A stretch of DNA of 64,000 nt, taken from Thermoplasmata archaeon. GTDB lineage: Archaea; Thermoplasmatota; Thermoplasmata; Thermoplasmatales; Thermoplasmataceae. The position numbers and the translations under genes were made by a program. How positions within the stretch are numbered: position 1 is the first letter of the stretch; every line of letters begins with the position of its first letter. The stretch lies in NCBI GenBank assembly GCA_021820525.1, contig JAKADM010000001.1, forward strand, positions 62,001-126,000. The letters run 5' to 3'. Positions 1 to 64,000 of the stretch are shown one piece after another. The notes under the pieces are model-generated. The model ran no database searches and had not been told where the DNA came from. It saw only the letters and a list, made by a program, of their open reading frames with translations.

Positions 1-150
1 TGTGTGCACAGCACCCGGAAAAACGAGGTAGCACATTCCAAGCTGCCTTATCCAGTGAAGTCTCTGAAATTCTGGTGTATCTATGATTTTCAAAAAATCT
101 TCATCAAAGTCTACAGATCCCCATATGGGGTCCTGAACGGTCTTAAACAT
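1..150 (-). CDS. HD-domain phosphohydrolase, N-terminal part (runs off left edge)
   Basis: The first 50 codons of a minus-strand gene are visible, starting at ATG 150-148 and open to the window edge. The translation begins MFKTVQDPIWGSVDFDEDF and continues through TPEFQRLHWIRQLG and VFPGAVHT. This is the conserved N-terminus of COG1078-type HD-superfamily phosphohydrolases (dNTPase/SpoT-like), in which the sequence normally continues RFEHSLG, supplying the first metal-binding His. The catalytic HD residues lie outside the window. The start codon is 12 nt from the inferred 3' end of the SRP RNA, so there is no room for a separate promoter, and the messenger probably continues from that transcript. 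A GTGATCC stretch just before the ATG could act as a closely spaced ribosome-binding site. The family call is confident; the substrate is unknown. Confidence 0.85.
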   Translation of the reverse strand, partial: MFKTVQDPIWGSVDFDEDFLKIIDTPEFQRLHWIRQLGMCYLVFPGAVHT

Positions 151-162
151 GGGATCACATCA

Positions 163-467
163 TACCGAACGCACCTGAATCGGGCCTGACGTCCTGTGGA
201 GTTGTTCCTGCATTTCACTCAACCCCGCTCTCCACCAGCATCCAAGGTTCCGGTTACCGTTGCTCCCTTCCGGACCTGGCGGAATCCCGGACAGGTGAAG
301 TTCCATGTCTCCTTTGAGTCATGAAAGATCAGCCCCCGACCCGGTGGTGCGAGATATCATGGATCAGTGCAGGCTCCACAGAGGCCAGGTTGGCCTCTTC
401 AGGCTGTCGTCCCCGCGTATAGACTTCGGGTAACAGGAGACGCCTAACCTCCCGACCTAGTTCGGCA
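163..467 (-). ncRNA. ffs: Signal recognition particle RNA (7S)
   Basis: Read on the minus strand, the segment contains the SRP54-binding helix 8 signature (CCAGGTCCGGAAGGGAGCAA), and near its 5' end an Alu-domain-like stretch (GTTACCCGAAG). The termini can be set by helix 1: TGCCGAAC at 467-460 pairs with GTTCGGTA at 170-163, giving 305 nt, the usual archaeal size. Long complementary arms (for example GAGGCCA..TGGCCTC) form the helix 5/6 region. The segment is G+C-rich compared with its surroundings, as expected for a structural RNA of a thermophile. The exact ends are inferred from pairing. Confidence 0.93.
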
Positions 468-487
468 ATACCCTTTATGGAAACATG

Positions 488-497
488 CTTATTATTT
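488..497 (-). promoter_or_regulatory. TATA-like box of the SRP RNA
   Basis: An A+T-rich element (AAATAATAAG on the minus strand) is centred about 25 nt upstream of the inferred 5' end of the SRP RNA, the normal archaeal TBP spacing. The upstream cob operon ends at 526, so this is the only promoter-like sequence available. Confidence 0.5.
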
Positions 498-525
498 TTT
501 ATTAACTTTTACAGAATCTTGTTTT

Positions 526-1506
526 TCAATCGGGAAGAAAGGAACCGTAGATTCTATCTATTTCATCCATAATTTCATTGTGATTGAATTCCCCCAATGC
601 CAGATGGAGATGGCCACCCATTCCTGCACCCTCTCTCACATTTCCTTCCCCGTATTTTCTGATGCCCTCATGGATGGATTTCTTAAAATCCATATTGGAA
701 TAATGAATGCGATCTTCCGGTACAAGTTTTTTTATCTGATCCCCTCTGTGTTCCATTATGGCTCTTGTTGTCCATAGTTCCACATTCTTCATATCCCCAC
801 CGAGAAGTCTGGCTATATGGTAAACTACCGCCATCTGGGTTCCGCCAGCAAGAACGATTTTCTGATCCCCTGAATTTTGAATATATGCTGATGCAATGGT
901 CTGCATATAATCCCCCATCTCTCTCACAATATCCTCAGTTCTATTCAATCTTCCAGTTCTTTCATATATTTTCCTTATGAACCTTTCTTTGATTTCATCC
1001 GGGTCATGGGGGAGTGAGCTGCTTGATTTGAAAGTGTTGTCAAAATTTGATATGACTGCTCTTGCAGTTGTTGTGCCACCGGGAACAGATTCACTTATCA
1101 TCACGCATGCCTTTCCCGATAGGTTCCTTGCAAGTTTCTTTCCAGATTCACGAGCCTTATGGAAAAGAGGAAGGGCCATACCCACTGATGGATCCCTTGC
1201 AACCTCAAGACCGGTTTCATAAAACTGCGTCTCAGGCTTCCTGTGGAATCCTCCGTTCACAATTAGCAGATCTATGTCAGTAAGGTTCATGCATGCCCTG
1301 GATATGAGTGCAGGTGTTGGTATGCCATCTGGAGTCATGGGGGGTATATTCATAGAAAGGCACTTTCCCTCGGCCATGATCTCAGAATCAAGCACGGGTG
1401 TCATAAATGAAATTTCAGGGTCAGCTCCTGCGGCCGAGATTCCCTTTATTTTAGATATTTCTGTTGAACCGCCAATCAAAATATTTAACTCCGGTCTGTT
1501 TTCCAT
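526..1506 (-). CDS. cobT: Archaeal CobT-type nicotinate-nucleotide:dimethylbenzimidazole phosphoribosyltransferase family protein
   Basis: The product of 326 residues matches the archaeal CobT-like family (UPF0284/TIGR00303): an N-terminal ILIGGSTEISKIKGISAAGADPE-type segment, a glycine-rich VPGGTTTARA loop near the middle, the segment LAGGTQMA, and GAGMGGHLHLALG near the C-terminus. The family is linked to activation of the lower-ligand base for cobalamin. It is the last gene of a minus-strand series cobD-cbiP-cbiB-cobT, and its start overlaps or abuts the cbiB stop codon. A GTG at 1515 is possible. ATG 1506 is preferred because GTGAT lies just upstream as a ribosome-binding site. Assignment of this archaeal family to the CobT reaction rests on family knowledge, not on residues verified here. 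Confidence 0.82.
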   Translation of the reverse strand: MENRPELNILIGGSTEISKIKGISAAGADPEISFMTPVLDSEIMAEGKCLSMNIPPMTPDGIPTPALISRACMNLTDIDLLIVNGGFHRKPETQFYETGLEVARDPSVGMALPLFHKARESGKKLARNLSGKACVMISESVPGGTTTARAVISNFDNTFKSSSSLPHDPDEIKERFIRKIYERTGRLNRTEDIVREMGDYMQTIASAYIQNSGDQKIVLAGGTQMAVVYHIARLLGGDMKNVELWTTRAIMEHRGDQIKKLVPEDRIHYSNMDFKKSIHEGIRKYGEGNVREGAGMGGHLHLALGEFNHNEIMDEIDRIYGSFLPD

Positions 1507-1511
1507 CCAAA

Positions 1512-2501
1512 TCACAGGTATATTTTGAAGAAATATATGAATGGTATATGAACCCAGATAAGGATGGACATAATTAAAAGAATGGGTATGGTTATGAATA
1601 TTGTCATTATAAAAAATGACAGATAGAAAATATTGAGGCTTCTCTTAATTTCATTCACATCAGGTGAAAAACCATTTCTGTTTATTATATATTTTCCCTT
1701 CTTTTCAAGCCTTACATTGAGTACAACGGCCATTGAACCCATGGAATAGGCTGCATTTCTGCTTGACAGGGAATATAACACTGATCTGAGGTTTGTCTTT
1801 TTCATATTAAGATTTAGAAGATAGGCCGAAACATAGATCAGTACAGCAGATATTCTCGCCGGTATATAGTTCAAAATAGTGTCTGCCACAGCTGAAGGCC
1901 TTCCAAAGTGCAAATATTTGCTGTCTCTGTAACCGAACATTGAATCCATTGTGTTTACAATCCTGTAAATAATCGCTCCTGCAATTCCAAATATGGAATA
2001 CATGAAAAGTGCACCGGTAAAGGAGTCTGTAATGCCCTCAGCCACAGTTTCTATGGCAGCAGAGCATATGGCACCCCTTTCCATATTGGCAGTGGGTCTC
2101 CTTACGCACATGGAAAGGTGGAACCTTGCCCCTTCAAGGTCATTCTGTTCAAGGCTGTTTATTATGGGCCTTATATGCCTTCCCATGGAGGTCAGGGCAA
2201 AGGTGCTCTTCAGGAATATGGCAAACAAAAGGATGAATATAAGGAAAAGGAAATCATAGGCATATAAAATATCGAAAACAATCATCAGAGGGATAGTTAT
2301 TGAAAGAATGGCAATCAGGAGAAGGAAGAATCCTGCAAGGGACCCTCGATGTTTTTTCCCTATTTTTTTCTCAATCTTCTCTGAAAGTTTCCCTGAAATA
2401 ACTGCGATGTGAAAGAAACCCCTGGGCTCCCCGAATACAACATCAATGCCTATGGCAACCAGCAGACCCTCAAGGGCAATTTTGAACATTTCAATATTCA
2501 T
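1512..2501 (-). CDS. cbiB: Adenosylcobinamide-phosphate synthase CbiB
   Basis: A 329-residue multi-spanning membrane protein. The N-terminal motif DVVFGEPRGFFHIAV corresponds to the CbiB/CobD signature (D-x-x-x-G-[DE]-P), and several hydrophobic helices follow (around residues 55-95, 160-180 and 290-325). The enzyme joins aminopropanol phosphate (or a related amino alcohol) to adenosylcobyric acid at the membrane. Its start codon lies inside the 3' end of cbiP (11-nt overlap), and its stop abuts cobT, so translational coupling in an operon is likely. An internal Met at residue 5 is an alternative start. Confidence 0.86.
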   Translation of the reverse strand: MNIEMFKIALEGLLVAIGIDVVFGEPRGFFHIAVISGKLSEKIEKKIGKKHRGSLAGFFLLLIAILSITIPLMIVFDILYAYDFLFLIFILLFAIFLKSTFALTSMGRHIRPIINSLEQNDLEGARFHLSMCVRRPTANMERGAICSAAIETVAEGITDSFTGALFMYSIFGIAGAIIYRIVNTMDSMFGYRDSKYLHFGRPSAVADTILNYIPARISAVLIYVSAYLLNLNMKKTNLRSVLYSLSSRNAAYSMGSMAVVLNVRLEKKGKYIINRNGFSPDVNEIKRSLNIFYLSFFIMTIFITIPILLIMSILIWVHIPFIYFFKIYL

Positions 2502-3900
2502 TTATGATCTGTGAAAGTACAGATGTTTTTAAATTTGCCGATACGGTATGGGAAAAATTATCCAGATCTCTGTTTAAAATTGCTGAATAATCCTCTTCTA
2601 CAGGGATTCCAAGGACATTATTTAAAAATTCCCTGTTTTCCAGGATTCCATGTATATTCGTACCGATTATCCTTCCGTCAGGGCTTATTGCGCCCTCCTC
2701 TGAGCCATCAGCCATTATGAAATTTTTACAGGCTCTTCTGCTCACATACCCGAATCTTATTTCATATCCCTTTCCACGAAATTTGTTTCCATTTAATTCC
2801 CCTTCATATTCAACCCGCTTTACTGTTTTTCTTTGAGAATATTCAAAATCCACATCCAGAAAGCCCATGCCCTTTCTTTTCCCATTTCCATCCTTGAAAT
2901 CAATGTTTTTTGAAAGAATCTGAAATCCCCCGCATATTCCAAGAATATTTCCTCCCGAAGCCATGAATCCGATTATCCTTTCCCACAGGCCTGTTTTCTT
3001 CAAATATTCCATATCTTCCTTCACATTTTTTGAACCTGGAAGTATTATCCAGTCTGCATCATCAATATCATCAGGTTTTACAACATATTTGCAATTTCCA
3101 ATTGCGCGCAAATAATCCAGATCGCTGTAGTTTTCAAAAAATGGATATTTTACAACGCTAATTTTTCCATGGCCAGCATTGGAGTAATCTAGCGAATCTT
3201 CTCCAGGAAGATTATGTTCAATATGAGGTATAATTCCCAGGCATTTCATCCCTGTATCAGCCTCAATGAAATCGATGCCCTTTGAAAGCATCTGAGAATT
3301 CCCCCTCATGTTGTTTATGACAAAGTACCTTATTGTATCTGGATACTGGGCAAGCCTTTTTGTCCCATATAAAGAGGCAAAGGAACCGCCATTTTCAATA
3401 TTAGTCACAAGTATGCCCGTGCCTTTGAACTCTTCCGTTAACCATGTGTTTGATATATCCCTGTCATAAAGATTTATTTCTGCACAGGAGCCCGAGCCCT
3501 CTCCAACAACAAAGTCATATTCATCAAGCAGGCTTGATAATGCTTCTCTTACACTTTCCTTTCCACGATTCCTCAAGAAATCTCCATATTCTGATATGGT
3601 CATCTTTCCAAGCGACTTTCCGCAGGAAATAACCTGGGATGCTCCCATCCCTTCTGGTTTAAGCAGAATGGGATTCATTCTCCAGTCTGCCTCTATGCCG
3701 GCGGCCTTTGCCTGAAGCCACTGTGCCCTTGAAATTTCTTCCCCTTTCTCTGTGGATATGGAGTTCAGAGACATATTCATTGCCTTAAAGGGGGCTACCC
3801 TGTATCCCTTTTCTTTCAAAATTCTGCACATGGCCATTGCAAAAGTTGTCTTTCCAGCACTGGAGGATGTCCCAATTATGTGTATGAACCTACCGGTAAT
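2491..3900 (-). CDS. cbiP: Cobyric acid synthase CbiP, apparently starting at ATT
   Basis: Glutamine-dependent amidation of adenosylcobyrinic acid a,c-diamide. The frame carries the N-terminal P-loop GTSSSAGKT, the substrate segment APFKAMNMSLNS, and a class I glutaminase domain with Cys in GICGGFQ and a C-terminal GTNIHG. The first ATG in frame (3837) lies after the P-loop and would delete it, so it cannot be the real start. Upstream to the stop at 3906-3904 there is no ATG, GTG or TTG. The best candidate is ATT at 3900, giving MTGRFIHIIGTSSSAGKTT, 5 nt after a perfect GGTGAT. That start gives 469 residues, close to the usual CbiP length of about 480-500, and an 11-nt overlap with the upstream cobD-like gene. 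ATA at 3885 is a second option. Confidence 0.88.
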   Translation of the reverse strand: MTGRFIHIIGTSSSAGKTTFAMAMCRILKEKGYRVAPFKAMNMSLNSISTEKGEEISRAQWLQAKAAGIEADWRMNPILLKPEGMGASQVISCGKSLGKMTISEYGDFLRNRGKESVREALSSLLDEYDFVVGEGSGSCAEINLYDRDISNTWLTEEFKGTGILVTNIENGGSFASLYGTKRLAQYPDTIRYFVINNMRGNSQMLSKGIDFIEADTGMKCLGIIPHIEHNLPGEDSLDYSNAGHGKISVVKYPFFENYSDLDYLRAIGNCKYVVKPDDIDDADWIILPGSKNVKEDMEYLKKTGLWERIIGFMASGGNILGICGGFQILSKNIDFKDGNGKRKGMGFLDVDFEYSQRKTVKRVEYEGELNGNKFRGKGYEIRFGYVSRRACKNFIMADGSEEGAISPDGRIIGTNIHGILENREFLNNVLGIPVEEDYSAILNRDLDNFSHTVSANLKTSVLSQIINEY

Positions 3901-4939
3901 GGTTTATCACCTTCTCTGCACTTTTTACCATTTTTTCATTAGCCTCCCGATCCAGGACAGCTGCTCTGAAATCCCTCGATGTGAAGCCATAAAAGTTTTC
4001 TAGAGGCCTTAAAAGTATGCCTTCCCTGATCATACTTTCGTAGAAATCTGAACCCTTTATTTTTCCCGGGATAGTAAATGAAATGAAATTTGCCTCAGGC
4101 TTTCCAAGAATTGTGAGGCCTATACCCTTCAGTTCATTGATCATAATTTCCCTGAGTTCTCCTATTTTTTCAGGATTGGGTGAGTAATTTAATATTTCAT
4201 CCATATGTTCCGTATAGAATTTTGGCACAGTCCATGGAATCAATCTTCTTCTTATTCTATTTGCAATTTCCGGAGAAGATACGGAATAACCCAGCCTGAA
4301 TCCTGCAAAACCAGATATTTTGCTCATAGATCTCCCCACAATGGTATTGGGGTACCTTTCAATGAGGTCAACATAATCTATTCTTCTGTTCCAGGAAACA
4401 AAATCAACGAAAGCTTCATCAAGAAATAAAAAAATCCCAAAAGCCATGAGTTTTTCCGCTATAATGCTTATTGTATCATATGCCAAATATTCCCCAGTTG
4501 GATTTACAGGAGAATTTATGGAAACAATATCAGGCATGTAATCCCTGATAATTCCAGGATTTTTTTGCATAACCTTCAGGGGCAGTCTTACAACATTTAT
4601 ACTGGAGCTTTCTGCAGCCTTCCTGTGTTCGGAAAATATGGGTTCACTTAGAACTGCCTTGCCCCTCTGGAACATGCTATAAACGGCATAAATTATGGAT
4701 GTGAGGCCATAGCCCGCAACAATGTTCTTCCTATCAAGACCTGTTCTATTCGCAATTATTTCCTCAATTTTACCCTGCGAGGATGGATAATGGATCATTT
4801 CTAATGCGCTTATTTTAAAGTCTGAAGGAAGGTTTGTGGGAGCTATGGATGCGCTGAAATCCACAAGATTGGGATATTTATTCCTGATATTATAGAAGGC
4901 ATCGCCATGCTCAGGCATGTCTTCTGAAATGTCTTTCAT
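3890..4939 (-). CDS. cobD: PLP-dependent aminotransferase fold enzyme, CobD/CobC-like (threonine-phosphate decarboxylase)
   Basis: The 349-residue product is a fold-type I PLP enzyme of the histidinol-phosphate aminotransferase/CobD group. It has the N-terminal EHGD..NLVDFSASI typical of CobC/CobD, the PLP-contact Asn in SPVNPTGEY, Asp in FLFLDEAFVDF, and the Schiff-base lysine in RSMSKISGFAGFRLGY. CobD makes aminopropanol phosphate from threonine phosphate for the nucleotide loop. Position at the head of a cobalamin operon favours CobD over histidine biosynthesis. A longer frame reaches ATG 4978, but ATG 4939 is chosen because it lies about 22 nt after a TATA box and aligns better with the family. 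Histidinol-phosphate aminotransferase remains the alternative. Confidence 0.75.
   Translation of the reverse strand: MKDISEDMPEHGDAFYNIRNKYPNLVDFSASIAPTNLPSDFKISALEMIHYPSSQGKIEEIIANRTGLDRKNIVAGYGLTSIIYAVYSMFQRGKAVLSEPIFSEHRKAAESSSINVVRLPLKVMQKNPGIIRDYMPDIVSINSPVNPTGEYLAYDTISIIAEKLMAFGIFLFLDEAFVDFVSWNRRIDYVDLIERYPNTIVGRSMSKISGFAGFRLGYSVSSPEIANRIRRRLIPWTVPKFYTEHMDEILNYSPNPEKIGELREIMINELKGIGLTILGKPEANFISFTIPGKIKGSDFYESMIREGILLRPLENFYGFTSRDFRAAVLDREANEKMVKSAEKVINHYR
3906..3911 (-). promoter_or_regulatory. Shine-Dalgarno sequence for the cbiP ATT start
   Basis: GGTGAT on the minus strand is a full match to the archaeal anti-SD core. It stands 5 nt before ATT 3900 and lies within the last codons of the upstream gene. 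Its position is what decides the unusual start. Confidence 0.65.
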
Positions 4940-4956
4940 ACAAATGTAATTATTTT

Positions 4957-4967
4957 CATATTTATAG
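4957..4967. promoter_or_regulatory. Shared TATA box between cobD-like gene and cobS
   Basis: CATATTTATAG reads as a TATA element on both strands (CTATAAATATG on minus). Its centre is about 26 nt before the cobS ATG (4988) and about 22 nt before ATG 4939 of the divergent gene, fitting leaderless transcripts both ways. Confidence 0.5.
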
Positions 4968-4987
4968 AGGTTAACCATTTACATGGG

Positions 4988-5767
4988 ATGAAGCTGATCC
5001 CATCCTTGCGGTCATCCATAGGTTTCTTTACCATAATTCCTGTAAACGACAGGGATTTCGAAAAGAGCGGCATATATTTGATGTGGATTCCCTATACACT
5101 GGCTGGTCTCCTTTCACTTCTGGCATTCTATCTTTTAAGTTATATTACGGACATATACATTTCTGCCATCATTTCCCTTATTATCATACCCCTTATCCTC
5201 GGGTTTCAAAACATTGATGCCCTTGCGGATTTCGGTGACGGAATCATGAAGAGGGGATCACCAGAGGAAAGATTCAGAGTTATGAAGAGCCCAGATGTGG
5301 GTTCTGGTGGCATCTTTGCCCTATTTGCGGTTTATTCCATAAGTATAGTTTCTATTTTTTCCATAAATCCAAAATACATCGGGCAGGCACTCCTTTTTTC
5401 CCAGTTAAATTCGGTAATATGGATGGTATCCATTATGTTTCGCAATTCTACGCGGGAACAGGGTTTCGCATATTATTTTAAAGAAATTACAGATAAAAAT
5501 ATGTTCTGCATTTCAAACATGGTTCCTGTTTTAATTATATTTGTTTTATTGTTTCAATCTCTTGTCATCCTTATACTCATATCTTTTCTATTTTCTCTAT
5601 TTTTCAGATTATATGCCGGGAAAATATTTGAAAAGATCAATGGAGACATCATAGGTGCAGGTGGGGAACTTGGAAGAATGTTTTCTCTCATTCTCATAAA
5701 TATCCCTGTACTGATTTATCCCATTAATCCTCACTTTCTCTTTCTCCATTTCCAGGATTTCCTGTAG
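4988..5767 (+). CDS. cobS: Cobalamin synthase CobS (adenosylcobinamide-GDP ribazoletransferase)
   Basis: A 259-residue integral membrane enzyme that joins the activated lower-ligand nucleoside to adenosylcobinamide-GDP, the last assembly step. It begins SLRSSIGFFTIIPV, as CobS proteins do, and carries the acidic metal-binding motif NIDALADFGDGIMKRGSPEER followed by VMKSPDVGSGG (family consensus LDGLADTxDG..MKDPxxGxxG). Hydrophobic helices cover most of the remainder. It is divergent from the rest of the cob genes and shares their promoter region. Its 3' end overlaps the convergent regulator gene by 44 nt, so antisense interference between the two transcripts is possible. Confidence 0.9.
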   Translation: MKLIPSLRSSIGFFTIIPVNDRDFEKSGIYLMWIPYTLAGLLSLLAFYLLSYITDIYISAIISLIIIPLILGFQNIDALADFGDGIMKRGSPEERFRVMKSPDVGSGGIFALFAVYSISIVSIFSINPKYIGQALLFSQLNSVIWMVSIMFRNSTREQGFAYYFKEITDKNMFCISNMVPVLIIFVLLFQSLVILILISFLFSLFFRLYAGKIFEKINGDIIGAGGELGRMFSLILINIPVLIYPINPHFLFLHFQDFL

Positions 5768-6446
5768 TTGAGGAGTAAATTGAGAGAAGGGGGCCTATCT
5801 GCTCCATTATTCTCTGAAGACCTATGGAAATATGCTCTTGAAAGGTTGATTTGGATAGATTCATGGAACGGGCCAGATTTTCAAGGTGCACCTTCCTTGG
5901 AATCTCAAAATATCCTGAATTTATCGCCCTCAGGATCGCATCAACCTGCCTGTCAGTCAGATCCCCAAAGAGGTCTTCAAGGGATATGTTAAATCCCTTC
6001 ACGAAACCCTCCATCTTCATGGACTTCTTCTCACGGATACTGGCAGGGCCGGTTTTCGAAAGGGCATTAAAAACATCTAAGGAGTGCTGTTCATCGGGTG
6101 AATAAACCACAATGGTTTCAGAACCCCTGTAATAGGATACGGGTGCCTTCCACATGCAATTTTTCGATTCAACGATTCTTATGGCAGAGTTATTTATATT
6201 GCATCTGCAGGAAATCATGGCACTTACCCTTGAATTGCTGAAGGAATATGATATAATCCTGCTGTTTACACTTTTCACAAGTTCCTTGAATGCTTTTTCT
6301 ATCTCCTCCACCTTATAATTCCCGGTAAGAAATTCCAGATAGTCTACAGTGGAATTGCACCATCTGTAGAACTTCAAATCCGGGAATCTTTTGGAAAGGC
6401 CGTTAAAAAGCATGTCATTTTCACTTTCAATGGTAATCTCATCCAT
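5724..6446 (-). CDS. HTH_10 (bacterio-opsin activator-type) transcriptional regulator
   Basis: The 240-residue protein has a C-terminal HTH_10 domain from about residue 165: LTDRQVDAILRAINSGYFEIP, then LARSMNLSKSTFQEHI as the recognition-helix region. The N-terminal 150 residues form a variable sensor-like region with no recognised ligand motif, though it contains two cysteines in ISCRCN. This family is common as one-component regulators in archaea. It is convergent with cobS (44-nt overlap) and divergent from the small gene at 6507. A role in cobalamin regulation is only a guess from position. Confidence 0.82.
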   Translation of the reverse strand: MDEITIESENDMLFNGLSKRFPDLKFYRWCNSTVDYLEFLTGNYKVEEIEKAFKELVKSVNSRIISYSFSNSRVSAMISCRCNINNSAIRIVESKNCMWKAPVSYYRGSETIVVYSPDEQHSLDVFNALSKTGPASIREKKSMKMEGFVKGFNISLEDLFGDLTDRQVDAILRAINSGYFEIPRKVHLENLARSMNLSKSTFQEHISIGLQRIMEQIGPLLSIYSSTTGNPGNGERESED

Positions 6447-6506
6447 ACCGGTCCATGCCGGTATAAAATATATGTGTTACTCTCACATATAATAAATGGT
6501 GAAAAA

Positions 6507-6767
6507 ATGACTGATGTTGTTGTAGAGCACAGATGGAAAGAAAAGAACGGTGAAGAGGTTGTAAAGGTTGTGGGAAGTATCATTGATATGCAAAAGAATA
6601 GCAAGCTTCCCCCAGGATTTACATTAAAGTCCATATCTGTCCTGAAGGGAGAGAATATGGCCATATGCAACTGGGAGGCACCAAGTGTTAAGGATATGAA
6701 GGATCTCCTCGAGAAGGTAAACCCACCAACGAAGCATGAAGTATTCGAAGCTCAGAAAATGTTCTGA
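6507..6767 (+). CDS. Small conserved-looking hypothetical protein (86 aa)
   Basis: Starts MTDVVVEHRWKEK and contains alternating beta-strand and helix patterns (VVVEHRW, FTLKSISVLKG, MAICNWEAPS, VKDMKDLLEKV), suggesting a small ferredoxin-like alpha/beta fold. ATG 6507 is preferred over an upstream GTG because GGTGA stands 4 nt before it. No catalytic motif is visible and I do not recognise the family with certainty. It is divergent from the HTH_10 regulator and may be its target. Confidence 0.6.
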   Translation: MTDVVVEHRWKEKNGEEVVKVVGSIIDMQKNSKLPPGFTLKSISVLKGENMAICNWEAPSVKDMKDLLEKVNPPTKHEVFEAQKMF

Positions 6768-6866
6768 GTCCATACTAATTTTTATAGAATTTTTAGCAAA
6801 TCCATATGACTCAATTTAGCAAGTTAAAAAATAATATATTTTTATTCCAGCATTGATTACCCATCT

Positions 6867-7046
6867 ATGACAAGATTTTATTACAAATGTAAAGACGTCG
6901 GTTTTGATTGCAGCTATTCAGTAAATGAACCCACAAAGAAAGATGTTTGGGCAAAAATAAGGATACACAACAGGTATGCACACAATCAGTTTGATATCCC
7001 ACCAGAGTGGGAGAAGAAAATTGATGCTGCCATAGAGGAAAAGTGA
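6867..7046 (+). CDS. DUF1059 family small protein (59 aa)
   Basis: A 59-residue protein with KCKDVGFDCSYSVN, the Cys-containing signature of DUF1059 proteins (consensus CKDxGxDC), followed by a helical segment with two His (RIHNRYAHN) and an acidic C-terminus. The family is widespread in archaea and actinobacteria with no established function; the Cys/His set suggests metal binding. Its stop codon overlaps a GTG start of the following GTPase gene, so the two are probably co-transcribed. Confidence 0.75.
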   Translation: MTRFYYKCKDVGFDCSYSVNEPTKKDVWAKIRIHNRYAHNQFDIPPEWEKKIDAAIEEK

Positions 7047-8017
7047 ATTTAATGAAACAGATTCCAACCATATTGAGATCGGATGAGATCATCAACAAGA
7101 GCTTGAGAAAAGCATCCAAAATTGAAGAGCCATATGACAAGGTATTCGAGAACAGAATAAGGAAGGAAAACATAGACAGGATTGCCACTGCTGAAAGTGT
7201 TGCTGCCCCGTACCTTCTTAAAATAGTAAAAAAATTCCCGACCATAGAGAAGATGCACCCCTTTTATGAGGATTTCATTGATCTCAAGTTTGGTGTGGAT
7301 AACTATAAGATAGCACTGAGCAATGTTCAGTGGGCTGGCCAGAAACTTGTGGAACTTGCAACTGAAAACATCAACCAATTAAAGAGGGCAAGGAAAACAT
7401 TTGAGATGGTCAATATTAGAAAGAGATATTATGGCAGATTCTGTTCAGTAATAGAGGGAATTGAAAAGGACCTTCTCCTTCTGGGTGAGTGCAGGGACTT
7501 TCTCAAATCACTCCCTGAGATAAATCCAGATCAGCCGACATTCATAATTGCGGGCATGCCCAATGTGGGAAAAAGTTCACTCTTAAATGCCCTTACCAGA
7601 AACGAGGTAAAGACTGCACCCTACCCGTTCACAACACAATCTGTATACATAGGGCACATGGCTGATGAAAATATGAAGGTTCAGATTGTTGATACCCCTG
7701 GAATCCTTGACAGGCCAATGGAGGAAAGAAACGATCTGGAAAGAAGATCTATCCTGAGTTTAAAGGATATAAAGGGAATAATTCTTTTCATGATAGACTA
7801 TTCAGGTACTTCAGGATATAACATAGATCAGCAGATGGCCCTTTATGAGGAAATAAGGAAAACGTTCCATAAAAAAACATACAGGATCCAGTCCAAGATT
7901 GATTTATGTGAAAAGAGGGAGGAAATAGGCATTTCTACAATTACCGGTGAAGGTATAGATCAATTGAGGAATTTTATCTTTATTAATGCTGGTGAAATGA
8001 TTGAGCAGTCAAATTGA
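7043..8017 (+). CDS. Nog1-family GTPase
   Basis: A 324-residue GTP-binding protein of the Nog1 family, implicated in large ribosomal subunit maturation. A helical N-terminal region of about 160 residues (NOG1_N) is followed by the G domain: G1 GMPNVGKSS (171-179), the switch segment PYPFTTQ, and G3 VDTPGILDRP. The G4 motif reads SKID rather than NKxD, an unusual substitution that could loosen guanine specificity. GTG 7043 lies 4 nt after GAGG; ATG 7052 is an alternative. The 3' end overlaps gltX by 17 nt, so a translation-linked pair is likely. Confidence 0.85.
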   Translation: MNLMKQIPTILRSDEIINKSLRKASKIEEPYDKVFENRIRKENIDRIATAESVAAPYLLKIVKKFPTIEKMHPFYEDFIDLKFGVDNYKIALSNVQWAGQKLVELATENINQLKRARKTFEMVNIRKRYYGRFCSVIEGIEKDLLLLGECRDFLKSLPEINPDQPTFIIAGMPNVGKSSLLNALTRNEVKTAPYPFTTQSVYIGHMADENMKVQIVDTPGILDRPMEERNDLERRSILSLKDIKGIILFMIDYSGTSGYNIDQQMALYEEIRKTFHKKTYRIQSKIDLCEKREEIGISTITGEGIDQLRNFIFINAGEMIEQSN

Positions 8018-9650
8018 GAAGATCACACTGAGGAATGCCATTGCCCACAATGGTAAGGCAGACGTGGGAAGCGTTGTAAACAAGTTGCTTGGAAGTTCTC
8101 CCGAATTGAAACCAAAGATAAGGGAGATAATGGTTGAAATCAGGGCAGCTGTTGAAAAGATAAATGGGATGAAACCAGAGGATCAGATTGAACTGGCAAA
8201 AAGTGAGTATCCGGATATACTTGTCGAGGAAAAGAAGAGCAATGAGCACCCCCTGGCTGAACTTAAAAATGTCAGGGGAAGAGTTGTAATGAGGATGGCT
8301 CCATCTCCGTCAGGTCCTCTTCACCTTGGGCATACAAGAATGTGTATACTCAATGATGAGTATGTGAAGAGGTACGGGGGAGACCTGATATTAAGGATCG
8401 AGGATACAAATCCAAACAACATATATCCGCCGGCATATGAAATGATACAGGAGGATAACAGATGGCTTGGAGTGAATTTCACAAAATTCATAATCCAGTC
8501 AGAAAGAATACCTCTGTACTATGAGAAGGCGGAAGAACTCATAATGATGGGAAAGGCCTATATGTGCACGTGCAAGGTTGAGGATTTCAAGAAGGATCTT
8601 ATGAATTCACAGGCATGCCCTCACAGGGACATAAGGCCGGAAGAACATCTCCAGCTGTTCAGGGATGTGGTAAGTGGCAAGGATAGGAGTAAATCGCCTG
8701 TTCTTATAATTAAAACAGATCTTTTCCACCCAAATCCTGCTGTTAGGGACTGGATCGCTTTCAGGGTTATTGAAACCCCTCATCCACATACAGGGAAGAA
8801 ATACAGGTTCTATCCACTGATGAATTTCAGCGTGGCAGTTGACGATCACGAACTTGGATTGACTCATGTCATAAGAGGTTCAGACCACATAAACAACACT
8901 GAAAGACAGAAATACATCTTCAAATATTTTGATTGGCCTCTTCCAGAATATTTTCACTACGGTATGATCCACATAGGAGATGCCATACTGAAGACATCAC
9001 TGATGAGAAAGGGCATAGAATCAGGAAAATATGTGGGTTGGGATGATGTGCAGCTTGCAACCGTAAGGTCTCTGGCAAAGAGAGGCTACAGGAAGGAAAC
9101 ATTCAGGAAATACTGGGTTGATTCCGGCTTGAAGGATGTTAATTCCGATTTCTCGTGGGATATATTCAATTCCATTAACCGGCTCTTAATTGACAAATCT
9201 TCAGACAGATACTTCTTTGTTCCTGATCCAGTGGAAATTAAAATTGAAGGCTCACCTGAAGCAACATCCAGAATACCCCTCTATCCAAATGAAGAATCGA
9301 GAGGGTACAGGACATATAAGGTTGAAAAAAATCCTGTAATTTCAGTGCCATCCGGTGATATAATGGGCCTGAAGGATGGGGATATCATAAGATTGAAGGA
9401 TCTATACAACATAAAAAAGGATGGGGATCATTTCATATTCGCTGGAATGGAGAATACTGGCGAAAGGAAGAAGATAATTCAGTGGGTTGGGAAGGATGCC
9501 CAGGAATTCAGCATTCTAAAACCCGATGGAACCACAGACAGGGGCCTGATTGAATCTCTATTGGCAGGAAAGAGGGGCATTTTCCAGATGGAAAGGTATG
9601 CCTTTGTAAATGTGATTGGAGACCATACGGGATTATATCTCCACCGCTAA
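8001..9650 (+). CDS. gltX: Glutamyl-tRNA synthetase (archaeal GluRS)
   Basis: The 549-residue protein carries the class I motif APSPSGPLHLGH (HLGH at 108-111) after an archaeal N-terminal extension of about 90 residues, the segment LRIEDTNP typical of GluRS/GlnRS, and a C-terminal beta-barrel anticodon-binding region of the archaeal/eukaryotic type. The KMSKS-equivalent is degenerate (LMRKG). Archaeal GluRS is usually non-discriminating and also charges tRNA-Gln, which GatDE then amidates. The start is TTG 8001: GGTGA stands 5 nt before it and the frame overlaps the GTPase gene by 17 nt. Confidence 0.95.
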   Translation: MSSQIEKITLRNAIAHNGKADVGSVVNKLLGSSPELKPKIREIMVEIRAAVEKINGMKPEDQIELAKSEYPDILVEEKKSNEHPLAELKNVRGRVVMRMAPSPSGPLHLGHTRMCILNDEYVKRYGGDLILRIEDTNPNNIYPPAYEMIQEDNRWLGVNFTKFIIQSERIPLYYEKAEELIMMGKAYMCTCKVEDFKKDLMNSQACPHRDIRPEEHLQLFRDVVSGKDRSKSPVLIIKTDLFHPNPAVRDWIAFRVIETPHPHTGKKYRFYPLMNFSVAVDDHELGLTHVIRGSDHINNTERQKYIFKYFDWPLPEYFHYGMIHIGDAILKTSLMRKGIESGKYVGWDDVQLATVRSLAKRGYRKETFRKYWVDSGLKDVNSDFSWDIFNSINRLLIDKSSDRYFFVPDPVEIKIEGSPEATSRIPLYPNEESRGYRTYKVEKNPVISVPSGDIMGLKDGDIIRLKDLYNIKKDGDHFIFAGMENTGERKKIIQWVGKDAQEFSILKPDGTTDRGLIESLLAGKRGIFQMERYAFVNVIGDHTGLYLHR

Positions 9651-9654
9651 ATTT

Positions 9655-9906
9655 TCATCTTACGGGGGGCTTTTTTACATGTTCCGGGAAAATGTGCAGG
9701 AGGACTGCGTCCCCTATGGCCCTGACCCATCTGTATGGAATTGATACGGGAAGGCCATCCTCCACAAGAACCGAATTGGTTTCCTTAATCAGAATTCCAG
9801 AAATAGATTTTGAATCTGAGTCAAGAATTATATCGTAAACATTGCCTACAAGAATGCCCTTTTCTGTATAAACTGGAAGGTCAATAATATTTTTCATAGT
9901 TTCCAT
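9655..9906 (-). CDS. PRC-barrel domain protein
   Basis: An 83-residue protein that is essentially one PRC-barrel: IIDLPVYTEKGILVGNVYDIILD, then a strand pair ISGILIKE and IPYRWVRAIGDAVLL. Such small archaeal proteins bind RNA-processing or membrane complexes, but no specific partner is known here. It is the last gene of a run tfb-guaAA-PRC on the minus strand, 5 nt after the guaAA stop. Its stop is 4 nt from the convergent gltX stop. Confidence 0.85.
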   Translation of the reverse strand: METMKNIIDLPVYTEKGILVGNVYDIILDSDSKSISGILIKETNSVLVEDGLPVSIPYRWVRAIGDAVLLHIFPEHVKKPPVR

Positions 9907-9911
9907 TAGAA

Positions 9912-10478
9912 TCAGCTTTTACAATATTCTATGAAGGATTTGAACATTTCCCTTCCAAACATGGTGTTCTCGACTTCCGGATGGAACTGCACACCGAAGA
10001 GAGGCCTCTTCCTGCTGTAGAAAGCCTGGACGCCACAGTTTTTTGAACTTGCCGCAAGCACAAATTCCTCTGGCAGCTTTGTGATTTCATCATTATGATT
10101 TTCCCACACAGTTATTTTTTCAGGAATTCCATTAAAGATCCCACCATTGTCCACAAACCTGACCTCCGTCTTTCCGAATTCCGGATATGGAGCTTTCCTC
10201 ACCTCTCCCCCAAGATGGAGCGCAGTAAACTGGGCACCCACACATATTCCGAATACTGGCAAGGATGTGTTATCAATTATTTCGGATATCTTACCAAGCT
10301 TGGGTATTTCCCCAATTATGCTTGGAGCACCTCCGGAAAGGACCCATCCATCCGCATCCTTTACGGAGAGAAAATCGGCATCATTATCAATTATTTCTGA
10401 ATTCACACCCAGCTGTTTCAACACACGCCATTCCCTGTGGGTCCACTGGCCACCATTGTCCACAACATAGATCTTCAT
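9912..10478 (-). CDS. guaAA: GMP synthase glutamine amidotransferase subunit
   Basis: The 188-residue class I amidotransferase has VVDNGGQWTHREWRVL at the N-terminus (archaeal GuaAa signature), the nucleophile Cys in VFGICVGAQ, and the His/Glu pair in GVQFHPEVE. It supplies ammonia to a separate ATP-pyrophosphatase subunit (GuaAb) that is not in this window. The gene starts 2 nt after the TFB stop, consistent with one transcript. Confidence 0.92.
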   Translation of the reverse strand: MKIYVVDNGGQWTHREWRVLKQLGVNSEIIDNDADFLSVKDADGWVLSGGAPSIIGEIPKLGKISEIIDNTSLPVFGICVGAQFTALHLGGEVRKAPYPEFGKTEVRFVDNGGIFNGIPEKITVWENHNDEITKLPEEFVLAASSKNCGVQAFYSRKRPLFGVQFHPEVENTMFGREMFKSFIEYCKS

Positions 10479-10480
10479 TT

Positions 10481-11401
10481 TTAATCTTGCATGGTTATGC
10501 CAAGCCTGTTAATTATCTCTTTATATCTTGTCCTTATGGTTACTTCCGTTACACCAGACATCTTTGAAAGATCAGCCTGAGTAACCTTGCTTCCACTCTT
10601 TTTGCAGGCCACATAAATTATTGCTGCTGCAAGGCCAGCCGGTGTTTTTCCATCCTTGATCCCCGCAGCATCCGCAGAAAAATATATGCTCATGCCCTCG
10701 TCAGAAACTCTCTTTGGAAGGTTGAGCTTTCTGGTAAAGTATGTTATGAAATACTGTATATCCGGCATCTTCTGCTCCATGTCCAGTTTTCTCGCCAGTT
10801 CCCTGTAATACCTTCCTATCTTCTTTCTCTCAAGGCCAAGCTCATCAGCTATTTCAGACAGTGTTCGGGGGTAGCCATAATTTCTGAAAACTCCATATAT
10901 TAAGCTCGCCACAATATACTCTGTGTTCCTTCCTCTGGTAATCCTTTTTTCCATTGCCTCCTTGAATGTCTTTCCGACCATTTCCCTCATGTCATCTGGC
11001 ATGCCAAGCCGCGAAGAAAATCCGTTAATGTACTGTATGGCCTTTATATGTCTTCTTTCGTTTCCATTGTTAACCTTGCTGAGGCTCTGGGCCTTCAACA
11101 ACCTGTAAACACTTTCCTTGCTCCTTCCCTTTATGACTTTTCCTGTTCCATCATATTTCCCTGTTGATATTTCCGTCCTCAGATTCTTATCGTGGCTCAT
11201 AAATGTGTTTGTGTTGGGATTGCGAGATACTAACTCTCCGTTATCTGAATCCCCTGAAAATATGGTTGGATTTTTCTCTATCAGGTTTTCTTCAAGAATG
11301 GCACCACAATTTCCACAGAAAACTTCTCCTCTGGAATAATCGGTGAATATCTTGTCAGAATTGCATTCCCTGCATTTTGTGGAAATATCTGATTTTTTCA
11401 T
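10481..11401 (-). CDS. tfb: Transcription initiation factor IIB (TFB), paralogue 1
   Basis: The 306-residue protein has an N-terminal zinc ribbon (CRECNSDKIF..VFCGNCG), a B-finger/linker region, and two cyclin-like repeats (from about residues 110 and 205), ending in a helix-turn-helix VTEVTIRTRYKEIINRLG that binds BRE. It is the more divergent of two TFB genes here: the linker is shorter and the second repeat has substitutions (RVSDEGMSIYFSADAAG). ATG 11401 is used; TTG 11404 is the alternative. A TATA-like CTTATATTTAG lies about 18 nt upstream. It heads the guaAA-PRC transcript. Confidence 0.92.
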   Translation of the reverse strand: MKKSDISTKCRECNSDKIFTDYSRGEVFCGNCGAILEENLIEKNPTIFSGDSDNGELVSRNPNTNTFMSHDKNLRTEISTGKYDGTGKVIKGRSKESVYRLLKAQSLSKVNNGNERRHIKAIQYINGFSSRLGMPDDMREMVGKTFKEAMEKRITRGRNTEYIVASLIYGVFRNYGYPRTLSEIADELGLERKKIGRYYRELARKLDMEQKMPDIQYFITYFTRKLNLPKRVSDEGMSIYFSADAAGIKDGKTPAGLAAAIIYVACKKSGSKVTQADLSKMSGVTEVTIRTRYKEIINRLGITMQD

Positions 11402-11592
11402 CAACCATCAAAACTAAATATAAGTTTTTCACTATATATATTTATTGAGAGAAACTGAATTATTTTTTGTTGAGATGAATTTAAAATAGGATTCATGCCT
11501 GACATGTTAAGGTGTTTGCTGATATGGCAAAACTCAACTTTAATAAATATTCACACTCACTATTTAAAAAAATTTAAGTATATTACGATATG

Positions 11593-11602
11593 TTTAAATA
11601 TA
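11593..11602 (+). promoter_or_regulatory. TATA box of the gar1-tfb operon
   Basis: TTTAAATATA is centred 26 nt upstream of the gar1 ATG, so the transcript is predicted to be leaderless or nearly so. Confidence 0.5.
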
Positions 11603-11623
11603 GGTTAACCATACTATTAATAT

Positions 11624-11839
11624 ATGTTTAAACCACTTCCCGTATTCCGTTCCATAAACAGAGAGTTTGTGGTAAGAGGGGTAAGTGTGGAGATGATGAA
11701 TAAGCCTGTATTCGACCAGTTTGGAAAAAAGATCGGAAAGATTGTTAGAATAATGGGACCCGTTAATGATCCCATGGCAGTGGTTGCAATCAACGATCAG
11801 ACACCGGTGGATGGGGACAAGCTGTTTGTCAAGGTTTAG
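11624..11839 (+). CDS. gar1: H/ACA RNP protein Gar1
   Basis: A 71-residue protein with the Gar1 core: [28 protein letters not shown] (family consensus G.v..IfGPv..P...V). In archaea Gar1 joins Cbf5, Nop10 and L7Ae in H/ACA particles that guide pseudouridylation. The gene is immediately upstream of a TFB gene, an arrangement seen in other archaea. It lacks the eukaryotic glycine/arginine-rich tails, as expected. Confidence 0.85.
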
Positions 11840-11853
11840 AGAGGTGTTTTAAG

Positions 11854-12789
11854 ATGGATGATAAGAACAAGAAGAGTATTGAGCAGATTGAGAAGTGTCC
11901 AGAGTGTGGTTCAACTGATCTATCGAGAGATTATGAAAGGGGTGAACTTGTATGCAATAAATGCGGAATCGTTATTGATGACAGTTATATAGACCAGGGA
12001 CCGGAATGGAGGGCCTTTGATTCTGAACAGAATGAATCAAGGGCGAGGGCAGGGTCCCCAATGACATTTACCATACATGACAAGGGTCTTTCAACGGATA
12101 TTTCATGGAAGAACAAGGATTCATATGGAAAGTCAATTCCAACAAGGAACAGGGCTCAGCTTTACAGGTTGAGGAAATGGCAGAAGAGAATAAAGGTCTC
12201 CAACGCAGCTGAAAGAAACCTTTCACAGGCGCTTCAGGAGATGGAAAGGATGGCTTCCAATCTGAGTATACCTAATGATGTGAGAGAAACTGCTGCTGTA
12301 ATATACAGGAGGGCAGTGAAGCAGAATATGATCAGGGGAAGGAGCATTGAGGGTGTTGTTGCCGGGTCCCTATATGCAGCATGCAGGATAACCAATGTTC
12401 CAAGGACTCTTGATGAAATTGCATCCATAACAAGGGTAAAGAAAAAGGAGATCGGAAGAACATTCAGAATTATGAGCAGATACCTGCAGTTAAATATATT
12501 GCCATCAAAACCTGAAGATTATCTAAACAGATTTTGCAGCAAACTAAAACTTTCCATGGAGACTAGGAAACAGGCTGCAGACATTATAAAGATGGCCCAG
12601 GACGGAGATCTCACTTCGGGAAAGGGTCCAACAGGAGTTGCTGCCGCAGCAATTTATATTGCATCAATCCTCACAGGAGAAAGGAGAACTCAAAGGTCTG
12701 TTGCAGAAGTGGCAGGTGTAACTGAGGTAACAATAAGGAACAGGTATAAAGAATTAACTGAGAAACTCAATCTGGATGTTCAGGAATAA
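11854..12789 (+). CDS. tfb: Transcription initiation factor IIB (TFB), paralogue 2
   Basis: A 311-residue canonical TFB. The zinc ribbon [16 protein letters not shown] is followed by the conserved linker [11 protein letters not shown] and [10 protein letters not shown], typical of the main housekeeping TFB, then two cyclin folds, with [17 protein letters not shown] as the BRE-binding helix. GAGGTG lies 8 nt before ATG 11854. It follows gar1 by 14 nt. Compared with paralogue 1 at 10481 it is closer to the general TFB consensus, so it is probably the housekeeping factor. Confidence 0.95.
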
Positions 12790-13040
12790 TCCAGATCATC
12801 AATTTCTTTGATTAATTCATAGCATTTCAATATTTCGTCTGTAATGCTGAATATGTTACCTGTTTTTTCAGTTTCAGTGTTAAAAATTATTTTTCCATCA
12901 CACAATAGAAACACACTTTTCTGATCATTTTCCTGTCTGCATGAATCCATCATCATCTCCAGTATTTTTTTGTCATCTTCGATTTCAATCCTTATCTTCA
13001 ATGTGCTGGAATAGTCTTGTAATATTAAAAATATATTCAC
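12780..13040 (-). CDS. Small hypothetical protein (86 aa)
   Basis: Frame starting at GTG 13040 with beta-strand/helix alternation ([35 protein letters not shown], a C-terminal helix [15 protein letters not shown]), which could be a small PAS-like or roadblock-like fold. No motif is recognised. A TATA-like box 20 nt upstream suits a leaderless transcript, and the 3' end overlaps the convergent tfb gene by 10 nt. Its coding character is moderate. Confidence 0.5.
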
Positions 13041-13053
13041 AGGGACACTTACC

Positions 13054-13067
13054 TTAATATTTTAATT
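13054..13067. promoter_or_regulatory. A+T box between tRNA-Leu and the 86-aa gene
   Basis: TTAATATTTTAATT is nearly palindromic. It is centred about 30 nt before the tRNA-Leu 5' end and about 20 nt before GTG 13040 on the other strand, so it may serve both directions. Confidence 0.4.
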
Positions 13068-13089
13068 CCAGTTTGAAATAGAGATGCGG

Positions 13090-13174
13090 GCGGAGGTTGC
13101 CGAGTCAGGTCAAAGGCGACAGACTCAAGATCTGTTTCCGCAGGGGTTCGCCGGTTCGAATCCGGCCCTCCGCA
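13090..13174 (+). tRNA. tRNA-Leu (anticodon CAA)
   Basis: Acceptor GCGGAGG pairs with CCTCCGC (13167-13173). The anticodon arm ACAGA-CTCAAGA-TCTGT gives CAA. A long class II variable arm (TTCCGCAGGGG region) and T arm GCCGG-TTCGAAT-CCGGC are present. CCA is not encoded. The accessory island begins just downstream. Confidence 0.95.
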
Positions 13175-13413
13175 TGTTTGTGAGGAAGTATTATAAATTT
13201 TCTATTTCATCAGATTATTACACTCTGTATGGAATTTCTATTGCTTTCCAGATTAATCAATTATCAGTCCCCTTTTTAATAGATTTTTAGTTTCTGTTAA
13301 ATGTTATTTTTACACTATATGTATGATAGTGCTTTCTCCCAGGATGAAAATGGCGTTTGAGTATTCATAAAGCTGATGATTTTTATTTATTGAGGAGGGA
13401 TTGAAAATTAAAA

Positions 13414-14713
13414 TTGGGTCATCTGACATTTGTGTGGGTTCATGGGTAAAGCTGTAAGTTACTGCATCTGAAATATATTGCAGTCTTCAGATGCTCCATG
13501 TTCCTGTATCCGAATGCCATCTTCTCTATCAGTGCGATCTTTGAGTTCATGCCCTCTGCTCTTGCATTTGTTATACGGTGAACGAAATAGTTCAGTATGC
13601 TGGCAAGATGGACTTTCATCATCCTTGCAACATCCTTCATTGCATCCACTGATCAATGAATGACCATGAATACCAGCTGTCCCAGTATTTACTTCCCTCC
13701 TCCGGAGTTGGCATATTCCAGAGATTCCTCACATTCTCCTTCATCGAATATGCCTTTCCAGTCAAGAGATCAGCCTTCCTGAGTTCATTATATGTCTCCC
13801 TGTATCTCTCAGGGAGATTCTCTGAGGAGTAGAGCCAGATGTATCTCGTTCCATTGAGATCCATTATGCCCTTCTCCTTGAGTTTCCTGTTCTCCTCTTT
13901 CATTGTTTTATCCACTGCCTCGTTCACATGCCTCATCACATGGAATCGGTTGAATAGGACCTTTGTTGAGGCATCCGGTACGTGTTCCATCGTAGACGAC
14001 ATGATGGGATCCCACATGTCCATTGAAACTGCCTTTATGTTAGCAAGCTCTTCTCTGGAGAGCGTTTCATAATACTCATCCAGTGATTTCTTCTTCCTTT
14101 CGTATGAGATGTAATCAACACCGTTGTTTGTCATATCATAAACAGGGGTGATGTATCTGTGCCCTTTTTTGTATGATTTCTCATCTATACCCAACACTGA
14201 GGACTCCCTTCTTTCTGTCCGTACCCTTCTCCAATGCTCTCTCAATGATGTGACATGCCTTCTGGCTGAGACATGCATAATTTCTGTGAAGTTGTATGTA
14301 TCCATATTCTGAAGCATTCTTATTGACCCTGTCTCGAATCTTAATGTAAACACTGATGTCTTCTCGGTCCACGGCATAACTCCCTCAAGGATTCCATGCT
14401 CAGAGCAGGATATCCTCGGAGGAGATGCATGTATAAATGTCATGAATTCAATGCTGTCAAGACCCCTCCACACTCTCTCGCTTAGGTGATCCTCGACCAT
14501 GCATTCCTTCCTGCATTTGGGGCAAAGAAGCCTTTATCCCTTTTCATGAATTATGTATATCTCCACCTTCTTCTTCACCGCGTCAAGGGAAATACTCTCT
14601 ACCTTCCATGGCAGTTTCAGTTCAAGCAGTGCTGAATAGATCTCACGGTCGTCCATGAAATATTATACAAAAATATTAGATAAAATTACCCACATGAAAG
14701 TGGGAAGAACCAA
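13414..14713 (-). mobile_element. Decayed ISL3-family insertion sequence
   Basis: An imperfect terminal inverted repeat of about 26 bp bounds the element: TTGGGTCATCTGACATTTG at the left and the reverse-complement form TTGGTTCTTCCCACTTTCA at the right, both followed by TGTGGGT (18 of the inner 24 positions match). Inside is a single minus-strand transposase frame of the ISL3 (IS204/IS1001/IS1165) type, interrupted by a nonsense codon and a frameshift. No clear 8-bp target duplication was found at the ends. Confidence 0.7.
13440..14656 (-). pseudogene. ISL3-type transposase, inactivated
   Basis: Translation begins at ATG 14656 (MDDREIYSALLELKLPWKV). A TAA interrupts it at about residue 41 (HEKG-stop-RLLCPKCRKEC, within the zinc-ribbon region). 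It then runs open for 287 residues with the DDE-type segment VLGIDEKSYKKGHRYITPVYD, AVSMDMWDP and the His-rich FNRFHVMRHVNEAVD. A frameshift near 13645 moves the C-terminus (DAMKDVARMMKVHLASIL..NARAEGMNSKIALIEKMAFGYRN) to another frame; that end is the diagnostic ISL3 C-terminus. The element cannot transpose by itself. Confidence 0.8.
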
Positions 14714-14941
14714 ATTTATTAAATCTCTGATCTATCTTTCTTTAATTTTGGGCACTTATTTTCTCTAAAAGTTGTTAAAATGAAAAGGAAGCATGTCTAT
14801 CAGTAGTACAAAGTAAGACTAAATTATAGAAACTGTTCAATATTGAGAAACGTTAAAGATACAAAATGAGTATCGGATTCTTGTTGTTAAAGTTGTGAAA
14901 AATCCCTGAAAGTTAATATAATGTCAAATTATTAACAACCT

Positions 14942-15196
14942 ATGGGAAGAAAATCTATACGTCCGAATATCCCGGTAGAGAAAATTTATCCAAGAGAAAT
15001 TGAGGAATGGAAATATAAAACCTTTTCGATGGAATTTAGTAAGGAACAGGCTATACAATTATCAAGAGAACTTATTGAAGCAGTAGAGAAAACAAATGGG
15101 CAGAGAATCAGTTTGACTTTATTTCTGAAGAGAAAGACACCAGTAGTTACAATATCGTGGATGGAAGGCGCCTATAATGGTGTAGAAGATGAATGA
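14942..15196 (+). CDS. Small hypothetical protein (84 aa)
   Basis: Starts MGRKSIRPNIPVEKIYPREIEEWKYKTFSMEF and contains a predicted helix (KEQAIQLSRELIEAVEKT) followed by strands (ISLTLFLKR, PVVTISWMEG), so a compact fold is plausible. No family is recognised. It stands alone in the island between the ISL3 remnant and a broken gene; no SD is evident, so a leaderless start is likely. Confidence 0.5.
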   Translation: MGRKSIRPNIPVEKIYPREIEEWKYKTFSMEFSKEQAIQLSRELIEAVEKTNGQRISLTLFLKRKTPVVTISWMEGAYNGVEDE

Positions 15197-15479
15197 TTGA
15201 CAACTAGCAAATGTATTCATTTTGGGAAATTGGTTAAATCCATGAGACGTGGTCAAAATAGTTGTTGAAAATGAACAGCAATAATGGATTCCACTCTGAA
15301 TCCAAATTCTAACTGATTTGTGAATTCAGTTGCCCGATATCAGTTGACAGAACAACTATTGCGGAGATTCACCTGTATTTTTTTCCATTGCCTCTTTCAC
15401 GGTATCAAGCAGTAGGTAAGGCGCAGAAAGCTCCATTGGATAAAAGAATGAGGCCGGCAGGATCTTCACGTATAAACAT

Positions 15480-16184
15480 TCAGGTATGAATGCGGTACTA
15501 TTGAGAAGCAATATCAAGCCAGCCTTCAAATTCATCATCATCCTTCATATTTTCTGTGAGATCAAGAATGTACTGGACACCACTATTCTAGTCTTCCACT
15601 TCCGTGAAATACGCACTGAAAATGAAGATCTGATACATTACAGTGACGTCATTGATGCCACCGTTCTCTATATAATCATCAATTATTGATACAGCCATTC
15701 CCCAATAATCATTTGTGATCCTTATCCGTATATCCGTGATAACTGATGTGTACTCATAGGGCTTCAATTTCCTGGCTGCCTATAACTCATCCAGGCATTC
15801 AAGATTTTCGTCTCCAAGTGGATATTCAAGCATTATGGAGCGAAGCAGGTTGATCGATTGGATATCAGGTTCTGCCTCCTCCCATTTCTTCAATATTCCG
15901 TCAGCTTCCTCGGCGGTTTTGAAGGAAAAACCATCCAAATTCATCATTACTATGCTCATTATCAGGATATTTAACCAGTTTTCATCAAGATCAATTGATC
16001 TGTTGATTAATTCAAGCGATGTTTCAAGATCTCCATCCAATAGGCATTCCATAGACCTGAACATGTAAAGCACGTAATCGCCGCAGTTCATGCTGATACA
16101 GGAATCAAGAAAATGCCCGTTGAATACATGATTATGGATTTCCTCAGGTATTCCTGGATCACCCTCATTGATGTGAACGATCAT
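15480..16184 (-). pseudogene. Broken hypothetical gene with three in-frame TAG codons
   Basis: The first 134 residues (MIVHINEGDPGIPEE..) contain helical pairs resembling TPR-like repeats (LDGDLETSLELINRSIDLDENWLNILIM). After TAG at 15782-15780 the same frame stays open for 63 codons (AARKLKPYEYTSVITDI..YFTEVED), then TAG at 15590-15588, 29 codons (NSGVQYILDL..WLDIASQ), TAG at 15500-15498, and finally TGA at 15482-15480. The reading frame is thus intact except for amber codons. The plain reading is a decaying gene inside the island; readthrough is discussed in the findings. The function is unknown. Confidence 0.6.
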
Positions 16185-16194
16185 TCAAAATTAC

Positions 16195-16440
16195 TCATTT
16201 TCGGCCATTGAAAAGTATCCAAAAAGGGCCATTGAATATTTACCACCCCCTGCATTTTCATGCAGGAGATGGTAAATGCGCTAACAGCGGAGGATTGGCA
16301 TATGTTCAGGGCGATGAGGGAACAGAGAATGACCATAAGCGAGATAGCAAGGGGAACCAAAACAAGCAGGAAGACAGTCAGAAATACATCGCAATTGATG
16401 TTCTCTCTTTATTTTTTGGACACTTACAAGAGAGAATATA
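16195..16440 (+). mobile_element. Left-end remnant of an IS21-family element
   Basis: Two direct copies of GGCCATTGAA (16203-16212 and 16227-16236) resemble the multiple terminal repeats of IS21 elements. They are followed by an IstA-like N-terminus (LTAEDWHMFRAMREQRMTISEIARGTKTSRKTVR), a helix-turn-helix that then loses its frame. A hairpin at 16239-16276 sits at the predicted start (7-bp stem CCTGCAT/ATGCAGG inside TTTACCA/TGGTAAA). The remainder of istA and all of istB are missing. Confidence 0.55.
16239..16276. repeat. Nested inverted repeat (hairpin) at the IS21-like remnant
   Basis: TTTACCA 16239-16245 pairs with TGGTAAA 16270-16276, and CCTGCAT 16249-16255 with ATGCAGG 16260-16266, around a TTTC loop with a 3x3 internal mismatch. 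It overlaps the likely start of the IstA fragment. Confidence 0.7.
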
Positions 16441-16528
16441 TAGAGATTAGAAGATATAAGGGGGAGTGCAGTGATATGGATGGATATGCCCTCTTCAGAC
16501 TGTGTCAGGTACATCTTATATGAGTCCC

Positions 16529-16759
16529 TTATAAGACTTTGTCATCTCCGAACCTTATGAAGAGTTCGGATGTTCTCTGTGAGATCATGTCACATGAAGC
16601 GAGATATCTTGCAATGTTTCCCCCATACAATATGCCCACCTTCCTCATGGATGTTTTGTCAAGTTTGCGGTACAGTATTAAGAGAGCTACATTGTTCTTG
16701 TCATAGTAGGATTTTACCTAATAGGCGTATTCCTTGTTTCTGATCTTCTTGTATCTCAT
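16529..16759 (-). pseudogene. Small broken frame with an in-frame TAG
   Basis: ATG 16759 opens MRYKKIRNKEYAY, then TAG at 16720-16718, then the same frame continues VKSYYDKNNVALLILYRKLDK..GGNIARYLAS..FIRFGDDKVL to TAA 16531. Replacing TAG by Trp or Gln gives a natural-looking 76-residue protein. I do not recognise it. It may be a transposon passenger or a former host gene. Confidence 0.4.
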
Positions 16760-16872
16760 GAATGATGTAATGTGCATTAATACATTATGATATAACTCCT
16801 ATCATTCCATAAAACAAAGGAAAACACAAGAACATAATGCTTAATTGTTGGGGAATTTAGGAGTTTAGGTTG

Positions 16873-18486
16873 TTAGTTCAGGTATTGGGAAATTTCTTTA
16901 ATTGACTTGAGATTGTTGTCTTCAAAATTAAACCCGCAGATTTCAACCACAGGGAAATTTTTGTCATCTTTGTATGCAATTAACAATTCCTTAAGTGAAT
17001 TAAAATATCTAATTATGTCTATATTGCGTAATAGGAAAATTAGTTTCCCACTGCAGTACCTATACTTTTTTATCTTACTTGTTAACAATGCAATTGGATC
17101 GCCTCTTCCAAAAAACGTTTCAGCTTCATAGTATTCTTCAAGTGTTCCACTATGAACATAAACATCAGAACTTTTATGATTGCTATCTTCTAGCGTTATT
17201 TCATCTATCTTTACTTTCTTTTTAAAAACAAAAATAAATCCCTTCATTCCAGAGTGGATGCTCGTGGCATTCTTTTCCGATTCAGAATTTGTATTGACTA
17301 ATATATCTGTGTTTTTTACTAAGTACTTATACAAATTTTCTGGCACGTTTTCTTTTAAAAAGTCTAGTTTTGAATACTCACTTATTTTGTCATCAAAACC
17401 CACTATCGATTCTTTAAAATTTTGTTGGAAATTGGATAGAGTTAAACTTCCCAAAGATTCTGTTTGAAATCCAGATATAACGTTTAATAATTTATCTCCG
17501 TAATTTTGTATACCTTCGAATACATCATCTTCAATTATTTTTATGCCTAGATTGTATTTTCTGAATGCTTCTACGTTTCCTGTGCCAAGAATTAAACATC
17601 CCCTCAGTTGATATACTGCATTATCTATTAGTTTTTGAAGATGGTTTTCTGTTTTATCACTTATTGTACTACTTTTTACTATGATTAACTTATGTTCACC
17701 AGTCTGCTCTAATTTCTGCTCTAATTCTTCTATGTTTACTACTCTTTCAATTTCTGGGAATCCTCCATAATTAACTCTGAAAAAGTCTCTGTAATTTATC
17801 GCAACAATTTCTGAATATTCAGTTTTAACTGCTATTATAAAAAACTTGTCGGAAACATTGACAGGTAAACCTAAGGGGCCTTCTTTATTCCCCCATGGGG
17901 TTTTAAGTTCATCATTAGAACTACTATTGCTGGGACTTAAATTACTCATGCTGTGCATTTCCCTTTTTACTTCAGTATCAACATTGTTATTGAAGGAGAA
18001 ACCTTCGCATAATGATATATTTTTCATATTAATAGTGATCAAATTTGGGATACCTAGTTTGAAGATTTCATTTTTAAAATTTACAATAAGATCATTAAGC
18101 GTAAATTCTCTTTGTTCTATTTCCGTAGAGGACATTATATCAATGGATGGAATCCTAGTTGTGTTCATATATTTATAGTATAATATTTTATCGTTGAGAC
18201 TATAATTTTTAAAATTAACATTTATGCTATTCTGAATAGGTAAATCTGGTATTACTTCTCTTTTCCGCGAGACGATTTTAACCTGGTCCTTGTCAAAATT
18301 TACAAGTCTAATCTGGATTGGATTAATATGTAAAGTTTGTAGAACTGGGACATTAACAATTTCTCTATCAGTATTTATTTCACCTCTATTTTCATTAAAA
18401 ATTTTGTTAGTGTCAAAATTTTGATTAACATTAGGATCACTATTTTTTATATCCTTCCTCTTTTCTATAGTTTCTTCTTCCTTCAT
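16873..18486 (-). CDS. Unknown protein B of an A+T-rich two-gene module (537 aa; possible C-terminal nuclease-like domain)
   Basis: A 537-residue protein with no family I can name. The N-terminal 60 residues are polar and low-complexity (KNSDPNVNQNFDTNK). A serine/asparagine-rich linker lies near residue 185 (NLSPSNSSSNDELK). A middle alpha/beta region contains HKLIIVKSS and LRGCLILGTGN. The C-terminal 120 residues alternate strands and helices: GFIFVFKKK, SSDVYVH (Asp about 441), EEYYEAETFFGRGDP (Glu about 454 and 456), SKIKKY, KLIFLLRN. This resembles the layout of PD-(D/E)xK nucleases with a displaced lysine, but that is inference only. ATGA overlap with the preceding gene indicates coupled translation. 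A+T content is visibly higher than in the core genes. Confidence 0.72.
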   Translation of the reverse strand: MKEEETIEKRKDIKNSDPNVNQNFDTNKIFNENRGEINTDREIVNVPVLQTLHINPIQIRLVNFDKDQVKIVSRKREVIPDLPIQNSINVNFKNYSLNDKILYYKYMNTTRIPSIDIMSSTEIEQREFTLNDLIVNFKNEIFKLGIPNLITINMKNISLCEGFSFNNNVDTEVKREMHSMSNLSPSNSSSNDELKTPWGNKEGPLGLPVNVSDKFFIIAVKTEYSEIVAINYRDFFRVNYGGFPEIERVVNIEELEQKLEQTGEHKLIIVKSSTISDKTENHLQKLIDNAVYQLRGCLILGTGNVEAFRKYNLGIKIIEDDVFEGIQNYGDKLLNVISGFQTESLGSLTLSNFQQNFKESIVGFDDKISEYSKLDFLKENVPENLYKYLVKNTDILVNTNSESEKNATSIHSGMKGFIFVFKKKVKIDEITLEDSNHKSSDVYVHSGTLEEYYEAETFFGRGDPIALLTSKIKKYRYCSGKLIFLLRNIDIIRYFNSLKELLIAYKDDKNFPVVEICGFNFEDNNLKSIKEISQYLN

Positions 18487-19457
18487 GGCGTTATCACTCC
18501 GTATAAATGATTTATAATTTCAATAGAGTTATTATTATAGCTTCCTATAGAAATACATCCCGCAAATCCCAATGGTAAAATAGATTTTAGCACTTCAGAA
18601 AGTGAAAAATAAGGAAAATTGAAGTCATATTTACTTATAAATCCCTTTTCATCAACGTTTAACATTGTCGTTTTATTTCTTATAATTTTCATGGCATTAT
18701 CGTCTAACATTTCCTTTAAAGAATTATAATTATTTTTTAAGTATTTCTGCCATTCGTCCTCGATTCCATTAAATAGAAATTCGGAATTATGCTTGGTAAA
18801 GACGGATAAATTAAATATTTCGTTTTGTAATTTAATTATATAGCTTAATAATCCATTATTTTTTGGTAGAATAAATTCTATATATTCAATATTAAAATTA
18901 AGAATTGGTTTAATTTCACCATCTAGGAGCATAAGTAGACTATTTAGATTTTCTTTTAAATCTGGATAGGCTTCGATCGCATATCTCTCAGAGATAAATG
19001 TTATTGACTTCAAAAACATAGAGAATCTATTATAAGTAGGAAGAACTCTCAATGAATAATTATAAAAATCCCTGATTAAAGATACAACATTGTTTGAATG
19101 TTCAACTAGATCCAAGTACATGTTTTCATCATAATTTTCCGGAATGTAGTTAATATTTAACTTCTTGGACCTAACTTTATCTATAATTATATTACAAAAG
19201 TCACTTATTTTCTTAATATGATAAAACATGCTTTCTTTATTTTGATAGTCGATATCATGACCTTCCCCGTCAAATGAGATCATTATATTCCTTTGAGCTT
19301 GTAAGTTGCCATTAGAATTCAGATATCTTTGAATGTTTTCATTTGTTAAGCCAACTCCAAAATGTTGTTTATAAAATGAAGACAAACTATTTTCTATGAT
19401 GCCAGATTTGGTAATGCCTCCTAAAATTAGTTTTTTAAGGTTTTCACGGGTGTCCAC
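18483..19457 (-). CDS. Unknown protein A of an A+T-rich two-gene module (324 aa, 5' end uncertain)
   Basis: A mostly helical protein of at least 324 residues, rich in Asn, Ile and Lys, with no recognised motif; it ends FAGCISIGSYNNNSIEIINHLYGVITP-like. GTG 19457 is the only standard start, but no SD precedes it. The frame is open and protein-like for 47 further codons (IEFVSENIIHLTGIGNKL..YGDYLRKEFYGKNI) up to TGA 19601-19599, without ATG, GTG or TTG. Thus the gene has probably lost its true 5' end, and an IS3-type element lies 50 bp beyond. It overlaps protein B by 4 nt (ATGA). Function unknown. Confidence 0.68.
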   Translation of the reverse strand: MDTRENLKKLILGGITKSGIIENSLSSFYKQHFGVGLTNENIQRYLNSNGNLQAQRNIMISFDGEGHDIDYQNKESMFYHIKKISDFCNIIIDKVRSKKLNINYIPENYDENMYLDLVEHSNNVVSLIRDFYNYSLRVLPTYNRFSMFLKSITFISERYAIEAYPDLKENLNSLLMLLDGEIKPILNFNIEYIEFILPKNNGLLSYIIKLQNEIFNLSVFTKHNSEFLFNGIEDEWQKYLKNNYNSLKEMLDDNAMKIIRNKTTMLNVDEKGFISKYDFNFPYFSLSEVLKSILPLGFAGCISIGSYNNNSIEIINHLYGVITP

Positions 19458-19762
19458 TATATTTTTTCCATAAAATTCTTTCCTTAAATAATCGCCATAG
19501 GCAGTAAGTTTATTACCTATTCCTGTTAAATGTATTATATTTTCACTTACAAATTCAATAAGCTCCTTTATCCCCTTTGTTTTTTCTCTGCCTCTAATTC
19601 AACCATTAGCTAGCATCAAAATAAGTTATAAAAATTGATCAGTAATGGAACTTTGATCTGCACCATCATAGAACTGGAACGCTATGATAATAATATTATA
19701 GAGGAGAACAGAAACATAAAGATCAGGCAAAAAGTGATTCTGCAGAGAATGGAAGTATCTTC

Positions 19763-20047
19763 ATGAAGTCCAAACATTCAGATGAGGAGAAGTTCCAGAT
19801 AATCATGGAATCCTTTGCAGACAATGTGACACAGGCTGAGATATGCCGGAGGCATGGCATATATCCCGTACAGCTGAGCAAGTGGAGGGATCAGTTCATC
19901 CAGGGAGGCAAATCAGCCCTGGCTCAGAGAAGGAATTCTGACAGGAGGGATGAGGAGATTGAGGATATGAAGAAGATCATTGGAGGCCAGTCACTGGTCA
20001 TAGACGCTTTTAAAAAACGCTTAAGAGAGCAAGATGATGGTTCTTGA
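19763..20047 (+). CDS. IS3-family OrfA (HTH_8-type transposase subunit)
   Basis: A 94-residue protein with an N-terminal helix-turn-helix (SDEEKFQIIMESFADNVTQAEICRRHGIYPVQLSKWRDQF) followed by a leucine-zipper-like helix (EEIEDMKKIIGGQSLVIDAFKKRLRE), the standard OrfA design. It looks intact. OrfB downstream is broken, so no functional OrfAB transposase can be made from this copy. Confidence 0.82.
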   Translation: MKSKHSDEEKFQIIMESFADNVTQAEICRRHGIYPVQLSKWRDQFIQGGKSALAQRRNSDRRDEEIEDMKKIIGGQSLVIDAFKKRLREQDDGS

Positions 20048-20878
20048 TGTTCTGAAACAGGAGATGTCCTTGAGGAATATCTCAAGGATATGAGGAATCT
20101 CACTGTCCGGATATTATTACAAACCCAGGAAGAGGAATATTCAGAAACTTGATCCTTCCACAGGGGAAAGGATCAGGGAGATTGCATCAGAAAGGCCAAC
20201 ATACGGTAACAGGAGAGTATGGGCTGTTCTGAGGAATCAAGGTACAGGGGTGAAACCAGAAGACCGTCAGGAAGGTCCTGAAGGATAACAATCTGAACCT
20301 TCCTGCATCAAAACACAGAGGGAGAACAAAGTCAAGGAATCTCTTTAAACCGACTGGACCAGATCAGCTATGGGAAACTGATATCACTTACACTCCAACA
20401 GGGTCTGGAATGACGTATCTGATGTCCATCAAGGACTGTTTCACGAAAGAATGGCAGGGATACCATAGGATCAGTGGAGAATGCTGTTCTCATGGCATTC
20501 AGCGGATCTGTTCCCAAAGGCCTGGTACTGAGGACAGACAATGGCCCTCAGTACATATCACAATAGTTCAGGAGTGCCATGAAACTCCTGGGAATAAGAC
20601 TGGAATACATACAGAAACACACTCCAGAAGACAATGGAAACATTGAGTCATTCCACAACTCAATCAAGACAGATTACATATGGCCAAACGAATTCAGGGA
20701 TTTCCATGAAGCCTCCATAGAGATTGAGAATGCATTCACCGACTACAATGAATGCAGGCCACATTCATCCATTGACTACCTTCCTCCAAGAGAGTTCAGG
20801 AGGAAGTTCCTGGATGATACGGCATTCAGGGAAAGATTCGGTAAGAATGAAGTTGAGGTGACACTAAATGAGAACTGA
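20034..20878 (+). pseudogene. IS3-family OrfB (DDE integrase), frameshifted
   Basis: Begins MMVLDVLKQEMSLRNISR, then shifts frame. Recognisable fragments are LSGYYYKPRKRN, ASERPTYGNRRVWAVLRNQG, a DIT-like metal-binding segment in another frame near 20380, and an intact C-terminal 99 residues (MKLLGIRLEYIQKHTPEDNGNIESFHNSIKTD..HSSIDYLPPREF) that hold the catalytic Glu of the rve domain. At least three frameshifts or stops separate these parts. Confidence 0.8.
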
Positions 20879-21035
20879 GGAAAAGTGTTCCAAATTCTGC
20901 TGGAGCAGATCAACTTTACTAAAACTTAAATAGCCAGGCAGAAAGTCTGCCTTTATGAAATTAGATTGCTATGATAAACGAGGTATTAGTTTATACTTAC
21001 AGTAACGTTTTTATTTGTTAGGATGTTTTACATCA

Positions 21036-21806
21036 ATGATATCTGTAAATGACTATAACACAGGTTTTAATATCGATAAACAAACATTGAAAAGATTAAA
21101 AAACATGTCTGGAATACTTATTGATCAGTTAAACAGTGTACCAATATACTTTGTAAAGAAAGAAACAATAGATGAATATGAAATCTCAATGTGCCTGAAA
21201 AGGGAGTGTGTTAAAGAATTTGTTGCAGGCTATTGGAGAGATGATGAATGGTGGTTTATGAGAGAGGATGAAGAAAAAACCAAAAATCTAATGTCAAGAT
21301 TGGGAAAATGCTTAAACAATTGTGACACCATTGCCTGTTATGTCTCCCAAGGTGATGCCATATGCAACGAACCACATATTCTGGTCGCTCAAGAAAAAAT
21401 CACATATAGAAATAAAAACCAGTTTGAAGATACACTAATAGCAGTACTACTTCATGAGCTTACTCATTCCTATTTCTCCTCTAAAATAAATAAAGGAGAT
21501 ATTAGCAGTCACATAATAGAGGAATCACTGTGTGAGGCATATGCCTTTTCAAGATTTGACAATGTTGAAAACATATTTGGATTTATGACCGACCAGAGAA
21601 GGCCTCCTGAATATACAGCCTTTAAATTTTGGAGTGAAATATCAAGGAAAACCCAGCTTATATTTCCCATGATTGAATGGAAAAAGAAGAATGAAATTGG
21701 TCTAATGTTATCAATATTCCCGGACAACTACCAATTTTATTTTAGACACTTTTTAAATGCCCATAATTTGAGTGCGCTAGCAAAGGTTATCCTTTTATTT
21801 TCATAA
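21036..21806 (+). CDS. Orphan HExxH (putative zinc metallopeptidase-like) protein
   Basis: A 256-residue soluble protein from ATG 21036 (a TTG at 21015 is possible). It contains HELTH at residues 140-144 inside a helix (TLIAVLLHELTHSYFSS), and about 20 residues later IIEESLCEAYAF with Glu at 162, 163 and 167 as candidate third zinc ligand, the gluzincin layout. Two tryptophan-rich patches (YWRDDEWWFM) and cysteine pairs precede it. No signal peptide is visible, so it probably acts in the cytoplasm. It lies between the IS3 remnant and the MutS-like pair. The exact family is not recognised; protease activity is an inference from the motif. Confidence 0.72.
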   Translation: MISVNDYNTGFNIDKQTLKRLKNMSGILIDQLNSVPIYFVKKETIDEYEISMCLKRECVKEFVAGYWRDDEWWFMREDEEKTKNLMSRLGKCLNNCDTIACYVSQGDAICNEPHILVAQEKITYRNKNQFEDTLIAVLLHELTHSYFSSKINKGDISSHIIEESLCEAYAFSRFDNVENIFGFMTDQRRPPEYTAFKFWSEISRKTQLIFPMIEWKKKNEIGLMLSIFPDNYQFYFRHFLNAHNLSALAKVILLFS

Positions 21807-22274
21807 TTTGTGTGTCTTATTAATTGGTGAATAATTTATGTTAAGAATCTTGTTTGGTAGATTTCTAATTCTTCATTGATTTTTGTCATTATTTCTTTGG
21901 GTTATGATAGTCTTCAAGAATTGCCGTAATTTCTAAAACATACTGTACATTCTTAATCTGCCTACATGCTCATATACTTTATTTCGGTGATCCATTCCTC
22001 ATTTATGCCCATCATTATTGTCACTACAGGTCTCAATAATTACTGTTCAGATGGAAATGCACCTTTCTTTTTCGTTCTTCTCTTGAATTCCTCTTAAATC
22101 TTATCAGGCATCTTTGTTGTTCTCAATCTCTTCTGGCATGCTTCCCTAATTTGTATTCACGCCTCCAGTAGGGAATGTTCGTGGGGAAGTTTCAGTTCTA
22201 TAGTTCTGAACATTGTTGAATAGATTACGATATGGCAGATTGAAGTTTGCGTTCGCCTTCATCCCATTGCCAGG
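21807..22274. other. Gene-free, decayed sequence
   Basis: About 470 bp with stops in all frames. Short coherent stretches on the minus strand suggest an old decayed gene, but nothing can be named. No tRNA, repeat or terminal inverted repeat was recognised. Confidence 0.5.
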
Positions 22275-23795
22275 TCAAGTGGTCTTCCCGCTCACATCGG
22301 ATAAATTAAAATCGCCAGTGTGTCTGGCAAGAGACATCTTCTTCCACACATCTAAGGCCCAGCTTGTGTTCAGGGCTTTCTGGGCTTCCTTAATCCTGAA
22401 TGTCCTCTGCCCATCCTGTAAGTGCTCAGCCAGAAGAAGCGTTCTTCTCTTCTGATCTGATTCTGATGCCCATGATGCCAGATGATAGAAATGAGTTGTC
22501 GCGAACGTCATTATGTCACCTTTCTCAAAGGACTGGATCACCTCCCGCATTATCATCGCTCCGTCGTATTGGTTGGTTGATGCCAGAGGCTCATTGAGAA
22601 TGATAATATCCTTTCTGTTGAGTGATGTTACAATATTCTGAATGTTAGAGAGTTCCCCTTCGTACCTGCCTCTCCCTATCTCCTGTTGCTCAGCCTTGGA
22701 GAAGTATGCATGAAGACAGTTAAACACCGTGCTCCTGAAGTATGTTGCAGGAACTGGAAGACCTGACTGGAAAAGAATAAGGGCCTGGCCTATGCTCCTG
22801 GCAAAAACGCTCTTTCCCCCGCTGTTCGGTCCACTGATCACGAAAGTGATCCTTCCAGCACTGTCCAGTGAATTTGAAATAGGTATTTTCCCACTTCTCA
22901 ACATCAATGAAGTTTCTACAAGGTCGTCGAATTTTAGAGAGGGGGACTCTTCTTTCCCTATTACTGGAAAGGTTAAGGGGGCTCCAAGTTCCCTGATTTT
23001 TTTAATAAGATTGACAGCACCCGCATAGAAAAGAAACTCATCTCTCATTCTGCAAACTTTCAAGTATATGGAGGATGCTAATTCGTGCACCATTCCAGCC
23101 ACCTCTCTGATTATAGTTTCCCTGAACGAACTGAACTCCTGTCCACATCCCTCACAACTACCTGGCAGGGTCCATTTACGGCTTTTTGTAAGTAACTTCA
23201 ACGGCCTTCCCTTTCCCTGATGATTCAGCAGTTTGACCTGGTTTATGGAAAGGTCCCATTCGGTGCCCATATATGCATAGAGCCTGTGGTCAAAGTCTGT
23301 CCTTTCAATTATCCCCTTTGTTTTCTTGACCCATTGGTCATTGTACTTCTCGTTAAAATCCTTAATATATTCTTGCATCTGTTTTGATATTTTTCTGCCC
23401 AATAAATAATCAAATAGGGGCCTGATCTTAGAAATATAGTCAATAAAGGATGAGATTATGAACCGGCCTTCATAAACCAGGATACCTGGCCTGTCTGAAT
23501 CTGTCCAGAACATTCTCTTTCTTATGCTTTTCTCAATCTCTGTTGTCAAGGATGCAAGGGAACGAAACTGATCCTCGTTTTCAGTCGCATCTTTCATCAC
23601 TGCCTGGCGAAGCTTTATTGTGTCCAGATCTGTCCTGCCATGCATCATCACCTTCCTGCATGTTTCCCGTATATCCCGATCGCCACCTGCCATGACATCC
23701 AATATGGGGTTGAAATCAAGATCTTCGAAAGTTTTCACAGCAACTTTATCCGGTTCTTCGAGGTTTCTTTCTGAATCGGCGTAAAGAATGTTCAT
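22275..23795 (-). CDS. MutS-like ATPase, second of a pair (506 aa)
   Basis: The C-terminal half is a MutS domain V: Walker A GPNSGGKS (322-329) following TFVI, the conserved AxxVFxxxxxx-like segment with a signature NIQNIVTSL, Walker B IIILNEP (397-402) and the MutS-typical His in FATTHFYHL. The mismatch-binding N-terminal domain I is absent; the N-terminal 250 residues are helical, like the core/clamp region. Such MutS-like proteins cannot do classical mismatch recognition and are linked to recombination or unknown DNA transactions. The start codon overlaps the stop of the neighbouring MutS-like gene (TAATG) behind a strong GAGGTGATG. The two products probably form a heterodimer. Confidence 0.85.
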   Translation of the reverse strand: MNILYADSERNLEEPDKVAVKTFEDLDFNPILDVMAGGDRDIRETCRKVMMHGRTDLDTIKLRQAVMKDATENEDQFRSLASLTTEIEKSIRKRMFWTDSDRPGILVYEGRFIISSFIDYISKIRPLFDYLLGRKISKQMQEYIKDFNEKYNDQWVKKTKGIIERTDFDHRLYAYMGTEWDLSINQVKLLNHQGKGRPLKLLTKSRKWTLPGSCEGCGQEFSSFRETIIREVAGMVHELASSIYLKVCRMRDEFLFYAGAVNLIKKIRELGAPLTFPVIGKEESPSLKFDDLVETSLMLRSGKIPISNSLDSAGRITFVISGPNSGGKSVFARSIGQALILFQSGLPVPATYFRSTVFNCLHAYFSKAEQQEIGRGRYEGELSNIQNIVTSLNRKDIIILNEPLASTNQYDGAMIMREVIQSFEKGDIMTFATTHFYHLASWASESDQKRRTLLLAEHLQDGQRTFRIKEAQKALNTSWALDVWKKMSLARHTGDFNLSDVSGKTT

Positions 23796-25309
23796 TAATC
23801 ATCACCTCTTCCATTATCCTCATAGATGATCCTGTAGTGCCTGGCCAGTTCAAGGGCATAATTTTTGACGGATAGCGGGCCAGCTGTGAAGACATGTGTC
23901 CTGGCAGTAGGATCATCCGCCGGGATGAGTGCCGAATATACTTTGATATCTGGAAGCTCCTCCAGACTGTTCAGGAATGTTACTGAGATACAGTAAGAAC
24001 CTTTACTTTTTATTATGGGGATTATCTCTTTGTATAGATTGAGAGCATCGTTTTCATTGGTTGAACCCATGAACTCATTCAGGACTATCAGTGTCTTTTC
24101 ATCAGCTTCCGTCAATATTTCGTTCATTCGACTGAGTTCCTCTTCAAGCCGGCCAATCATCTCCTCAACATCCTCAGCCACTGGAAAAATAGTTCTTATT
24201 TTTGTGAATAGTGGGAGTGAAGCCTGCTTTGCCGGAACAGGGACGCCCAGGGACGCCAGATATGCTATCTGTCCTATGGCTGTAGCAAGTGTCGTCTTGC
24301 CACTACTGTTTGGTCCAATTATGAAGGCAATATGCTCATGGGCTTCGAGATGAAGATCATTGGGAGTGATTGGTGCTGGGGATTTCCTTTCGAGCCATAG
24401 ACTATAGAACCCTTCCATAGAAAAAGAAGTTACTTCTGGATTTACCACTGGAAAGCAGAAATGTAGACCTCTGCTGCGAACAGAGTCCATCAAGATCAGA
24501 TAGGAAAGATAAAACTGGAATTCTACGGCAAATCGCGTTATTTCAATTGTCGGAAAACTTGTTGAATCATTGATGAAGTCTCTCAAGTCCCTGAACTCAT
24601 CTGGATAGAGACCTGAAACCAGTTCAAGAATAACGTTTCTCATATAATCCCCCAATTCATTATTCCTGAATTTTGGTTTACCATGTATTTCCCTGGGCGA
24701 ATCTTTATCGAATGCTTCCGCAATGAATTCCTTCAGCCCACCGGATTCTTCGCACTTGAATATCCGGATCGTACTTTCCTGTATAAGCATGCAGAACCTG
24801 ATGCGTGAAAGTATGGATTTAATGTGTGCTGTCCTGTCAACCAGCGCTCTAAATTCTTCTTCCTTTTTAAGCCATTGTAGATATTCGTAGAATCCTTCCA
24901 GAGCTTCTGATGAGTACTTTTCTTTTTTAAGGACATCAACGCACATTGAAATATCGTCAATGACATTTGAGAGAGATTTCAATATTTCGGCAGTCCTGAT
25001 GTATGGATAACTGTAACCCTTATCATTGCGAGTTTTTAAAAGACTTAGAACATCATATGAAAGTCTTGTCAGTGCATTTCTGATCTCAGAGTTAGAAAGA
25101 CTTCTGAATACATCGTGTCTATATTTTATATTATCAATGTCTCGAAGTGGGGAATAAAAAATTTTTCTAACGGATTCATCTGCCATATCCCCAAGAATGA
25201 GTGTAATAATATTATTAATCTGAAGATCATCCAGAAATCTTTCGCCTTCTTTATTTACTGCGAACTCAGAACTTTCATTCCTTAAGACTAAGCTGTAAAA
25301 CCCCCCCAT
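23795..25309 (-). CDS. MutS-like ATPase, first of a pair (504 aa)
   Basis: Same architecture and length as its downstream partner: helical N-terminal region, then a MutS-type ATPase with Walker A GPNSSGKT (332-339), TAIGQIAYLASLGVPVPA, the helix VEEMIGRLEEELSRMNEIL and Walker B LIVLNEF (408-412) plus GSTNENDA. Sequence identity to the partner outside these motifs is low, so it is an ancient paralogue. There is no mismatch-recognition domain. GAGAGGT lies 6 nt before ATG 25309. The coding sequence begins ATG with seven G in a row, a possible slippage site. It is first in a two-gene operon. Confidence 0.85.
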   Translation of the reverse strand: MGGFYSLVLRNESSEFAVNKEGERFLDDLQINNIITLILGDMADESVRKIFYSPLRDIDNIKYRHDVFRSLSNSEIRNALTRLSYDVLSLLKTRNDKGYSYPYIRTAEILKSLSNVIDDISMCVDVLKKEKYSSEALEGFYEYLQWLKKEEEFRALVDRTAHIKSILSRIRFCMLIQESTIRIFKCEESGGLKEFIAEAFDKDSPREIHGKPKFRNNELGDYMRNVILELVSGLYPDEFRDLRDFINDSTSFPTIEITRFAVEFQFYLSYLILMDSVRSRGLHFCFPVVNPEVTSFSMEGFYSLWLERKSPAPITPNDLHLEAHEHIAFIIGPNSSGKTTLATAIGQIAYLASLGVPVPAKQASLPLFTKIRTIFPVAEDVEEMIGRLEEELSRMNEILTEADEKTLIVLNEFMGSTNENDALNLYKEIIPIIKSKGSYCISVTFLNSLEELPDIKVYSALIPADDPTARTHVFTAGPLSVKNYALELARHYRIIYEDNGRGDD

Positions 25310-25843
25310 ACAACATACCTCTCATATAATTCAGGAGTCATCAGCTGTGAGGCGTTTATGGGGGACTCCATCCCTCTTGTTATAATAGTATCTTTCATGA
25401 TTAATTAAACCTTTTGTTGCTCCGGACTTTCTTGTGCGTAACAGTAGCATCCATAATTCCATTGGAATATATGTTAATGATATGATGGACTTAGTGTAAC
25501 AGTATGACCACATTTCTTGGTATAACGTGGCAGAGACTATAGCACGGGAATTGAAGTTATGGGAGAATCAGATAATGGATATCCGATGAAGGTGACGAAA
25601 CTTGAGGAGATACATGGATTCACATGGGATGAAGACACAATTTAATGTTCACTACGTGATTCACTGATGCAACATCTATAAGTAACCCTTAATTGTATAT
25701 TACGGGTAAGACCCGTTGAATAAGTGTACCCTGAGGCGCATACAAAATGGTATCAACCTGCACTGGATTTGATCCCACTCACTGTTTTTCCCTGGGATCA
25801 TGAATTATTTCAGCATCCCTGCCAGTGATGCCTAATTCGTTCT
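25310..25843. other. Gene-poor stretch with fragments
   Basis: A minus-strand frame at 25331-25513 (60 codons, ends RYYYNKRDGVPHKRLTADDS) and a plus-strand 28-codon frame at about 25560 (MGESDNGYPMKVTKLEEIHGF) look like debris of former genes. Neither can be assigned. No repeat or RNA was recognised. Confidence 0.4.
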
Positions 25844-26212
25844 TCATCTTTCAATGCTTTTAATCATGTCCAGTAATATATCCTTTTCTGGCATTGATTC
25901 AATTGCCCTCAGGAGGTTCATACTGTCCACCATCCTCTCATCATCAGGGAGTTCAAACTGCGCTTCAAGTCTTACGGCCATAAGATCCCTGAGATTCACA
26001 TCCTTGAGTGACAGGAAAACCTCCATGCTGAGTCTGCATATATTTTCATACTGCTGATCATCCGTAACCTTTGAAATATTCTCAAGAAAATTGATGAATA
26101 GTTGAACCTGCTCATCCCTGTTCCTGCTCAATACATCATGATAAAAAGATCCCAGTGTTTCCTTCTTCTGTGCCTCGTTTTGCTTTATGAATTCATGGTA
26201 ATTTATCTTCAT
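25844..26212 (-). CDS. Hypothetical helical protein (122 aa)
   Basis: From ATG 26212 (MKINYHEFIKQNEAQKKETLGSFYHDVL) the protein is almost entirely helical and acidic (FINFLENISKVTDDQQYENICRLSMEVFLSLKDVNLRDLMAVRLEAQFEL). A longer frame to 26296 would overlap the upstream reductase gene and is not favoured. It follows that gene by 43 nt on the same strand. No family recognised. Confidence 0.6.
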   Translation of the reverse strand: MKINYHEFIKQNEAQKKETLGSFYHDVLSRNRDEQVQLFINFLENISKVTDDQQYENICRLSMEVFLSLKDVNLRDLMAVRLEAQFELPDDERMVDSMNLLRAIESMPEKDILLDMIKSIER

Positions 26213-26255
26213 GATTGTAATAGATGCAGCATGGTATAATAAGCTATTTACTCTA

Positions 26256-27641
26256 TTATTCAGGGCCATTCCATGCCCTTGCTGCCTTTGATACACCCTC
26301 GTTTGTTGTAGGGTGCTGATCGGGGAATCTTGCCATATCCATTACTGTGAGTGAATTGAATACAGCAGTTCCTATCTCATTGATCAGTTCAGGTGCATCC
26401 AGTCCCACTACCCATCCTCCAACTATCCTGCCTGTCTTTCTGTCAAAAAACAGCCTTATCTCCCCATCCTGCTCCTCATACATCTGTGCTCTTGCATCTC
26501 CTGACATTGCATAGGATGTTTCCACTATGTCCATGCCTTTTTCCTTAGCTTCATTTCTCAGTATTCCAATATATGAAACTGGTGGATAGGTGAATATGGA
26601 GACAGGTACGTTCAGGAAATCCATCCTGTCTTCATGCTGTCCCATTATGTTGTTGGCGGCAACAAGTGATTCCCTGACTGCAGCATGAAAATATGGTGTT
26701 CTTCCAGTAATATCACCTGTGGCATAGATGTTTGGAATGTTCGTCTGGAGTGTGTCGCTGACTTCTATTATTCCTTTGCTGCTGTATTTCACCCCTGTGA
26801 GATCGATTCCATCAGGAACAACGCCCTTCCTGCCTACTGCAAGCAGGACTTCTCCGGCTTCCATTTCCATATCCTCCCCGTTCTCCGTGTAGTTTATCTT
26901 CAGCTTTCCCCTCTTTCCAGTTACATCTCTTATGGATGTATTCAGGTGAACACGAAAAGGAGTTATAAGTGGATATGCAATCTTTACAAGATCCTGATCA
27001 ACATTCCTCAGGACAGTTTCCGTCCTGACAAAAAGATGCACCTCTGTTCCGAGCATGTGGAACATGCCTGCAACCTCAAGTGCTATATATCCACCGCCAA
27101 CAATGACCATCTTATCAGGGATATTCCTGAATGCTGTGCCAAAGGAGAATATGTCATCGCTCGTGATGCACAGATCGGAACCTGGAAATGATATCCTCGA
27201 TACCACCGTTCCGGTTGCTATTATCGCATAATCAAATTCAACTGATACCTTCCCATCCTCAGTTGAAACATCCGCACTGTTTCTTCCTGTGAAGCTGACA
27301 GTTCCCTTTAAGAATTCGAGGTTCTTGAATTCGGACATTTCCCTGTCATGTTGATCAAAACGTATCTGCTGGACATCATCTTTGTGCTTCTGTATTGAGC
27401 TGAAATCTGCATGATTTTTCGAACCGAGCAGCCTCCCTGATCTTTCGTTTATCTCTATTAGTTCCCTGACAGTCTTTGATGGAATGCAGCCAAGATAGAG
27501 GCAGTTACCCCCAAGAACTCCCTTTGGATCTGCCATGAGCACTGTTTTTCCTGATCCTGCAAGCTTGAATGCGGCCGGATAGGCACCGCCACCTCCTCCT
27601 ATAATGAGTACATCAACTTTCATGTGTTTATATGGAATCAT
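26256..27641 (-). CDS. FAD-dependent pyridine nucleotide-disulfide oxidoreductase (dihydrolipoamide dehydrogenase-like)
   Basis: A class I flavoprotein disulfide reductase: FAD-binding GGGGGAYPAAFKL near the N-terminus, redox-active Cys pair GGNCLYLGCIPSK, NAD(P)-binding VGGGYIALEVAGMF, the second FAD motif YATGDITGRTPYFHAA, and C-terminal HPTTNEG with the catalytic His-Glu pair. Together these indicate dihydrolipoamide dehydrogenase or a mercuric-reductase-like relative; no E2/E1 genes lie nearby. The predicted start is ATG 27641, 23 nt after TATA-like GACTATAA, giving 461 residues. ATG 27623 (MKVDVLIIGG) and an upstream ATG at 27731 are alternatives. Confidence 0.85.
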   Translation of the reverse strand: MIPYKHMKVDVLIIGGGGGAYPAAFKLAGSGKTVLMADPKGVLGGNCLYLGCIPSKTVRELIEINERSGRLLGSKNHADFSSIQKHKDDVQQIRFDQHDREMSEFKNLEFLKGTVSFTGRNSADVSTEDGKVSVEFDYAIIATGTVVSRISFPGSDLCITSDDIFSFGTAFRNIPDKMVIVGGGYIALEVAGMFHMLGTEVHLFVRTETVLRNVDQDLVKIAYPLITPFRVHLNTSIRDVTGKRGKLKINYTENGEDMEMEAGEVLLAVGRKGVVPDGIDLTGVKYSSKGIIEVSDTLQTNIPNIYATGDITGRTPYFHAAVRESLVAANNIMGQHEDRMDFLNVPVSIFTYPPVSYIGILRNEAKEKGMDIVETSYAMSGDARAQMYEEQDGEIRLFFDRKTGRIVGGWVVGLDAPELINEIGTAVFNSLTVMDMARFPDQHPTTNEGVSKAARAWNGPE

Positions 27642-27660
27642 GGTACTTAAGAAGCTGACC

Positions 27661-27668
27661 TTATAGTC
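27661..27668 (-). promoter_or_regulatory. TATA-like box of the disulfide oxidoreductase gene
   Basis: GACTATAA on the minus strand stands about 23 nt before ATG 27641 and decides that start. Confidence 0.4.
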
Positions 27669-27868
27669 TGGATATACTGCATATAGTGGTAATGGAAAAT
27701 GAGCCTTTGCCCCGAAGGTTTCAATCCTCATTTATAATCACTATGCATGCAAATACGGATTAACTGAAGAGCAGGGTTAATCTGACATCTAAGTCTTAAA
27801 AAAGTGGCTCAACAGACTTATAGGTGATTCAGGCATTCCTGCGATACCGGTTACAGGAAAGAATGCGC

Positions 27869-28360
27869 ATGAATGATATGGTGGAAGAAGGCAAATTAAC
27901 ACTGAGAAAGAACAGAAGATTTCATCCATATCTTTTGAGGGTTGCATTGAAAGGCCTTGCCTTCAGCATTTATCCCATATTCATACAGGTATTCTCATAG
28001 ATCTATTCCGGTGGCCTTGTTTTCGTTGGGATCACCCTTTATGCCCAGTATGGGATATATTCACTGGTGTTCATGACAGGACCTGTTTTGGACAGGGTGC
28101 AGAACAAAAGGGCTATTTTTGTACTTTCCTATATGTCGATTGCGGCCTGCTCAATGTTTCTGGCGATTATGGTAGACGCGAAATCCCTTACTCCTGAAAT
28201 TCTTATAGGAGTGATTGTTGTCATAGCAATATCTGACAACTTTGCGTGGACTGCAGGCCACAGTGTCCTTGAAACTTTCCTGTGTGCTCTCCCGCTGTCT
28301 GTTCTCTCATATGGATTTGCGGGCACCTCAATCCTGGTTTCTCCTCCATCACGTTGTTGA
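27869..28360 (+). pseudogene. Truncated MFS transporter with an in-frame TAG
   Basis: From ATG 27869 (MNDMVEEGKLTLRKNRRF) the frame encodes a first membrane helix, meets TAG at 27998-28000, then continues IYSGGLVFVGITLYAQYG with an MFS motif A-like GPVLDRVQNKRAIF and two more helices (LSYMSIAACSMFLAIMV, LIGVIVVIAISDNFAW). It ends in a frameshifted tail. Only about a third of a normal 12-helix transporter remains. Confidence 0.65.
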
Positions 28361-28564
28361 GAAACCATTCAACAAGTTACTTTTTTCCTTTTTTGCTCTC
28401 CTTCAGAAAAATACTTATTATCTATTTCATTGCTTCTAACAGGCCCTGCATATTTTCACCTCTTCAAATCTCAAATGTGCAGGATCATTTCAATTTTACA
28501 GCAGATTCAGTACACTATGTTAAAATAAATGATAAATCAATGTATATATATGATATATGAATTA

Positions 28565-28577
28565 AAATATATATAGG
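28565..28577 (+). promoter_or_regulatory. TATA box of amt
   Basis: AAATATATATAGG is centred 29 nt upstream of the amt ATG, giving a leader of a few nucleotides at most. Confidence 0.5.
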
Positions 28578-28599
28578 GCATTCCTGTGATTGCGATTGT

Positions 28600-29871
28600 A
28601 TGACTATAAATCTGTTGAATAATTTTTGGGTTTTATTATCAGGTTTGCTTGTCTTTTCCATGACAATATCTGTAGGTTTTCTTGAAATAGGCGAGTTCAA
28701 CCTTAAAATGGATAGGAGTCTTTATAAAACCATTTTTATAACAGTTCTTTCACTTTTTTTCATGGGTCTGTTCGGTTTTGATCTGGCGTTTGCGCCAACT
28801 ATAGATGGAATTATAGGCAATCCTTTTTACCTCAATCCCTTTTTGGGCCTTTTCTCTTCAAATGTCACAGGAAATATGACAGATGTATTTTGGTTAACAG
28901 GGCAAAAATATTTTGATACTGGCCTATCTGCAGGAACTTATTTTATCTTCGAAACTGCTTTTGCTTCAGTAACTCTGGCACTTGTAGGGGTAGTTGTCCT
29001 TCGCAAAATTAAAATGTCATCATTTATACTGTTTTCAGGCGTTTACCTTACGTTTATATGGACTATTCCAGCGGCATGGATCTGGAATCCCACTGGATGG
29101 CTCTATGAAATGGGTGTGCGTGACTTCGCAGGTGGTCTGGTTGTTCACGGAGCTGCGGGTTTTGCTGCCCTGGCCATAATGGTTCGAATCTGGCAGGAGG
29201 AAAAGAAAAAGGGGTTAACAGAGACAAAGAAGGAATCTATTAATGTAAATTCAAGCTGGCTCACCCTTTCCATACTCCTTTTGTGGATAGGATGGTTTGG
29301 CTTTAATCCTGGAAGTGAGCTGGGTTTCACTGAAGAAACAATAATTGTTGTAATTACCACATTCCTGGCAGCTGCCTCCGCAATGATATCTGTTATGCTT
29401 ACAGAATACATACTAACACGCAGGGAACCAGATCTAATTTATGCTGTAAATGGCATCCTTATGGGGTTAATAGTCATAACTCCTCTGGCTGGATACGTGA
29501 GTCCAGGAAGTGCTGTAGTTCTGGGATTCATAAGTGGGCCACTGTTTATCTATGCAGAAAAGTATCTTTCCAGACCTAAGTGGTACAGCGATCCCGTTGG
29601 CATTTTACCCGGGCACACAGTTGGTGGGCTTTTTGGTCTATTAATGATAGCATTTTTTACACAGAGATATTTCTCTGCTTCGTCAGGGGCAATAAACCTT
29701 CCAAACGGAATATTTTTCAATGGAGGATTAAGTGCCCTTCATCAGCTCGGTCTGGAGTCATTTGCAATTTTGGTGGTAGGTTTGTTTGCATTTATTTCCT
29801 CATATGTAACTGTATACATTATAAGTTATCTTTCCAATGGTATACTACTGGGAGATGAATATTCAAAATAA
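28600..29871 (+). CDS. amt: Ammonium transporter Amt
   Basis: A 423-residue polytopic protein with the Amt hallmarks: DFAGGLVVHGAAGFAAL with the first pore His, GWFGFNPGS, a later GHTVGGLFG with the second pore His, and eleven or so membrane helices. It imports ammonium. Unlike many organisms, no glnK/PII gene lies beside it. The glutamate dehydrogenase gene 1.7 kb downstream would use the imported ammonium, although several genes lie between and co-transcription is not implied. Confidence 0.93.
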   Translation: MTINLLNNFWVLLSGLLVFSMTISVGFLEIGEFNLKMDRSLYKTIFITVLSLFFMGLFGFDLAFAPTIDGIIGNPFYLNPFLGLFSSNVTGNMTDVFWLTGQKYFDTGLSAGTYFIFETAFASVTLALVGVVVLRKIKMSSFILFSGVYLTFIWTIPAAWIWNPTGWLYEMGVRDFAGGLVVHGAAGFAALAIMVRIWQEEKKKGLTETKKESINVNSSWLTLSILLLWIGWFGFNPGSELGFTEETIIVVITTFLAAASAMISVMLTEYILTRREPDLIYAVNGILMGLIVITPLAGYVSPGSAVVLGFISGPLFIYAEKYLSRPKWYSDPVGILPGHTVGGLFGLLMIAFFTQRYFSASSGAINLPNGIFFNGGLSALHQLGLESFAILVVGLFAFISSYVTVYIISYLSNGILLGDEYSK

Positions 29872-30255
29872 ACTCTACATTTTTAAAGACCGGTTGATGT
29901 AAAAATATTCTTAAAATTTGTCTTAAAATAGTCTAAGGATTTTTCTCCTGACATTATAATATAAGAAAGGATGGACCCATTTAAAATGTGGTACATAGTA
30001 AAGCAGGAAAATATAGAATGAGTAATAGAAATATCTTATTCTATGAGAACCTTTTTAAAATCTTTATCAGGAATAAGGAAGAAATAAAGGCCAAAGAAAT
30101 TATACATAGTTCTGATTGAAATAACAGTTAGGGCTTTTAAGAAAGGTATGGTTGCCCATGGCGTGAAAGTGATGTGTAAATGGGATTCAATGAAATTACA
30201 TCAAAACTTAGTCTTTTGTTGAACAACTCTAAGCTTTTTAAACGTGAGATCATTC
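29872..30255. other. Intergenic region without recognised genes
   Basis: About 380 bp, A+T-rich, between amt and the MazG-like gene. No reading frame, tRNA or convincing guide-RNA box set was found. Confidence 0.5.
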
Positions 30256-30618
30256 ATGTCCATGGATTTCAGTTTAAAGGATTCATTCAAAGAATACGAG
30301 AAAATGCAGGCAAGGACCTCTGGAGAAAAGAGCAATCTAATTAACGCGGCACTGGGTCTATGTGGTGAAGCTGGAGAAGTTGCCGATCTAATAAAGAAGA
30401 GTGAGTTTCAGGGTCATGAACTTAGTGAAGAAAAACTGGTTGAGGAGCTTGGAGATATTTTGTGGTATATCAGCGAGGCTGCAAGATTAATTAATGTCAG
30501 TCTCTGTGAAATTGCGGAGAAAAATATTCTGAAACTTAAAAAGAGATATCCGGATGGATTTTCAACAGAGAGGAGCGTTAACCGGGAGGAGTATGGAAAA
30601 GCGAATAATCACAAGTGA
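30256..30618 (+). CDS. MazG-like nucleotide pyrophosphohydrolase
   Basis: A 120-residue all-alpha NTP pyrophosphatase: the metal-binding helix LGLCGEAGEVADLIKK (ExxE) and the second helix EELGDILWYISEAA (ExxD). Such proteins hydrolyse non-canonical or surplus (d)NTPs. It is a single-domain version, much shorter than the tandem MazG of bacteria. ATG 30256 is used; GTG 30244 and ATG 30262 are near alternatives. Confidence 0.85.
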   Translation: MSMDFSLKDSFKEYEKMQARTSGEKSNLINAALGLCGEAGEVADLIKKSEFQGHELSEEKLVEELGDILWYISEAARLINVSLCEIAEKNILKLKKRYPDGFSTERSVNREEYGKANNHK

Positions 30619-30684
30619 TTTTTATAAGGACATATTTGGTGTAAAATTCACAAAATATTAAAGCGAATACACCATTGGCTTTCT

Positions 30685-31047
30685 ATGTTTGACTTGGAAA
30701 GGCATAAAAGACTAAAAAATGCAGAGAAGGTTAGAAAGGGAAATGAAGGGGAGGTTTTTAAGAAGATTTTTAACATTCTTAAAAGTTCAGGAGACGGAAA
30801 AATTCACTTGAATGGTTTTGTTCTTGAATATAAGTATGCTGAAGTATTCACAGATAATCACAAAGAGCTTGGAGTCATTGAAAATATACCTGAATCACTG
30901 GAAGATACCCAATCTATGAGTTTTGATGTAATCACAGACGGAAAGAAGGAGAGGGAAATTCTCTTTGAAAGAAGTTCGGTCAGTCTTTTCCCAATGGATC
31001 TTGATAGATATGAAAGAAAAATCCTCAAGGAAATTATGGAATCATAG
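30685..31047 (+). CDS. Hypothetical protein (120 aa)
   Basis: A basic N-terminal helix (LERHKRLKNAEKVRKGNEGEVFKKIFNIL) followed by strands (KIHLNGFVLEYKYAEV, REILFERSSVSLFP) and a C-terminal helix (DRYERKILKEIME). No motif that I recognise. It is 66 nt downstream of the MazG-like gene and 51 nt upstream of the RidA gene, all on the same strand. Probably a lineage-specific protein. Confidence 0.65.
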   Translation: MFDLERHKRLKNAEKVRKGNEGEVFKKIFNILKSSGDGKIHLNGFVLEYKYAEVFTDNHKELGVIENIPESLEDTQSMSFDVITDGKKEREILFERSSVSLFPMDLDRYERKILKEIMES

Positions 31048-31098
31048 GGAGTTAATATAAGATAAAAATACCTATAAACTTCTCAACAATGACTGTTT

Positions 31099-31467
31099 AT
31101 GGGAATAAGAAGATTAAGTTTGTCTGATGTTCCAAGAGCAGGAAGTTACTCACATTCAGTATCTGTGGGTAACATACTGTTTATTTCAGGTCAACTTGGA
31201 GTTTCCAGTGAAACGAAAAAGGACTTCAGGGCACAGTTCAATTTAGCCATGAGCAATATAAAGAAAATTTGTCAAGCAAATGGTACAGGGTTGGAAAACA
31301 TTCTTAAGATGGTTGTATATATAAGTAACGCCTCATATTTCGACGAAATGAATAAGATTTTCAGTGAAATCTTTGAGGATTATCCGCCAGTCAGGACAAC
31401 CATTGTTTGTTCATTCCCGAATCCTGATGCACTGGTTGAGCTGGAAGCTACGGTTTTTGTTAGCTGA
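31099..31467 (+). CDS. RidA family (YjgF/YER057c) protein
   Basis: A 122-residue trimeric-fold protein with FISGQLGV, LENILKMVVYISN and the ligand-binding Arg in PPVRTTIV, followed by VELEATVF, all typical of RidA. The family hydrolyses reactive imines/enamines formed by PLP enzymes such as threonine dehydratase. A TATA-like ACCTATAAAC lies about 24 nt before ATG 31099. Confidence 0.9.
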   Translation: MGIRRLSLSDVPRAGSYSHSVSVGNILFISGQLGVSSETKKDFRAQFNLAMSNIKKICQANGTGLENILKMVVYISNASYFDEMNKIFSEIFEDYPPVRTTIVCSFPNPDALVELEATVFVS

Positions 31468-31586
31468 GTGGCCAATAATTTTTATTTCTTTTAATTCATA
31501 ATGACTTAACTTTAAAAGACAGGTAAATAAAAGGCTAAAAGGTTTAAACGGTGATAAGCATACCTTATTTACCGTAAGGTGAAAAA

Positions 31587-32837
31587 ATGGCAGAAGATTT
31601 GGATCCGTTCGATATAGCTGTTAAACAGCTCGAAAAGGCAGCAAAGGTCATGAAATTGGATGCTCAGGCACTTGAAATTTTAAAGGCGCCTCAGCAGATT
31701 TTGCAGGTAAGCCTGCCCGTCAGAATGGATGACGGAAAGGTTAAGGTTTTTACAGGATTTAGAGTTCATTACAACAATGCAAGGGGCCCGGTAAAGGGTG
31801 GAATTAGATTCCATCCTGATGAGACACTTTCCACTGTAAAGGCTCTCTCCGCATGGATGACATGGAAAACAGCAGTCGTTGACATTCCGCTGGGAGGAGC
31901 AAAGGGTGGAATAATCTGCGATCCTAAGAAGATGAGCGCTGGAGAACTTGAGAGATTGAGCAGAGCATATGTGAGGGCACTGGGAGAATTCATTGGACCT
32001 GAGATAGATGTGCCGGCACCAGATGTTTACACAACACCGCAGATAATGGCATGGATGATGGACGAATATGAGAATATTGTCAGGAAATCCGCACCTGGTG
32101 TAATAACAGGAAAGCCACTGACACTTGGAGGCTCGCAGGGAAGGGGAGATGCCACTGCAAAGGGAGGAATGTATGTCCTTAAAGTGGGAGCAAAAAAGAA
32201 GGGTGTAGATCTTTCAAAGGCAACAGTAGCGGTTCAGGGATTTGGAAACGCAGGCCAGTTTGCACTTAAGCTTGTAAAGGAGCACTTCGGTTCAAAGGTA
32301 GTTGCAATATCTGATACAAAGGGAGGAATATATCTTGAGAGTGGTCTTGACTTTGATAAGCTCATGGAGCACAAGAAGAAGCACGGAACAGTCCAGGACT
32401 TCCCAGGCGCAAAGAACATAACCAATGAAGAGCTGCTCGAGCTCGGTGTGGATGTACTCATACCTGCAGCAATAGAAAACCAGATAACGGGTTCAAACGC
32501 CGCCAAGATAAAGGCAAAGATCATACTGGAGCTTGCAAACGGACCAACAACACCTGAAGCAGATGAAATCCTTTACAAGAATGGTGTCCTCGTTCTCCCA
32601 GACTTCCTTGCAAACGCAGGAGGAGTAACAACATCATACTTCGAGTGGGTTCAGAACATTGGCGGATACTACTGGACACTTGATGAGGTCTACGAGAAAC
32701 TGGACAAGAAAATGACTGCAGCTGCAGAGGCAGTGCTTGAGACTTCAGATAAGTATAAGGTTGATCCCAGAACTGCTGCATATGTCATATCCGTACAGAG
32801 AGTGGCAGATGCAATGAAGGCAAGAGGATGGTACTGA
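31587..32837 (+). CDS. gdhA: Glutamate dehydrogenase (Glu/Leu/Phe/Val dehydrogenase family)
   Basis: A 416-residue enzyme with the substrate site VKGGIRFHP, the catalytic lysine region [28 protein letters not shown], and the dinucleotide-binding [17 protein letters not shown]-terminal [17 protein letters not shown]. It interconverts 2-oxoglutarate plus ammonium and glutamate. AAGGTGA lies 5 nt before the ATG, so the messenger has a leader. The gene is rich in preferred codons such as GGA, AAG and ATA, suggesting strong expression. Confidence 0.95.
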
Positions 32838-32966
32838 CCATTCTCAAGCCCAATCATTTTTAAATTTTATATAATCCAGGCCCTTTTGGAATAATAGGGA
32901 AATTCCAACTTCAAAGCATTTACACATCTCGTAATTCTTTTATAATTATGAATAATACAGTCAGAA

Positions 32967-33038
32967 GCGAGAATAGTGTAGTGGTTATCACAGGGGCTTC
33001 CCAAGCCCTTAACCCGGGTTCGAATCCCGGTTCTCGCA
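32967..33038 (+). tRNA. tRNA-Gly (anticodon CCC)
   Basis: Acceptor GCGAGAA pairs with TTCTCGC; anticodon arm GGGGC-TTCCCAA-GCCCT gives CCC; T arm CCGGG-TTCGAAT-CCCGG. CCA is not encoded. Confidence 0.95.
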
Positions 33039-33140
33039 TGTTAATTTGTCATATGGTAATTTTCCAGAACTTAAGGAATGGCTATATGTAATCATTTATT
33101 GATTAGCAATAGAAATATATCTTAATGAAATACCCTAAAG

Positions 33141-33644
33141 ATGGCAGGAAGAATAAAAGTAATAAATGACCCGGGGGAGCTTGTATCAATATTCAGAGCT
33201 TCCGATACAGATATAAAGAGAAAGCTGTTGATAGACCTGTCCACCAGCTGGATTACGCTTCCAAAGATTCAGGAGAAATATGGTATTGAAGGAAAAAGGG
33301 CCTTACTTTACCTGGATAAGATAAAAATGCTTGAAAGCCAGTGGATGACCGGAGAAAACGGTCCGGAAAAGGCTTACCACACATTTTATAATAACGTGCA
33401 GATTAACTTGATGGGAACAATGACGGAACTTGCAGATATAATATATGCAACAACCCTTCCTGACCAGAAACTGGAAGAATACGAAAAGGAGATAGAATCC
33501 ATGATGCCTCCAGGAGACGGGGTTTTCCTTGGGGAAGTCGCTGAAAAGCTTGGTGTTTCCCAGACTCTACTTAAGGGGCTTGTTAAAAGGTCAAGAAACC
33601 TCCAAATCAAAGGTTTCAAAATAGAGAAAGTTCTTGAAGAATGA
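33141..33644 (+). CDS. Winged-helix (ArsR-like) archaeal regulator
   Basis: A 167-residue protein with an N-terminal winged-helix pattern (DTDIKRKLLIDLSTSWITLPKIQEKYGIEGKRALLYLDKIKMLE) and a C-terminal second helical domain (VFLGEVAEKLGVSQTLLKGLVKRS), resembling archaeal ArsR-type proteins conserved next to tRNA-modification genes. A TATA-like GAAATATATC lies about 26 nt before the ATG. The last 4 nt overlap the trm56-HD start (ATGA), so they form an operon. Confidence 0.7.
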   Translation: MAGRIKVINDPGELVSIFRASDTDIKRKLLIDLSTSWITLPKIQEKYGIEGKRALLYLDKIKMLESQWMTGENGPEKAYHTFYNNVQINLMGTMTELADIIYATTLPDQKLEEYEKEIESMMPPGDGVFLGEVAEKLGVSQTLLKGLVKRSRNLQIKGFKIEKVLEE

Positions 33645-34705
33645 CAGGAAAAATATTTGTATACCGATATGGTCACAGACCAGCCAGGGATAAGAGGATA
33701 ACGACCCATGTTGCCCTCACCGCAAGGGCATTTGGGGCTGAAGGTATCCTCATAGATTCACCAGATAAGACCATTGAGGAGGGTGTAAAAAAGGTAACAT
33801 CCAATTTCGGAGGCCAGTTTTCCATAGAAACAGGCATTTCTCTGGAAAGATTTCTTTCAAAAGGAAATAAATTCATACATCTCACAATGTATGGTGTACC
33901 CCTGTCAGAAAATGAAGAGAGAATAAGAAAACTTGTGGAAGAACATGATCCAGTTTATATTTTTGTGGGGGCGGAGAAGGTTCCTGGAGTTGTGTATTCG
34001 AAGAGTTCAATCAATATATCAGTGACAAATCAGCCCATAAGTGAGGTATCGGCCCTTGCCCTGTTGATGGATCGAATCTTCCAGGGGAAAGAACTTGCTG
34101 AAAAAAGGATTGGGTCTACAAGAGTAATTCCAAACGAAAGAGGGAAAACAATAGAATTTGTCCCTGACAAGCCAAAATGTTTGGAAATGCTGAAAAACCA
34201 TGGAGCCTCTTCAGAACTTATTGAACACAGCCTTGCAGTGGAATTTATTGCTGACAGGATATGCAATTCTGTGGAATGCGATTATGATATTGTTGTTGCA
34301 TCTGCCCTTCTCCATGACATTGGCAGAACTGTTGATAATAGCATTAGGCATTCCGTTGAGGGAAAAAAGATACTTCAGAGGGAGAGGGTTTCGAAAAAAA
34401 TACAGGATGCTGTGTTAAAACATATAGGTGGAGGATTGACTCCTGAAGAGGTTAAAAATCTTGGTCTTCCAGAGGAGGATATGATGCCATCCACAGTTGA
34501 AGAAAAAATAGTCTGCACGGCAGATAATCTTATTAAGGGTAATCAAAGAATCTCCATAAGGGACCAGATAGAAAGGTACAAAAGAAAGGGACTGGGAGAT
34601 GCGGCAAAAAGAATTGAGAATATGTATGAAGAGATCTGTAATATGGCAGGATTTGACATAGATGGGATAAGCCTGTGGAATGATGAGAAAAAGGGATCTT
34701 TATAG
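33641..34705 (+). CDS. trm56: tRNA (cytidine(56)-2'-O)-methyltransferase Trm56 fused to an HD domain
   Basis: Residues 1-175 match archaeal Trm56, a SPOUT methyltransferase: VYRYGHRPARDKRITTHVALTARAFGA, LTMYGVPL, VFVGAEKVPG and VTNQPISEVSALALLMDR. Residues about 180-340 form an HD phosphohydrolase domain with His 196 (IEHSLAV), HD at 225-226 (ALLHDIGRT), His 237 (IRHSVEG) and a later ADNLI Asp. Trm56 methylates C56 in the T loop of tRNAs. The HD half suggests a linked nucleotide or RNA phosphohydrolase activity. It is followed within 450 bp by two tRNA genes. Confidence 0.9.
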   Translation: MTGKIFVYRYGHRPARDKRITTHVALTARAFGAEGILIDSPDKTIEEGVKKVTSNFGGQFSIETGISLERFLSKGNKFIHLTMYGVPLSENEERIRKLVEEHDPVYIFVGAEKVPGVVYSKSSINISVTNQPISEVSALALLMDRIFQGKELAEKRIGSTRVIPNERGKTIEFVPDKPKCLEMLKNHGASSELIEHSLAVEFIADRICNSVECDYDIVVASALLHDIGRTVDNSIRHSVEGKKILQRERVSKKIQDAVLKHIGGGLTPEEVKNLGLPEEDMMPSTVEEKIVCTADNLIKGNQRISIRDQIERYKRKGLGDAAKRIENMYEEICNMAGFDIDGISLWNDEKKGSL

Positions 34706-34767
34706 GTGCCAGATTTCCTTACATAATTCGAAAAACTTAATTGCCACTGTTTAATTAACCAAAGCAA

Positions 34768-34840
34768 GCCGCTGTAGCTCAGCTGGTAGAGCACCCGCCT
34801 GTTAAGCGGGCGGTCGTCGGTTCGAACCCGACCGGCGGCG
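34768..34840 (+). tRNA. tRNA-Asn (anticodon GTT)
   Basis: Acceptor GCCGCTG pairs with CGGCGGC; anticodon arm CCCGC-CTGTTAA-GCGGG gives GTT; T arm GTCGG-TTCGAAC-CCGAC. Discriminator G; CCA not encoded. Confidence 0.95.
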
Positions 34841-34846
34841 TTTTTT
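34841..34846 (+). terminator. Oligo-T terminator after tRNA-Asn
   Basis: Six T residues directly follow the tRNA 3' end, a typical archaeal intrinsic termination signal. Confidence 0.5.
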
Positions 34847-35129
34847 CATAGTTTACAAGGAATTTGGGTTTGTCGTGTTTTGGGGATGGGTTTTTATATA
34901 ATTTATATGAAGCATTTCTTTAGTAATATTGTAAAAATCTAATTTGATCAGACAAACTAAATCAATTCCGACGAAATAGAAAATTGAATCTTCTTTTTTA
35001 AACTTATAAAGATGAGGGTGATCAATTCAGGGATAGAATGAATTGGCCAGAGAAAAATCATAAAAACATTTTGAGTTGGGCTTACACTATTAGAAAAGTT
35101 TAAGTGAATTTTAACATTCTCATCTTACT

Positions 35130-35203
35130 GGGGTTGTAGCTTAGCTAGGTAGAGCGCCTGGCTCATAACCAGGTGGTCATTGGTTCGAATCCGATCAGCC
35201 CCA
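35130..35203 (+). tRNA. tRNA-Met (anticodon CAT)
   Basis: Acceptor GGGGTTG pairs with CAGCCCC; anticodon arm CCTGG-CTCATAA-CCAGG gives CAT; T arm ATTGG-TTCGAAT-CCGAT. The acceptor does not start AGC as archaeal initiators do, so elongator Met or tRNA-Ile2 (agmatidine-modified CAT) are the choices; they cannot be separated here. CCA not encoded. Confidence 0.9.
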
Positions 35204-36009
35204 TCAGTAGTGTACTTTGAATCATTTCTCACATTATTTCTATCTCTTATATTTTTAAATTAATATCCCTCATGCATGGGAAATGACTCATTCTACAATA
35301 TCATGCTTGATATCAAATGAATTAAACTAAGTGGTTCTAAGAGAGAGTCAAGGAATTCTCGAAGGTGGGCCAATTGATGTTTACTGTAGTTGTTTATAGG
35401 AGTCAATCTAAAACGATGGTATAGCAATAGCGCGCCCCATTATATATGTGGAACTTTTTAAAAGCCTTCGGAAGATAAGTTCCTTTTGGGTAGGGTTCTC
35501 ACATAATAACCTATCTAATTTGAAGAATTCACTAACAGCTCCATTTCGATTTTTTATCCTTTTCTAACGGAAAAATATCTTATAACCAAACATCTTTATC
35601 CCTATAATCATATACATAAGAACCTACAGAAAAAAATGTGTTTATTTATTTGCTTCTCTAAGATTGTTTAAATTCTCCGTTCTCCTTAAAGTGTTTAAAA
35701 GTCGTTTTTAAAGAATATACAAAGAAACTTAATAGAACGGTTGTGAAATTAAGGCTTTCTCTTTACCTAAGAATCTGATGGATTTAACTACCCAAGTAAT
35801 GATATTGCGTTTTGTTTTGATGTTTAATAAATCCAAGATAAAATAATTATATGGAAAAGATTAACTACATCTAATATATAATATAATTTATTGTAAAGTT
35901 ATAATTTTCCATTACTTCATTAAAAAGGATGCTTTAGTGGATTTAATAGAAGGCTGTTATGATTATTACTGTAAAGTCTTGATCCCAATTTATGGCAAGC
36001 ATTAAAACA
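35204..36009. other. A+T-rich region without genes, with one hairpin
   Basis: About 800 bp with no credible reading frame. A hairpin (GGAACTT 35450-35456 with AAGTTCC 35477-35483) follows a TATA-like TTATATATG and might belong to a small RNA, but support is weak. The base composition resembles the adjacent restriction-modification genes. Confidence 0.4.
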
Positions 36010-37257
36010 TCAAGCGGTTTCTTTCTGCATTAAAATTATGAATTCCCTCGTCATTGTGTCTTCAAGTTTTCCAGCCTGGTTAGAGGGGCTGTTCTTGGAA
36101 GGCATTCTCTTATTGGGGATGTTTCTCGTAAAGGTTTCTAAATGTTTAAAGCCATTATGCTCAAAGAAGCAAACTATGGATTTTTCTGTTGGAAGAAGAA
36201 TGCCTGCAACCTTCCTATTTGCAACAACGTAGCATGCATATCCCTCATTCTTTATGACCTTTGAAACGTTGTTAATTGATCTCTTAAGATCAGCATAGAA
36301 TGAATAAACTTCTAGTGACCTTTTATGGTTTATCTCATCTACCTGTTTTATGCCATTGTCCAGTTCATCACATTCAAAGTTCATCGGTTCTATTTTCTTT
36401 CCGCCCATAGAAGCTTTATCAACATTGTAGCTTAATATTCCTAGCCATTCTGATGAGAGTTTTGAATACTGGCCATATGCCACTGTGGTATGTGAATCTC
36501 CATAAGGGGGAGATGTTATAACTAGGTCAACTGTATTTTCTCCTATCATGTCTTTAGGTATTTCATTTACAGTATTTGCAAAATAAACCTTAGATGTTGG
36601 CTTGTATGTCAGCTCCAACATCCTATTGTAAAATGTTTCATAACCTTTTAAATTCCTAGACAGTTTTTCCTTCATTATGCTGAATGGATCGGGATTGTGC
36701 TTTTTTAGATCTTCTTCACTATATCGGTATAATTTAAATTCGCCCTTCCTAGTGTTTGAGCTTTCCCTAATTGTTTCACTTGCGGCTACTTCGAAGAAGT
36801 TCTTGATCCTTGGGTCCTTAATTTTGCTTATGTATCTTATCATTAAGCCGATACTTTTTATTACATTAGGCTTAAACCAAAATTCCAAGTTCTCCTTGTC
36901 TATTATTTTCGGTGTTCCTTTTGGGTTCATTGTGAATTCAACAAATCTATGGATTTCATTGCTCAATTCGTTTGGATTTAGGGTGTATTCTGTCTTTGCT
37001 TCAGAAATCAATTTTGCTAAAGGATTTATATCAGTGCCAATAACATTTAGACCTGCTATTAGTCCTTCTACCAATGAAGTGCCTGAGCCACAATAGGGAT
37101 CAAATAATACTCCCCCCTCCTTCTCTCCCAGTAACTTGATTATATTTCTTGGTATTTGAGGTATCATTCTTGCTGGATAATCATGATAGATGTGGGTGAA
37201 TTCCCTTGTATTTTCTTTCAGAAATGTCCAGTCCATTTCTTTAGAGTTCTTTATCAT
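36010..37257 (-). CDS. Type II DNA methyltransferase (N4-cytosine or N6-adenine)
   Basis: A 415-residue amino-methyltransferase with the SAM-binding motif I FDPYCGSGTSLVEG (residues 52-65) ahead of the catalytic motif IV TSPPYGDSHT (248-256). A target-recognition region of about 180 residues lies between them. SPPY favours N4-cytosine methylation. The gene overlaps the endonuclease gene by 4 nt (ATGA) and protects host DNA against it. The pair is bounded by A+T-rich gene-free DNA on both sides, a sign of recent acquisition. No control protein is visible. Confidence 0.85.
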   Translation of the reverse strand: MIKNSKEMDWTFLKENTREFTHIYHDYPARMIPQIPRNIIKLLGEKEGGVLFDPYCGSGTSLVEGLIAGLNVIGTDINPLAKLISEAKTEYTLNPNELSNEIHRFVEFTMNPKGTPKIIDKENLEFWFKPNVIKSIGLMIRYISKIKDPRIKNFFEVAASETIRESSNTRKGEFKLYRYSEEDLKKHNPDPFSIMKEKLSRNLKGYETFYNRMLELTYKPTSKVYFANTVNEIPKDMIGENTVDLVITSPPYGDSHTTVAYGQYSKLSSEWLGILSYNVDKASMGGKKIEPMNFECDELDNGIKQVDEINHKRSLEVYSFYADLKRSINNVSKVIKNEGYACYVVANRKVAGILLPTEKSIVCFFEHNGFKHLETFTRNIPNKRMPSKNSPSNQAGKLEDTMTREFIILMQKETA

Positions 37258-37991
37258 AATTTATCCATCTTAGGTAATATCATATCTCTGTAGGCAAAGC
37301 AATCTTGAATATTTGCTTCAAGCACCCTGAATGCTGTCCCATGGTCATGTAACTTCCCTTCATTCTTCCCTCCCTTTGGATGCAATCCTAGTCTTAATTC
37401 AACTTTTACAATTCCCTTGTTAATAAGCGAAATAAACCTTTCGAATGAGAAACCCATTAAAACCCAAGCTTCTTTATAATTGAATTCTTCATTATCCTTG
37501 CTCCCTTTCCTATCAGCTTTCACAAGGAGCACCCTATACATTTTTCTCTCAAAAGATTCCTTTAATGATTTGTTATTCCATCCTCCATAGATATTTCCAT
37601 TCACGCTTTCAATATTAATTCTATCCGGTAATACTTTCAGTTTTAATGACGGGACTCCTTTAATTACAGTTATTTTGTTGCCATATAAATCAACATGAAG
37701 GACTTTCCTATTTGGATCATTTCTACTTGGATAACCATAGTCTTCCAATAACATCCTTATTGAATCACTTGGTTTGGGGCTCTTTGTAAAAAGTGTAATC
37801 ATAGACGATGATCTCATTCTTATGGATTTCAGTTCTACATTCTCACCATCCGGTCCTGGTATGTTGTTTTCTTCAATACCTAGTAAGTCTTCTAGTGTTT
37901 TGCCTATTCCAGTGTCGTGAGATCTGTTTGACTTAACCCACTGGTTGCTGATTTCATTCAGGCGATCAACTAGTTCATTAAAGCCCTTCAT
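37254..37991 (-). CDS. MvaI/BcnI-like type II restriction endonuclease
   Basis: The 245-residue product has the hallmarks of the MvaI/BcnI family: HDTGIGKTLEDLLGIEENN (His 25, TGIG 27-30) followed by a PD-(D/E)xK site GPDGENVELKS (Asp 48, Glu 53, Lys 55). Family members are monomeric enzymes that nick each strand in CCWGG or CCSGG-type sites; the specificity here is not known. It precedes and overlaps the methyltransferase gene. All three catalytic residues are present, so the enzyme could be active. Confidence 0.82.
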   Translation of the reverse strand: MKGFNELVDRLNEISNQWVKSNRSHDTGIGKTLEDLLGIEENNIPGPDGENVELKSIRMRSSSMITLFTKSPKPSDSIRMLLEDYGYPSRNDPNRKVLHVDLYGNKITVIKGVPSLKLKVLPDRINIESVNGNIYGGWNNKSLKESFERKMYRVLLVKADRKGSKDNEEFNYKEAWVLMGFSFERFISLINKGIVKVELRLGLHPKGGKNEGKLHDHGTAFRVLEANIQDCFAYRDMILPKMDKL

Positions 37992-38472
37992 TTCATTGTG
38001 TAATGAAGATGCATATATATGAATTTACCAAAAATACTTATTCAATAAGGGTCTTGATCATTTACAATACTTTGCACTTTTTAGTATTGTAGATTATCTT
38101 CTCCATTTACTCCGAGTATCTCAACTTTGTCAAGGATTATTAGAACGCTATTTTGTGATTCGGATGTGGTAAGTAATGAGTTTTTTTGTACCCCGTGACT
38201 CTTTGAATGGAATTAGCAGTCTTAATGCCTTGGGTATTGTGCTGGCAAAGTAATAAATACTAAATTGCTTGTTTTATTATATCAATCCACTTAGATGGTT
38301 AAATTTATCTGTTAATAATGTTTGTTTTTTCATATCAAAAAATGTAATGAGCAAAGGGTTCGCTATGAAAAATCTCTTTTCAGTTTATTGTCATCTGCAG
38401 GAATGACTTTAAAAACGAATTTTCATAGTAAATTGAAAAAATATTCGGGGTAAAATTTTATCTTTCTGACAA
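37992..38472. other. Intergenic region with a 9-bp inverted repeat and a possible ATPase fragment
   Basis: TACAATACT (38063-38071) and AGTATTGTA (38083-38091) form a perfect stem with an 11-nt loop. On the minus strand at about 38090-38200 a frame reads NSVLIILDKVEILGVNGEDNLQY and then stops, reminiscent of a Walker B strand of an AAA ATPase; it is too short to name. No complete gene is present. Confidence 0.35.
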
Positions 38473-39615
38473 TCACTCTATAATGATAAGCGGAATTATC
38501 ATTTCATCTGGATGTAAACCTCCATGCCTTCCCTTGAAATATGTAGTGTTTCCTTCATCGAGCGACCCAGGGTAAAAATAGGAATCTGTGTTAATGGGTA
38601 CACCAATGTAATCGAAGCTGGATTTCTTATGCCCTTCATATGACCCCAGCAATTTCTTGAAGTTCTGCCTGCTGTTGTCAAATATCTGCAATCCCGGCAT
38701 TTCTGCCTTGAGTGCATCAAGGAGTGCTCCATTCCCAGAAAAGAATATGGATCTTGTGGAACCAAAGGGTGGAATGGAAAATGAAGAACTTACCTGAAGA
38801 TTTTCTCCCATCTGGTATACCTTTCCAGCCTCAACATGGCCGTGGTCTGCAGTTATGACTACTCTGAATTTGTTACTGTATTCTTTGGCTATGCTTTTGA
38901 TGGAGCCAACAATATTTCTCAATGCCTCCAGGTTTGGCTCTGAGTATGGGCCATATAGGTGGGAAAGTTTGTCTGCAAAGGGAATATAAAGGTAAACAAA
39001 ATCAGAATCACCCTCAAGAGCCTTCCTGTAATAATCAAGAGCATCCCACAGGTGGTAATAATTAAAATGTGTTCCTGAACTGCTGTTTGTTATGGTTGTA
39101 AGTTCAGAGTTTTTGATAAAATCCGGCGATATGATTGCGCATTTCTTCCCAGAATCATTGGCTTTTTCTATGATATTCTCAACCTGATAGGCTTCCTTCA
39201 TGCTCATTATGCTCTTAAGAGAATCCTTGCCGCTTGAATATACGGGACTGTATCTAAAATTATCTATGACCGTTCCAAACCTTTTAACAAATGTAGTCCC
39301 TCCAAGCACACAATGCTCCCCGGGCATCTGACCAGACATCAGGGTAATTAGGGCCGTAGTGGTAATGGATGGAAATACACTTGTTATGAATGGGTCATCC
39401 TCCTTTATTATGCCCGCTCTCTTTCCTGCATTATATCCAAAGCCATCAATAAGTACAACGGATAGTCTTTTACCATCACCGGGAATGTCCTTTATTCCAG
39501 GGTGCCTTGTCTGTATTCCAAGGTTCTGCATTATACTCTGTGATAAATTATAGAGGCTTCTTCCTTCATAATCCGGATAAACTATATTTTCGGCTTCCAT
39601 CATTAACCAATTCAT
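38473..39615 (-). CDS. Alkaline phosphatase superfamily protein (type I phosphodiesterase/nucleotide pyrophosphatase-like)
   Basis: A 380-residue soluble protein with the metal-binding core of the superfamily: VVLIDGFGYNAGKRAG (Asp), FPSITTTALITLMSGQMPGEHCVLG (Thr nucleophile candidate), YIPFADKLSHLYGP (Asp/His), VITADHGHVEAG (Asp/His/His) and the C-terminal GRHGGLHPDEM (His). No signal peptide, so cytosolic. It likely hydrolyses a phosphomonoester or diester; the substrate cannot be deduced. Start codon alternatives are Met 5 and Met 6. Confidence 0.83.
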   Translation of the reverse strand: MNWLMMEAENIVYPDYEGRSLYNLSQSIMQNLGIQTRHPGIKDIPGDGKRLSVVLIDGFGYNAGKRAGIIKEDDPFITSVFPSITTTALITLMSGQMPGEHCVLGGTTFVKRFGTVIDNFRYSPVYSSGKDSLKSIMSMKEAYQVENIIEKANDSGKKCAIISPDFIKNSELTTITNSSSGTHFNYYHLWDALDYYRKALEGDSDFVYLYIPFADKLSHLYGPYSEPNLEALRNIVGSIKSIAKEYSNKFRVVITADHGHVEAGKVYQMGENLQVSSSFSIPPFGSTRSIFFSGNGALLDALKAEMPGLQIFDNSRQNFKKLLGSYEGHKKSSFDYIGVPINTDSYFYPGSLDEGNTTYFKGRHGGLHPDEMIIPLIIIE

Positions 39616-39789
39616 AAATATGTTTCAAATTATCTTATTTAGAATATTGTGGCATAAATGGTATATAGATTCAATAAATACAAAATTTCACGGGAAAGAG
39701 AAAGCATCTAATCCTTTCGCTTTGATATTTCTTTTCCATAAAGTTCCATTCAGCACATTTTTTTACGGTAAGACCATATTTATTTTAAT

Positions 39790-40346
39790 CTAATTCAGGA
39801 GAAACAAATTTTTCTTATATTTTTGTTCCCATCTCAAAAATCTTTTTGTGAATGGGTTATCATTATTTTCAGCACACTTACATGATGACTTTTCAAGATT
39901 TCCCGACTTCTCCATTGCCTCCCTTTCCCAGCACCTTTTAAGGTTGATTCTCTTAAATGCAACAATAATAAGTGCAAGGAATATTATTCCCATCATCGCG
40001 GAAATCTGGAAAGGAATAAACTTTGGCACAGCGTAGAAGAGGTAACCGGCAGTTAAGGGTCCAAATAATATTGGCCATGGTTTAGGCAGACTGGGTAAAC
40101 CCAAGACTGGCCCATGTAGAATCCTCTTCCTGCCAAATCTGTCTGAAAGCCTTCCAATATAGGGGAGGTTATGAACTGGGCCAGAGAATATGACACCAGG
40201 AGTATGGAAAGGTCAATGGCATTCCCTCCAAAGGTTTCAATATAATATGATCCAATGGGTATGATTATGCCAAATTCAATAAAGTCAATCATTGCCGTTA
40301 CGAATATGGTCGATATTTCCTTGAAATTCAAACTTTCCTCAGCCAT
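39790..40346 (-). pseudogene. MFS transporter, frameshifted and internally deleted
   Basis: ATG 40346 opens an N-terminal helix (STIFVTAMIDFIEFGIIIPIGSYYIETFG) and a second (IDLSILLVSYSLAQFIT). A frameshift near 40165 moves the MFS motif A (GRLSDRFGRKRIL) to another frame, which then jumps to a late helix (ISAMMGIIFLALIIVAFK) and a Cys-containing tail. Roughly eight helices are missing, so no functional transporter remains. Confidence 0.75.
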
Positions 40347-40547
40347 TATCTGTCCATATTTTCAAAATTCATATGGGCATGTGGAACTTTTTTACAGCAC
40401 GATCACGATCCAACAAATTGATCAAAAACTTTCTTCAATTCTAGTAGAGAATAAATATATCTGTTTGATTCCTTTAAATCCGAGCTTTTTGGGTTATTTA
40501 ATATCCTTTTGATAATTCTATCATACCCAAAAAATAATATTTTTAAT

Positions 40548-41513
40548 TCAGGTCAGGTAGGGTATGGCCCTCCCAAAGCCCATCATTATGGCCACTGCTG
40601 CCATTATGACAATGGCAAAGATAAACCCAAGGAAAAAGTAATCCTCTCTCTTGAATGGTGTAAGCATGAAGTAGGTTCTTGATGGATATGCCCTGAAGGC
40701 TCTTGTATCTGCAGATATGCCAATATCCTTTGCACCTCGAAGAAGATGTACAATGGTTGGTACAATTGAACCAATTGCTGCGCCAAGGATTATGAAAGGT
40801 CTAAGGAATTTGGGTTTATTGCCACCATAGCCTCTCATCATGGATATTTTTATGGATGTGTCAAAGGATTCAAACACTGCAGGTACAGTTTTCATTGCCA
40901 CCACAAGGGAGAATATTATGGGATCGGGGATCTTGAACCTGCTCAGCGTCTTTATGATCTGAGCAGGCGTATTTGTCATGACAAGGAGAAGGCTTGCAAC
41001 AATGGCAGCAGAAAATCTGAAGGATATCTGAAAGCTGTAATAGAGGGACTGCAGGGTAAGGGTATGTTCATAGCCCAGAATGCTGAAATAGGGTGGCCAG
41101 GTCCATATGGTTGTGAAATGGGAAACGGGAGTGTTAAGAGCCATGGAAACAATGCTGAGAGGTTCATATGGGGCATATCCCCAGACTGTACCTATAATGG
41201 TTGAAAGCACAAGAAGGCCAGCAAGATAAACCTTCCTCAGTCCATTCTTCAGCGTTATATAGGATGCAAGAAAGGCAAAGGTGATTATGGCTCCGATCCA
41301 CCATATGGAAAAGGCTGCAATCATTACGATTACAAGGGAAAGCAGTATCTTTACTGAAGCATTAACATTATAATAGAATGAATCATATTTTTCATAGGAA
41401 GTTATCTCCCTGAACCCAGAAATACCTATGGCACCCAATATAAGGTAAAAGGGTATGCTCACTCCAAAGATAAAAAGGAGCCAGCTTATTATGGTATCAA
41501 CAATTCCATACAT
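40548..41513 (-). CDS. ECF transporter transmembrane component EcfT (CbiQ family)
   Basis: A 321-residue membrane protein of the CbiQ/EcfT type, with several helices and the two cytoplasmic Ala-Arg-Gly-like coupling motifs, here MRGYGGN and LRGAKDIGISADTRAF. It couples ATP hydrolysis by the EcfA protein to the substrate-binding S component. The gene directly abuts the EcfA stop (no spacer) and is the last of an S-A-T operon. Confidence 0.85.
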   Translation of the reverse strand: MYGIVDTIISWLLFIFGVSIPFYLILGAIGISGFREITSYEKYDSFYYNVNASVKILLSLVIVMIAAFSIWWIGAIITFAFLASYITLKNGLRKVYLAGLLVLSTIIGTVWGYAPYEPLSIVSMALNTPVSHFTTIWTWPPYFSILGYEHTLTLQSLYYSFQISFRFSAAIVASLLLVMTNTPAQIIKTLSRFKIPDPIIFSLVVAMKTVPAVFESFDTSIKISMMRGYGGNKPKFLRPFIILGAAIGSIVPTIVHLLRGAKDIGISADTRAFRAYPSRTYFMLTPFKREDYFFLGFIFAIVIMAAVAIMMGFGRAIPYLT

Positions 41514-43112
41514 TTAACTCAAAACCTCCTTCTGATCTATTCTTAAAACATAGTCTGATGGCTCAATAACACCATACTGTGATGAAAACCTGAATATTTC
41601 ATCCGGTTCACCCTCATGGATAATCTTTCCCTTTTCCATGATGCCAATATAATCGCCATATCTGTAAGCAAATCTGGAATCATGGGTTACAATAAGGAAT
41701 GAAAATCCCTTCTTGCAAAGATTGTGGATCTCTTCACCCAGTATTTTTTTGTTCATGAAATCCTGCCCTGAGGTTGGCTCATCCATGAGCATTATGTGGG
41801 CAGATGAGGCAAGGGCGGCAGCCATACACACCCTTCTCCTCTGGCCGGTGCTTAGCATGAGTGGATCTGTTTGCCTCTTTTCCTCAAGGGAGAACATCTC
41901 AATCAGTTCATCCCCTATTTTTTTGAATTCGGGCATTCTTCTGTGCTTTGCAGAATAGTATATCTCTGATTCCACTGTTTTGTTTACAAGCATCAGGTCG
42001 AAGCTCTGGGGAAGGTATGCTATCTTTCTTCCTCTTATAACATAATCTTTATCAGAAAGATCCTCTCCTTCGATGAAAAGTTCGCTATTGTTTTTGAATC
42101 TTTTCCGGTCAAGAAAATCCATCAACCCCTTTATAAGCGTGGTTTTTCCCGCACCATTTTTGCCCATTATGCAATAAACCTGTCCCTTTTTCAGGTTTAT
42201 CTCTGTGTTGACAATTTGCCTGCCCTCAACCTCAATATTGATCTTCCCGGTGAGTATCCTTTCCCCGCCGTTGTTCCTTTCCCTTCTGGACAGATGTATT
42301 CCATATTCCCTTATCCTCTCCCTGACTGTGTCAGGGTCAACCGTTTCCAGATTGAGTCTCTTCGCGTAAATATACTCCTCAGGTATTTCAATGCCTGCGT
42401 TAAGGAGGACCTCAACATCCCTCATAAGATGTTCCTTTGAAACATCGAGAATGATTTTGCCATTATCTATGACAACAACCCTGTCCACAAAGGGAAGTGC
42501 CCTTTCAACCTTATGTTCAACAATTATCTGTGTCATGTGTTCCTTATTGCTCTGAATGAACTTGAAAATCTTCTCTGTGCCTTCGGGATCAATGTTCGAT
42601 GTTGGTTCATCCAGTATCATTATGGCAGGTTCCATTGCAATTACTGATGCAAGGGCAACTCTCTGGAGTTCTCCACCGGAAAGCTTTGTAGTTTCCCTAT
42701 CTACGAAAGCCTCAAGCCCCATGGTTTCAATAGCCTTTTTGACCCTTCTCTCTATCTCCTCCCTGGGCATTTTTAGATTCTCAGGCCCGAAGGCTATTTC
42801 ATCCACTATTCCATAATTCATTACCTGCCTTTCAGGGTCCTGCAAAAGGGTTCCCACAATCTTTGCCACGTCAGGAAGCCTCATATCCCTGACCTCCTTT
42901 CCCATGAGCTTCACGCTGCCTGTGATATTCCCACTTATAACATTGGGTATTATTCCATTGATGCAATTTACAAGCGTGCTCTTTCCAGAACCTGATCTCC
43001 CAGTTAAAAGAATGCTTTCACCCTCATTCACATAAAAGTCATCCACTGTGAGGGCAGGTTTTTCATCACCAAAATATGTAAAAGATAGATTTTTTATCTC
43101 TATTGCCTTCAT
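41514..43112 (-). CDS. ECF transporter duplicated ATPase (EcfA-EcfA' fusion)
   Basis: A 532-residue protein with two ABC domains. Domain 1: Walker A LTGRSGSGKST, signature LSGGELQRV, Walker B IMILDEPTS. Domain 2 (from about residue 285): Walker A MGKNGAGKTT, signature LSTGQRRRV, Walker B IMLMDEPTSG. Both catalytic sites look complete. It replaces the separate EcfA and EcfA' subunits. The start overlaps the S-component gene by 4 nt. Confidence 0.92.
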   Translation of the reverse strand: MKAIEIKNLSFTYFGDEKPALTVDDFYVNEGESILLTGRSGSGKSTLVNCINGIIPNVISGNITGSVKLMGKEVRDMRLPDVAKIVGTLLQDPERQVMNYGIVDEIAFGPENLKMPREEIERRVKKAIETMGLEAFVDRETTKLSGGELQRVALASVIAMEPAIMILDEPTSNIDPEGTEKIFKFIQSNKEHMTQIIVEHKVERALPFVDRVVVIDNGKIILDVSKEHLMRDVEVLLNAGIEIPEEYIYAKRLNLETVDPDTVRERIREYGIHLSRRERNNGGERILTGKINIEVEGRQIVNTEINLKKGQVYCIMGKNGAGKTTLIKGLMDFLDRKRFKNNSELFIEGEDLSDKDYVIRGRKIAYLPQSFDLMLVNKTVESEIYYSAKHRRMPEFKKIGDELIEMFSLEEKRQTDPLMLSTGQRRRVCMAAALASSAHIMLMDEPTSGQDFMNKKILGEEIHNLCKKGFSFLIVTHDSRFAYRYGDYIGIMEKGKIIHEGEPDEIFRFSSQYGVIEPSDYVLRIDQKEVLS

Positions 43113-43852
43113 TGTCCCAGCACTCTTGTTACTCTCAAAGCAATGAGCCCTGCAATTATTCCAAATACAATATTTCCAGGTATTGCTTCTACAAATGAAA
43201 CAAGAATTGTCTGCCAGTTCACAATGCTGCCATAGAGGAATGGTCCAAAGAATGCCTTATAGAAGAACGGGTCAGGGAAGGCCCAGGTGAAGGCGATGAT
43301 TGCACCTGTTAACCCTGCAAAAACCTCCCTGTGCTTCTGGGCAAAGGATCCCAATCCTCTGCCTGAACTTCTTGTATTGAAATCTCCGAAAAGATTCCCC
43401 CTCTTGATTGTTATGGCTATATCTATGAACAACCCATATGTAAGAGCTTCGTAGAAAACGAATACCGGTTCTCCGCTGAATCCATAGTGGAATATATCAC
43501 CAAGGATATCGAATATGGCCAGGCTCAGCATTCCAACACCGGGTTTTCTCACGAGCCCTGCAACTATGAACAGTATGATTATTCTGCCAAAGAAACCAAA
43601 ACCAACAAAGGCAGAAAGTCCAGGAGGAACAATCTTGTCAAGGAGGGGTCCAATGAAAAATTCCCAGACAACAGTGAAGGCCGCACCAATTCCTATATAT
43701 ACAAAGTCAACGGTCTTAAATCCTTTCAGCCCCCCATTGCGCATACTATAATAAAACACAAAACCGAGGGCAATGGCAAAGTAAGCCACAATAATTTCCC
43801 AGGGAATCATACCTGGAACATTCAGATTTCCTTCTATTCCGTTCAAAACCAT
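43109..43852 (-). CDS. ECF transporter S component, YkoE-like (putative thiamine precursor binding)
   Basis: A 247-residue membrane protein with about six helices; the segment FIVAGLVRKPGVGMLSLAIFDILGD resembles YkoE S components (family motif ..VRKPGAAL..E..). YkoE proteins serve thiamine or hydroxymethylpyrimidine uptake with YkoD/YkoC. A thiL gene lies 5 kb away, which supports but does not prove a thiamine role. No TPP riboswitch core was found upstream; a TATA-like CATAAATAAAAG lies about 20 nt before the ATG. Confidence 0.72.
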   Translation of the reverse strand: MVLNGIEGNLNVPGMIPWEIIVAYFAIALGFVFYYSMRNGGLKGFKTVDFVYIGIGAAFTVVWEFFIGPLLDKIVPPGLSAFVGFGFFGRIIILFIVAGLVRKPGVGMLSLAIFDILGDIFHYGFSGEPVFVFYEALTYGLFIDIAITIKRGNLFGDFNTRSSGRGLGSFAQKHREVFAGLTGAIIAFTWAFPDPFFYKAFFGPFLYGSIVNWQTILVSFVEAIPGNIVFGIIAGLIALRVTRVLGQ

Positions 43853-44048
43853 TTTATTTCTTTTATTTATGAACAGGTATTAATTATAAATTTACTACAT
43901 ACCATATTTTGAAACAGGTCCTTAATTTAGGTCAATATAAACATTATTTTCCAACGTATCATATATAGAAAAAACTTATTGTTAGAAATATTCTTGGGAA
44001 ATCTGTTGCAATGTGGAATTTCCAGAAAAACTGAGGAAGGATATTAAT

Positions 44049-44789
44049 ATGTTGAAGGTTATTTTGCTTGATTTTGACAATACAATATATGATGATCTTG
44101 GTGCCATAAGGCGTGTTTTTATAAGGTTGAGATCTGAATACAGGTTTTTCAGGTCCATAGCTCTTGATGAACTTATTTCCAGGTTCTACTATTCCGATTA
44201 CAGAATGCAGGATATGTTAAGGAATGAAAACAGGAGTGCATCTGAGGTGAACCTTGCAAGGACAGACATGTTCCTGCAAAATGTGGGACTGCCATTGAAA
44301 ATGGAAATGGTAATGGAAATACACAGAAGAATAAGGGAATTGCACATGAACTTTGGAAAGCCCGTGCCAGGGGCATTGAAATTTTTGAAAAAGCTTAAGG
44401 AAAAATACCTCGTTGGAATAGTAACTAACCATATGGGTGAATACCAGATGGAGAAGATATCAAGATCAAATTTTGGAGAACACATAGATTTTGTAGTTCC
44501 GGCATACGATTACGGCGTCTTTAAGCCTGAACCCGAAATATTCAAAATTGCTCTGGATATGGCGGGTGCATCTCCCGATGAAGCCATAATGGTTGGGGAC
44601 AACTGGAAGGCAGACGTGAAGGGAGCACTTCAGTCAGGTATAGTACCAGTTTGGGTTAATTTTAAAAATCAACCAGCCCCGGAGGCAGATTTTAAGAATA
44701 TACTCAGATTTCTTTCCCCTGCAGAGGACGCTGTTCAGAAGATTGAAAACTACTACGCACAGGGCCTCCCATTAATCAATGTAGAATAA
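44049..44789 (+). CDS. HAD-superfamily hydrolase
   Basis: A 246-residue haloacid-dehalogenase-type phosphatase: motif I LLDFDNTIYDD (nucleophile Asp), motif II GIVTNHMG, a lysine in VFKPEPEIF, and motif IV MVGDNWKADVKGA. A helical C1 cap lies after motif I. The start is ATG 44049 (MLKVILLDFD); a GTG at 44013 would add twelve residues before the strand and is less likely. Substrate unknown; similar proteins include pyrimidine nucleotidases and phosphoglycolate phosphatases. Confidence 0.85.
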   Translation: MLKVILLDFDNTIYDDLGAIRRVFIRLRSEYRFFRSIALDELISRFYYSDYRMQDMLRNENRSASEVNLARTDMFLQNVGLPLKMEMVMEIHRRIRELHMNFGKPVPGALKFLKKLKEKYLVGIVTNHMGEYQMEKISRSNFGEHIDFVVPAYDYGVFKPEPEIFKIALDMAGASPDEAIMVGDNWKADVKGALQSGIVPVWVNFKNQPAPEADFKNILRFLSPAEDAVQKIENYYAQGLPLINVE

Positions 44790-44855
44790 AATAAATATTT
44801 TACAATTTCATGTATAATTTTAAGTTCGGTTATTTCATTAGAAAAATATTTTTCC

Positions 44856-45359
44856 TCAGTGGCTGTTCTTTCCCACCCTTCTGTAAAGGATTTGATAAAT
44901 CCCACCCAGGATGATCACAATACCGCCTACCGAACTCATCTCTGAAATGAGGTCCCTTGCCTTGTAATAGGCAATGTGAAAAGTTCCTGAATCTGTTATA
45001 TTTATAATATAAAGATGCAGGGTTTTATCCCAGGATGTGTCATAAAAATGGGAATACAGGAATGTGGTTGCAACGCCGACAATTATCATTATTATGGGGA
45101 AATAAGAAGCAAGGATGTTCAATTTTCCCCGCAAATTGAGGAATTCCAAAATGCCCATGACTATGATAAAGATGCTGAAGACAGTATTCAGAATTAAAAC
45201 ATCATCATTGAATATACCTGCCTTAATCGTCATGGCATAGGGTACTGTTGCAAGCAGCAGGATTCCAATAAGAACATACAGATAGGATATGTATTTCTCA
45301 TCAATCCATTTAACCTCTCCTGTCTGGTTTCTTTCAGTGCTGGAAATGTTCTTTTCCAT
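44856..45359 (-). CDS. Hypothetical membrane protein with four helices (167 aa)
   Basis: After a polar N-terminus of about 25 residues come four hydrophobic segments (YLYVLIGILLLATVPYAM, LNTVFSIFIIVMGILEFL, YFPIIMIIVGVATTFLY and SVGGIVIILGGIYQILY), with an extracytoplasmic loop between the third and fourth containing NITDS. No conserved family motif is evident. It is convergent with the HAD gene and divergent from ileS. Confidence 0.65.
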   Translation of the reverse strand: MEKNISSTERNQTGEVKWIDEKYISYLYVLIGILLLATVPYAMTIKAGIFNDDVLILNTVFSIFIIVMGILEFLNLRGKLNILASYFPIIMIIVGVATTFLYSHFYDTSWDKTLHLYIINITDSGTFHIAYYKARDLISEMSSVGGIVIILGGIYQILYRRVGKNSH

Positions 45360-45567
45360 AAAAAGTTAAATTGCATTCTGCCTTAAAATTAACTTATATA
45401 CCTTCTATATGCCAATGGTTTATATTTAAACCCATATTTTTGATTAGGCATCAGTAACATACTCGAAATGAGGAATTAGATAATCTGGTAAGAAAACATG
45501 ATTCATATGGGGAAATCAAACAATGGACAAATTTTTAAAACAATAGATATTAAGGGAAGGATCAGGT

Positions 45568-48500
45568 ATGTCTTTTGAATTAATTCCACAGGGCAAGAAA
45601 ATTAAGGATTTCGCAGATGAAATAGCAAAATACTGGGATGAGAATGATGTATTCCGTAAGGTCTCTGATTTACGGAAGGACGGGAAGGAATTCATATTCC
45701 TTGAAGGTCCCCCAACAGCAAATGGACGCCCCCATGTGGGCCATGCCCTCACAAGGACAATAAAAGACACTGCCCTGAGATACAGAACAATGCAGGGGTA
45801 CAGAATACTCAGAAGGGATGCGGGCTGGGACTGCCATGGCCTGCCTGTGGAACTGGAGGCGGAAAAGCATTTCGGTTTTAAGCACAAATCGGAAATAGAA
45901 GAATTCGGCATAGACAAATTCAATGAATATTGTAAGGAAAGCGTTTTCCGTTACATAGATGAATGGCACGAAATGGACAGAAGGCTTGGTTTCTGGATAA
46001 ACCAGGAGAGTGCCTATGTTACCCTGAGAGATGATTATATAGAAAGCGAATGGTGGGCCATGAAGACTCTTTTCCAGAAGGGAGACCTGTATAAGGATTA
46101 CAGAATATCACCCTATTGCCCAAGGTGCGAAACAACCCTGAGTTCACACGAGCTTGCTCAGGGGTACAAAGATGTGAAGGATACATCCATATATGCTAAA
46201 TTTAAGATTATAAATGAAAACAGATATGCTGTTGCATGGACAACAACGCCATGGACACTTCCATCAAATATGCTTCTTGCAGTAAATGAAAATGTTGCCT
46301 ATGCAGATGTGCAGTATGAGGATGAAATCCTCATAATGGCAGAGGCTCTGGTAAAAAAGGTTCTCAGGGAAAATTACAAAATTATAAGGACTTACAGCGG
46401 GAAGGAGTTGCTCGGAAAGCGTTATGAGAGGCCCATAGATTTTATTCCGGTTCCAGAAAACGCATGTAAAATAGTGCATGGAGATCATGTCAATCTGGAA
46501 GAAGGTACTGGAATAGTTCATACAGCTCCGGCCTTTGGTTCAGACGACTTTGAACTGGGGAAGAGAGAGGGGCTTTCCATAATCAATCCCGTGGATTTCC
46601 AGGGAAAATTTAACAATAAGGCCCTTCCCTGGTATGGGAAATTCGTGAAAGATGCTGATATAGATATTGTGAAATTCCTTAAGGAGAGGAAACTTGCCCT
46701 GAGAAGTGAAAAATATGAGCATTCATATCCATTCTGTTACAGGTGCGACACTCCCCTTCTCTATTATCCCATAGACGCATGGTTTGTGAGGGCATCAGCA
46801 TACAGGGAAAAACTTGTGGAAAATAATGGGAAAATAAACTGGATACCATCACACCTCAAGGAGGGGAGGTTTGGTAATTTCATAGAGGAGGCAAAGGACT
46901 GGAATCTATCAAGGAACAGGTACTGGGGAACTCCCTTACCGGTATGGACATGCAGGTGCGGCCATATGGAGGCCATGGGGTCGATCCAGGAATTAATGGA
47001 AAGATCAGGCATGGAAAGGCCAAAGGATCTCCACAGACCCTATGTTGATAATATAACAATGAAATGCCCCGACTGTGGAGGGAAGATGGAGAGGGAACCC
47101 TTTGTAATAGACACATGGTTTGATTCCGGCAGTTCAACCTATGCCGCAATACACTATCCGTTCAACGGAAACAAAAAGCCTGAGCTGCCTGTTTCCTTCA
47201 TAACTGAAGCCATTGACCAGACCAGAGGATGGTTCTATGTCCTTCATGTTTTATCAACCATGCTTTTCCAGACAAACGCATATTCCAATGTATTCTGCGC
47301 AGAGTTCATTTTAGACGCTGAAGGGAAGAAGATGAGCAAGAGCAGGGGAAACGGTGTCCTTGCAATGAAAATGATGGATGATTTTGGCCCTGATGCATCC
47401 AGGCTTTTCTTCTATTCCTCGGCACCATGGAAGCCAAAACCACTCATAGAGAAGGTAGTGAGGGAAAACGAAATAAAGATACTGGGAACATTCCTGAACA
47501 TATACAACTTCTTCGCATCCAATGGAAATCTTGACGGCTACAGTTTTAATGGATTGAAGAAAAGCAATAATCTCCTTGACATATGGCTTGTATCAAGGGT
47601 AAATTCAACGGTTCAAGAGTGTACAAAGTCCATGGATGCATACGAATTCCATGAAGCCCAGAGGCACATATCAGAACTCATAGACGATGTATCCAACTTC
47701 TATCTGAGATTATCAAGAAGAAGATTCTGGGATTCCTCTTCAAAGGATAAGGAGGAGGCATATTCCACCCTATTTTACGCAATGGACATAATTCTAAGGC
47801 TTCTTGCCCCCATAGCCCCATTTACATCGGAATATCTCTACAGAAAGATGCATCCAGATCAGCTCAGTGTACACGCATCATCTTACCCTGTGGCTGATAA
47901 GAGCCTTATGGATGAGAATACAGAGGCAAGGATAGGGATGGCAAGGAACGTGCTTGAACTTACCAGAAGGGCCAGGCAGAATGGAGGAATAAAGGGCAGG
48001 CAGCCGGTAAGGGAGATCCTTGTGCATTCTGAAAAAATTTCAGAATCTGACCTTGAGCCTGTAAGGGAGGAGATGAATGCCAGGAAGATAAAAATAATAG
48101 GAGAATCAGAGAAACCGGAAAGGACTGTCATAAAGGTTGTCAATTCAAAGGCGGCCCCAATACTCAAAGGAAAGATGCCTGAGTTCCTCAAATTCATAGA
48201 GGAGCTGAACAGTTCCAATCAGGTACAGAGAATGAAGAATGCGGGCATATCCTTTGAGGGCATGGAAATACCATCCGATGCCCTTCAGTTTGTAACTGAA
48301 CCGGAAAAGGGATATGTGAGGGAAGAGGAGAATTCAGTTTCACTTTTCCTCAACACAGAAATAGACAGTGAATTGGAACTTGAGGGTTTGAGCAGGGAGA
48401 TAATCAGAAGGATTCAGGTAATGAGGAAGGAGATGAATCTTGATTATGATGCAAGCATAAATCTTGCCATACATGGAAACGAGAAGATAAGGGATGCAGT

Positions 48501-48627
48501 GGAAAAATACAGGAACAAGATCATGGCAGAGACTCTTTGCTCAACACTTAACGTTTTTGTGGACAATAATACGCAGGGGAGAATGTGGGAGGTAGAGGAC
48601 CAGAAGATATACCTTGAATTCCTCTGA
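45568..48627 (+). CDS. ileS: Isoleucyl-tRNA synthetase
   Basis: A 1019-residue class I synthetase: GPPTANGRPHVGHA (HVGH at 56-59), the GWDCHGLPVE segment, a CP1 editing domain with WTTTPWTLPSN, and KMSKSRGN (KMSKS at 588-592). The C-terminal anticodon-binding region lacks a zinc-finger tail of the bacterial type, so it is archaeal/eukaryotic-like. Length is normal. A GGATCAGG stretch sits directly before the ATG. It is convergent with thiL, with only 5 nt between the stops. Confidence 0.97.
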   Translation: MSFELIPQGKKIKDFADEIAKYWDENDVFRKVSDLRKDGKEFIFLEGPPTANGRPHVGHALTRTIKDTALRYRTMQGYRILRRDAGWDCHGLPVELEAEKHFGFKHKSEIEEFGIDKFNEYCKESVFRYIDEWHEMDRRLGFWINQESAYVTLRDDYIESEWWAMKTLFQKGDLYKDYRISPYCPRCETTLSSHELAQGYKDVKDTSIYAKFKIINENRYAVAWTTTPWTLPSNMLLAVNENVAYADVQYEDEILIMAEALVKKVLRENYKIIRTYSGKELLGKRYERPIDFIPVPENACKIVHGDHVNLEEGTGIVHTAPAFGSDDFELGKREGLSIINPVDFQGKFNNKALPWYGKFVKDADIDIVKFLKERKLALRSEKYEHSYPFCYRCDTPLLYYPIDAWFVRASAYREKLVENNGKINWIPSHLKEGRFGNFIEEAKDWNLSRNRYWGTPLPVWTCRCGHMEAMGSIQELMERSGMERPKDLHRPYVDNITMKCPDCGGKMEREPFVIDTWFDSGSSTYAAIHYPFNGNKKPELPVSFITEAIDQTRGWFYVLHVLSTMLFQTNAYSNVFCAEFILDAEGKKMSKSRGNGVLAMKMMDDFGPDASRLFFYSSAPWKPKPLIEKVVRENEIKILGTFLNIYNFFASNGNLDGYSFNGLKKSNNLLDIWLVSRVNSTVQECTKSMDAYEFHEAQRHISELIDDVSNFYLRLSRRRFWDSSSKDKEEAYSTLFYAMDIILRLLAPIAPFTSEYLYRKMHPDQLSVHASSYPVADKSLMDENTEARIGMARNVLELTRRARQNGGIKGRQPVREILVHSEKISESDLEPVREEMNARKIKIIGESEKPERTVIKVVNSKAAPILKGKMPEFLKFIEELNSSNQVQRMKNAGISFEGMEIPSDALQFVTEPEKGYVREEENSVSLFLNTEIDSELELEGLSREIIRRIQVMRKEMNLDYDASINLAIHGNEKIRDAVEKYRNKIMAETLCSTLNVFVDNNTQGRMWEVEDQKIYLEFL

Positions 48628-48632
48628 AATTT

Positions 48633-49577
48633 TTATTTAAAATGCTCCCAGCCCTTTCCCTCTATTTTCAGCCAGTTTTCCCCATTGAATATCATGTTAT
48701 CCCCTTTCCACACATCCCCTATATAGCTTACGCTGATTCCAAGTTCTCGCATTTTTTGTGAAAAGCTGCTGAAATTTTCATTTTCAATCGTAAACAGGAG
48801 TTCATAATCTCCCCCTATGTTGCATCCCACCTCTGTCTGGGAAATTCCATACCTTTCAGAGACATTCTTAACAGAGGCATCAAAGGGCAGTTCTGATTCC
48901 ACTATTCTGAATCCAAGGCCATAATCGTTTTTCATCTGGCTTAGGCATCCGAAAAGGCCATCAGACATGTCCATCATGAACATTCCACCGTTTTCGCCTA
49001 TGGACATGGCCTCCCTGATCCTTGGTTCTATATTGATTATATTAAATCCGCTTTCATCCATATTTACGCCATTTACATAGTCAAGGTAAGAGGCTCCAAC
49101 CCTCCCAATTTCGTTTGTCACGCAAACAATCTGGCCTTCACCTATTCTTCTTCTGAACATTGTTCTCTCTTCCATTCCTGTCCCAAGGCAGAAGCCAGAG
49201 AATGATGTGGATTTGCCGGGTTTTGTGTCCCCTCCTATATATTCAGTTTCATATTTTTTCAAGACATCCCCAATACCCTTTGAGAAATCATCCACATAAT
49301 CATCGTCAAGTTCCGGTCCAAGTACAAACGCGGCCATGAATGAAAGGGGCTTTGCACCCATTGCAGCAATATCCGACAGGTTTACAGATGCAAAGAATCT
49401 GCCCGCATCATAGGGTTTAACACCATCAGGTATGTGAGTTTCCGGTGTTATGGAATCGGTTGTAGTGAAAATGTACTTTTCATTAACAACTGTCCAGGAA
49501 CAGTCATCTGGATATTCACTCACCTTTCCATTTTTCATAATATTTTTGATAATCTTTCTTTCGTCCTTCAGGCTCAT
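48633..49577 (-). CDS. thiL: Thiamine-monophosphate kinase ThiL
   Basis: A 314-residue AIR-synthase-fold kinase: TTTDSITPETHIPDGV (Mg-binding Asp), NLSDIAAMGAKP, YIGGDTKPG, MMDMSDGLFG and GGDYELLFTI are the standard ThiL motifs. It converts thiamine phosphate to thiamine diphosphate. It directly abuts the RaSEA gene upstream (stop at 49578, start at 49577), so the two are co-transcribed. Together with the YkoE-like ECF system it suggests that the cell completes or salvages thiamine. Confidence 0.92.
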   Translation of the reverse strand: MSLKDERKIIKNIMKNGKVSEYPDDCSWTVVNEKYIFTTTDSITPETHIPDGVKPYDAGRFFASVNLSDIAAMGAKPLSFMAAFVLGPELDDDYVDDFSKGIGDVLKKYETEYIGGDTKPGKSTSFSGFCLGTGMEERTMFRRRIGEGQIVCVTNEIGRVGASYLDYVNGVNMDESGFNIINIEPRIREAMSIGENGGMFMMDMSDGLFGCLSQMKNDYGLGFRIVESELPFDASVKNVSERYGISQTEVGCNIGGDYELLFTIENENFSSFSQKMRELGISVSYIGDVWKGDNMIFNGENWLKIEGKGWEHFK

Positions 49578-50636
49578 CTAAATACTCACCGCTCCGCCTG
49601 ATATTTTTCTGATGAAAGAATCCAGGTCGTAGGGTACAGGAAGTGAAGATTCCGCTGAGATGTAAGTTTCATATGATCTTCTGTCTGATATATCGTAATA
49701 TTCCCGGAGTTTATTGAAATCTTGATTCAGTGAGGCATGGAAGATAAGTTTGAGAAGTTCAGGGTCCTTTTTATCATTGTGAGAACCTCTCTCGCTATTT
49801 CCACCGGTTGGATAACTTAAAACTTCGGTCGGGGCATCCACAGTATTCAGAAGCACTCTGGCAACGCTCCAGAGCCATGGAGGACGATAATGCCCCCTTT
49901 TCCAGAGCTTCTCCACAAGGGTGTTTTTCTGTATATTCATGGGATTTACGGATACATCGCTGGAGTATGGAGCACAGTCATATACAGATTTTATTGCGTC
50001 CTGCACAGCATTTTCCTCGTTTATAAAGGGCGGCTTTAGCAAAAGGTACGATCTCAATTCAAGGTCATTTTTTGAAACTACCTTCGCAGCATCCACGAAT
50101 TTCTTGAAATTAGTCCCCTTGTTGACACTGTCCCTTATTATTTTATCATTTGTTGATTCCACTCCTATGGCAATCCTCACATCCATTGATGAATCCCGAA
50201 GCCTTTCCATATTTTCTTGCGTTATGAATTCAGTTCTTGATTCCACAAGAAGTTTATCTACCTTCGTGGATACTTTATCTACAAAATAGTTAAAGGCCCT
50301 TTCCGGAACCTCCCTTCTGTCAAGGAAGCTCCCGGAGGTAAATACCTTTAAAACTTTCTGTCCACTCAGAAAGTCCATAAGCCTGTCCACCTGATTCATA
50401 AGATTTTCATCGGAAACATTTGCATTTACGTCATTAAAATAACCGCACATTGAGCACGACGTAAAATCGTACCATGCACATCCTCTGGTCCTGAAAATAA
50501 CAACAGCCGTGTCCTCAGGATATCCTCTTAACCTGTCCAGTTCCGTCCACATTGAAACCGGACTGTTCCTGTCTGTATCCCTCTCCCTGGATGGCATCAG
50601 TCTCTTTACCTGAACTGCAAGGTCCCTGTTTATCAT
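49578..50636 (-). CDS. Radical SAM enzyme RaSEA for archaeosine biosynthesis
   Basis: A 352-residue protein with the unusual iron-sulfur cluster motif CAWYDFTSCSMCGYFND (C-x8-C-x2-C), GSFLDRREVP, LLVESRTEF and IAIGVESTNDKIIRDSVNKG, matching the archaeal TIGR01210/RaSEA family. With ArcS, which attaches lysine to preQ0 at tRNA position 15, RaSEA converts the adduct to archaeosine. ArcS is not in this window. The family is archaeal, which supports the taxonomic call. Confidence 0.88.
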   Translation of the reverse strand: MINRDLAVQVKRLMPSRERDTDRNSPVSMWTELDRLRGYPEDTAVVIFRTRGCAWYDFTSCSMCGYFNDVNANVSDENLMNQVDRLMDFLSGQKVLKVFTSGSFLDRREVPERAFNYFVDKVSTKVDKLLVESRTEFITQENMERLRDSSMDVRIAIGVESTNDKIIRDSVNKGTNFKKFVDAAKVVSKNDLELRSYLLLKPPFINEENAVQDAIKSVYDCAPYSSDVSVNPMNIQKNTLVEKLWKRGHYRPPWLWSVARVLLNTVDAPTEVLSYPTGGNSERGSHNDKKDPELLKLIFHASLNQDFNKLREYYDISDRRSYETYISAESSLPVPYDLDSFIRKISGGAVSI

Positions 50637-50712
50637 TTAACTCCAGATGTCTGGCATTGTCTTAATACTTGTTAAAAATTATAGGGTGAATTTAAAGTTT
50701 TTTTAGAAATAT

Positions 50713-51045
50713 TTATACTTCTACTTCTATGAACCCGTTGTTCTCCCTTACATTGAACTTCCTCAACCCAAGTTTGTCCATGGGACTGTTTGGTGCAACA
50801 GAGGGCGGGTTAACCATATGGCCATTTTCAAGATTGAATACTGCATTGTGGCAGGGGCATTTTACCTCATTTTTTGAGGAATCATACTCACCAAGGATGC
50901 ATTTTGCATGGCTGCATACTCCGTCCATTGCCTCAAGCCCCTTCTGTGTCTTCACAAACAATACTACATTTTCACCAACTTTTGCAGTTATGTGGTTTCC
51001 TCCATTTTCGAGCGCCTTTAATCCAACAACTTTTTGCCACGCCAT
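50713..51045 (-). CDS. Rieske [2Fe-2S] ferredoxin-like protein
   Basis: A 110-residue soluble Rieske protein with CSHAKC (Cys 44, His 46) and CPCHNAVF (Cys 63, His 66) as cluster ligands, plus Cys 49 and Cys 65 that could form the stabilising disulfide of high-potential Rieske proteins. No membrane anchor is present, so it is a ferredoxin rather than a bc1-type subunit. It stands alone; the redox partner is unknown. Confidence 0.9.
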   Translation of the reverse strand: MAWQKVVGLKALENGGNHITAKVGENVVLFVKTQKGLEAMDGVCSHAKCILGEYDSSKNEVKCPCHNAVFNLENGHMVNPPSVAPNSPMDKLGLRKFNVRENNGFIEVEV

Positions 51046-51236
51046 AGGTCAATATGATTTAAAAATATTAAAGCATTGGGAATCTTCAAAAGGAAAAGGT
51101 TAAGACTTTGCCAATGAATATGATAATCCAGTTTAAAATTAAGGTATTAGTTGTAAAAACAGGGAGAATTGAATATGTACAGGACATTTGGCTAAAACTT
51201 TTTATACCTCCATAATTTTTCTTATTGAGGTGAACT

Positions 51237-51308
51237 ATGTTATTCACAGTCCGCATGAAGGATTACGACGACGATGATGATGACATGGATGACGACGACG
51301 ATAACTGA
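51237..51308 (+). CDS. Asp-rich microprotein (23 aa)
   Basis: A 23-codon frame, MLFTVRMKDYDDDD.., in which 12 residues are Asp. GAGGTGA lies 3 nt before the ATG, one of the strongest SD sequences in the window, and a TATA-like TTTTTATACC lies about 30 nt upstream. It ends 4 nt before the GTG start of the Lhr helicase gene. It may be an independent acidic microprotein or a leader peptide that couples translation of the helicase. No homologue is known to me. Confidence 0.55.
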   Translation: MLFTVRMKDYDDDDDDMDDDDDN

Positions 51309-51312
51309 ATAA

Positions 51313-54042
51313 GTGGAAAAGATGAAAAAAAACAAATATTTTTCAGAATTTTTTACACCTGATTTTGTACGTTTTGTGGAACAGCAGGGTTTTGAGGAAT
51401 TAACAGAAGCTCAGGAAAAATTTATTCCTGTGGTTCGATCGGGAAAAAATGCTGTTCTCATATCACCCACTGGAAGTGGCAAGACTGAAGCAGCAATGTT
51501 TCCCCTGCTTGACAGAATCAGATCAGAGGATTTGCCGCCCATAAGCTGCATTTTTATAACACCCTTAAGAGCCTTAAACAGAGATATGCTGGGCAGGTTG
51601 AAGGGATATGGAGAAATGCTTGGAATAAAGGTGCAGGTGAGGCACAGTGATATATCTGAAACAGAAAGACGGGAAATAAGGGACCGGCCTGCACCCATAC
51701 TCATAACAACCCCTGAATCCTTACAGATTTTGATAAACTCCAGGAAGATTGGCAATTATTTAAAAAATGTAAAGTTCGTGATTGTCGATGAACTTCACGA
51801 AATGGCCCAGAATGAGAGGGGCACCCAGCTTTCCCTGGGACTGGAAAGGTTGAAGGAAATAGCTGGAAATTTTCAAAGGATTGGCCTTTCCGCCACAGTG
51901 GGAAATCCGGAAGAAATAGGGCAATTCCTTTCTCCCAAAGATCCCGTGGAAATTGTACACACAAGCCTGATCAAATCCATGGATTTCAAAATAAGAATAC
52001 CTGAAAGGGCTCCTGAGGAGGTAGCAAATAAAATGGGTTGCGATCCCGATTATGCAGGCGCAATTAAACTTATTCACGATCTGATTATGGAGCACAGGGG
52101 AACACTTGTTTTTGTGAACACCAGAAGTGTGGCAGAGGATATTTCTTTCAGATTATCACTTTATTACGGTGAACTGCCCGTAATGGTCCATCATGGATCC
52201 CTCTCGAGGGATATCAGGGAAGAGGCTGAAAAAAAGTTCAAGGCGTCAGAAATCAGAGGGTTAATATGCACATCTTCCCTTGAACTTGGAATAGATATTG
52301 GATCCGCTGATCTTGTGATCCAATTCAATTCACCCAGGCAGATAAACAAGTTAATCCAGAGGATAGGAAGATCGGGGCACTGGATAGGGAGCGTATCAAA
52401 GGGAATAATATTGTGCAGTGATATAATTGAACTGGAAGAGGCAAATGCCATTGTAAACCAGATTCAGGAAGGTATACTGGAACCGGTGATCATAAGGGAA
52501 AAATCCATGGCAACACTGGCAAACCAGATAATTTTGAGAGTACACCAGATGAGGAAATTCAATGCAGATGAATTCTATCAAATAATAATAGGAGCATATC
52601 CCTTTAGGAATCTGTCGCTGGAAGAGTATATGGATGTACTTAACTTCCTAAACGATTCAAGGAAGATTCATGTTAATGATAACATTGTTACACCAGGATA
52701 TGGAACACTGGACTATTTTATTGGAAATATTTCCATGATACCCAGTGAAAAAAATTACAGGGTTATTGATATAATAAACAAGAGATTTGTAGGCACTCTT
52801 GACGAAAGATATGTGCTCAGTGAAATTGAACCGGGTTCATATTTCGTCATAAGGGGTTCAACATGGAGAACAGTAAGAATGGATGAGGAAAAGATATTTG
52901 TTGAGCCTTTCAGGACGGCAGCACTTACCCCAAAATGGACAGGTGAGGATATACCTGTTCTCCCCGATGTTACCCAGAGAGTATCCATCAACCGATCCAG
53001 TGGAGTCATAGGGGATCATGTTGAATCTGAGTCAGCAAAAAAACTTAAGGAGTGGTATGAAAACGATCTTGGATTATCTGACAGGATAATTGTTGAGTCA
53101 AAGGGAAACGAGATCATAATACAGATTCTTTTGGGTACAAAGGCTAACTTTGCCCTGTCTGAAATTATTGCATCCATAATATCATCAGTAACTGGGGAAA
53201 GTGTGGAAACAGACTATTCACCCTATCATATATATTTAAGATCTTCAATGAGAATAGGCCCGGAGGAGATTGTAAAGACAATTAAAAGCTTGAAAGAGAG
53301 GGATGTTGAGGTCATAATTGAAAATACCGCAAGAAGATCCAGGTTCTTTAATGGCGTTTTTCTATATGAAGCCAGAAAATTTGGAATTATAAGAAAGGAT
53401 GCAGATATGTCCAGAATAAGAATGGAGAAGATCATAGACTCCTATAGAAATACCATTCTCTATAAGGATTCAGTCAGAAAGATGATGTACGATTATATGG
53501 ATATGGGCCAGTTAAAAGATTTTATCCAATCCATGGATAATATTAGATTCATCCCGAAAAAGGGTTTTTCAAACGGGACAGAATCTTTCCTTACCCATTA
53601 TTCCGAGAGGATAAGCCCACTTAAGCCCACGATGGCTATTGTGGAATCCATCAGGGAAAGACTGCTGAATGAGGAAATTACCCTGATCTGTACAAAATGC
53701 TTCTGGACGCACACGGAAAAGGTCAAGGATATAAATGTTTTAAAATGCAGGGAATGTGGGGGAACTCTTCTGGCTGCTGTATCCCCTTACAGCAAGGATG
53801 AGATTATAAAGGCAATACAGAAGGACAAACTGACACAGAAGGAAAAAAATGCACTGTCAAAATCTGCCCACCTTGTGAGGGAGAGGGGAAAGGTTGCACT
53901 TATGGTTCTGGCGGGAAGGGGCATAGGTCCAGAAACTGCATCCAGGCTTCTCTCTGTGAGATACCTGAACGACTCTGACCTTATTCAGGAAATAATAAGA
54001 TCGGAGAATGAATTTTCAAAGAACAGGAGGTACTGGAGCTGA
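51313..54042 (+). CDS. lhr: Lhr-family superfamily 2 DNA helicase
   Basis: A 909-residue Lhr-type helicase: the Q-motif region LTEAQEKFIP, Walker A SPTGSGKTEAA, DELHEMAQNERG (DELH box), SATVGNP, the second RecA domain with VFVNTRSVAED, CTSSLELGIDIGSADLVIQ, and motif VI QRIGRSGHWIG. A winged-helix and Lhr-specific core follow. The C-terminus adds a zinc ribbon (CTKCFWTHTEKV..LKCRECGG) and a helical tail. Lhr acts in DNA repair and replication-coupled recombination. GTG 51313 is used; ATG 51322 is a near alternative. It is followed by a Toprim gene. Confidence 0.92.
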   Translation: MEKMKKNKYFSEFFTPDFVRFVEQQGFEELTEAQEKFIPVVRSGKNAVLISPTGSGKTEAAMFPLLDRIRSEDLPPISCIFITPLRALNRDMLGRLKGYGEMLGIKVQVRHSDISETERREIRDRPAPILITTPESLQILINSRKIGNYLKNVKFVIVDELHEMAQNERGTQLSLGLERLKEIAGNFQRIGLSATVGNPEEIGQFLSPKDPVEIVHTSLIKSMDFKIRIPERAPEEVANKMGCDPDYAGAIKLIHDLIMEHRGTLVFVNTRSVAEDISFRLSLYYGELPVMVHHGSLSRDIREEAEKKFKASEIRGLICTSSLELGIDIGSADLVIQFNSPRQINKLIQRIGRSGHWIGSVSKGIILCSDIIELEEANAIVNQIQEGILEPVIIREKSMATLANQIILRVHQMRKFNADEFYQIIIGAYPFRNLSLEEYMDVLNFLNDSRKIHVNDNIVTPGYGTLDYFIGNISMIPSEKNYRVIDIINKRFVGTLDERYVLSEIEPGSYFVIRGSTWRTVRMDEEKIFVEPFRTAALTPKWTGEDIPVLPDVTQRVSINRSSGVIGDHVESESAKKLKEWYENDLGLSDRIIVESKGNEIIIQILLGTKANFALSEIIASIISSVTGESVETDYSPYHIYLRSSMRIGPEEIVKTIKSLKERDVEVIIENTARRSRFFNGVFLYEARKFGIIRKDADMSRIRMEKIIDSYRNTILYKDSVRKMMYDYMDMGQLKDFIQSMDNIRFIPKKGFSNGTESFLTHYSERISPLKPTMAIVESIRERLLNEEITLICTKCFWTHTEKVKDINVLKCRECGGTLLAAVSPYSKDEIIKAIQKDKLTQKEKNALSKSAHLVRERGKVALMVLAGRGIGPETASRLLSVRYLNDSDLIQEIIRSENEFSKNRRYWS

Positions 54043-54077
54043 AGGGATGGAAGCTTGCATCTATTATAGAGAACGAA

Positions 54078-54434
54078 ATGGAGAAAAATCTGGAAAAACC
54101 CATAATAGTGGAGGGGAATCATGATGTTGCCGCCCTGAGGAGCATAGGCTTTAAGGGGGAAATAATAAAGTTGAATGACGGAAACAGGATTGATGACTTC
54201 TGCATGAAAATATCATCCATGTACAGGGAAGTTATACTTCTTACCGATTTTGACAGAAAGGGAAAGGATCTGAAGAAGAGACTGGAAACCACTCTTTTAT
54301 ATGATGGATGCCTTGTTGACACCTATCTATGGAGGAGCATAACAGGCTTTAGTCTGAAAAGTGTGGAGGATATACCATACTTTTACAGCACACTGAAAGA
54401 GAATCTTGAAGGTAAAAACCGAAAAATGATCTAA
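54078..54434 (+). CDS. Toprim-domain protein (118 aa)
   Basis: A single Toprim domain: PIIVEGNHDVAALRSIGF with the catalytic Glu, and VILLTDFDRKGKDL with the DxD metal site. Similar small archaeal proteins resemble DnaG-type or RNase M5-like Toprim folds and often lie near replication or repair genes. It is 35 nt behind the Lhr gene, and a protein-like extension upstream (LKGWKLASIIENE) without a start codon suggests the true start could be a rare codon. Possible partners in a DNA transaction; the function is unproven. Confidence 0.8.
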   Translation: MEKNLEKPIIVEGNHDVAALRSIGFKGEIIKLNDGNRIDDFCMKISSMYREVILLTDFDRKGKDLKKRLETTLLYDGCLVDTYLWRSITGFSLKSVEDIPYFYSTLKENLEGKNRKMI

Positions 54435-54435
54435 A

Positions 54436-55182
54436 TCAAAAATGACTGGATGATGCATAAAATCTAAGGCCTTCAGGCGAATCGTACTTGTCGAAATAGG
54501 CATCATATGTCCTTTCAAGATTCTCAACAGTTATAGTTTCATCGGTATTCCCATAGGCAATAACCTTTCCGTTTTTCATAAGCATTATTTTATCCGAAAT
54601 TTTTCTTGCATAATTGATGTCATGGTTGACAACTATGATTCCTCTCCCCATTTTCTTTAATTTAACAAGTATGGACGAAAGGGTTGAAATCTTATCTATA
54701 TCAAGAAAGGAAGAGGGTTCATCAAGAAATATGTAACTTGAATCCTGGTATATACCGGCAGCAATCATAACCATTCTCTTCTCTCCTCCGCTCAGTGTTG
54801 AAAATTCTCTGTTTATTAGATGGGATATGCCGCACAGGTCCAGAGATTGGTTTATGGCATCTCTGTCATTTCCCCTAGTAAAGGCTGAAATCTCCATAAT
54901 ATCATTTACCGTAAAGCTCATGGGCGTTGGAATTTCCTGCTTTACAATTGCAATCTTCCTGGATATTTCCCTTGGATTCATGTATTCCATGTTTGCGCCG
55001 TCAATGATTACTTTGCCTGAATCGATCCTGTCAAGCCCAGCCATGGCATAAAGGCTGCTTGTTTTACCAGAACCGTTCTTTCCACAAATTGATATAATTT
55101 CCCCAGGATCAAGTGAAATTTCCACAGGCCCTATCTCCAGTTTTCCTCTTTTAAATCTCAGTCCCTGGACTTCAAGCGTCAT
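54436..55182 (-). CDS. btuD: ABC transporter ATP-binding protein, FecE/BtuD type
   Basis: A 248-residue ATPase: Walker A CGKNGSGKTS, Q-loop VKQEIPTP, signature STLSGGEKRM, Walker B YIFLDEPSS, and the switch His in VVNHDI. It overlaps the permease gene by 11 nt. The closest class imports iron-siderophores, haem or cobalamin. Its stop is 1 nt from the convergent Toprim gene. Confidence 0.9.
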   Translation of the reverse strand: MTLEVQGLRFKRGKLEIGPVEISLDPGEIISICGKNGSGKTSSLYAMAGLDRIDSGKVIIDGANMEYMNPREISRKIAIVKQEIPTPMSFTVNDIMEISAFTRGNDRDAINQSLDLCGISHLINREFSTLSGGEKRMVMIAAGIYQDSSYIFLDEPSSFLDIDKISTLSSILVKLKKMGRGIIVVNHDINYARKISDKIMLMKNGKVIAYGNTDETITVENLERTYDAYFDKYDSPEGLRFYASSSHF

Positions 55183-56230
55183 AGTAACCTCTCCTGGAAA
55201 TTCTTAACATAAGGAGCATAAAGAATGGAACCCCTATTATCCCGGTTATTATGCCAATGGGTATGACCTCCCCAACAACAATAAGATGGGCAATATCATT
55301 GCTTAAAACAAGAAATGTGCCGCCAAGAATGGCAGATGCGGGTATTACCCTTCTGTTTGATCCACCAAACATTATCCTTGAAACATGGGGGAAGATCAGA
55401 CCAACGAATCCTATGAGGCCGCTTATGGAAACGACTGCTGATACCGCTATTGTAGACACAATTATGGCCTTTGCCTTTGCCCTCTCCACATTTACACCAA
55501 CGGATTTGGCATGGTCTTCACCCATCTGCAGAGCATTTAACTCGCTGCTCATGGAAAACAGGAAAATTGAACTGATCAGGACAAGAGGAACAATTATGGA
55601 ATCCTCTCTCCAGGATATTCCCTGAAGTGACCCGAGAAGCCAAAAGAAAACTTCGTTTTCCATATCAGGCCTGCTATAGAGAAGAAGGGCAACGATGGAT
55701 GTGATGAAGAGTGAAATTGCTATTCCTGTAAGAAGCATAACAACGGGAGGAGTTCTTCCATCTCTCATTGAGAGCAAGTATACCAGTCCAACAGTTGCCA
55801 GAGAAAAAATAAATGCGAATATGGGCAGTGAAAAGATGCCAAATATGAAAACTCCTGAAACTATAACTATAACTGCACCAAGGGATGCTCCACTTGAAAC
55901 GCCAGTAATATAAGGTTCAGATATGGGGTTCCTGAAAATACTCTGTATGACAGCACCACCTACCGCAAGAGAAGCACCCACGGCTGCTGCACCAATTATT
56001 TCAGGCTCTCTGAGGATAACAATGATTTCATAGTATTTCAAAGGAATGGAAAATCCATGGTAACCCAGTTGATAGAAAATAGATTCATATACGTATTTGA
56101 ATGGAATTGACACAGGCCCCACAAGTATGGAAAGAATAATGGACATGAAAAAAATTAACAATATAATGCCGTAGGAAAAATCCTTCAGAATTTTTTTCCA
56201 GCTTATGTTCATGGACCTGTTTTTAAACAT
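55172..56230 (-). CDS. btuC: ABC transporter permease, FecCD/BtuC type
   Basis: A 352-residue permease with about ten helices; the BtuC hallmarks GAAAVGASLAVGGAVIQSIFRNPISEPYITGVSSGASLGA and GLIFPHVSRIMFG are present (family: ..NPLAdP.lLGvs.GA.lga, GLI.PH..R). It forms the channel of the importer. It lies 10 nt downstream of the binding-protein gene. Confidence 0.9.
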   Translation of the reverse strand: MFKNRSMNISWKKILKDFSYGIILLIFFMSIILSILVGPVSIPFKYVYESIFYQLGYHGFSIPLKYYEIIVILREPEIIGAAAVGASLAVGGAVIQSIFRNPISEPYITGVSSGASLGAVIVIVSGVFIFGIFSLPIFAFIFSLATVGLVYLLSMRDGRTPPVVMLLTGIAISLFITSIVALLLYSRPDMENEVFFWLLGSLQGISWREDSIIVPLVLISSIFLFSMSSELNALQMGEDHAKSVGVNVERAKAKAIIVSTIAVSAVVSISGLIGFVGLIFPHVSRIMFGGSNRRVIPASAILGGTFLVLSNDIAHLIVVGEVIPIGIITGIIGVPFFMLLMLRISRRGYYDA

Positions 56231-56240
56231 CTATTTCTCC

Positions 56241-57218
56241 TCATTCATCTGCAACGTGCAAGGGCACAGGGCTGTACTGCAGGTTAATGGGGAATGATGG
56301 AAGTGAAACTATGTCGCCATAAACTTTATAGATCAGCCACTGTATGCCATAAACTGATCTGAAGGTTGGTTCCTGAAATATGTTGTCATTGAATATGTTA
56401 TAAACTCTGTGGGATGAATAGGCAGAAGTTTGAGTGTAGGGTGTTTCATTTACAAGAGAATCATTGAAATACTGATCAAGAATCAACACCTGTGGATTTC
56501 CGCTCACAATTATTTCATTTGAAATCTCATAGAAACCTGACTGGTTTACCGCGATATTCTTCATATGGGCAAATTCAAACATCTGATTCATGAAAGTGTT
56601 ATTTCCAGAGGTCCATGTTCCGTGGGAACCTGGATAAAGGGCATAAAACATTGAATATTCCTCTGGGACGGAAACATTTTGCAGTTTCGCGAGAGATTCG
56701 TTTATCCACTGATTGATTTTTGAGGCATTGTTCTGGGTTCCGGTAAGTTCTCCAAGGAGTGTTGTCTGCCTTTCGATCAGATTGAAACTGGTGTTAGCCC
56801 CGGATGAAAGAAATACGTAATCAATCCCAAGGGAAAGGAGCTGGTTAACCTGGCTCTGGGAATAATTTGTGAATGATATTACTGCATCTGGAGAGAGATT
56901 TACAATCTGTTGTATGCTCATGGATGGATAATCTGTGACATTGGGCAGTTTCTCATTGGGAGGGTATGAATCATAGGCATTTCCCCCTACAAGGTATTTG
57001 TATGCGCCCAGCGCGTAGAGAGTAGTAGTTGCTGCCGGATCAAGTGAAACGATGCGATCAAGCCTTACACCCTGTATATTGTTGGAATCAACTCCAATAA
57101 TAATGCCTTTATTTGTGCTGCCATGATTTACCACACCGACATCGTATATGATCAGGCCTGCTACAACAACTATTGCAACTGCAATTAAAGCCATCACTTT
57201 TCTATTCATGTCATTCAT
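56241..57218 (-). CDS. btuF: ABC transporter substrate-binding protein, BtuF/FecB type
   Basis: A 325-residue protein with an N-terminal membrane anchor (VMALIAVAIVVVAGLIIYDVGVV) instead of a lipobox Cys, then the periplasmic-binding fold: RIVSLDPAATTTLYALGAYKYLVGG, PNVTDYPSMSIQQIVNLSPDAVIS. Several NxS/T sites suggest surface glycosylation. The class binds vitamin B12, haem or ferric siderophores. The cobalamin assembly genes elsewhere in the window make B12 or cobinamide the favoured substrate (inference). ATG 57218 is used, although ATG 57209 is better placed relative to the TATA-like TTTTAATAAAG. Confidence 0.82.
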   Translation of the reverse strand: MNDMNRKVMALIAVAIVVVAGLIIYDVGVVNHGSTNKGIIIGVDSNNIQGVRLDRIVSLDPAATTTLYALGAYKYLVGGNAYDSYPPNEKLPNVTDYPSMSIQQIVNLSPDAVISFTNYSQSQVNQLLSLGIDYVFLSSGANTSFNLIERQTTLLGELTGTQNNASKINQWINESLAKLQNVSVPEEYSMFYALYPGSHGTWTSGNNTFMNQMFEFAHMKNIAVNQSGFYEISNEIIVSGNPQVLILDQYFNDSLVNETPYTQTSAYSSHRVYNIFNDNIFQEPTFRSVYGIQWLIYKVYGDIVSLPSFPINLQYSPVPLHVADE

Positions 57219-57387
57219 TGAAAACCACTTTATTAAAATGAAATTAACTTCAATTATTTAAAATTATTCAATCAAAAAACTCCCCTCGTGAAGAGGATTG
57301 AATTAAAAAATTTCCACCGTCCTAGTTATAAAATTTCTCAGGATTTCACTTACAAAAGTTTATCACTTAATTTTACATACATAGGCA

Positions 57388-58380
57388 GTGCCAGAAAGTT
57401 ATTCTCAACAGATAAGGTTCTATGAACTTAAAAGGAGTCAGAAGGTGGATGTCAGCTTGAGCTTTATCTGCATTTTTACTGGAAAGGATTCAATTCTTGA
57501 GGAATCTATTGAAAGCATTATAGATATAGGCGAGGAGACTGGCCTTAAATTTGAAATACTCATAATGAACAACACGTACTATGGCATAAACCCTCAGGCA
57601 GTCCAGGACATAAAGAAATTTAATGGGGAATTAAAGATCATACAGTCTGCTGGAATGATTAGGGGAGCCGCTAAAAACGAGGCTTTCAAAAATAGCAATG
57701 GCAGCTATATTGTGCTCTTCAACCATGAGAAGGTTTACGAAATAGCCTATGCCGATTTGCTTTACTCCTTCGTAAGACAGAGAGAAAAGAGGATGCTGTT
57801 CTCTGAACTCATAGTGATACCGCGGGAAATAGTAGAGGAAAATATGGGGTGGAAAAACCTCAGGGTATCTGAAGATCTTGAATTTTTCACAAGGATTGCA
57901 AAAAACAATGGCATATTGTTTTATCCAACGGAGGGAAGAAGGACAATGGATATGTTCATACAGTATAAACCTTCACAACTGCAGGCAAAGAGGGAATACA
58001 AGAGGCTGAGCAGTGTAAAGAAAATATCCATGCTGAGAGATCTTACGGTTGGATGCAACTATAGTTTTAAGGATCTTTTCATACTTGGTGATATGAGGAA
58101 AAGAAGCAAATTATCGGAAAGACTGCTAATTATTTCCGCCTATTTTTCATCAAGAACAAGAGACCCTAAGGTTGTAAAGCAAGACAAGAACAACTATGTG
58201 CTTTTTATGGAAGCCATGTTCGAGTCAATCATTCTTGGTGAATATAAGAGATTTGACTTTTTCCAGAAACCTCTGAGGATAAGCATTACTGAGGATGAAA
58301 ATAAGTATCTTGCGGCAAGAAGCGAAATCTGGGCAAAGGTAAGGCCCTCCATCAAGCCCTTTGTTGACAATAACCTCTGA
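57388..58380 (+). CDS. Glycosyltransferase family 2-like protein (GT-A fold), possibly atypical
   Basis: A 330-residue protein whose first 200 residues follow the GT2 fold: SLSFICIFTGKDSILEESIESII, FEILIMNN, IIQSAGMIRGAAKNEAFKNSNGSYIVLFNHE and VSEDLEFFTRIAKNNG. The position of the DxD metal motif is NHE, and the ED near residue 166 is kept, so catalysis may be altered or metal-independent. The C-terminal third is helical and basic. GTG 57388 is the start. It could contribute to S-layer or lipid glycosylation, consistent with the sequon-rich neighbours; the acceptor is unknown. Confidence 0.65.
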   Translation: MPESYSQQIRFYELKRSQKVDVSLSFICIFTGKDSILEESIESIIDIGEETGLKFEILIMNNTYYGINPQAVQDIKKFNGELKIIQSAGMIRGAAKNEAFKNSNGSYIVLFNHEKVYEIAYADLLYSFVRQREKRMLFSELIVIPREIVEENMGWKNLRVSEDLEFFTRIAKNNGILFYPTEGRRTMDMFIQYKPSQLQAKREYKRLSSVKKISMLRDLTVGCNYSFKDLFILGDMRKRSKLSERLLIISAYFSSRTRDPKVVKQDKNNYVLFMEAMFESIILGEYKRFDFFQKPLRISITEDENKYLAARSEIWAKVRPSIKPFVDNNL

Positions 58381-58420
58381 ATAAAAAAATTTTTAAATTA
58401 AAAATTTCAGTCCTAAAAAT

Positions 58421-59440
58421 CTATTCTATCACCTCGAAGCTTTTTGGCCCGGATGTTCTTTTAAACATCCAGTTTGGATACATTTCCCTCTGGGATGAAA
58501 TCTTGTCAATTCTCTCAACCTGTTCCCTTGTAAGTGAAACCTCTACTGCAGACATGTTTTCCTCAAACTGCTCAAGACTTCTCGCACCTATGATCACTAT
58601 GGATTTTTTCTCAATGAGCCATGCAAGGGAAATCGCAGTCATTTTGCAACCCTGTTCCTTTGCAATATCCTCTATAACACTCAGTATGGAAGGTGCCTTC
58701 TCCTGGTCAAAATATGGAAATATCATTCCTCTGTCTCCAAACCTTGTGCCCGATTTGAGTTCAATATTCTTCCCATATTTTCCTGTGAGGACTCCTCCCT
58801 GCAGGGGACTCCATGCCATCAGGGCCATCCCCTCGTGCCTGATATAGGGTATCTCCTGATTTTCAATATCTCTGTTCAATATGGAGTAGTTTAACTGGGC
58901 AGAATGGTACATTTCATAATGCCTCTCCCTTGCTACAGTGTTAAATATTGCCATCTGCCAGGAACTAAAATTGGAGAATGCAGGATAGTGGATCTGGCCA
59001 TTTTCAACAAGATTCTGGAATATTTCTATGGTTTCTTCCACTGGCGTATCGAAATCATAGGAATGTGCCTGGTATATGTCTACAAAATCTGTACCCAGGC
59101 GCTGGAGGCTTCCTTTTATAGACTTTTCAATATGGGACCGGCTCAGGCCCTGCTGGTTTATGCCCTTCCCCATTCTTCCCCTTACTTTTGTGGCAATGTG
59201 AATTTCGTCCCTTATGGACCTGACCGCCTTTCCAAGGGCAATTTCCGACTGTCCGTTGTCGTAAACATCTGCAGTATCATACAGATTGATCCCATAATCA
59301 TATGCCCTCTTCACCATTTCATTTACCTGCTCCTGAGATAGCCCACCTATTTTCCAACTGTTTGTTTCACCAAAAGTCATTGCACCCAGGGCAAGCACCG
59401 ACACAAACATCCCTGTTTTTCCAAACCTTGTGTACTTCAT
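58421..59440 (-). CDS. Aldo/keto reductase
   Basis: A 339-residue TIM-barrel reductase: LALGAMTFGE, NLYDTADVYDNGQSE (catalytic Asp and Tyr), IHIATKVRG (Lys), DIYQAHSYD (His), and the NADPH-binding C-terminal SIVIIGARSLEQFEEN. It belongs to the bacterial-type AKR group acting on aldehydes or sugars. A TATA-like GTTTAAATT lies about 26 nt before the ATG, so the transcript is leaderless. Confidence 0.93.
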   Translation of the reverse strand: MKYTRFGKTGMFVSVLALGAMTFGETNSWKIGGLSQEQVNEMVKRAYDYGINLYDTADVYDNGQSEIALGKAVRSIRDEIHIATKVRGRMGKGINQQGLSRSHIEKSIKGSLQRLGTDFVDIYQAHSYDFDTPVEETIEIFQNLVENGQIHYPAFSNFSSWQMAIFNTVARERHYEMYHSAQLNYSILNRDIENQEIPYIRHEGMALMAWSPLQGGVLTGKYGKNIELKSGTRFGDRGMIFPYFDQEKAPSILSVIEDIAKEQGCKMTAISLAWLIEKKSIVIIGARSLEQFEENMSAVEVSLTREQVERIDKISSQREMYPNWMFKRTSGPKSFEVIE

Positions 59441-59521
59441 AATACCATAATTGATAGTGCAATTTAAACAATTACAGCATAGATTTTTATAGATAAGAAA
59501 ATCAGCGTCGGGATCATTTGT

Positions 59522-61915
59522 ATGGAAAGGTGCACTGTTATAATCACCGGCATTGCATTTTTATCAGTACTGTTGTTCATCCCTCATTTTCCAGTTGATA
59601 ATCCATCTGAAGTGGATATGGGAAACACAATTATGGCATACCACCCAATGGTGCTTAAATCAAATTCAGGGTTACCCATATATATGGAGGGGAATCTAAC
59701 AATTAACAACACAGACAGAGGCATAATGTGTGGATATAATCTTATATTTCAGGGAAATGGTTCACACAAAATATGCCTTGAAACAAATATTACCATATTG
59801 GATGAGAAAATTCAAAGTGAATCTGGTAAGGTGACAGTAAGAAATGAAAATGGCCTGACAATCCATATAATAAACAGTTCCTTTGATTTTAAGGGAGAGA
59901 TGAACTTAAGCAATTCTAAAATATACATTTACAAAACAGACATTTTGGGAGGCCAGATAAAAACCATGTTTTACAGGGATAAAATCTACGTAAAAGATTC
60001 AATAATTGAGGGCAGTTCCCCTATCAATTATAACTATTCCAGATCTGTGCTTTATAATGTTGCAAGCATAAGTAAGAACGGACAGCCTGCAGGAGGATAC
60101 ATGCCTGTAAAATTTCTATTCCGATCAATGGATTACTGGAATTTTCCAGTGAATAAATATATGATCTGTTTGAACTATTCGGCCACAGCAAATGAAAAAC
60201 TTTCCTTAAGTTTGAACCCATTATCATCCCTTAAGATTTCCGGAAACCTTTCACTTGAGGCTGGAAATAGAAGTATGGTTGAATGGTTCAATGAAAGCAA
60301 TGCCTTTGAAATCAAATCTTTTCAAAACAATATCAGCTTCACCGGCTACCTCAATGCATCCATGCCTCATAACATAACCATTTGGGGTGCCAGCGTTATA
60401 TTATATTCAACAAGCGTTTTGAACTATACGGGTCTCTGGCATAACTATGTTTTAATGTGGAATACCACTGCCATTATAAGGAACACCACAATCTCAGGTA
60501 GCAGCCAGAATTTTTGTTCATCAGGAATACCTGACGAAAACAAGACAGGAATATTTGAAGAAAACCATAGCAGATTGATCCTTATAGATTCCCATTTTAC
60601 TTCCTGGAATGGAAATTTAAATGAACAAAATCTGCCTGTGATTGCTCATAATGGAAGCTATTTTTCCATTTACAAGAAACTTATGGTAAACGGTTTCATG
60701 CACTCTTCTGTCGTTATGATAAAAATAGGAAAAATATGTTCAGGTATAGATAACGGGACGGACCTTAGCATTCCAGTGAAATATGAAAATTATACCGGCC
60801 GTGAGAACAGCAGTATTTATCTTATGACCTTATCCAATTGTGGGGGCTTTAACTATTTCAATAATGCAAGGTTCGATTTTGAAGGTCATATTTATTATGT
60901 TTCATGGCCAGACATCGATATATTGAATTCTGAGGTTATATGGCATAATATTTCTTTGAATTATACATCACAGATTGAAGTAAATGCGAATTATAATTAC
61001 AGCTGTACAGCCATAAATCTGTCTTTAAAAGAAAGAAGTATGTATAATTTCTCAACCAACGTTTCCACAAAGATATATGTAAACTATCAGAGTCAGAATT
61101 TTTCAAAAGCATATTACTATGATTTTATGAAATTAAATGGTACTGAGTTTGAAAATATTTCCCTTCCCAGAAGGCCCGGATTTAATAATCAATCAGTTTA
61201 CCTTAAATATACAGTATGTTACCATAACGGGGCAATGAATATATCTTCCAATTATTCACTGATTGAAAGGGTGCCGCCTCTCTTTTACACATTCCAATTT
61301 ACGGAATCAAATTTGACGGGCAATGAAACATGGAGTCTGAATATTTCAGGAAAAACCTATCATGTTGGGGATCACAGTTTCAATTACGAATCAATTGAAC
61401 CTTCTATTAAGGTCCAAATTTACAACTCATCCTTCTTCCATCCTGAATTTTATTGCAAAATTTACACTCCAGGCCATTACTCTATACCTTTTGTAAGGGA
61501 CAGGGGTAAAATACAGTTGATTGTGTCTGGGATAAACGGGCCTTATTCAGTCTCAGTTAACAATGAAAGCTATGAATTCAATATTTCCAATCCTTTTATA
61601 ATTACCTACTATGGACAGGTAAGATTGATAGTGAATTCAAGCCTTGGGGAGAAAACTTATACGCTCTGTTTAAACAAAAGCTATGAGACTTTATATGTGC
61701 ATTTTAAGGAGAAAAGAATCAGCCTGACAGGCATATTCTTAACAGCCACACTCTTAACTGGAACCTTTCTATTAATGGCTGTATCGATCAGAAGGAGTTT
61801 CTTTACATTCTGCCCTTACTGTATGGCCATTATAAGGCCATTTTCATTGAAAAGGCATAAATGTAAGCCTAAGGAAGGAATCAATTTAAAGTCAGGTAAA
61901 AGTTCCAGGCGCTAA
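59522..61915 (+). CDS. Large sequon-rich cell-surface protein with a cytoplasmic zinc-finger-like tail
   Basis: A 797-residue protein: N-terminal signal/anchor (VIITGIAFLSVLLFIPHF), an extracellular region of about 700 residues with roughly 40 NxS/T glycosylation sites and a parallel-beta-like repeat pattern, then an Ig-like module of the thermoplasmatal surface type (YTFQFTESNLTGNETWSLNISGKTY). A membrane helix near residue 745-765 (IFLTATLLTGTFLLMAVSI) follows, and a short basic cytoplasmic tail with FCPYCMAII..LKRHKC (CxxC..HxC). The tail is unusual: a likely zinc-binding module inside the cell. A TATA-like TTTTTATAG lies about 30 nt upstream. Confidence 0.8.
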   Translation: MERCTVIITGIAFLSVLLFIPHFPVDNPSEVDMGNTIMAYHPMVLKSNSGLPIYMEGNLTINNTDRGIMCGYNLIFQGNGSHKICLETNITILDEKIQSESGKVTVRNENGLTIHIINSSFDFKGEMNLSNSKIYIYKTDILGGQIKTMFYRDKIYVKDSIIEGSSPINYNYSRSVLYNVASISKNGQPAGGYMPVKFLFRSMDYWNFPVNKYMICLNYSATANEKLSLSLNPLSSLKISGNLSLEAGNRSMVEWFNESNAFEIKSFQNNISFTGYLNASMPHNITIWGASVILYSTSVLNYTGLWHNYVLMWNTTAIIRNTTISGSSQNFCSSGIPDENKTGIFEENHSRLILIDSHFTSWNGNLNEQNLPVIAHNGSYFSIYKKLMVNGFMHSSVVMIKIGKICSGIDNGTDLSIPVKYENYTGRENSSIYLMTLSNCGGFNYFNNARFDFEGHIYYVSWPDIDILNSEVIWHNISLNYTSQIEVNANYNYSCTAINLSLKERSMYNFSTNVSTKIYVNYQSQNFSKAYYYDFMKLNGTEFENISLPRRPGFNNQSVYLKYTVCYHNGAMNISSNYSLIERVPPLFYTFQFTESNLTGNETWSLNISGKTYHVGDHSFNYESIEPSIKVQIYNSSFFHPEFYCKIYTPGHYSIPFVRDRGKIQLIVSGINGPYSVSVNNESYEFNISNPFIITYYGQVRLIVNSSLGEKTYTLCLNKSYETLYVHFKEKRISLTGIFLTATLLTGTFLLMAVSIRRSFFTFCPYCMAIIRPFSLKRHKCKPKEGINLKSGKSSRR

Positions 61916-64000
61916 AATATGTTGTTCCCGGAATATTGCTCCTTACAAAATATTGAAAATATACATTGTTGAGATTTTGATCAAGCATTTCGGACAGGTT
62001 GTATATTTGGGAAAAATTTACCTTTCCCTTACTCTGGAAGAGGAAAATGCTGTTGTTTATTTCCAGTGCCTGACCATTGTGGGAATCTGTAAATATTATG
62101 TATATACTGGATCTGTCCGGAAGTGATATTTCTATGCCGGAGATAGAACTTGTATTGTGATCGCTGATCTGGGAATAGGCTTCTTTTGATGAATTGGTTG
62201 AATAATTGAATACCAGATTATAGTGATTTTCGTTGAGATAGCTTAAATTTACATATGAATCAACAAGTGAAATGGAGTATACAAGTCTGGGGTTCTTAAT
62301 TATGGTTTGTGTGGCATTGATGTTCCTTATACTGAGATTGAAGCCATTAGATAGAACATTTATTCCATTTTTCCCTATGTATGAGAAATATTCTGCCTTT
62401 GGATTTTCCATATTAAGGTTCCAGGAAAAATAGGGACTGGCCTTATCAAATGTTGGGAAACTCATATTATAATTGGAAAAACCTCCCGTGGAGTTTGAGT
62501 AGTTTGTCGCAATCACATAAAAGTTGCTTTCGAATTCATAATACGCCTGGATTCTTATTTCGCTTGCGTTATATATTATATCAATTGAACTCATAGGAGT
62601 TATGTTTATTATATTTATTCCTGGTTTGATAACCCTGTTGGTTTTCCATATAAGGCCGTTATAATCTCCATTTGTTGGCGTATTTGGAATTATTCTGAAA
62701 AACACAGGAGAACTGTAGGGCATTCCCTCAGCTGGATTGTAGCTTATGTTAACTCTCATGCTCGTGATTACGTCTGGAATCTGTTGGGGTGAGTCCATAT
62801 GTGAAACGGAATTTATAACGAAAATATTGTTATCATTGTTTGTTGACTGTACATAAATGCTTGCCCCAATTGCTGCTGAAAATATAATCAGAATTAATAA
62901 GATGACCTTGATATTTTCCATAATCTTAAATGAGATTGTTTTTTCAATTTTAGCATCTGTATTTTTAATTTTTTTAACAATTTCCTTTGTTTCAGGAATC
63001 GTTAGTTTTGGATTATCAATAAAATTTGCATAGTCTGCATAGGAAAGTATTATGAGAATTCCCCAATCCACAACATAACCCATCAGCACCCTATAGTTAA
63101 ACATAAAAATCAAAATGGGAAAGGCAAAAAAGGTAAACTTAAGCTTTTCGTAGAATTTTACGTACACTATAAGCATTACGGCAATGGCTGCAAGGAACAT
63201 GATGGTGAAGACCTTTGAGGATATGTTCACAAAACCTGAAAAGGCCAGTTCAGAAAAACCAACTCCAATGCCAATAACGGGCTGGAATTCGGCCTCTATA
63301 ATATTCCTCAGCCACTGATGATATCCCATAATTATGAATGGCAAATTTGACAGAATAAATGAAAATACTGTATAAAGGAAGAAAATTGCCATCCTTTTGA
63401 ATGAATAGCCACCTTCCCTGAACATATAATACATCAAAAATGGGAGCATGATTATGGATATCTGCTTTGAAGAGAGCGAGAGGCCATAGAAAAATCCAGA
63501 CATTCCTGGTGATTCCTTGAAATAATATGCCATTACAAGGAAAAAAACCCACAGAACATCTGTAGACCCACCAACTGAAAAACCAAAAAATCCTATGTCC
63601 AGTGCGAGAAGGAGAGAAAGAAAGGGCAGGGCGTTCTGAACATTCTTTTTTCTAGCGTATAGAAAGGTTATGACATATAGAAGGGCAGATATGAAAAAGA
63701 GGACTGTATAGTCTGGGAGATTAAAATATGCTGCAGGTACGAATGCAAGAACGGACATTCCCGGATAAAGAAGATAATTTACAATTCTTCCATTCAATCC
63801 CGGTGTAACAAATATGGGATTTGGCGAAATATAATGGAAAACACCTGACATGTTTGAATTAATATAAGGGTCCTTTCCCTCAAGAAAAATTTTTGCTGCA
63901 TAATATTGAATTATGATTTCATCCGTATATGCATTAGGAAAAATTGATGAAACAACAAAAAAAACTTCAAACAGGGTTAGAATTAGACCAATATAGGATA
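61881..64000 (-). CDS. Polytopic GT-C-type membrane protein with extracellular C-terminal domain (5' end outside window)
   Basis: The frame is open to the right edge; the first in-window ATG (63851) is internal, because 49 further codons upstream encode TDEIIIQYYAAKIFLEGKDPY, a GT-C N-terminal loop. About ten membrane helices follow (for example LLYVITFLY, VLWVFFLVMAYYF, IAIFFLYTVFSFILSNLPFIIM), then a final helix (VILLILIIFSAAIGASIYV) and some 330 extracellular residues with many NxS/T sites. It resembles the DUF2029/GT87 group of polyprenol-phosphate-dependent glycosyltransferases. The 3' end overlaps the convergent surface-protein gene by 35 nt. Confidence 0.75.
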   Translation of the reverse strand, partial: SYIGLILTLFEVFFVVSSIFPNAYTDEIIIQYYAAKIFLEGKDPYINSNMSGVFHYISPNPIFVTPGLNGRIVNYLLYPGMSVLAFVPAAYFNLPDYTVLFFISALLYVITFLYARKKNVQNALPFLSLLLALDIGFFGFSVGGSTDVLWVFFLVMAYYFKESPGMSGFFYGLSLSSKQISIIMLPFLMYYMFREGGYSFKRMAIFFLYTVFSFILSNLPFIIMGYHQWLRNIIEAEFQPVIGIGVGFSELAFSGFVNISSKVFTIMFLAAIAVMLIVYVKFYEKLKFTFFAFPILIFMFNYRVLMGYVVDWGILIILSYADYANFIDNPKLTIPETKEIVKKIKNTDAKIEKTISFKIMENIKVILLILIIFSAAIGASIYVQSTNNDNNIFVINSVSHMDSPQQIPDVITSMRVNISYNPAEGMPYSSPVFFRIIPNTPTNGDYNGLIWKTNRVIKPGINIINITPMSSIDIIYNASEIRIQAYYEFESNFYVIATNYSNSTGGFSNYNMSFPTFDKASPYFSWNLNMENPKAEYFSYIGKNGINVLSNGFNLSIRNINATQTIIKNPRLVYSISLVDSYVNLSYLNENHYNLVFNYSTNSSKEAYSQISDHNTSSISGIEISLPDRSSIYIIFTDSHNGQALEINNSIFLFQSKGKVNFSQIYNLSEMLDQNLNNVYFQYFVRSNIPGTTYFSAWNFYLTLN

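Follow-up and report, generated by a model that had tools for sequence, protein, structure and literature searches.

Archaeal 'dark matter islands' are described in the main texts of published surveys as rich in integrated or mobile elements and in novel or unrecognised defence systems (PMC4158269, PMC6393860). A find of the kind reported here is to be expected from these surveys, and their main texts do not name it (PMC4158269, PMC6393860). The motif of PD-(D/E)XK nucleases varies, and without a structure it is difficult to recognise (PMC4081073). We describe a pair of overlapping genes, A and B, from a 64-kb window (the whole stretch of DNA that was analysed) of a Thermoplasmata archaeon. 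Both families appear undescribed in the libraries searched, and to our knowledge defence in Thermoplasmata has been little explored.

The stop codon of A and the start codon of B share an ATGA (Table 1) and a GGAG sequence stands just 5' of the ATG of B, an arrangement which suggests that the two genes may be translationally coupled. The initial annotation had proposed two genes overlapping by ATGA, of at least 324 and 537 residues, with a base composition of their own and insertion sequence (IS) remnants on both sides, and this outline was borne out. The coordinates agree exactly with the overlap, B has 537 aa, A proves longer than its listed reading frame at ~370, and the flanks hold a broken ISL3 transposase and a degraded IS3-like element. 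The G+C content of A-B is 28.9%, against 39.2% across the window, and of all 1-kb windows in the 64 kb the nine with the lowest G+C fall at the pair, making it the most A+T-rich stretch. In simulated sequence of the same composition the longest open frame averaged 83 codons and never exceeded 136 (200 runs), so frames of the length of A and B are not expected by chance. A sigma-70 promoter scan was uninformative for an archaeon.

Table 1. Coordinates of the A-B pair, of regions within B and of surrounding features (window positions unless a locus is named).
Feature	Position	Strand	Remarks
Two TFB genes	10481-11404, 11854-12789		window archaeal
tRNA-Leu	13090-13174		island starts after it
Broken ISL3-family transposase	13440..14500	-	flank
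HTH fragment	16260-16523
Gene B	16873..18486	-	537 codons/aa, ATG start; unclassified; candidate effector
B residues 395-537	16876..17304	-	C-terminal domain, conserved; by its motif possibly a PD-(D/E)XK-type nuclease
B residues 450-463, EEYYEAETFFGRGD	17098..17139	-	longest stretch of identity shared by the two complete relatives
B D441	17164-17166	-
B residues 205-350	17437..17874	-	conserved; alternating strand/helix pattern (low confidence)
B residues 46-178	17953..18351	-	about four 33-34-residue repeats beginning [V/I]P
ATGA overlap, A stop/B start	18483..18486	-	read from sequence; identical overlap in G029
Gene A	18483..19598	-	~370 codons; unclassified; probably helical
Listed ORF of A	18483-19457	-	324 aa from GTG
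Degraded IS3-like element	~19704..20913	+	flank, outside module; between A and divergent HExxH gene
Divergent HExxH gene	21015-21806
Two adjacent MutS domain V ATPase genes	22275-25309		island ends before them
HExxH family loci	window 21015-21806; L008:17082-18092; L035:1472-2404; L036:6579-7554; L037:6022-7203; L038:6647-7909

Neither protein gave a significant match in Pfam, PHROGs, NCBIfam, PADLOC or PDB sequences, so that the absence of a recognisable family, already asserted from the sequence, holds against these libraries. Matches to DUF6565, Med2, DUF1829, Sp-CxC and Csx19 were at noise level, and against the PADLOC defence models (PADLOC-DB version 2023) weak noise matches were all that was found. 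Current defence libraries thus do not see A-B.

The frame of A is open to 19598, and in a tblastn comparison the protein of a relative aligns to it from 19568, upstream of the GTG at 19457. This GTG is therefore too late and A would have about 370 aa. No in-frame ATG, GTG or TTG lies upstream of the listed GTG, which points to an unusual start codon or to a disrupted 5' end. At the level of the order, a 235-residue relative of A, 27-30% identical and truncated by a contig end, is encoded by DHVE2 group archaeon isolate S014_50 (WALH01000095.1). AlphaFold2, applied to A and this DHVE2 relative, returned a model of low confidence (pLDDT ~35) that is almost all helix, and A may accordingly be described, at low confidence, as helical. 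A class-wide search with A yielded one further weak match, in G074, which was rejected. It belongs to a family of 406-411 aa found in two genomes, G074 and G098, of another family of the order (L018:10193-11428, L033:713-1933), whose short, weak similarity to A and hhalign probability of 60% did not justify accepting its members as homologues.

B can be divided into three regions. The period of 33 in its N-terminal repeats is clear in the complete relative from G029, a genome of another genus of the family, where 0 of 500 shuffles reach it; for the window copy the best self-alignment beats all 200 shuffles, and the ungapped period is not prominent. The middle region may be alpha/beta-like, at low confidence. 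The C-terminal domain (conservation 62%) contains the 14-residue run EEYYEAETFFGRGD (p = 0.034 for its length when the identity columns are shuffled). The two complete relatives have D441 and E454-A-E456 unchanged, and the G414 remnant described below keeps E456 and not E454. Along the chain, D441 is followed by the E-x-E block and then by a segment rich in K and a hydrophobic strand, the conservation being densest at the acidic block, and the third motif position carries no lysine, the classical K of PD-(D/E)XK enzymes being missing. We hypothesize from these motifs that the C-terminus could be a PD-(D/E)XK-type nuclease in which E-x-E replaces E-x-K, an arrangement like that of BamHI. Searches of the C-terminus against Pfam and by hmmsearch against the PDB (both with E up to 10) gave noise only, and an AlphaFold2 model of residues 205-537 alone, of low confidence (pLDDT 35), places helix over the motif.

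A-B is rare and narrowly distributed. G029 is the sole holder of both genes among 101 relatives, with the same order and overlap (A at L008:11196-12308, B from 12305 in L008), and A and B are each ~55% identical between the window and G029. At codon positions 1/2/3 the two copies differ by 0.32/0.22/0.52 for A and 0.33/0.23/0.51 for B, and 45-47% of identical residues are written with different codons in A and B. Differences so weighted to third positions, together with differing codons for identical residues, indicate that both frames have been under selection as proteins. Of 117 genomes in the order, 3 contain B, the third (G414, from a third genus) holding a remnant that matches residues 454-537 and contains an internal stop. 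Homology to a housekeeping or replication family, which had been set beforehand as the refutation of an undescribed system, was looked for and not found for either protein in Pfam or NCBIfam, and B, with its 3 holders among 117, is absent from most relatives. No additional relative survived inspection when B was sought in 400 genomes of the class, or its C-terminus in 390 genomes of the phylum. A match in G035 was due to chance, its locus being a housekeeping region, and those in G615 and G648 were likewise rejected as chance on inspection of the loci. Contig scans outside the phylum used exact peptide patterns and test absence there weakly. Decay is widespread among the copies: B of G029 is split into overlapping frames of 174 and 371 codons, with the break in a poorly conserved linker, that of G414 is a fragment, and the start of A in the window is doubtful. 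The window copy of A-B may thus no longer be functional.

In the window, the pair lies in an island whose patchy presence, low G+C content and IS scars fit a mobile island. The HTH fragment looks transposon-like, and the IS3-like element has more copies elsewhere in the same genome. It is flanked by ~100 bases on each side, so that before its insertion A and the HExxH gene probably stood back to back across ~200 bases. Of 11 genomes from the same genus, only 2 have a match to the first of the MutS-domain genes beside the island. No established defence gene adjoins A-B in the window; within the part examined, the nearest recognised ones are an MvaI/BcnI-family endonuclease gene and an overlapping DNA methylase gene (36010-37991), which sit in another A+T-rich stretch.

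The complete A-B locus of G029 is a defence island. A short HSDR_N frame, a type I R fragment, precedes the pair, and the ~4.2 kb after it hold a gene of 441 aa that matches sce7726 weakly, an AbrB/PIN pair (VapBC) and an HExxH gene; further on come a 248-aa gene, AbiEi and AbiEii, and beyond them one CARF gene and two Csx1 genes. The B remnant of G414 abuts a homologue (52% identical) of the G029 248-aa gene, and its contig carries an AbiE pair and, on our reading of the sequences, what is probably an antitoxin/PIN-like (VapBC-like) pair. In G049, a gene 86% identical to the 441-aa gene, and an HExxH gene that is broken, stand amid HSDR_N_2, HNH_2, NERD and NurA genes. These three neighbourhoods place A-B, through guilt by association at two A-B or B loci, in a shared pool of genes of defence-rich islands.

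Several of these neighbours deserve record in their own right. The 248-aa protein (L048:338-1084, L055:3-587) is without a Pfam match, adjoins B in G029 and in G414, the two loci other than that of the window, and possibly marks the same type of island. The protein of 415-441 aa (L008:14336-15661 and L036:3717-4964, 86% identical, from two genera) has its weak sce7726 (nuclease-like) match near the C-terminus and is common to two otherwise different defence-type islands; the G029 gene was not found in the window's genome in a search that had no positive control. The NurA-domain gene of the G049 island (L036:331-1341), with its neighbours HSDR_N_2, HNH_2 and NERD-HEAT, is itself part of a defence-like cluster. 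The HExxH genes form a variable family of putative metallopeptidases (HELTH ... IIEESLCEA) with no significant Pfam match, present in 7 of the 101 relatives, both in defence-rich islands and adjoining core genes. Several genomes have the family but lack A-B, and the HExxH gene was therefore rejected as a third component of the module.

We propose, with a probability of about 0.45, that A and B form an accessory module of Thermoplasmata, translationally coupled and horizontally mobile, that is engaged in conflicts, be it with viruses or with other mobile elements, B most likely being the effector and A its helical partner. The N-terminal repeat region of B would serve in binding, the alpha/beta middle would lie between the repeats and the C-terminal domain, the C-terminal domain would cut nucleic acid, and A would sense, recruit or restrain B. 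We infer a defence role, a nuclease activity for B and a role for A, the link to defence being one of guilt by association; among the available readings defence has the most support, and our confidence in it is modest. Against it count that only two loci supply a defence context, that the pair has no defence gene beside it in the window, that A offers no hint of its function, and that island hotspots collect unrelated genes. More specifically, A-B could be a two-protein anti-virus system of Thermoplasmata that has not been described before, in which a helical sensor of a new family acts with an effector that combines 33-residue repeats with a regulatory region of alpha/beta type and a nuclease that has diverged strongly; this proposal we regard as rather doubtful.

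The island setting can also be read differently. Beginning beside tRNA-Leu, A+T-rich, IS-scarred and, over ~9 kb, without any recognisable cellular gene other than the HExxH gene, it would suit a relic downstream of the tRNA in which A-B was cargo, or a maintenance or replication module, of an integrated plasmid or provirus. This origin is unlikely, since A and B matched nothing in the plasmid, phage and IMG/VR collections (IMG/VR by exact peptide patterns of limited sensitivity), no integrase or replication gene was seen beside either A-B locus, and a tRNA attachment-site repeat was sought and not found. Of the earlier suggestion of defence or plasmid maintenance, the first half has thus gained indirect support, from the G029 island and from the G414 remnant near VapBC-like and AbiE genes, and the second is left unsupported by the absence of matches in plasmid or virus collections. 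A large toxin-antitoxin pair, with B as toxin and A as antitoxin, kept by addiction, would account for two overlapping genes found near VapBC and AbiE in relatives; we consider it quite improbable, as both proteins are far larger than is typical of type II pairs, no domain, whether DNA-binding or antitoxin, can be recognised in A, and neither protein matches the PADLOC models of AbiE or other toxin-antitoxin systems. That no family gives A-B a function, and that the HExxH family also stands beside core genes elsewhere, so that island neighbours need not be defence genes, would be in keeping with an accessory pair with a metabolic, structural or regulatory task outside conflict, which came to lie in variable islands by chance. 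The recurrence of defence-gene neighbours, the very patchy presence (three genomes of the 117 in the order) and the decay of several copies make such a pair improbable. If A-B is a defence module, two protein families missed by homology searches would be gained, and gene pairs that are rare and in decay would deserve testing where they lie next to CARF and AbiE loci.

Compared with known systems, B resembles the PD-(D/E)XK nucleases in that D441, the E-x-E block, the K-rich segment and the hydrophobic strand of its C-terminus come in a plausible order, and differs from them in having neither a profile or PDB sequence match nor the classical lysine. The AbiE and VapBC toxin-antitoxin systems are, like A-B, two-gene modules and occur in the same islands as its relatives, but there is no sequence match and A and B far exceed their proteins in size. 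CARF/Csx1 accessory effectors are neighbours in G029, and in B, too, an alpha/beta region seems to be combined with what may be a nuclease; B has no CARF match in PADLOC or Pfam, however, and the resemblance in layout is one of analogy only. The broadest likeness is to the 'dark matter islands' as the main texts of the surveys present them, in which narrowly spread clusters of uncharacterised genes lie near mobile elements and defence genes (PMC4158269, PMC6393860).

Follow-up and report, generated by a model that had tools for sequence, protein, structure and literature searches.

What could a MutS-fold ATPase free or guard in a cell poisoned by fluoride? This testable question is raised by two genes, A and B, in a 64,000-nucleotide stretch of DNA (the window) from a Thermoplasmata archaeon, which encode MutS-like ATPases and lie behind a fluoride riboswitch. 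It is pressing for these archaea, which are acidophiles, since hydrogen fluoride passes freely into cells when the pH is low, and none of 61 relatives had a CrcB/Fluc exporter scoring over the cut-off. Because the riboswitch stands in front of the pair, A and B most likely aid survival in fluoride and not mismatch repair. We conclude that A-B is almost certainly a fluoride-response heterodimer.

The gene pair and its ancestry

A and B encode paralogous ATPases of the MutS fold, both lacking a mismatch-recognition domain. The two reading frames are of nearly equal length and overlap by one base, at TAATG (Table 1). In Pfam profile searches, both proteins exceeded the MutS_V cut-off of 30.2 bits and neither matched MutS_I or MutS_II, while a sub-threshold match to MutS_III was found in A only. 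AlphaFold2 models (pTM 0.86 each) confirmed a helical core, and matched the MutS/MSH2 fold with Z scores of 30.5 and 28.9. The model of A aligned to MutS and MSH2 from about their residue 260-300 onward and starts at domain III; both models aligned to MutS2 from MutS2 residue 1. A short beta hairpin occupied the clamp position in each. The two proteins are clearly homologous to one another (26% identity over 432 columns, E 8e-28; profile-profile E 9.8e-57). An earlier reading of the locus from sequence alone (hereafter the sequence-only reading) had described two such genes, with a MutS-type ATPase, a helical core, no domain I and differing P-loops, and on all these points it was right.

Table 1. 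Features of the A-B locus, in window coordinates
Feature	Position	Strand	Evidence and remarks
Fluoride riboswitch aptamer (crcB motif, RF01734)	25325..25384	-	Rfam cmscan 37.3 bits, full model 1-64, E 4.8e-9 in local search; ends 15 nt before gene A start codon
Possible ribosome-binding site GAGAGGT	25317..25323	-	Read from the sequence, putative function; directly after aptamer, 7 nt before gene A ATG
Gene A, MutS-fold ATPase subunit A, 504 aa	23795..25309	-	MutS_V 50.2 bits; orthologue alignments; AlphaFold2 model pLDDT 87.9
Gene A beta hairpin, residues 172-185	24755..24796	-	DSSP of AlphaFold2 model; where MutS has its clamp (probable domain IV correspondence)
Gene A P-loop GPNSSGKTT	24290..24316	-	Family alignment; consensus GPN[QN]GGKTT
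Gene A Walker B Asn-Glu (N411 E412)	24074..24079	-	NE in 75/75 A sequences; DE in MutS1/MutS2/KamC
Gene B, MutS-fold ATPase subunit B, 506 aa	22275..23795	-	MutS_V 67.1 bits; alignments; AlphaFold2 model pLDDT 85.9
Gene B Cys-Glu-Gly-Cys (C214-C217)	23145..23156	-	Alignments; at the family's conserved RDExG position; same CEGC in partial homologue of genome G006
Gene B P-loop GPNSGGKS	22809..22832	-	Family alignment; consensus GAN-GGK[ST]
Gene B Walker B Asn-Glu (N401 E402)	22590..22595	-	NE in 80/81 B sequences, one SE

The change from DE to NE in Walker B is common to A and B, occurring in 155 of 156 sequences from the window and the best 80 of 291 loci; the A alignment behind this count held the window and 74 of the 80 A genes, with L099, L105, L107, L132, L148 and L156 omitted as incomplete or frame-split. 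The D693N substitution has an effect on E. coli MutS. PDB entry 3k0s is, by its title, such a mutant. The H-loop histidine is absent from A, which has VTF, and B has VTH.

In 80/80 loci, spread over archaea and many phyla of bacteria, A lay directly before B, these loci being the best-scoring 80 of 291, a choice that favours loci where both genes match and that includes near-copies. Among 389 genomes of the phylum, a sample free of that score bias that covers this one phylum, pairing was seen in all 17 genomes with a full-length B. Relatives of these genes thus occur paired, not singly, and we rejected both a homodimer and chance neighbours as explanations.

We built a tree from 35 A and 35 B sequences (the window included, the rest chosen at random) and 33 outgroup rows. 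Although its bootstrap had not fully settled, A formed one clade (support 100/83) and B another (100/98), and A+B was separated from MutS1, MutS2 and KamC at 100/99; MutS2 formed its own clade (100/98) apart from A+B, and KamC grouped with MutS2. A and B are sister clades from one ancient duplication, separate from MutS1, MutS2 and KamC. As they are always paired and stem from one duplication, A and B very probably form an obligate heterodimer, in keeping with the earlier suggestion that the genes make up a dedicated MutS-like ATPase of two subunits that does not recognise mismatches. The locus is also accessory, as that reading supposed: 15 of 61 relatives, the window's own genome counted, carry both genes, in a patchy distribution.

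The fluoride riboswitch and neighbouring genes

The element before gene A is of full length and, at 37.3 bits, lies above the RF01734 gathering score of 34; its pseudoknot pairs GGAGU with ACUCC. Among 50 distinct elements before A, a crude parser found five of five pseudoknot pairs in 35, compared with a mean of 21.4 and a maximum of 28 when partners were shuffled 1000 times; 2 of the others were unparsed and 13 had fewer pairs, some probably through parser errors. The sequence-only reading had overlooked the element.

The riboswitch survey covered 81 loci (the window and L077-L156, the best 80 of 291), of which 7 lay too close to the end of a contig, leaving 74 testable. Using our own model (R1), some of whose source elements lie upstream of A, we found a riboswitch on the same strand, at most 400 nt upstream of A, with E<=1e-3 in 42 of the 74 loci and with E<=1 in 9 more. 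In three more (L127, L129 and L138), a riboswitch heads a gene run that ends in the A-B pair. No riboswitch was detected near the pair in 20 of the 74 loci, including all four from Desulfurellales. Rfam hits provided an independent check on the model: by Rfam alone, a gathering-score match lay directly before A in five of eight selected isolate loci and in 5 of 18 other loci (L079, L089, L091, L106 and L141), and a match at E<=0.01 was present in 13 of the 15 relatives carrying both genes.

In the best 80 of 291 loci, the flanks contained enolase in 11, a CPA antiporter in 6 and hydrogenase-4-like genes in 7. The 148 ORFs of the operon runs included CRCB (3), DUF190 (3), Usp (5) and Na_H_Exchanger (5). 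Bacterial flanking genes include enolase, CrcB, DUF190, Na+/H+ antiporters and Usp, and neighbourhoods vary.

The occurrence of fluoride riboswitches before "mutS" was already published in 2010: mutS is listed as a gene class after the crcB-motif RNA in the part of Weinberg et al. (2010; PMC2864571) available to us, and the window pair is such a case. Reviews of fluoride resistance cover exporters, antiporters, enolase and pyrophosphatase, and the "mutS" of the fluoride regulon remained a name, read as DNA repair. Neither "DNA repair" nor "mismatch" occurs in the accessible portion of a 2024 review (PMC11139923). Literature on MutS with reactivase, fluoride or KamC yielded nothing on these genes. 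We found no report of obligate pairing, a separate ancestry or subfamily, or the NE signature in the literature searched, including the accessible parts of PMC2864571, PMC11139923, PMC7266159 and PMC10897456. Should the gene class prove, as here, to be an ancient and obligate heterodimer with a subfamily to itself, annotating it as mismatch repair misleads in archaea and in many phyla of bacteria.

Comparison with mismatch repair and defence systems

A-B has the domain III-V fold, P-loop and, very probably, the dimer architecture of MutS1 and the MSH proteins. It differs from them in having neither domain I nor II, in its NE Walker B and in always consisting of two different genes. Against the MutS1 equivalog cut-offs of NCBIfam (641.7 for TIGR01070, 480 for NF003810), the window proteins reached at most 60.0 bits and eight others at most 85.8. 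By these cut-offs and by the tree, none of the characterised MutS subfamilies compared fits A or B. MSH4-MSH5, to which the sequence-only reading likened the differing Walker regions, is a heterodimer without a mismatch domain, made up of eukaryotic meiotic factors.

MutL was absent from the window's own genome (86% complete) and from every other pair-bearing relative; among 61 relatives it scored over the cut-off in 15, and none of these has the pair. No canonical MutS was seen in pair-bearing Thermoplasmatales relatives. With domain I missing, and MutL missing from those relatives that carry the pair, mismatch repair was rejected, and we are confident that A-B does not perform it.

PADLOC returned only weak P-loop matches, the best being to AriA (E 4.4e-5, residues 327-409 of A), and phage defence was rejected for want of a strong match. 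A scan of viral contigs with window B gave no relative, on which ground a virus origin was also rejected. Given the fluoride riboswitch, the fluoride-response neighbours and the weak PADLOC matches, the roles once proposed for the pair (recombination control, mobile-element restriction and junction handling) find no support.

Proposed function and alternatives

Our best overall explanation, which we hold to be evenly poised between right and wrong, is that A-B is a fluoride-induced, obligate heterodimeric MutS-fold ABC-type ATPase, an ATP-driven clamp that would free candidate fluoride-locked targets. Fluoride and Mg2+ would stabilize the aptamer, leading to expression of A and B. The subunits would dimerize with two unequal ATP sites, as the difference in their H-loops suggests, and the dimer would close like a MutS clamp on a target other than a mismatch, using ATP to prise that target loose. 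That A-B remodels fluoride-locked targets, all of them candidates, we propose tentatively. P-loop NTPases are classical fluoride targets. Enolase and pyrophosphatase are given as fluoride targets in the accessible part of PMC11139923. The most likely target of A-B would be an enzyme or assembly in a dead-end Mg-fluoride-phosphate state, and the action would be reactivase-like, comparable to that for which KamC is named and to that of MutS2 on stalled ribosomes. With Asn replacing the Asp that binds Mg, the A-B ATPase may itself escape being trapped as ADP-Mg-fluoride. It is speculative, and rather unlikely, that the pair founds a class of fluoride-damage repair machines, which would clamp and reactivate proteins locked with Mg-fluoride-phosphate while their own sites are fluoride-proof through the Walker B Asp-to-Asn change. 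If true, fluoride defence would include rescue, besides export and target overproduction.

The alternative that survives best, though we consider it unlikely, is a fluoride-induced DNA-maintenance clamp that acts on branched or damaged DNA under acid and fluoride stress, independently of MutL. The MutS/MSH2 fold is that of DNA clamps, both models have the hairpin at the clamp position, and the accessible text of Weinberg et al. (PMC2864571) took the link between riboswitch and mutS as DNA repair. The clamp-tip region of B has a median net charge of +5, lever and clamp charge being weak as a test; in a similarly weak measure that points the other way, the N-terminal part of A is acidic, with a median of -2.5 per 100 aa against -0.7 to +1.8 in MutS1 rows. 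The pair lacks domains I and II, however, its carriers among the relatives lack MutL, and no DNA-repair family was found among the 25 commonest families of operon-run neighbours (88 further families lie beyond these).

Window A and B sit on long branches (1.65 and 1.81). Of the family positions conserved at >=90%, 23 of 72 are altered in A and 36 of 85 in B, with RDExG changed to CEGC and the THFKREED motif replaced in B. Their activity may therefore have changed. A decaying or repurposed copy that is losing its fluoride function is nonetheless improbable, as both frames, the P-loops, the NE motifs and the riboswitch are intact. Moreover, CEGC is kept in the partial B of a second species (G006), which is 57% identical to window B, and this points to a maintained sub-lineage.

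MutS2 resembles A and B in starting at domain III without a mismatch domain, and MutS2-disome chains were also among the fold matches of the models. According to the accessible part of PMC10897456, MutS2 is an ABC ATPase that splits stalled ribosomes and is recruited through its KOW and SMR domains. The pair could likewise perform a fluoride-specific ribosome rescue, splitting ribosomes stalled by translational GTPases locked with GDP-metal-fluoride. We regard this as quite improbable: neither A nor B extends past domain V, both are without a KOW or an Smr domain, and they form a clade apart from MutS2. The pair also consists of two genes where MutS2 is one.

KamC (NCBIfam NF052383, lysine 5,6-aminomutase reactivase ATPase) is a MutS-fold protein of ~500 aa named as an enzyme reactivase; unlike A-B, it has DE, falls with MutS2 in the tree and, in two of three genomes, adjoins the aminomutase gene. 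Although both window proteins have KamC as their best NCBIfam hit and the genome has B12-binding proteins, a KamC-like reactivase for a cobalamin-dependent mutase is hardly credible and a role with lysine aminomutase largely refuted, given scores of 67.2 and 78.6 bits where the cut-off is 300, the position of true KamC in the tree and its presence alongside the pair in 3 of 16 genomes, and the absence of lysine 5,6-aminomutase from all 61 relatives (the positive control was detected in 3/3 KamC genomes).

Formate hydrogen lyase is another gene class reported after the crcB-motif RNA in the available part of PMC2864571. A second riboswitch in the window's own genome precedes a hydrogenase-4/complex I-like operon.

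A paired MutS-fold ATPase subfamily

The sequence-only reading described two MutS-like ATPase genes joined by a TAATG overlap and lacking domain I, and the ORFs, Pfam and AlphaFold2 models bear this out. The two genes, A and B, overlap by one base at the TAATG junction. Both proteins matched MutS_V well above the Pfam cut-off, with no match to MutS_I or MutS_II, and are homologous to each other (26% identity over 432 columns). AlphaFold2 models of A (pLDDT 87.9, pTM 0.86) and B (pLDDT 85.9, pTM 0.86) both had MutS domain III-V architecture, and the best VIA-align matches were MSH2/MutS/MutS2 chains, with 441 positions of A aligned at Z 30.5 (rmsd 5.8) and 439 of B at Z 28.9 (rmsd 9.1).

Features of the pair and of its genome, G000
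Feature	Position	Strand	Detail
Gene A, 504 aa	23795..25309	-	ORF; upstream member of pair
Gene B, 506 aa	22275..23795	-	ORF; downstream member of pair
Cys-Glu-Gly-Cys (CEGC) in gene B	23145..23156	-	Replaces family RDExG; family comparison
Fluoride riboswitch RF01734	25325..25384	-	Rfam 37.3 bits, gathering score 34, full length
Second fluoride riboswitch of G000	G000:C7:159590-159651 (= L177 2091-2152), outside window		5' of hydrogenase-4/complex I-like membrane operon

In a tree of ATPase domains (35 A, 35 B, 16 MutS1, 14 MutS2 and 3 rows of KamC, the lysine 5,6-aminomutase reactivase ATPase), support was 100/83 for A, 100/98 for B and 100/99 for A+B versus all other rows; KamC and MutS2 grouped together. 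Thus, the pair derives from one ancient duplication within its own branch. The pair fits no characterized MutS subfamily: in NCBIfam, where the model cut-offs range from 300 to 642 bits, no score exceeded 86. All 75 A sequences and all but one of 81 B sequences carry NE at Walker B (the exception, a B, has SE), whereas 32 of 33 MutS1, MutS2 and KamC rows have DE (L170 was unparsed). Replacing the Walker B Asp by Asn would be expected to lower affinity for Mg2+, as reported for E. coli MutS D693N (compare PDB 3k0s). As the H-loop position is VTF in A and VTH in B, the two ATP sites would be unequal.

Searching 84,980 species genomes with a B alignment gave 291 stretches with a relative. Among the best 80 of these 291, a choice biased towards loci where both genes match, A was immediately 5' of B in all 80. 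A also adjoined full-length B in 17 of the 17 genomes that carry it in a sample of 389 from the window's phylum, upholding the dedicated two-gene arrangement proposed earlier. The 80 loci span Thermoplasmata, Marsarchaeota, Clostridia, Chloroflexota, Bacteroidota, Actinomycetota, Deinococcota, Proteobacteria, Spirochaetes, Desulfurellales and others. Within a set of 61 relatives (G000 counted), 15 have both genes, 14 others have one long canonical MutS, and B is cut by a contig end in G006.

Fluoride riboswitches and neighboring genes

A fluoride riboswitch precedes A, a point absent from the sequence-only reading. The element, the only one in the window above gathering score in an Rfam scan, stops 15 nt short of the A start codon and is directly followed by a plausible Shine-Dalgarno sequence.

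We ran a small covariance model built from 12 Rfam hits (R1) on 96 sources. Excluding 7 loci with A too close to a contig end, the window and the 80 loci gave 74 for counting. Same-strand matches lay upstream of A in 42 of these at E<=1e-3 and in 9 more at a weaker E<=1, at distances of 9 to 307 nt. The other 23 had no match just before A; in three (L127, L129, L138) a riboswitch leads the gene run ending in the pair, and 20 of the 74 had one in neither place. With the Rfam model alone, 5 of 18 loci and 5 of 8 further loci from named isolates had a gathering-score match immediately before A, and 13 of the 15 relatives with both genes had a match at E<=0.01 directly 5' of the pair (exceptions, G002 and G028). 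Of 50 distinct elements upstream of A, a crude parser counted 35 with all five pseudoknot pairs, versus a mean of 21.4 and a maximum of 28 with shuffled partners, and the pseudoknot covaries (GGAGU/ACUCC, GAAGC/GCUUC, GAGGC/GCCUC). Desulfurellales pairs (L078, L088, L098, L131) have no fluoride riboswitch 5' of A; all four share a conserved gene immediately upstream on the opposite strand.

In the operon after the second G000 riboswitch, genes 1, 3 and 4 match NADHdh, Proton_antipo_M and Complex1_49kDa; the best NCBIfam name for the Proton_antipo_M gene is hydrogenase 4 subunit F, slightly below cut-off (411 versus 437 bits). Translations inspected by eye revealed the same type of gene run after a riboswitch in nine more relatives. 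CrcB was not found above cut-off in the 61 relatives, with controls positive; G000 has one CLC protein.

Bacterial pairs are set among fluoride genes. The flanking DNA available for the best 80 of 291 loci contains enolase (11 loci), a dynamin-like GTPase (9), a hydrogenase-4-F-like gene (7) and a CPA antiporter (6). Among 148 ORFs of co-directional runs around pairs, there were 10 matches to MFS_1, 5 each to Na_H_Exchanger, Usp, Dynamin_N and DUF6062, 4 to PAP2, and 3 each to Enolase, DUF190 and CRCB. In several bacteria the dynamin-like GTPase, a possible functional partner, lies immediately 3' of the pair (L109 10258-12027, L121 9422-11197, L127 10250-12163, L117 9841-12480). A GGGtGRT-family protein (PF14057) is encoded between fluoride riboswitches 5' of the pair at L106 4315-5316 and L144 5306-6307.

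Possible function of the pair

A 2010 study (PMC2864571) described crcB-motif RNAs upstream of mutS genes, and a 2020 article (PMC7266159) restated the link, with the products given as DNA repair proteins. The literature searched contained no text on the pairing, a separate subfamily or the NE motif.

A model that builds on the fold, pairing, riboswitch, context and NE signature, all established here by computation, is that the fluoride-bound aptamer would permit expression, A and B would form a heterodimer, and this would close on a target, driven by ATP. We favor a target locked by Mg-fluoride-phosphate. Enolase, a fluoride-inhibited enzyme, belongs to the regulon, and riboswitch-controlled genes are reported to include enolase and pyrophosphatase (PMC11139923). 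MutS2 and KamC, both relatives of the MutS fold, have been linked to targets other than DNA: the former splits stalled ribosomes (PMC10897456), and NCBIfam names the latter a reactivase. Since MutS was crystallized with ADP-BeF3 (PDB 1nne), a MutS-type active site binds metal-fluoride mimics. These points, with the Asp-to-Asn change, make the locked-target model testable, not proven.

The main rival is a role on DNA without MutL. MutL was above cut-off in 15 of the 61 relatives; neither MutL nor canonical MutS was found in those bearing the pair. G000 is 86% complete, and complete single-contig relatives (G020, G022, G034, G036) gave the same result. These absences, together with the missing domains I and II, argue strongly against mismatch repair itself. 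KamC is excluded by score, tree position and the absent aminomutase, for which the control was positive in 3 of 3 KamC genomes.

The window's own copy

The window proteins have long branches in the ATPase-domain tree (1.65 and 1.81) and depart from residues conserved in at least 90% of sequences at 23 of 72 positions in A and 36 of 85 in B. Both frames, P-loops, NE motifs and the riboswitch are retained. Window B and the partial B found in G006 share 57% identity and the CEGC motif, possibly a metal or redox site, which points to a sub-lineage and not to a lone decaying gene.

The region looks mobile, with an ISL3-type transposase (13637..14500, -) and an integrase-core (rve_3) remnant (20579..20878, +) near the pair. 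Two overlapping genes of 537 and 324 aa without a Pfam match lie at 16873..19457 (-), and a restriction-modification pair, an N6_N4 methylase adjoining an MvaI/BcnI-family endonuclease, at 36010..37991 (-).
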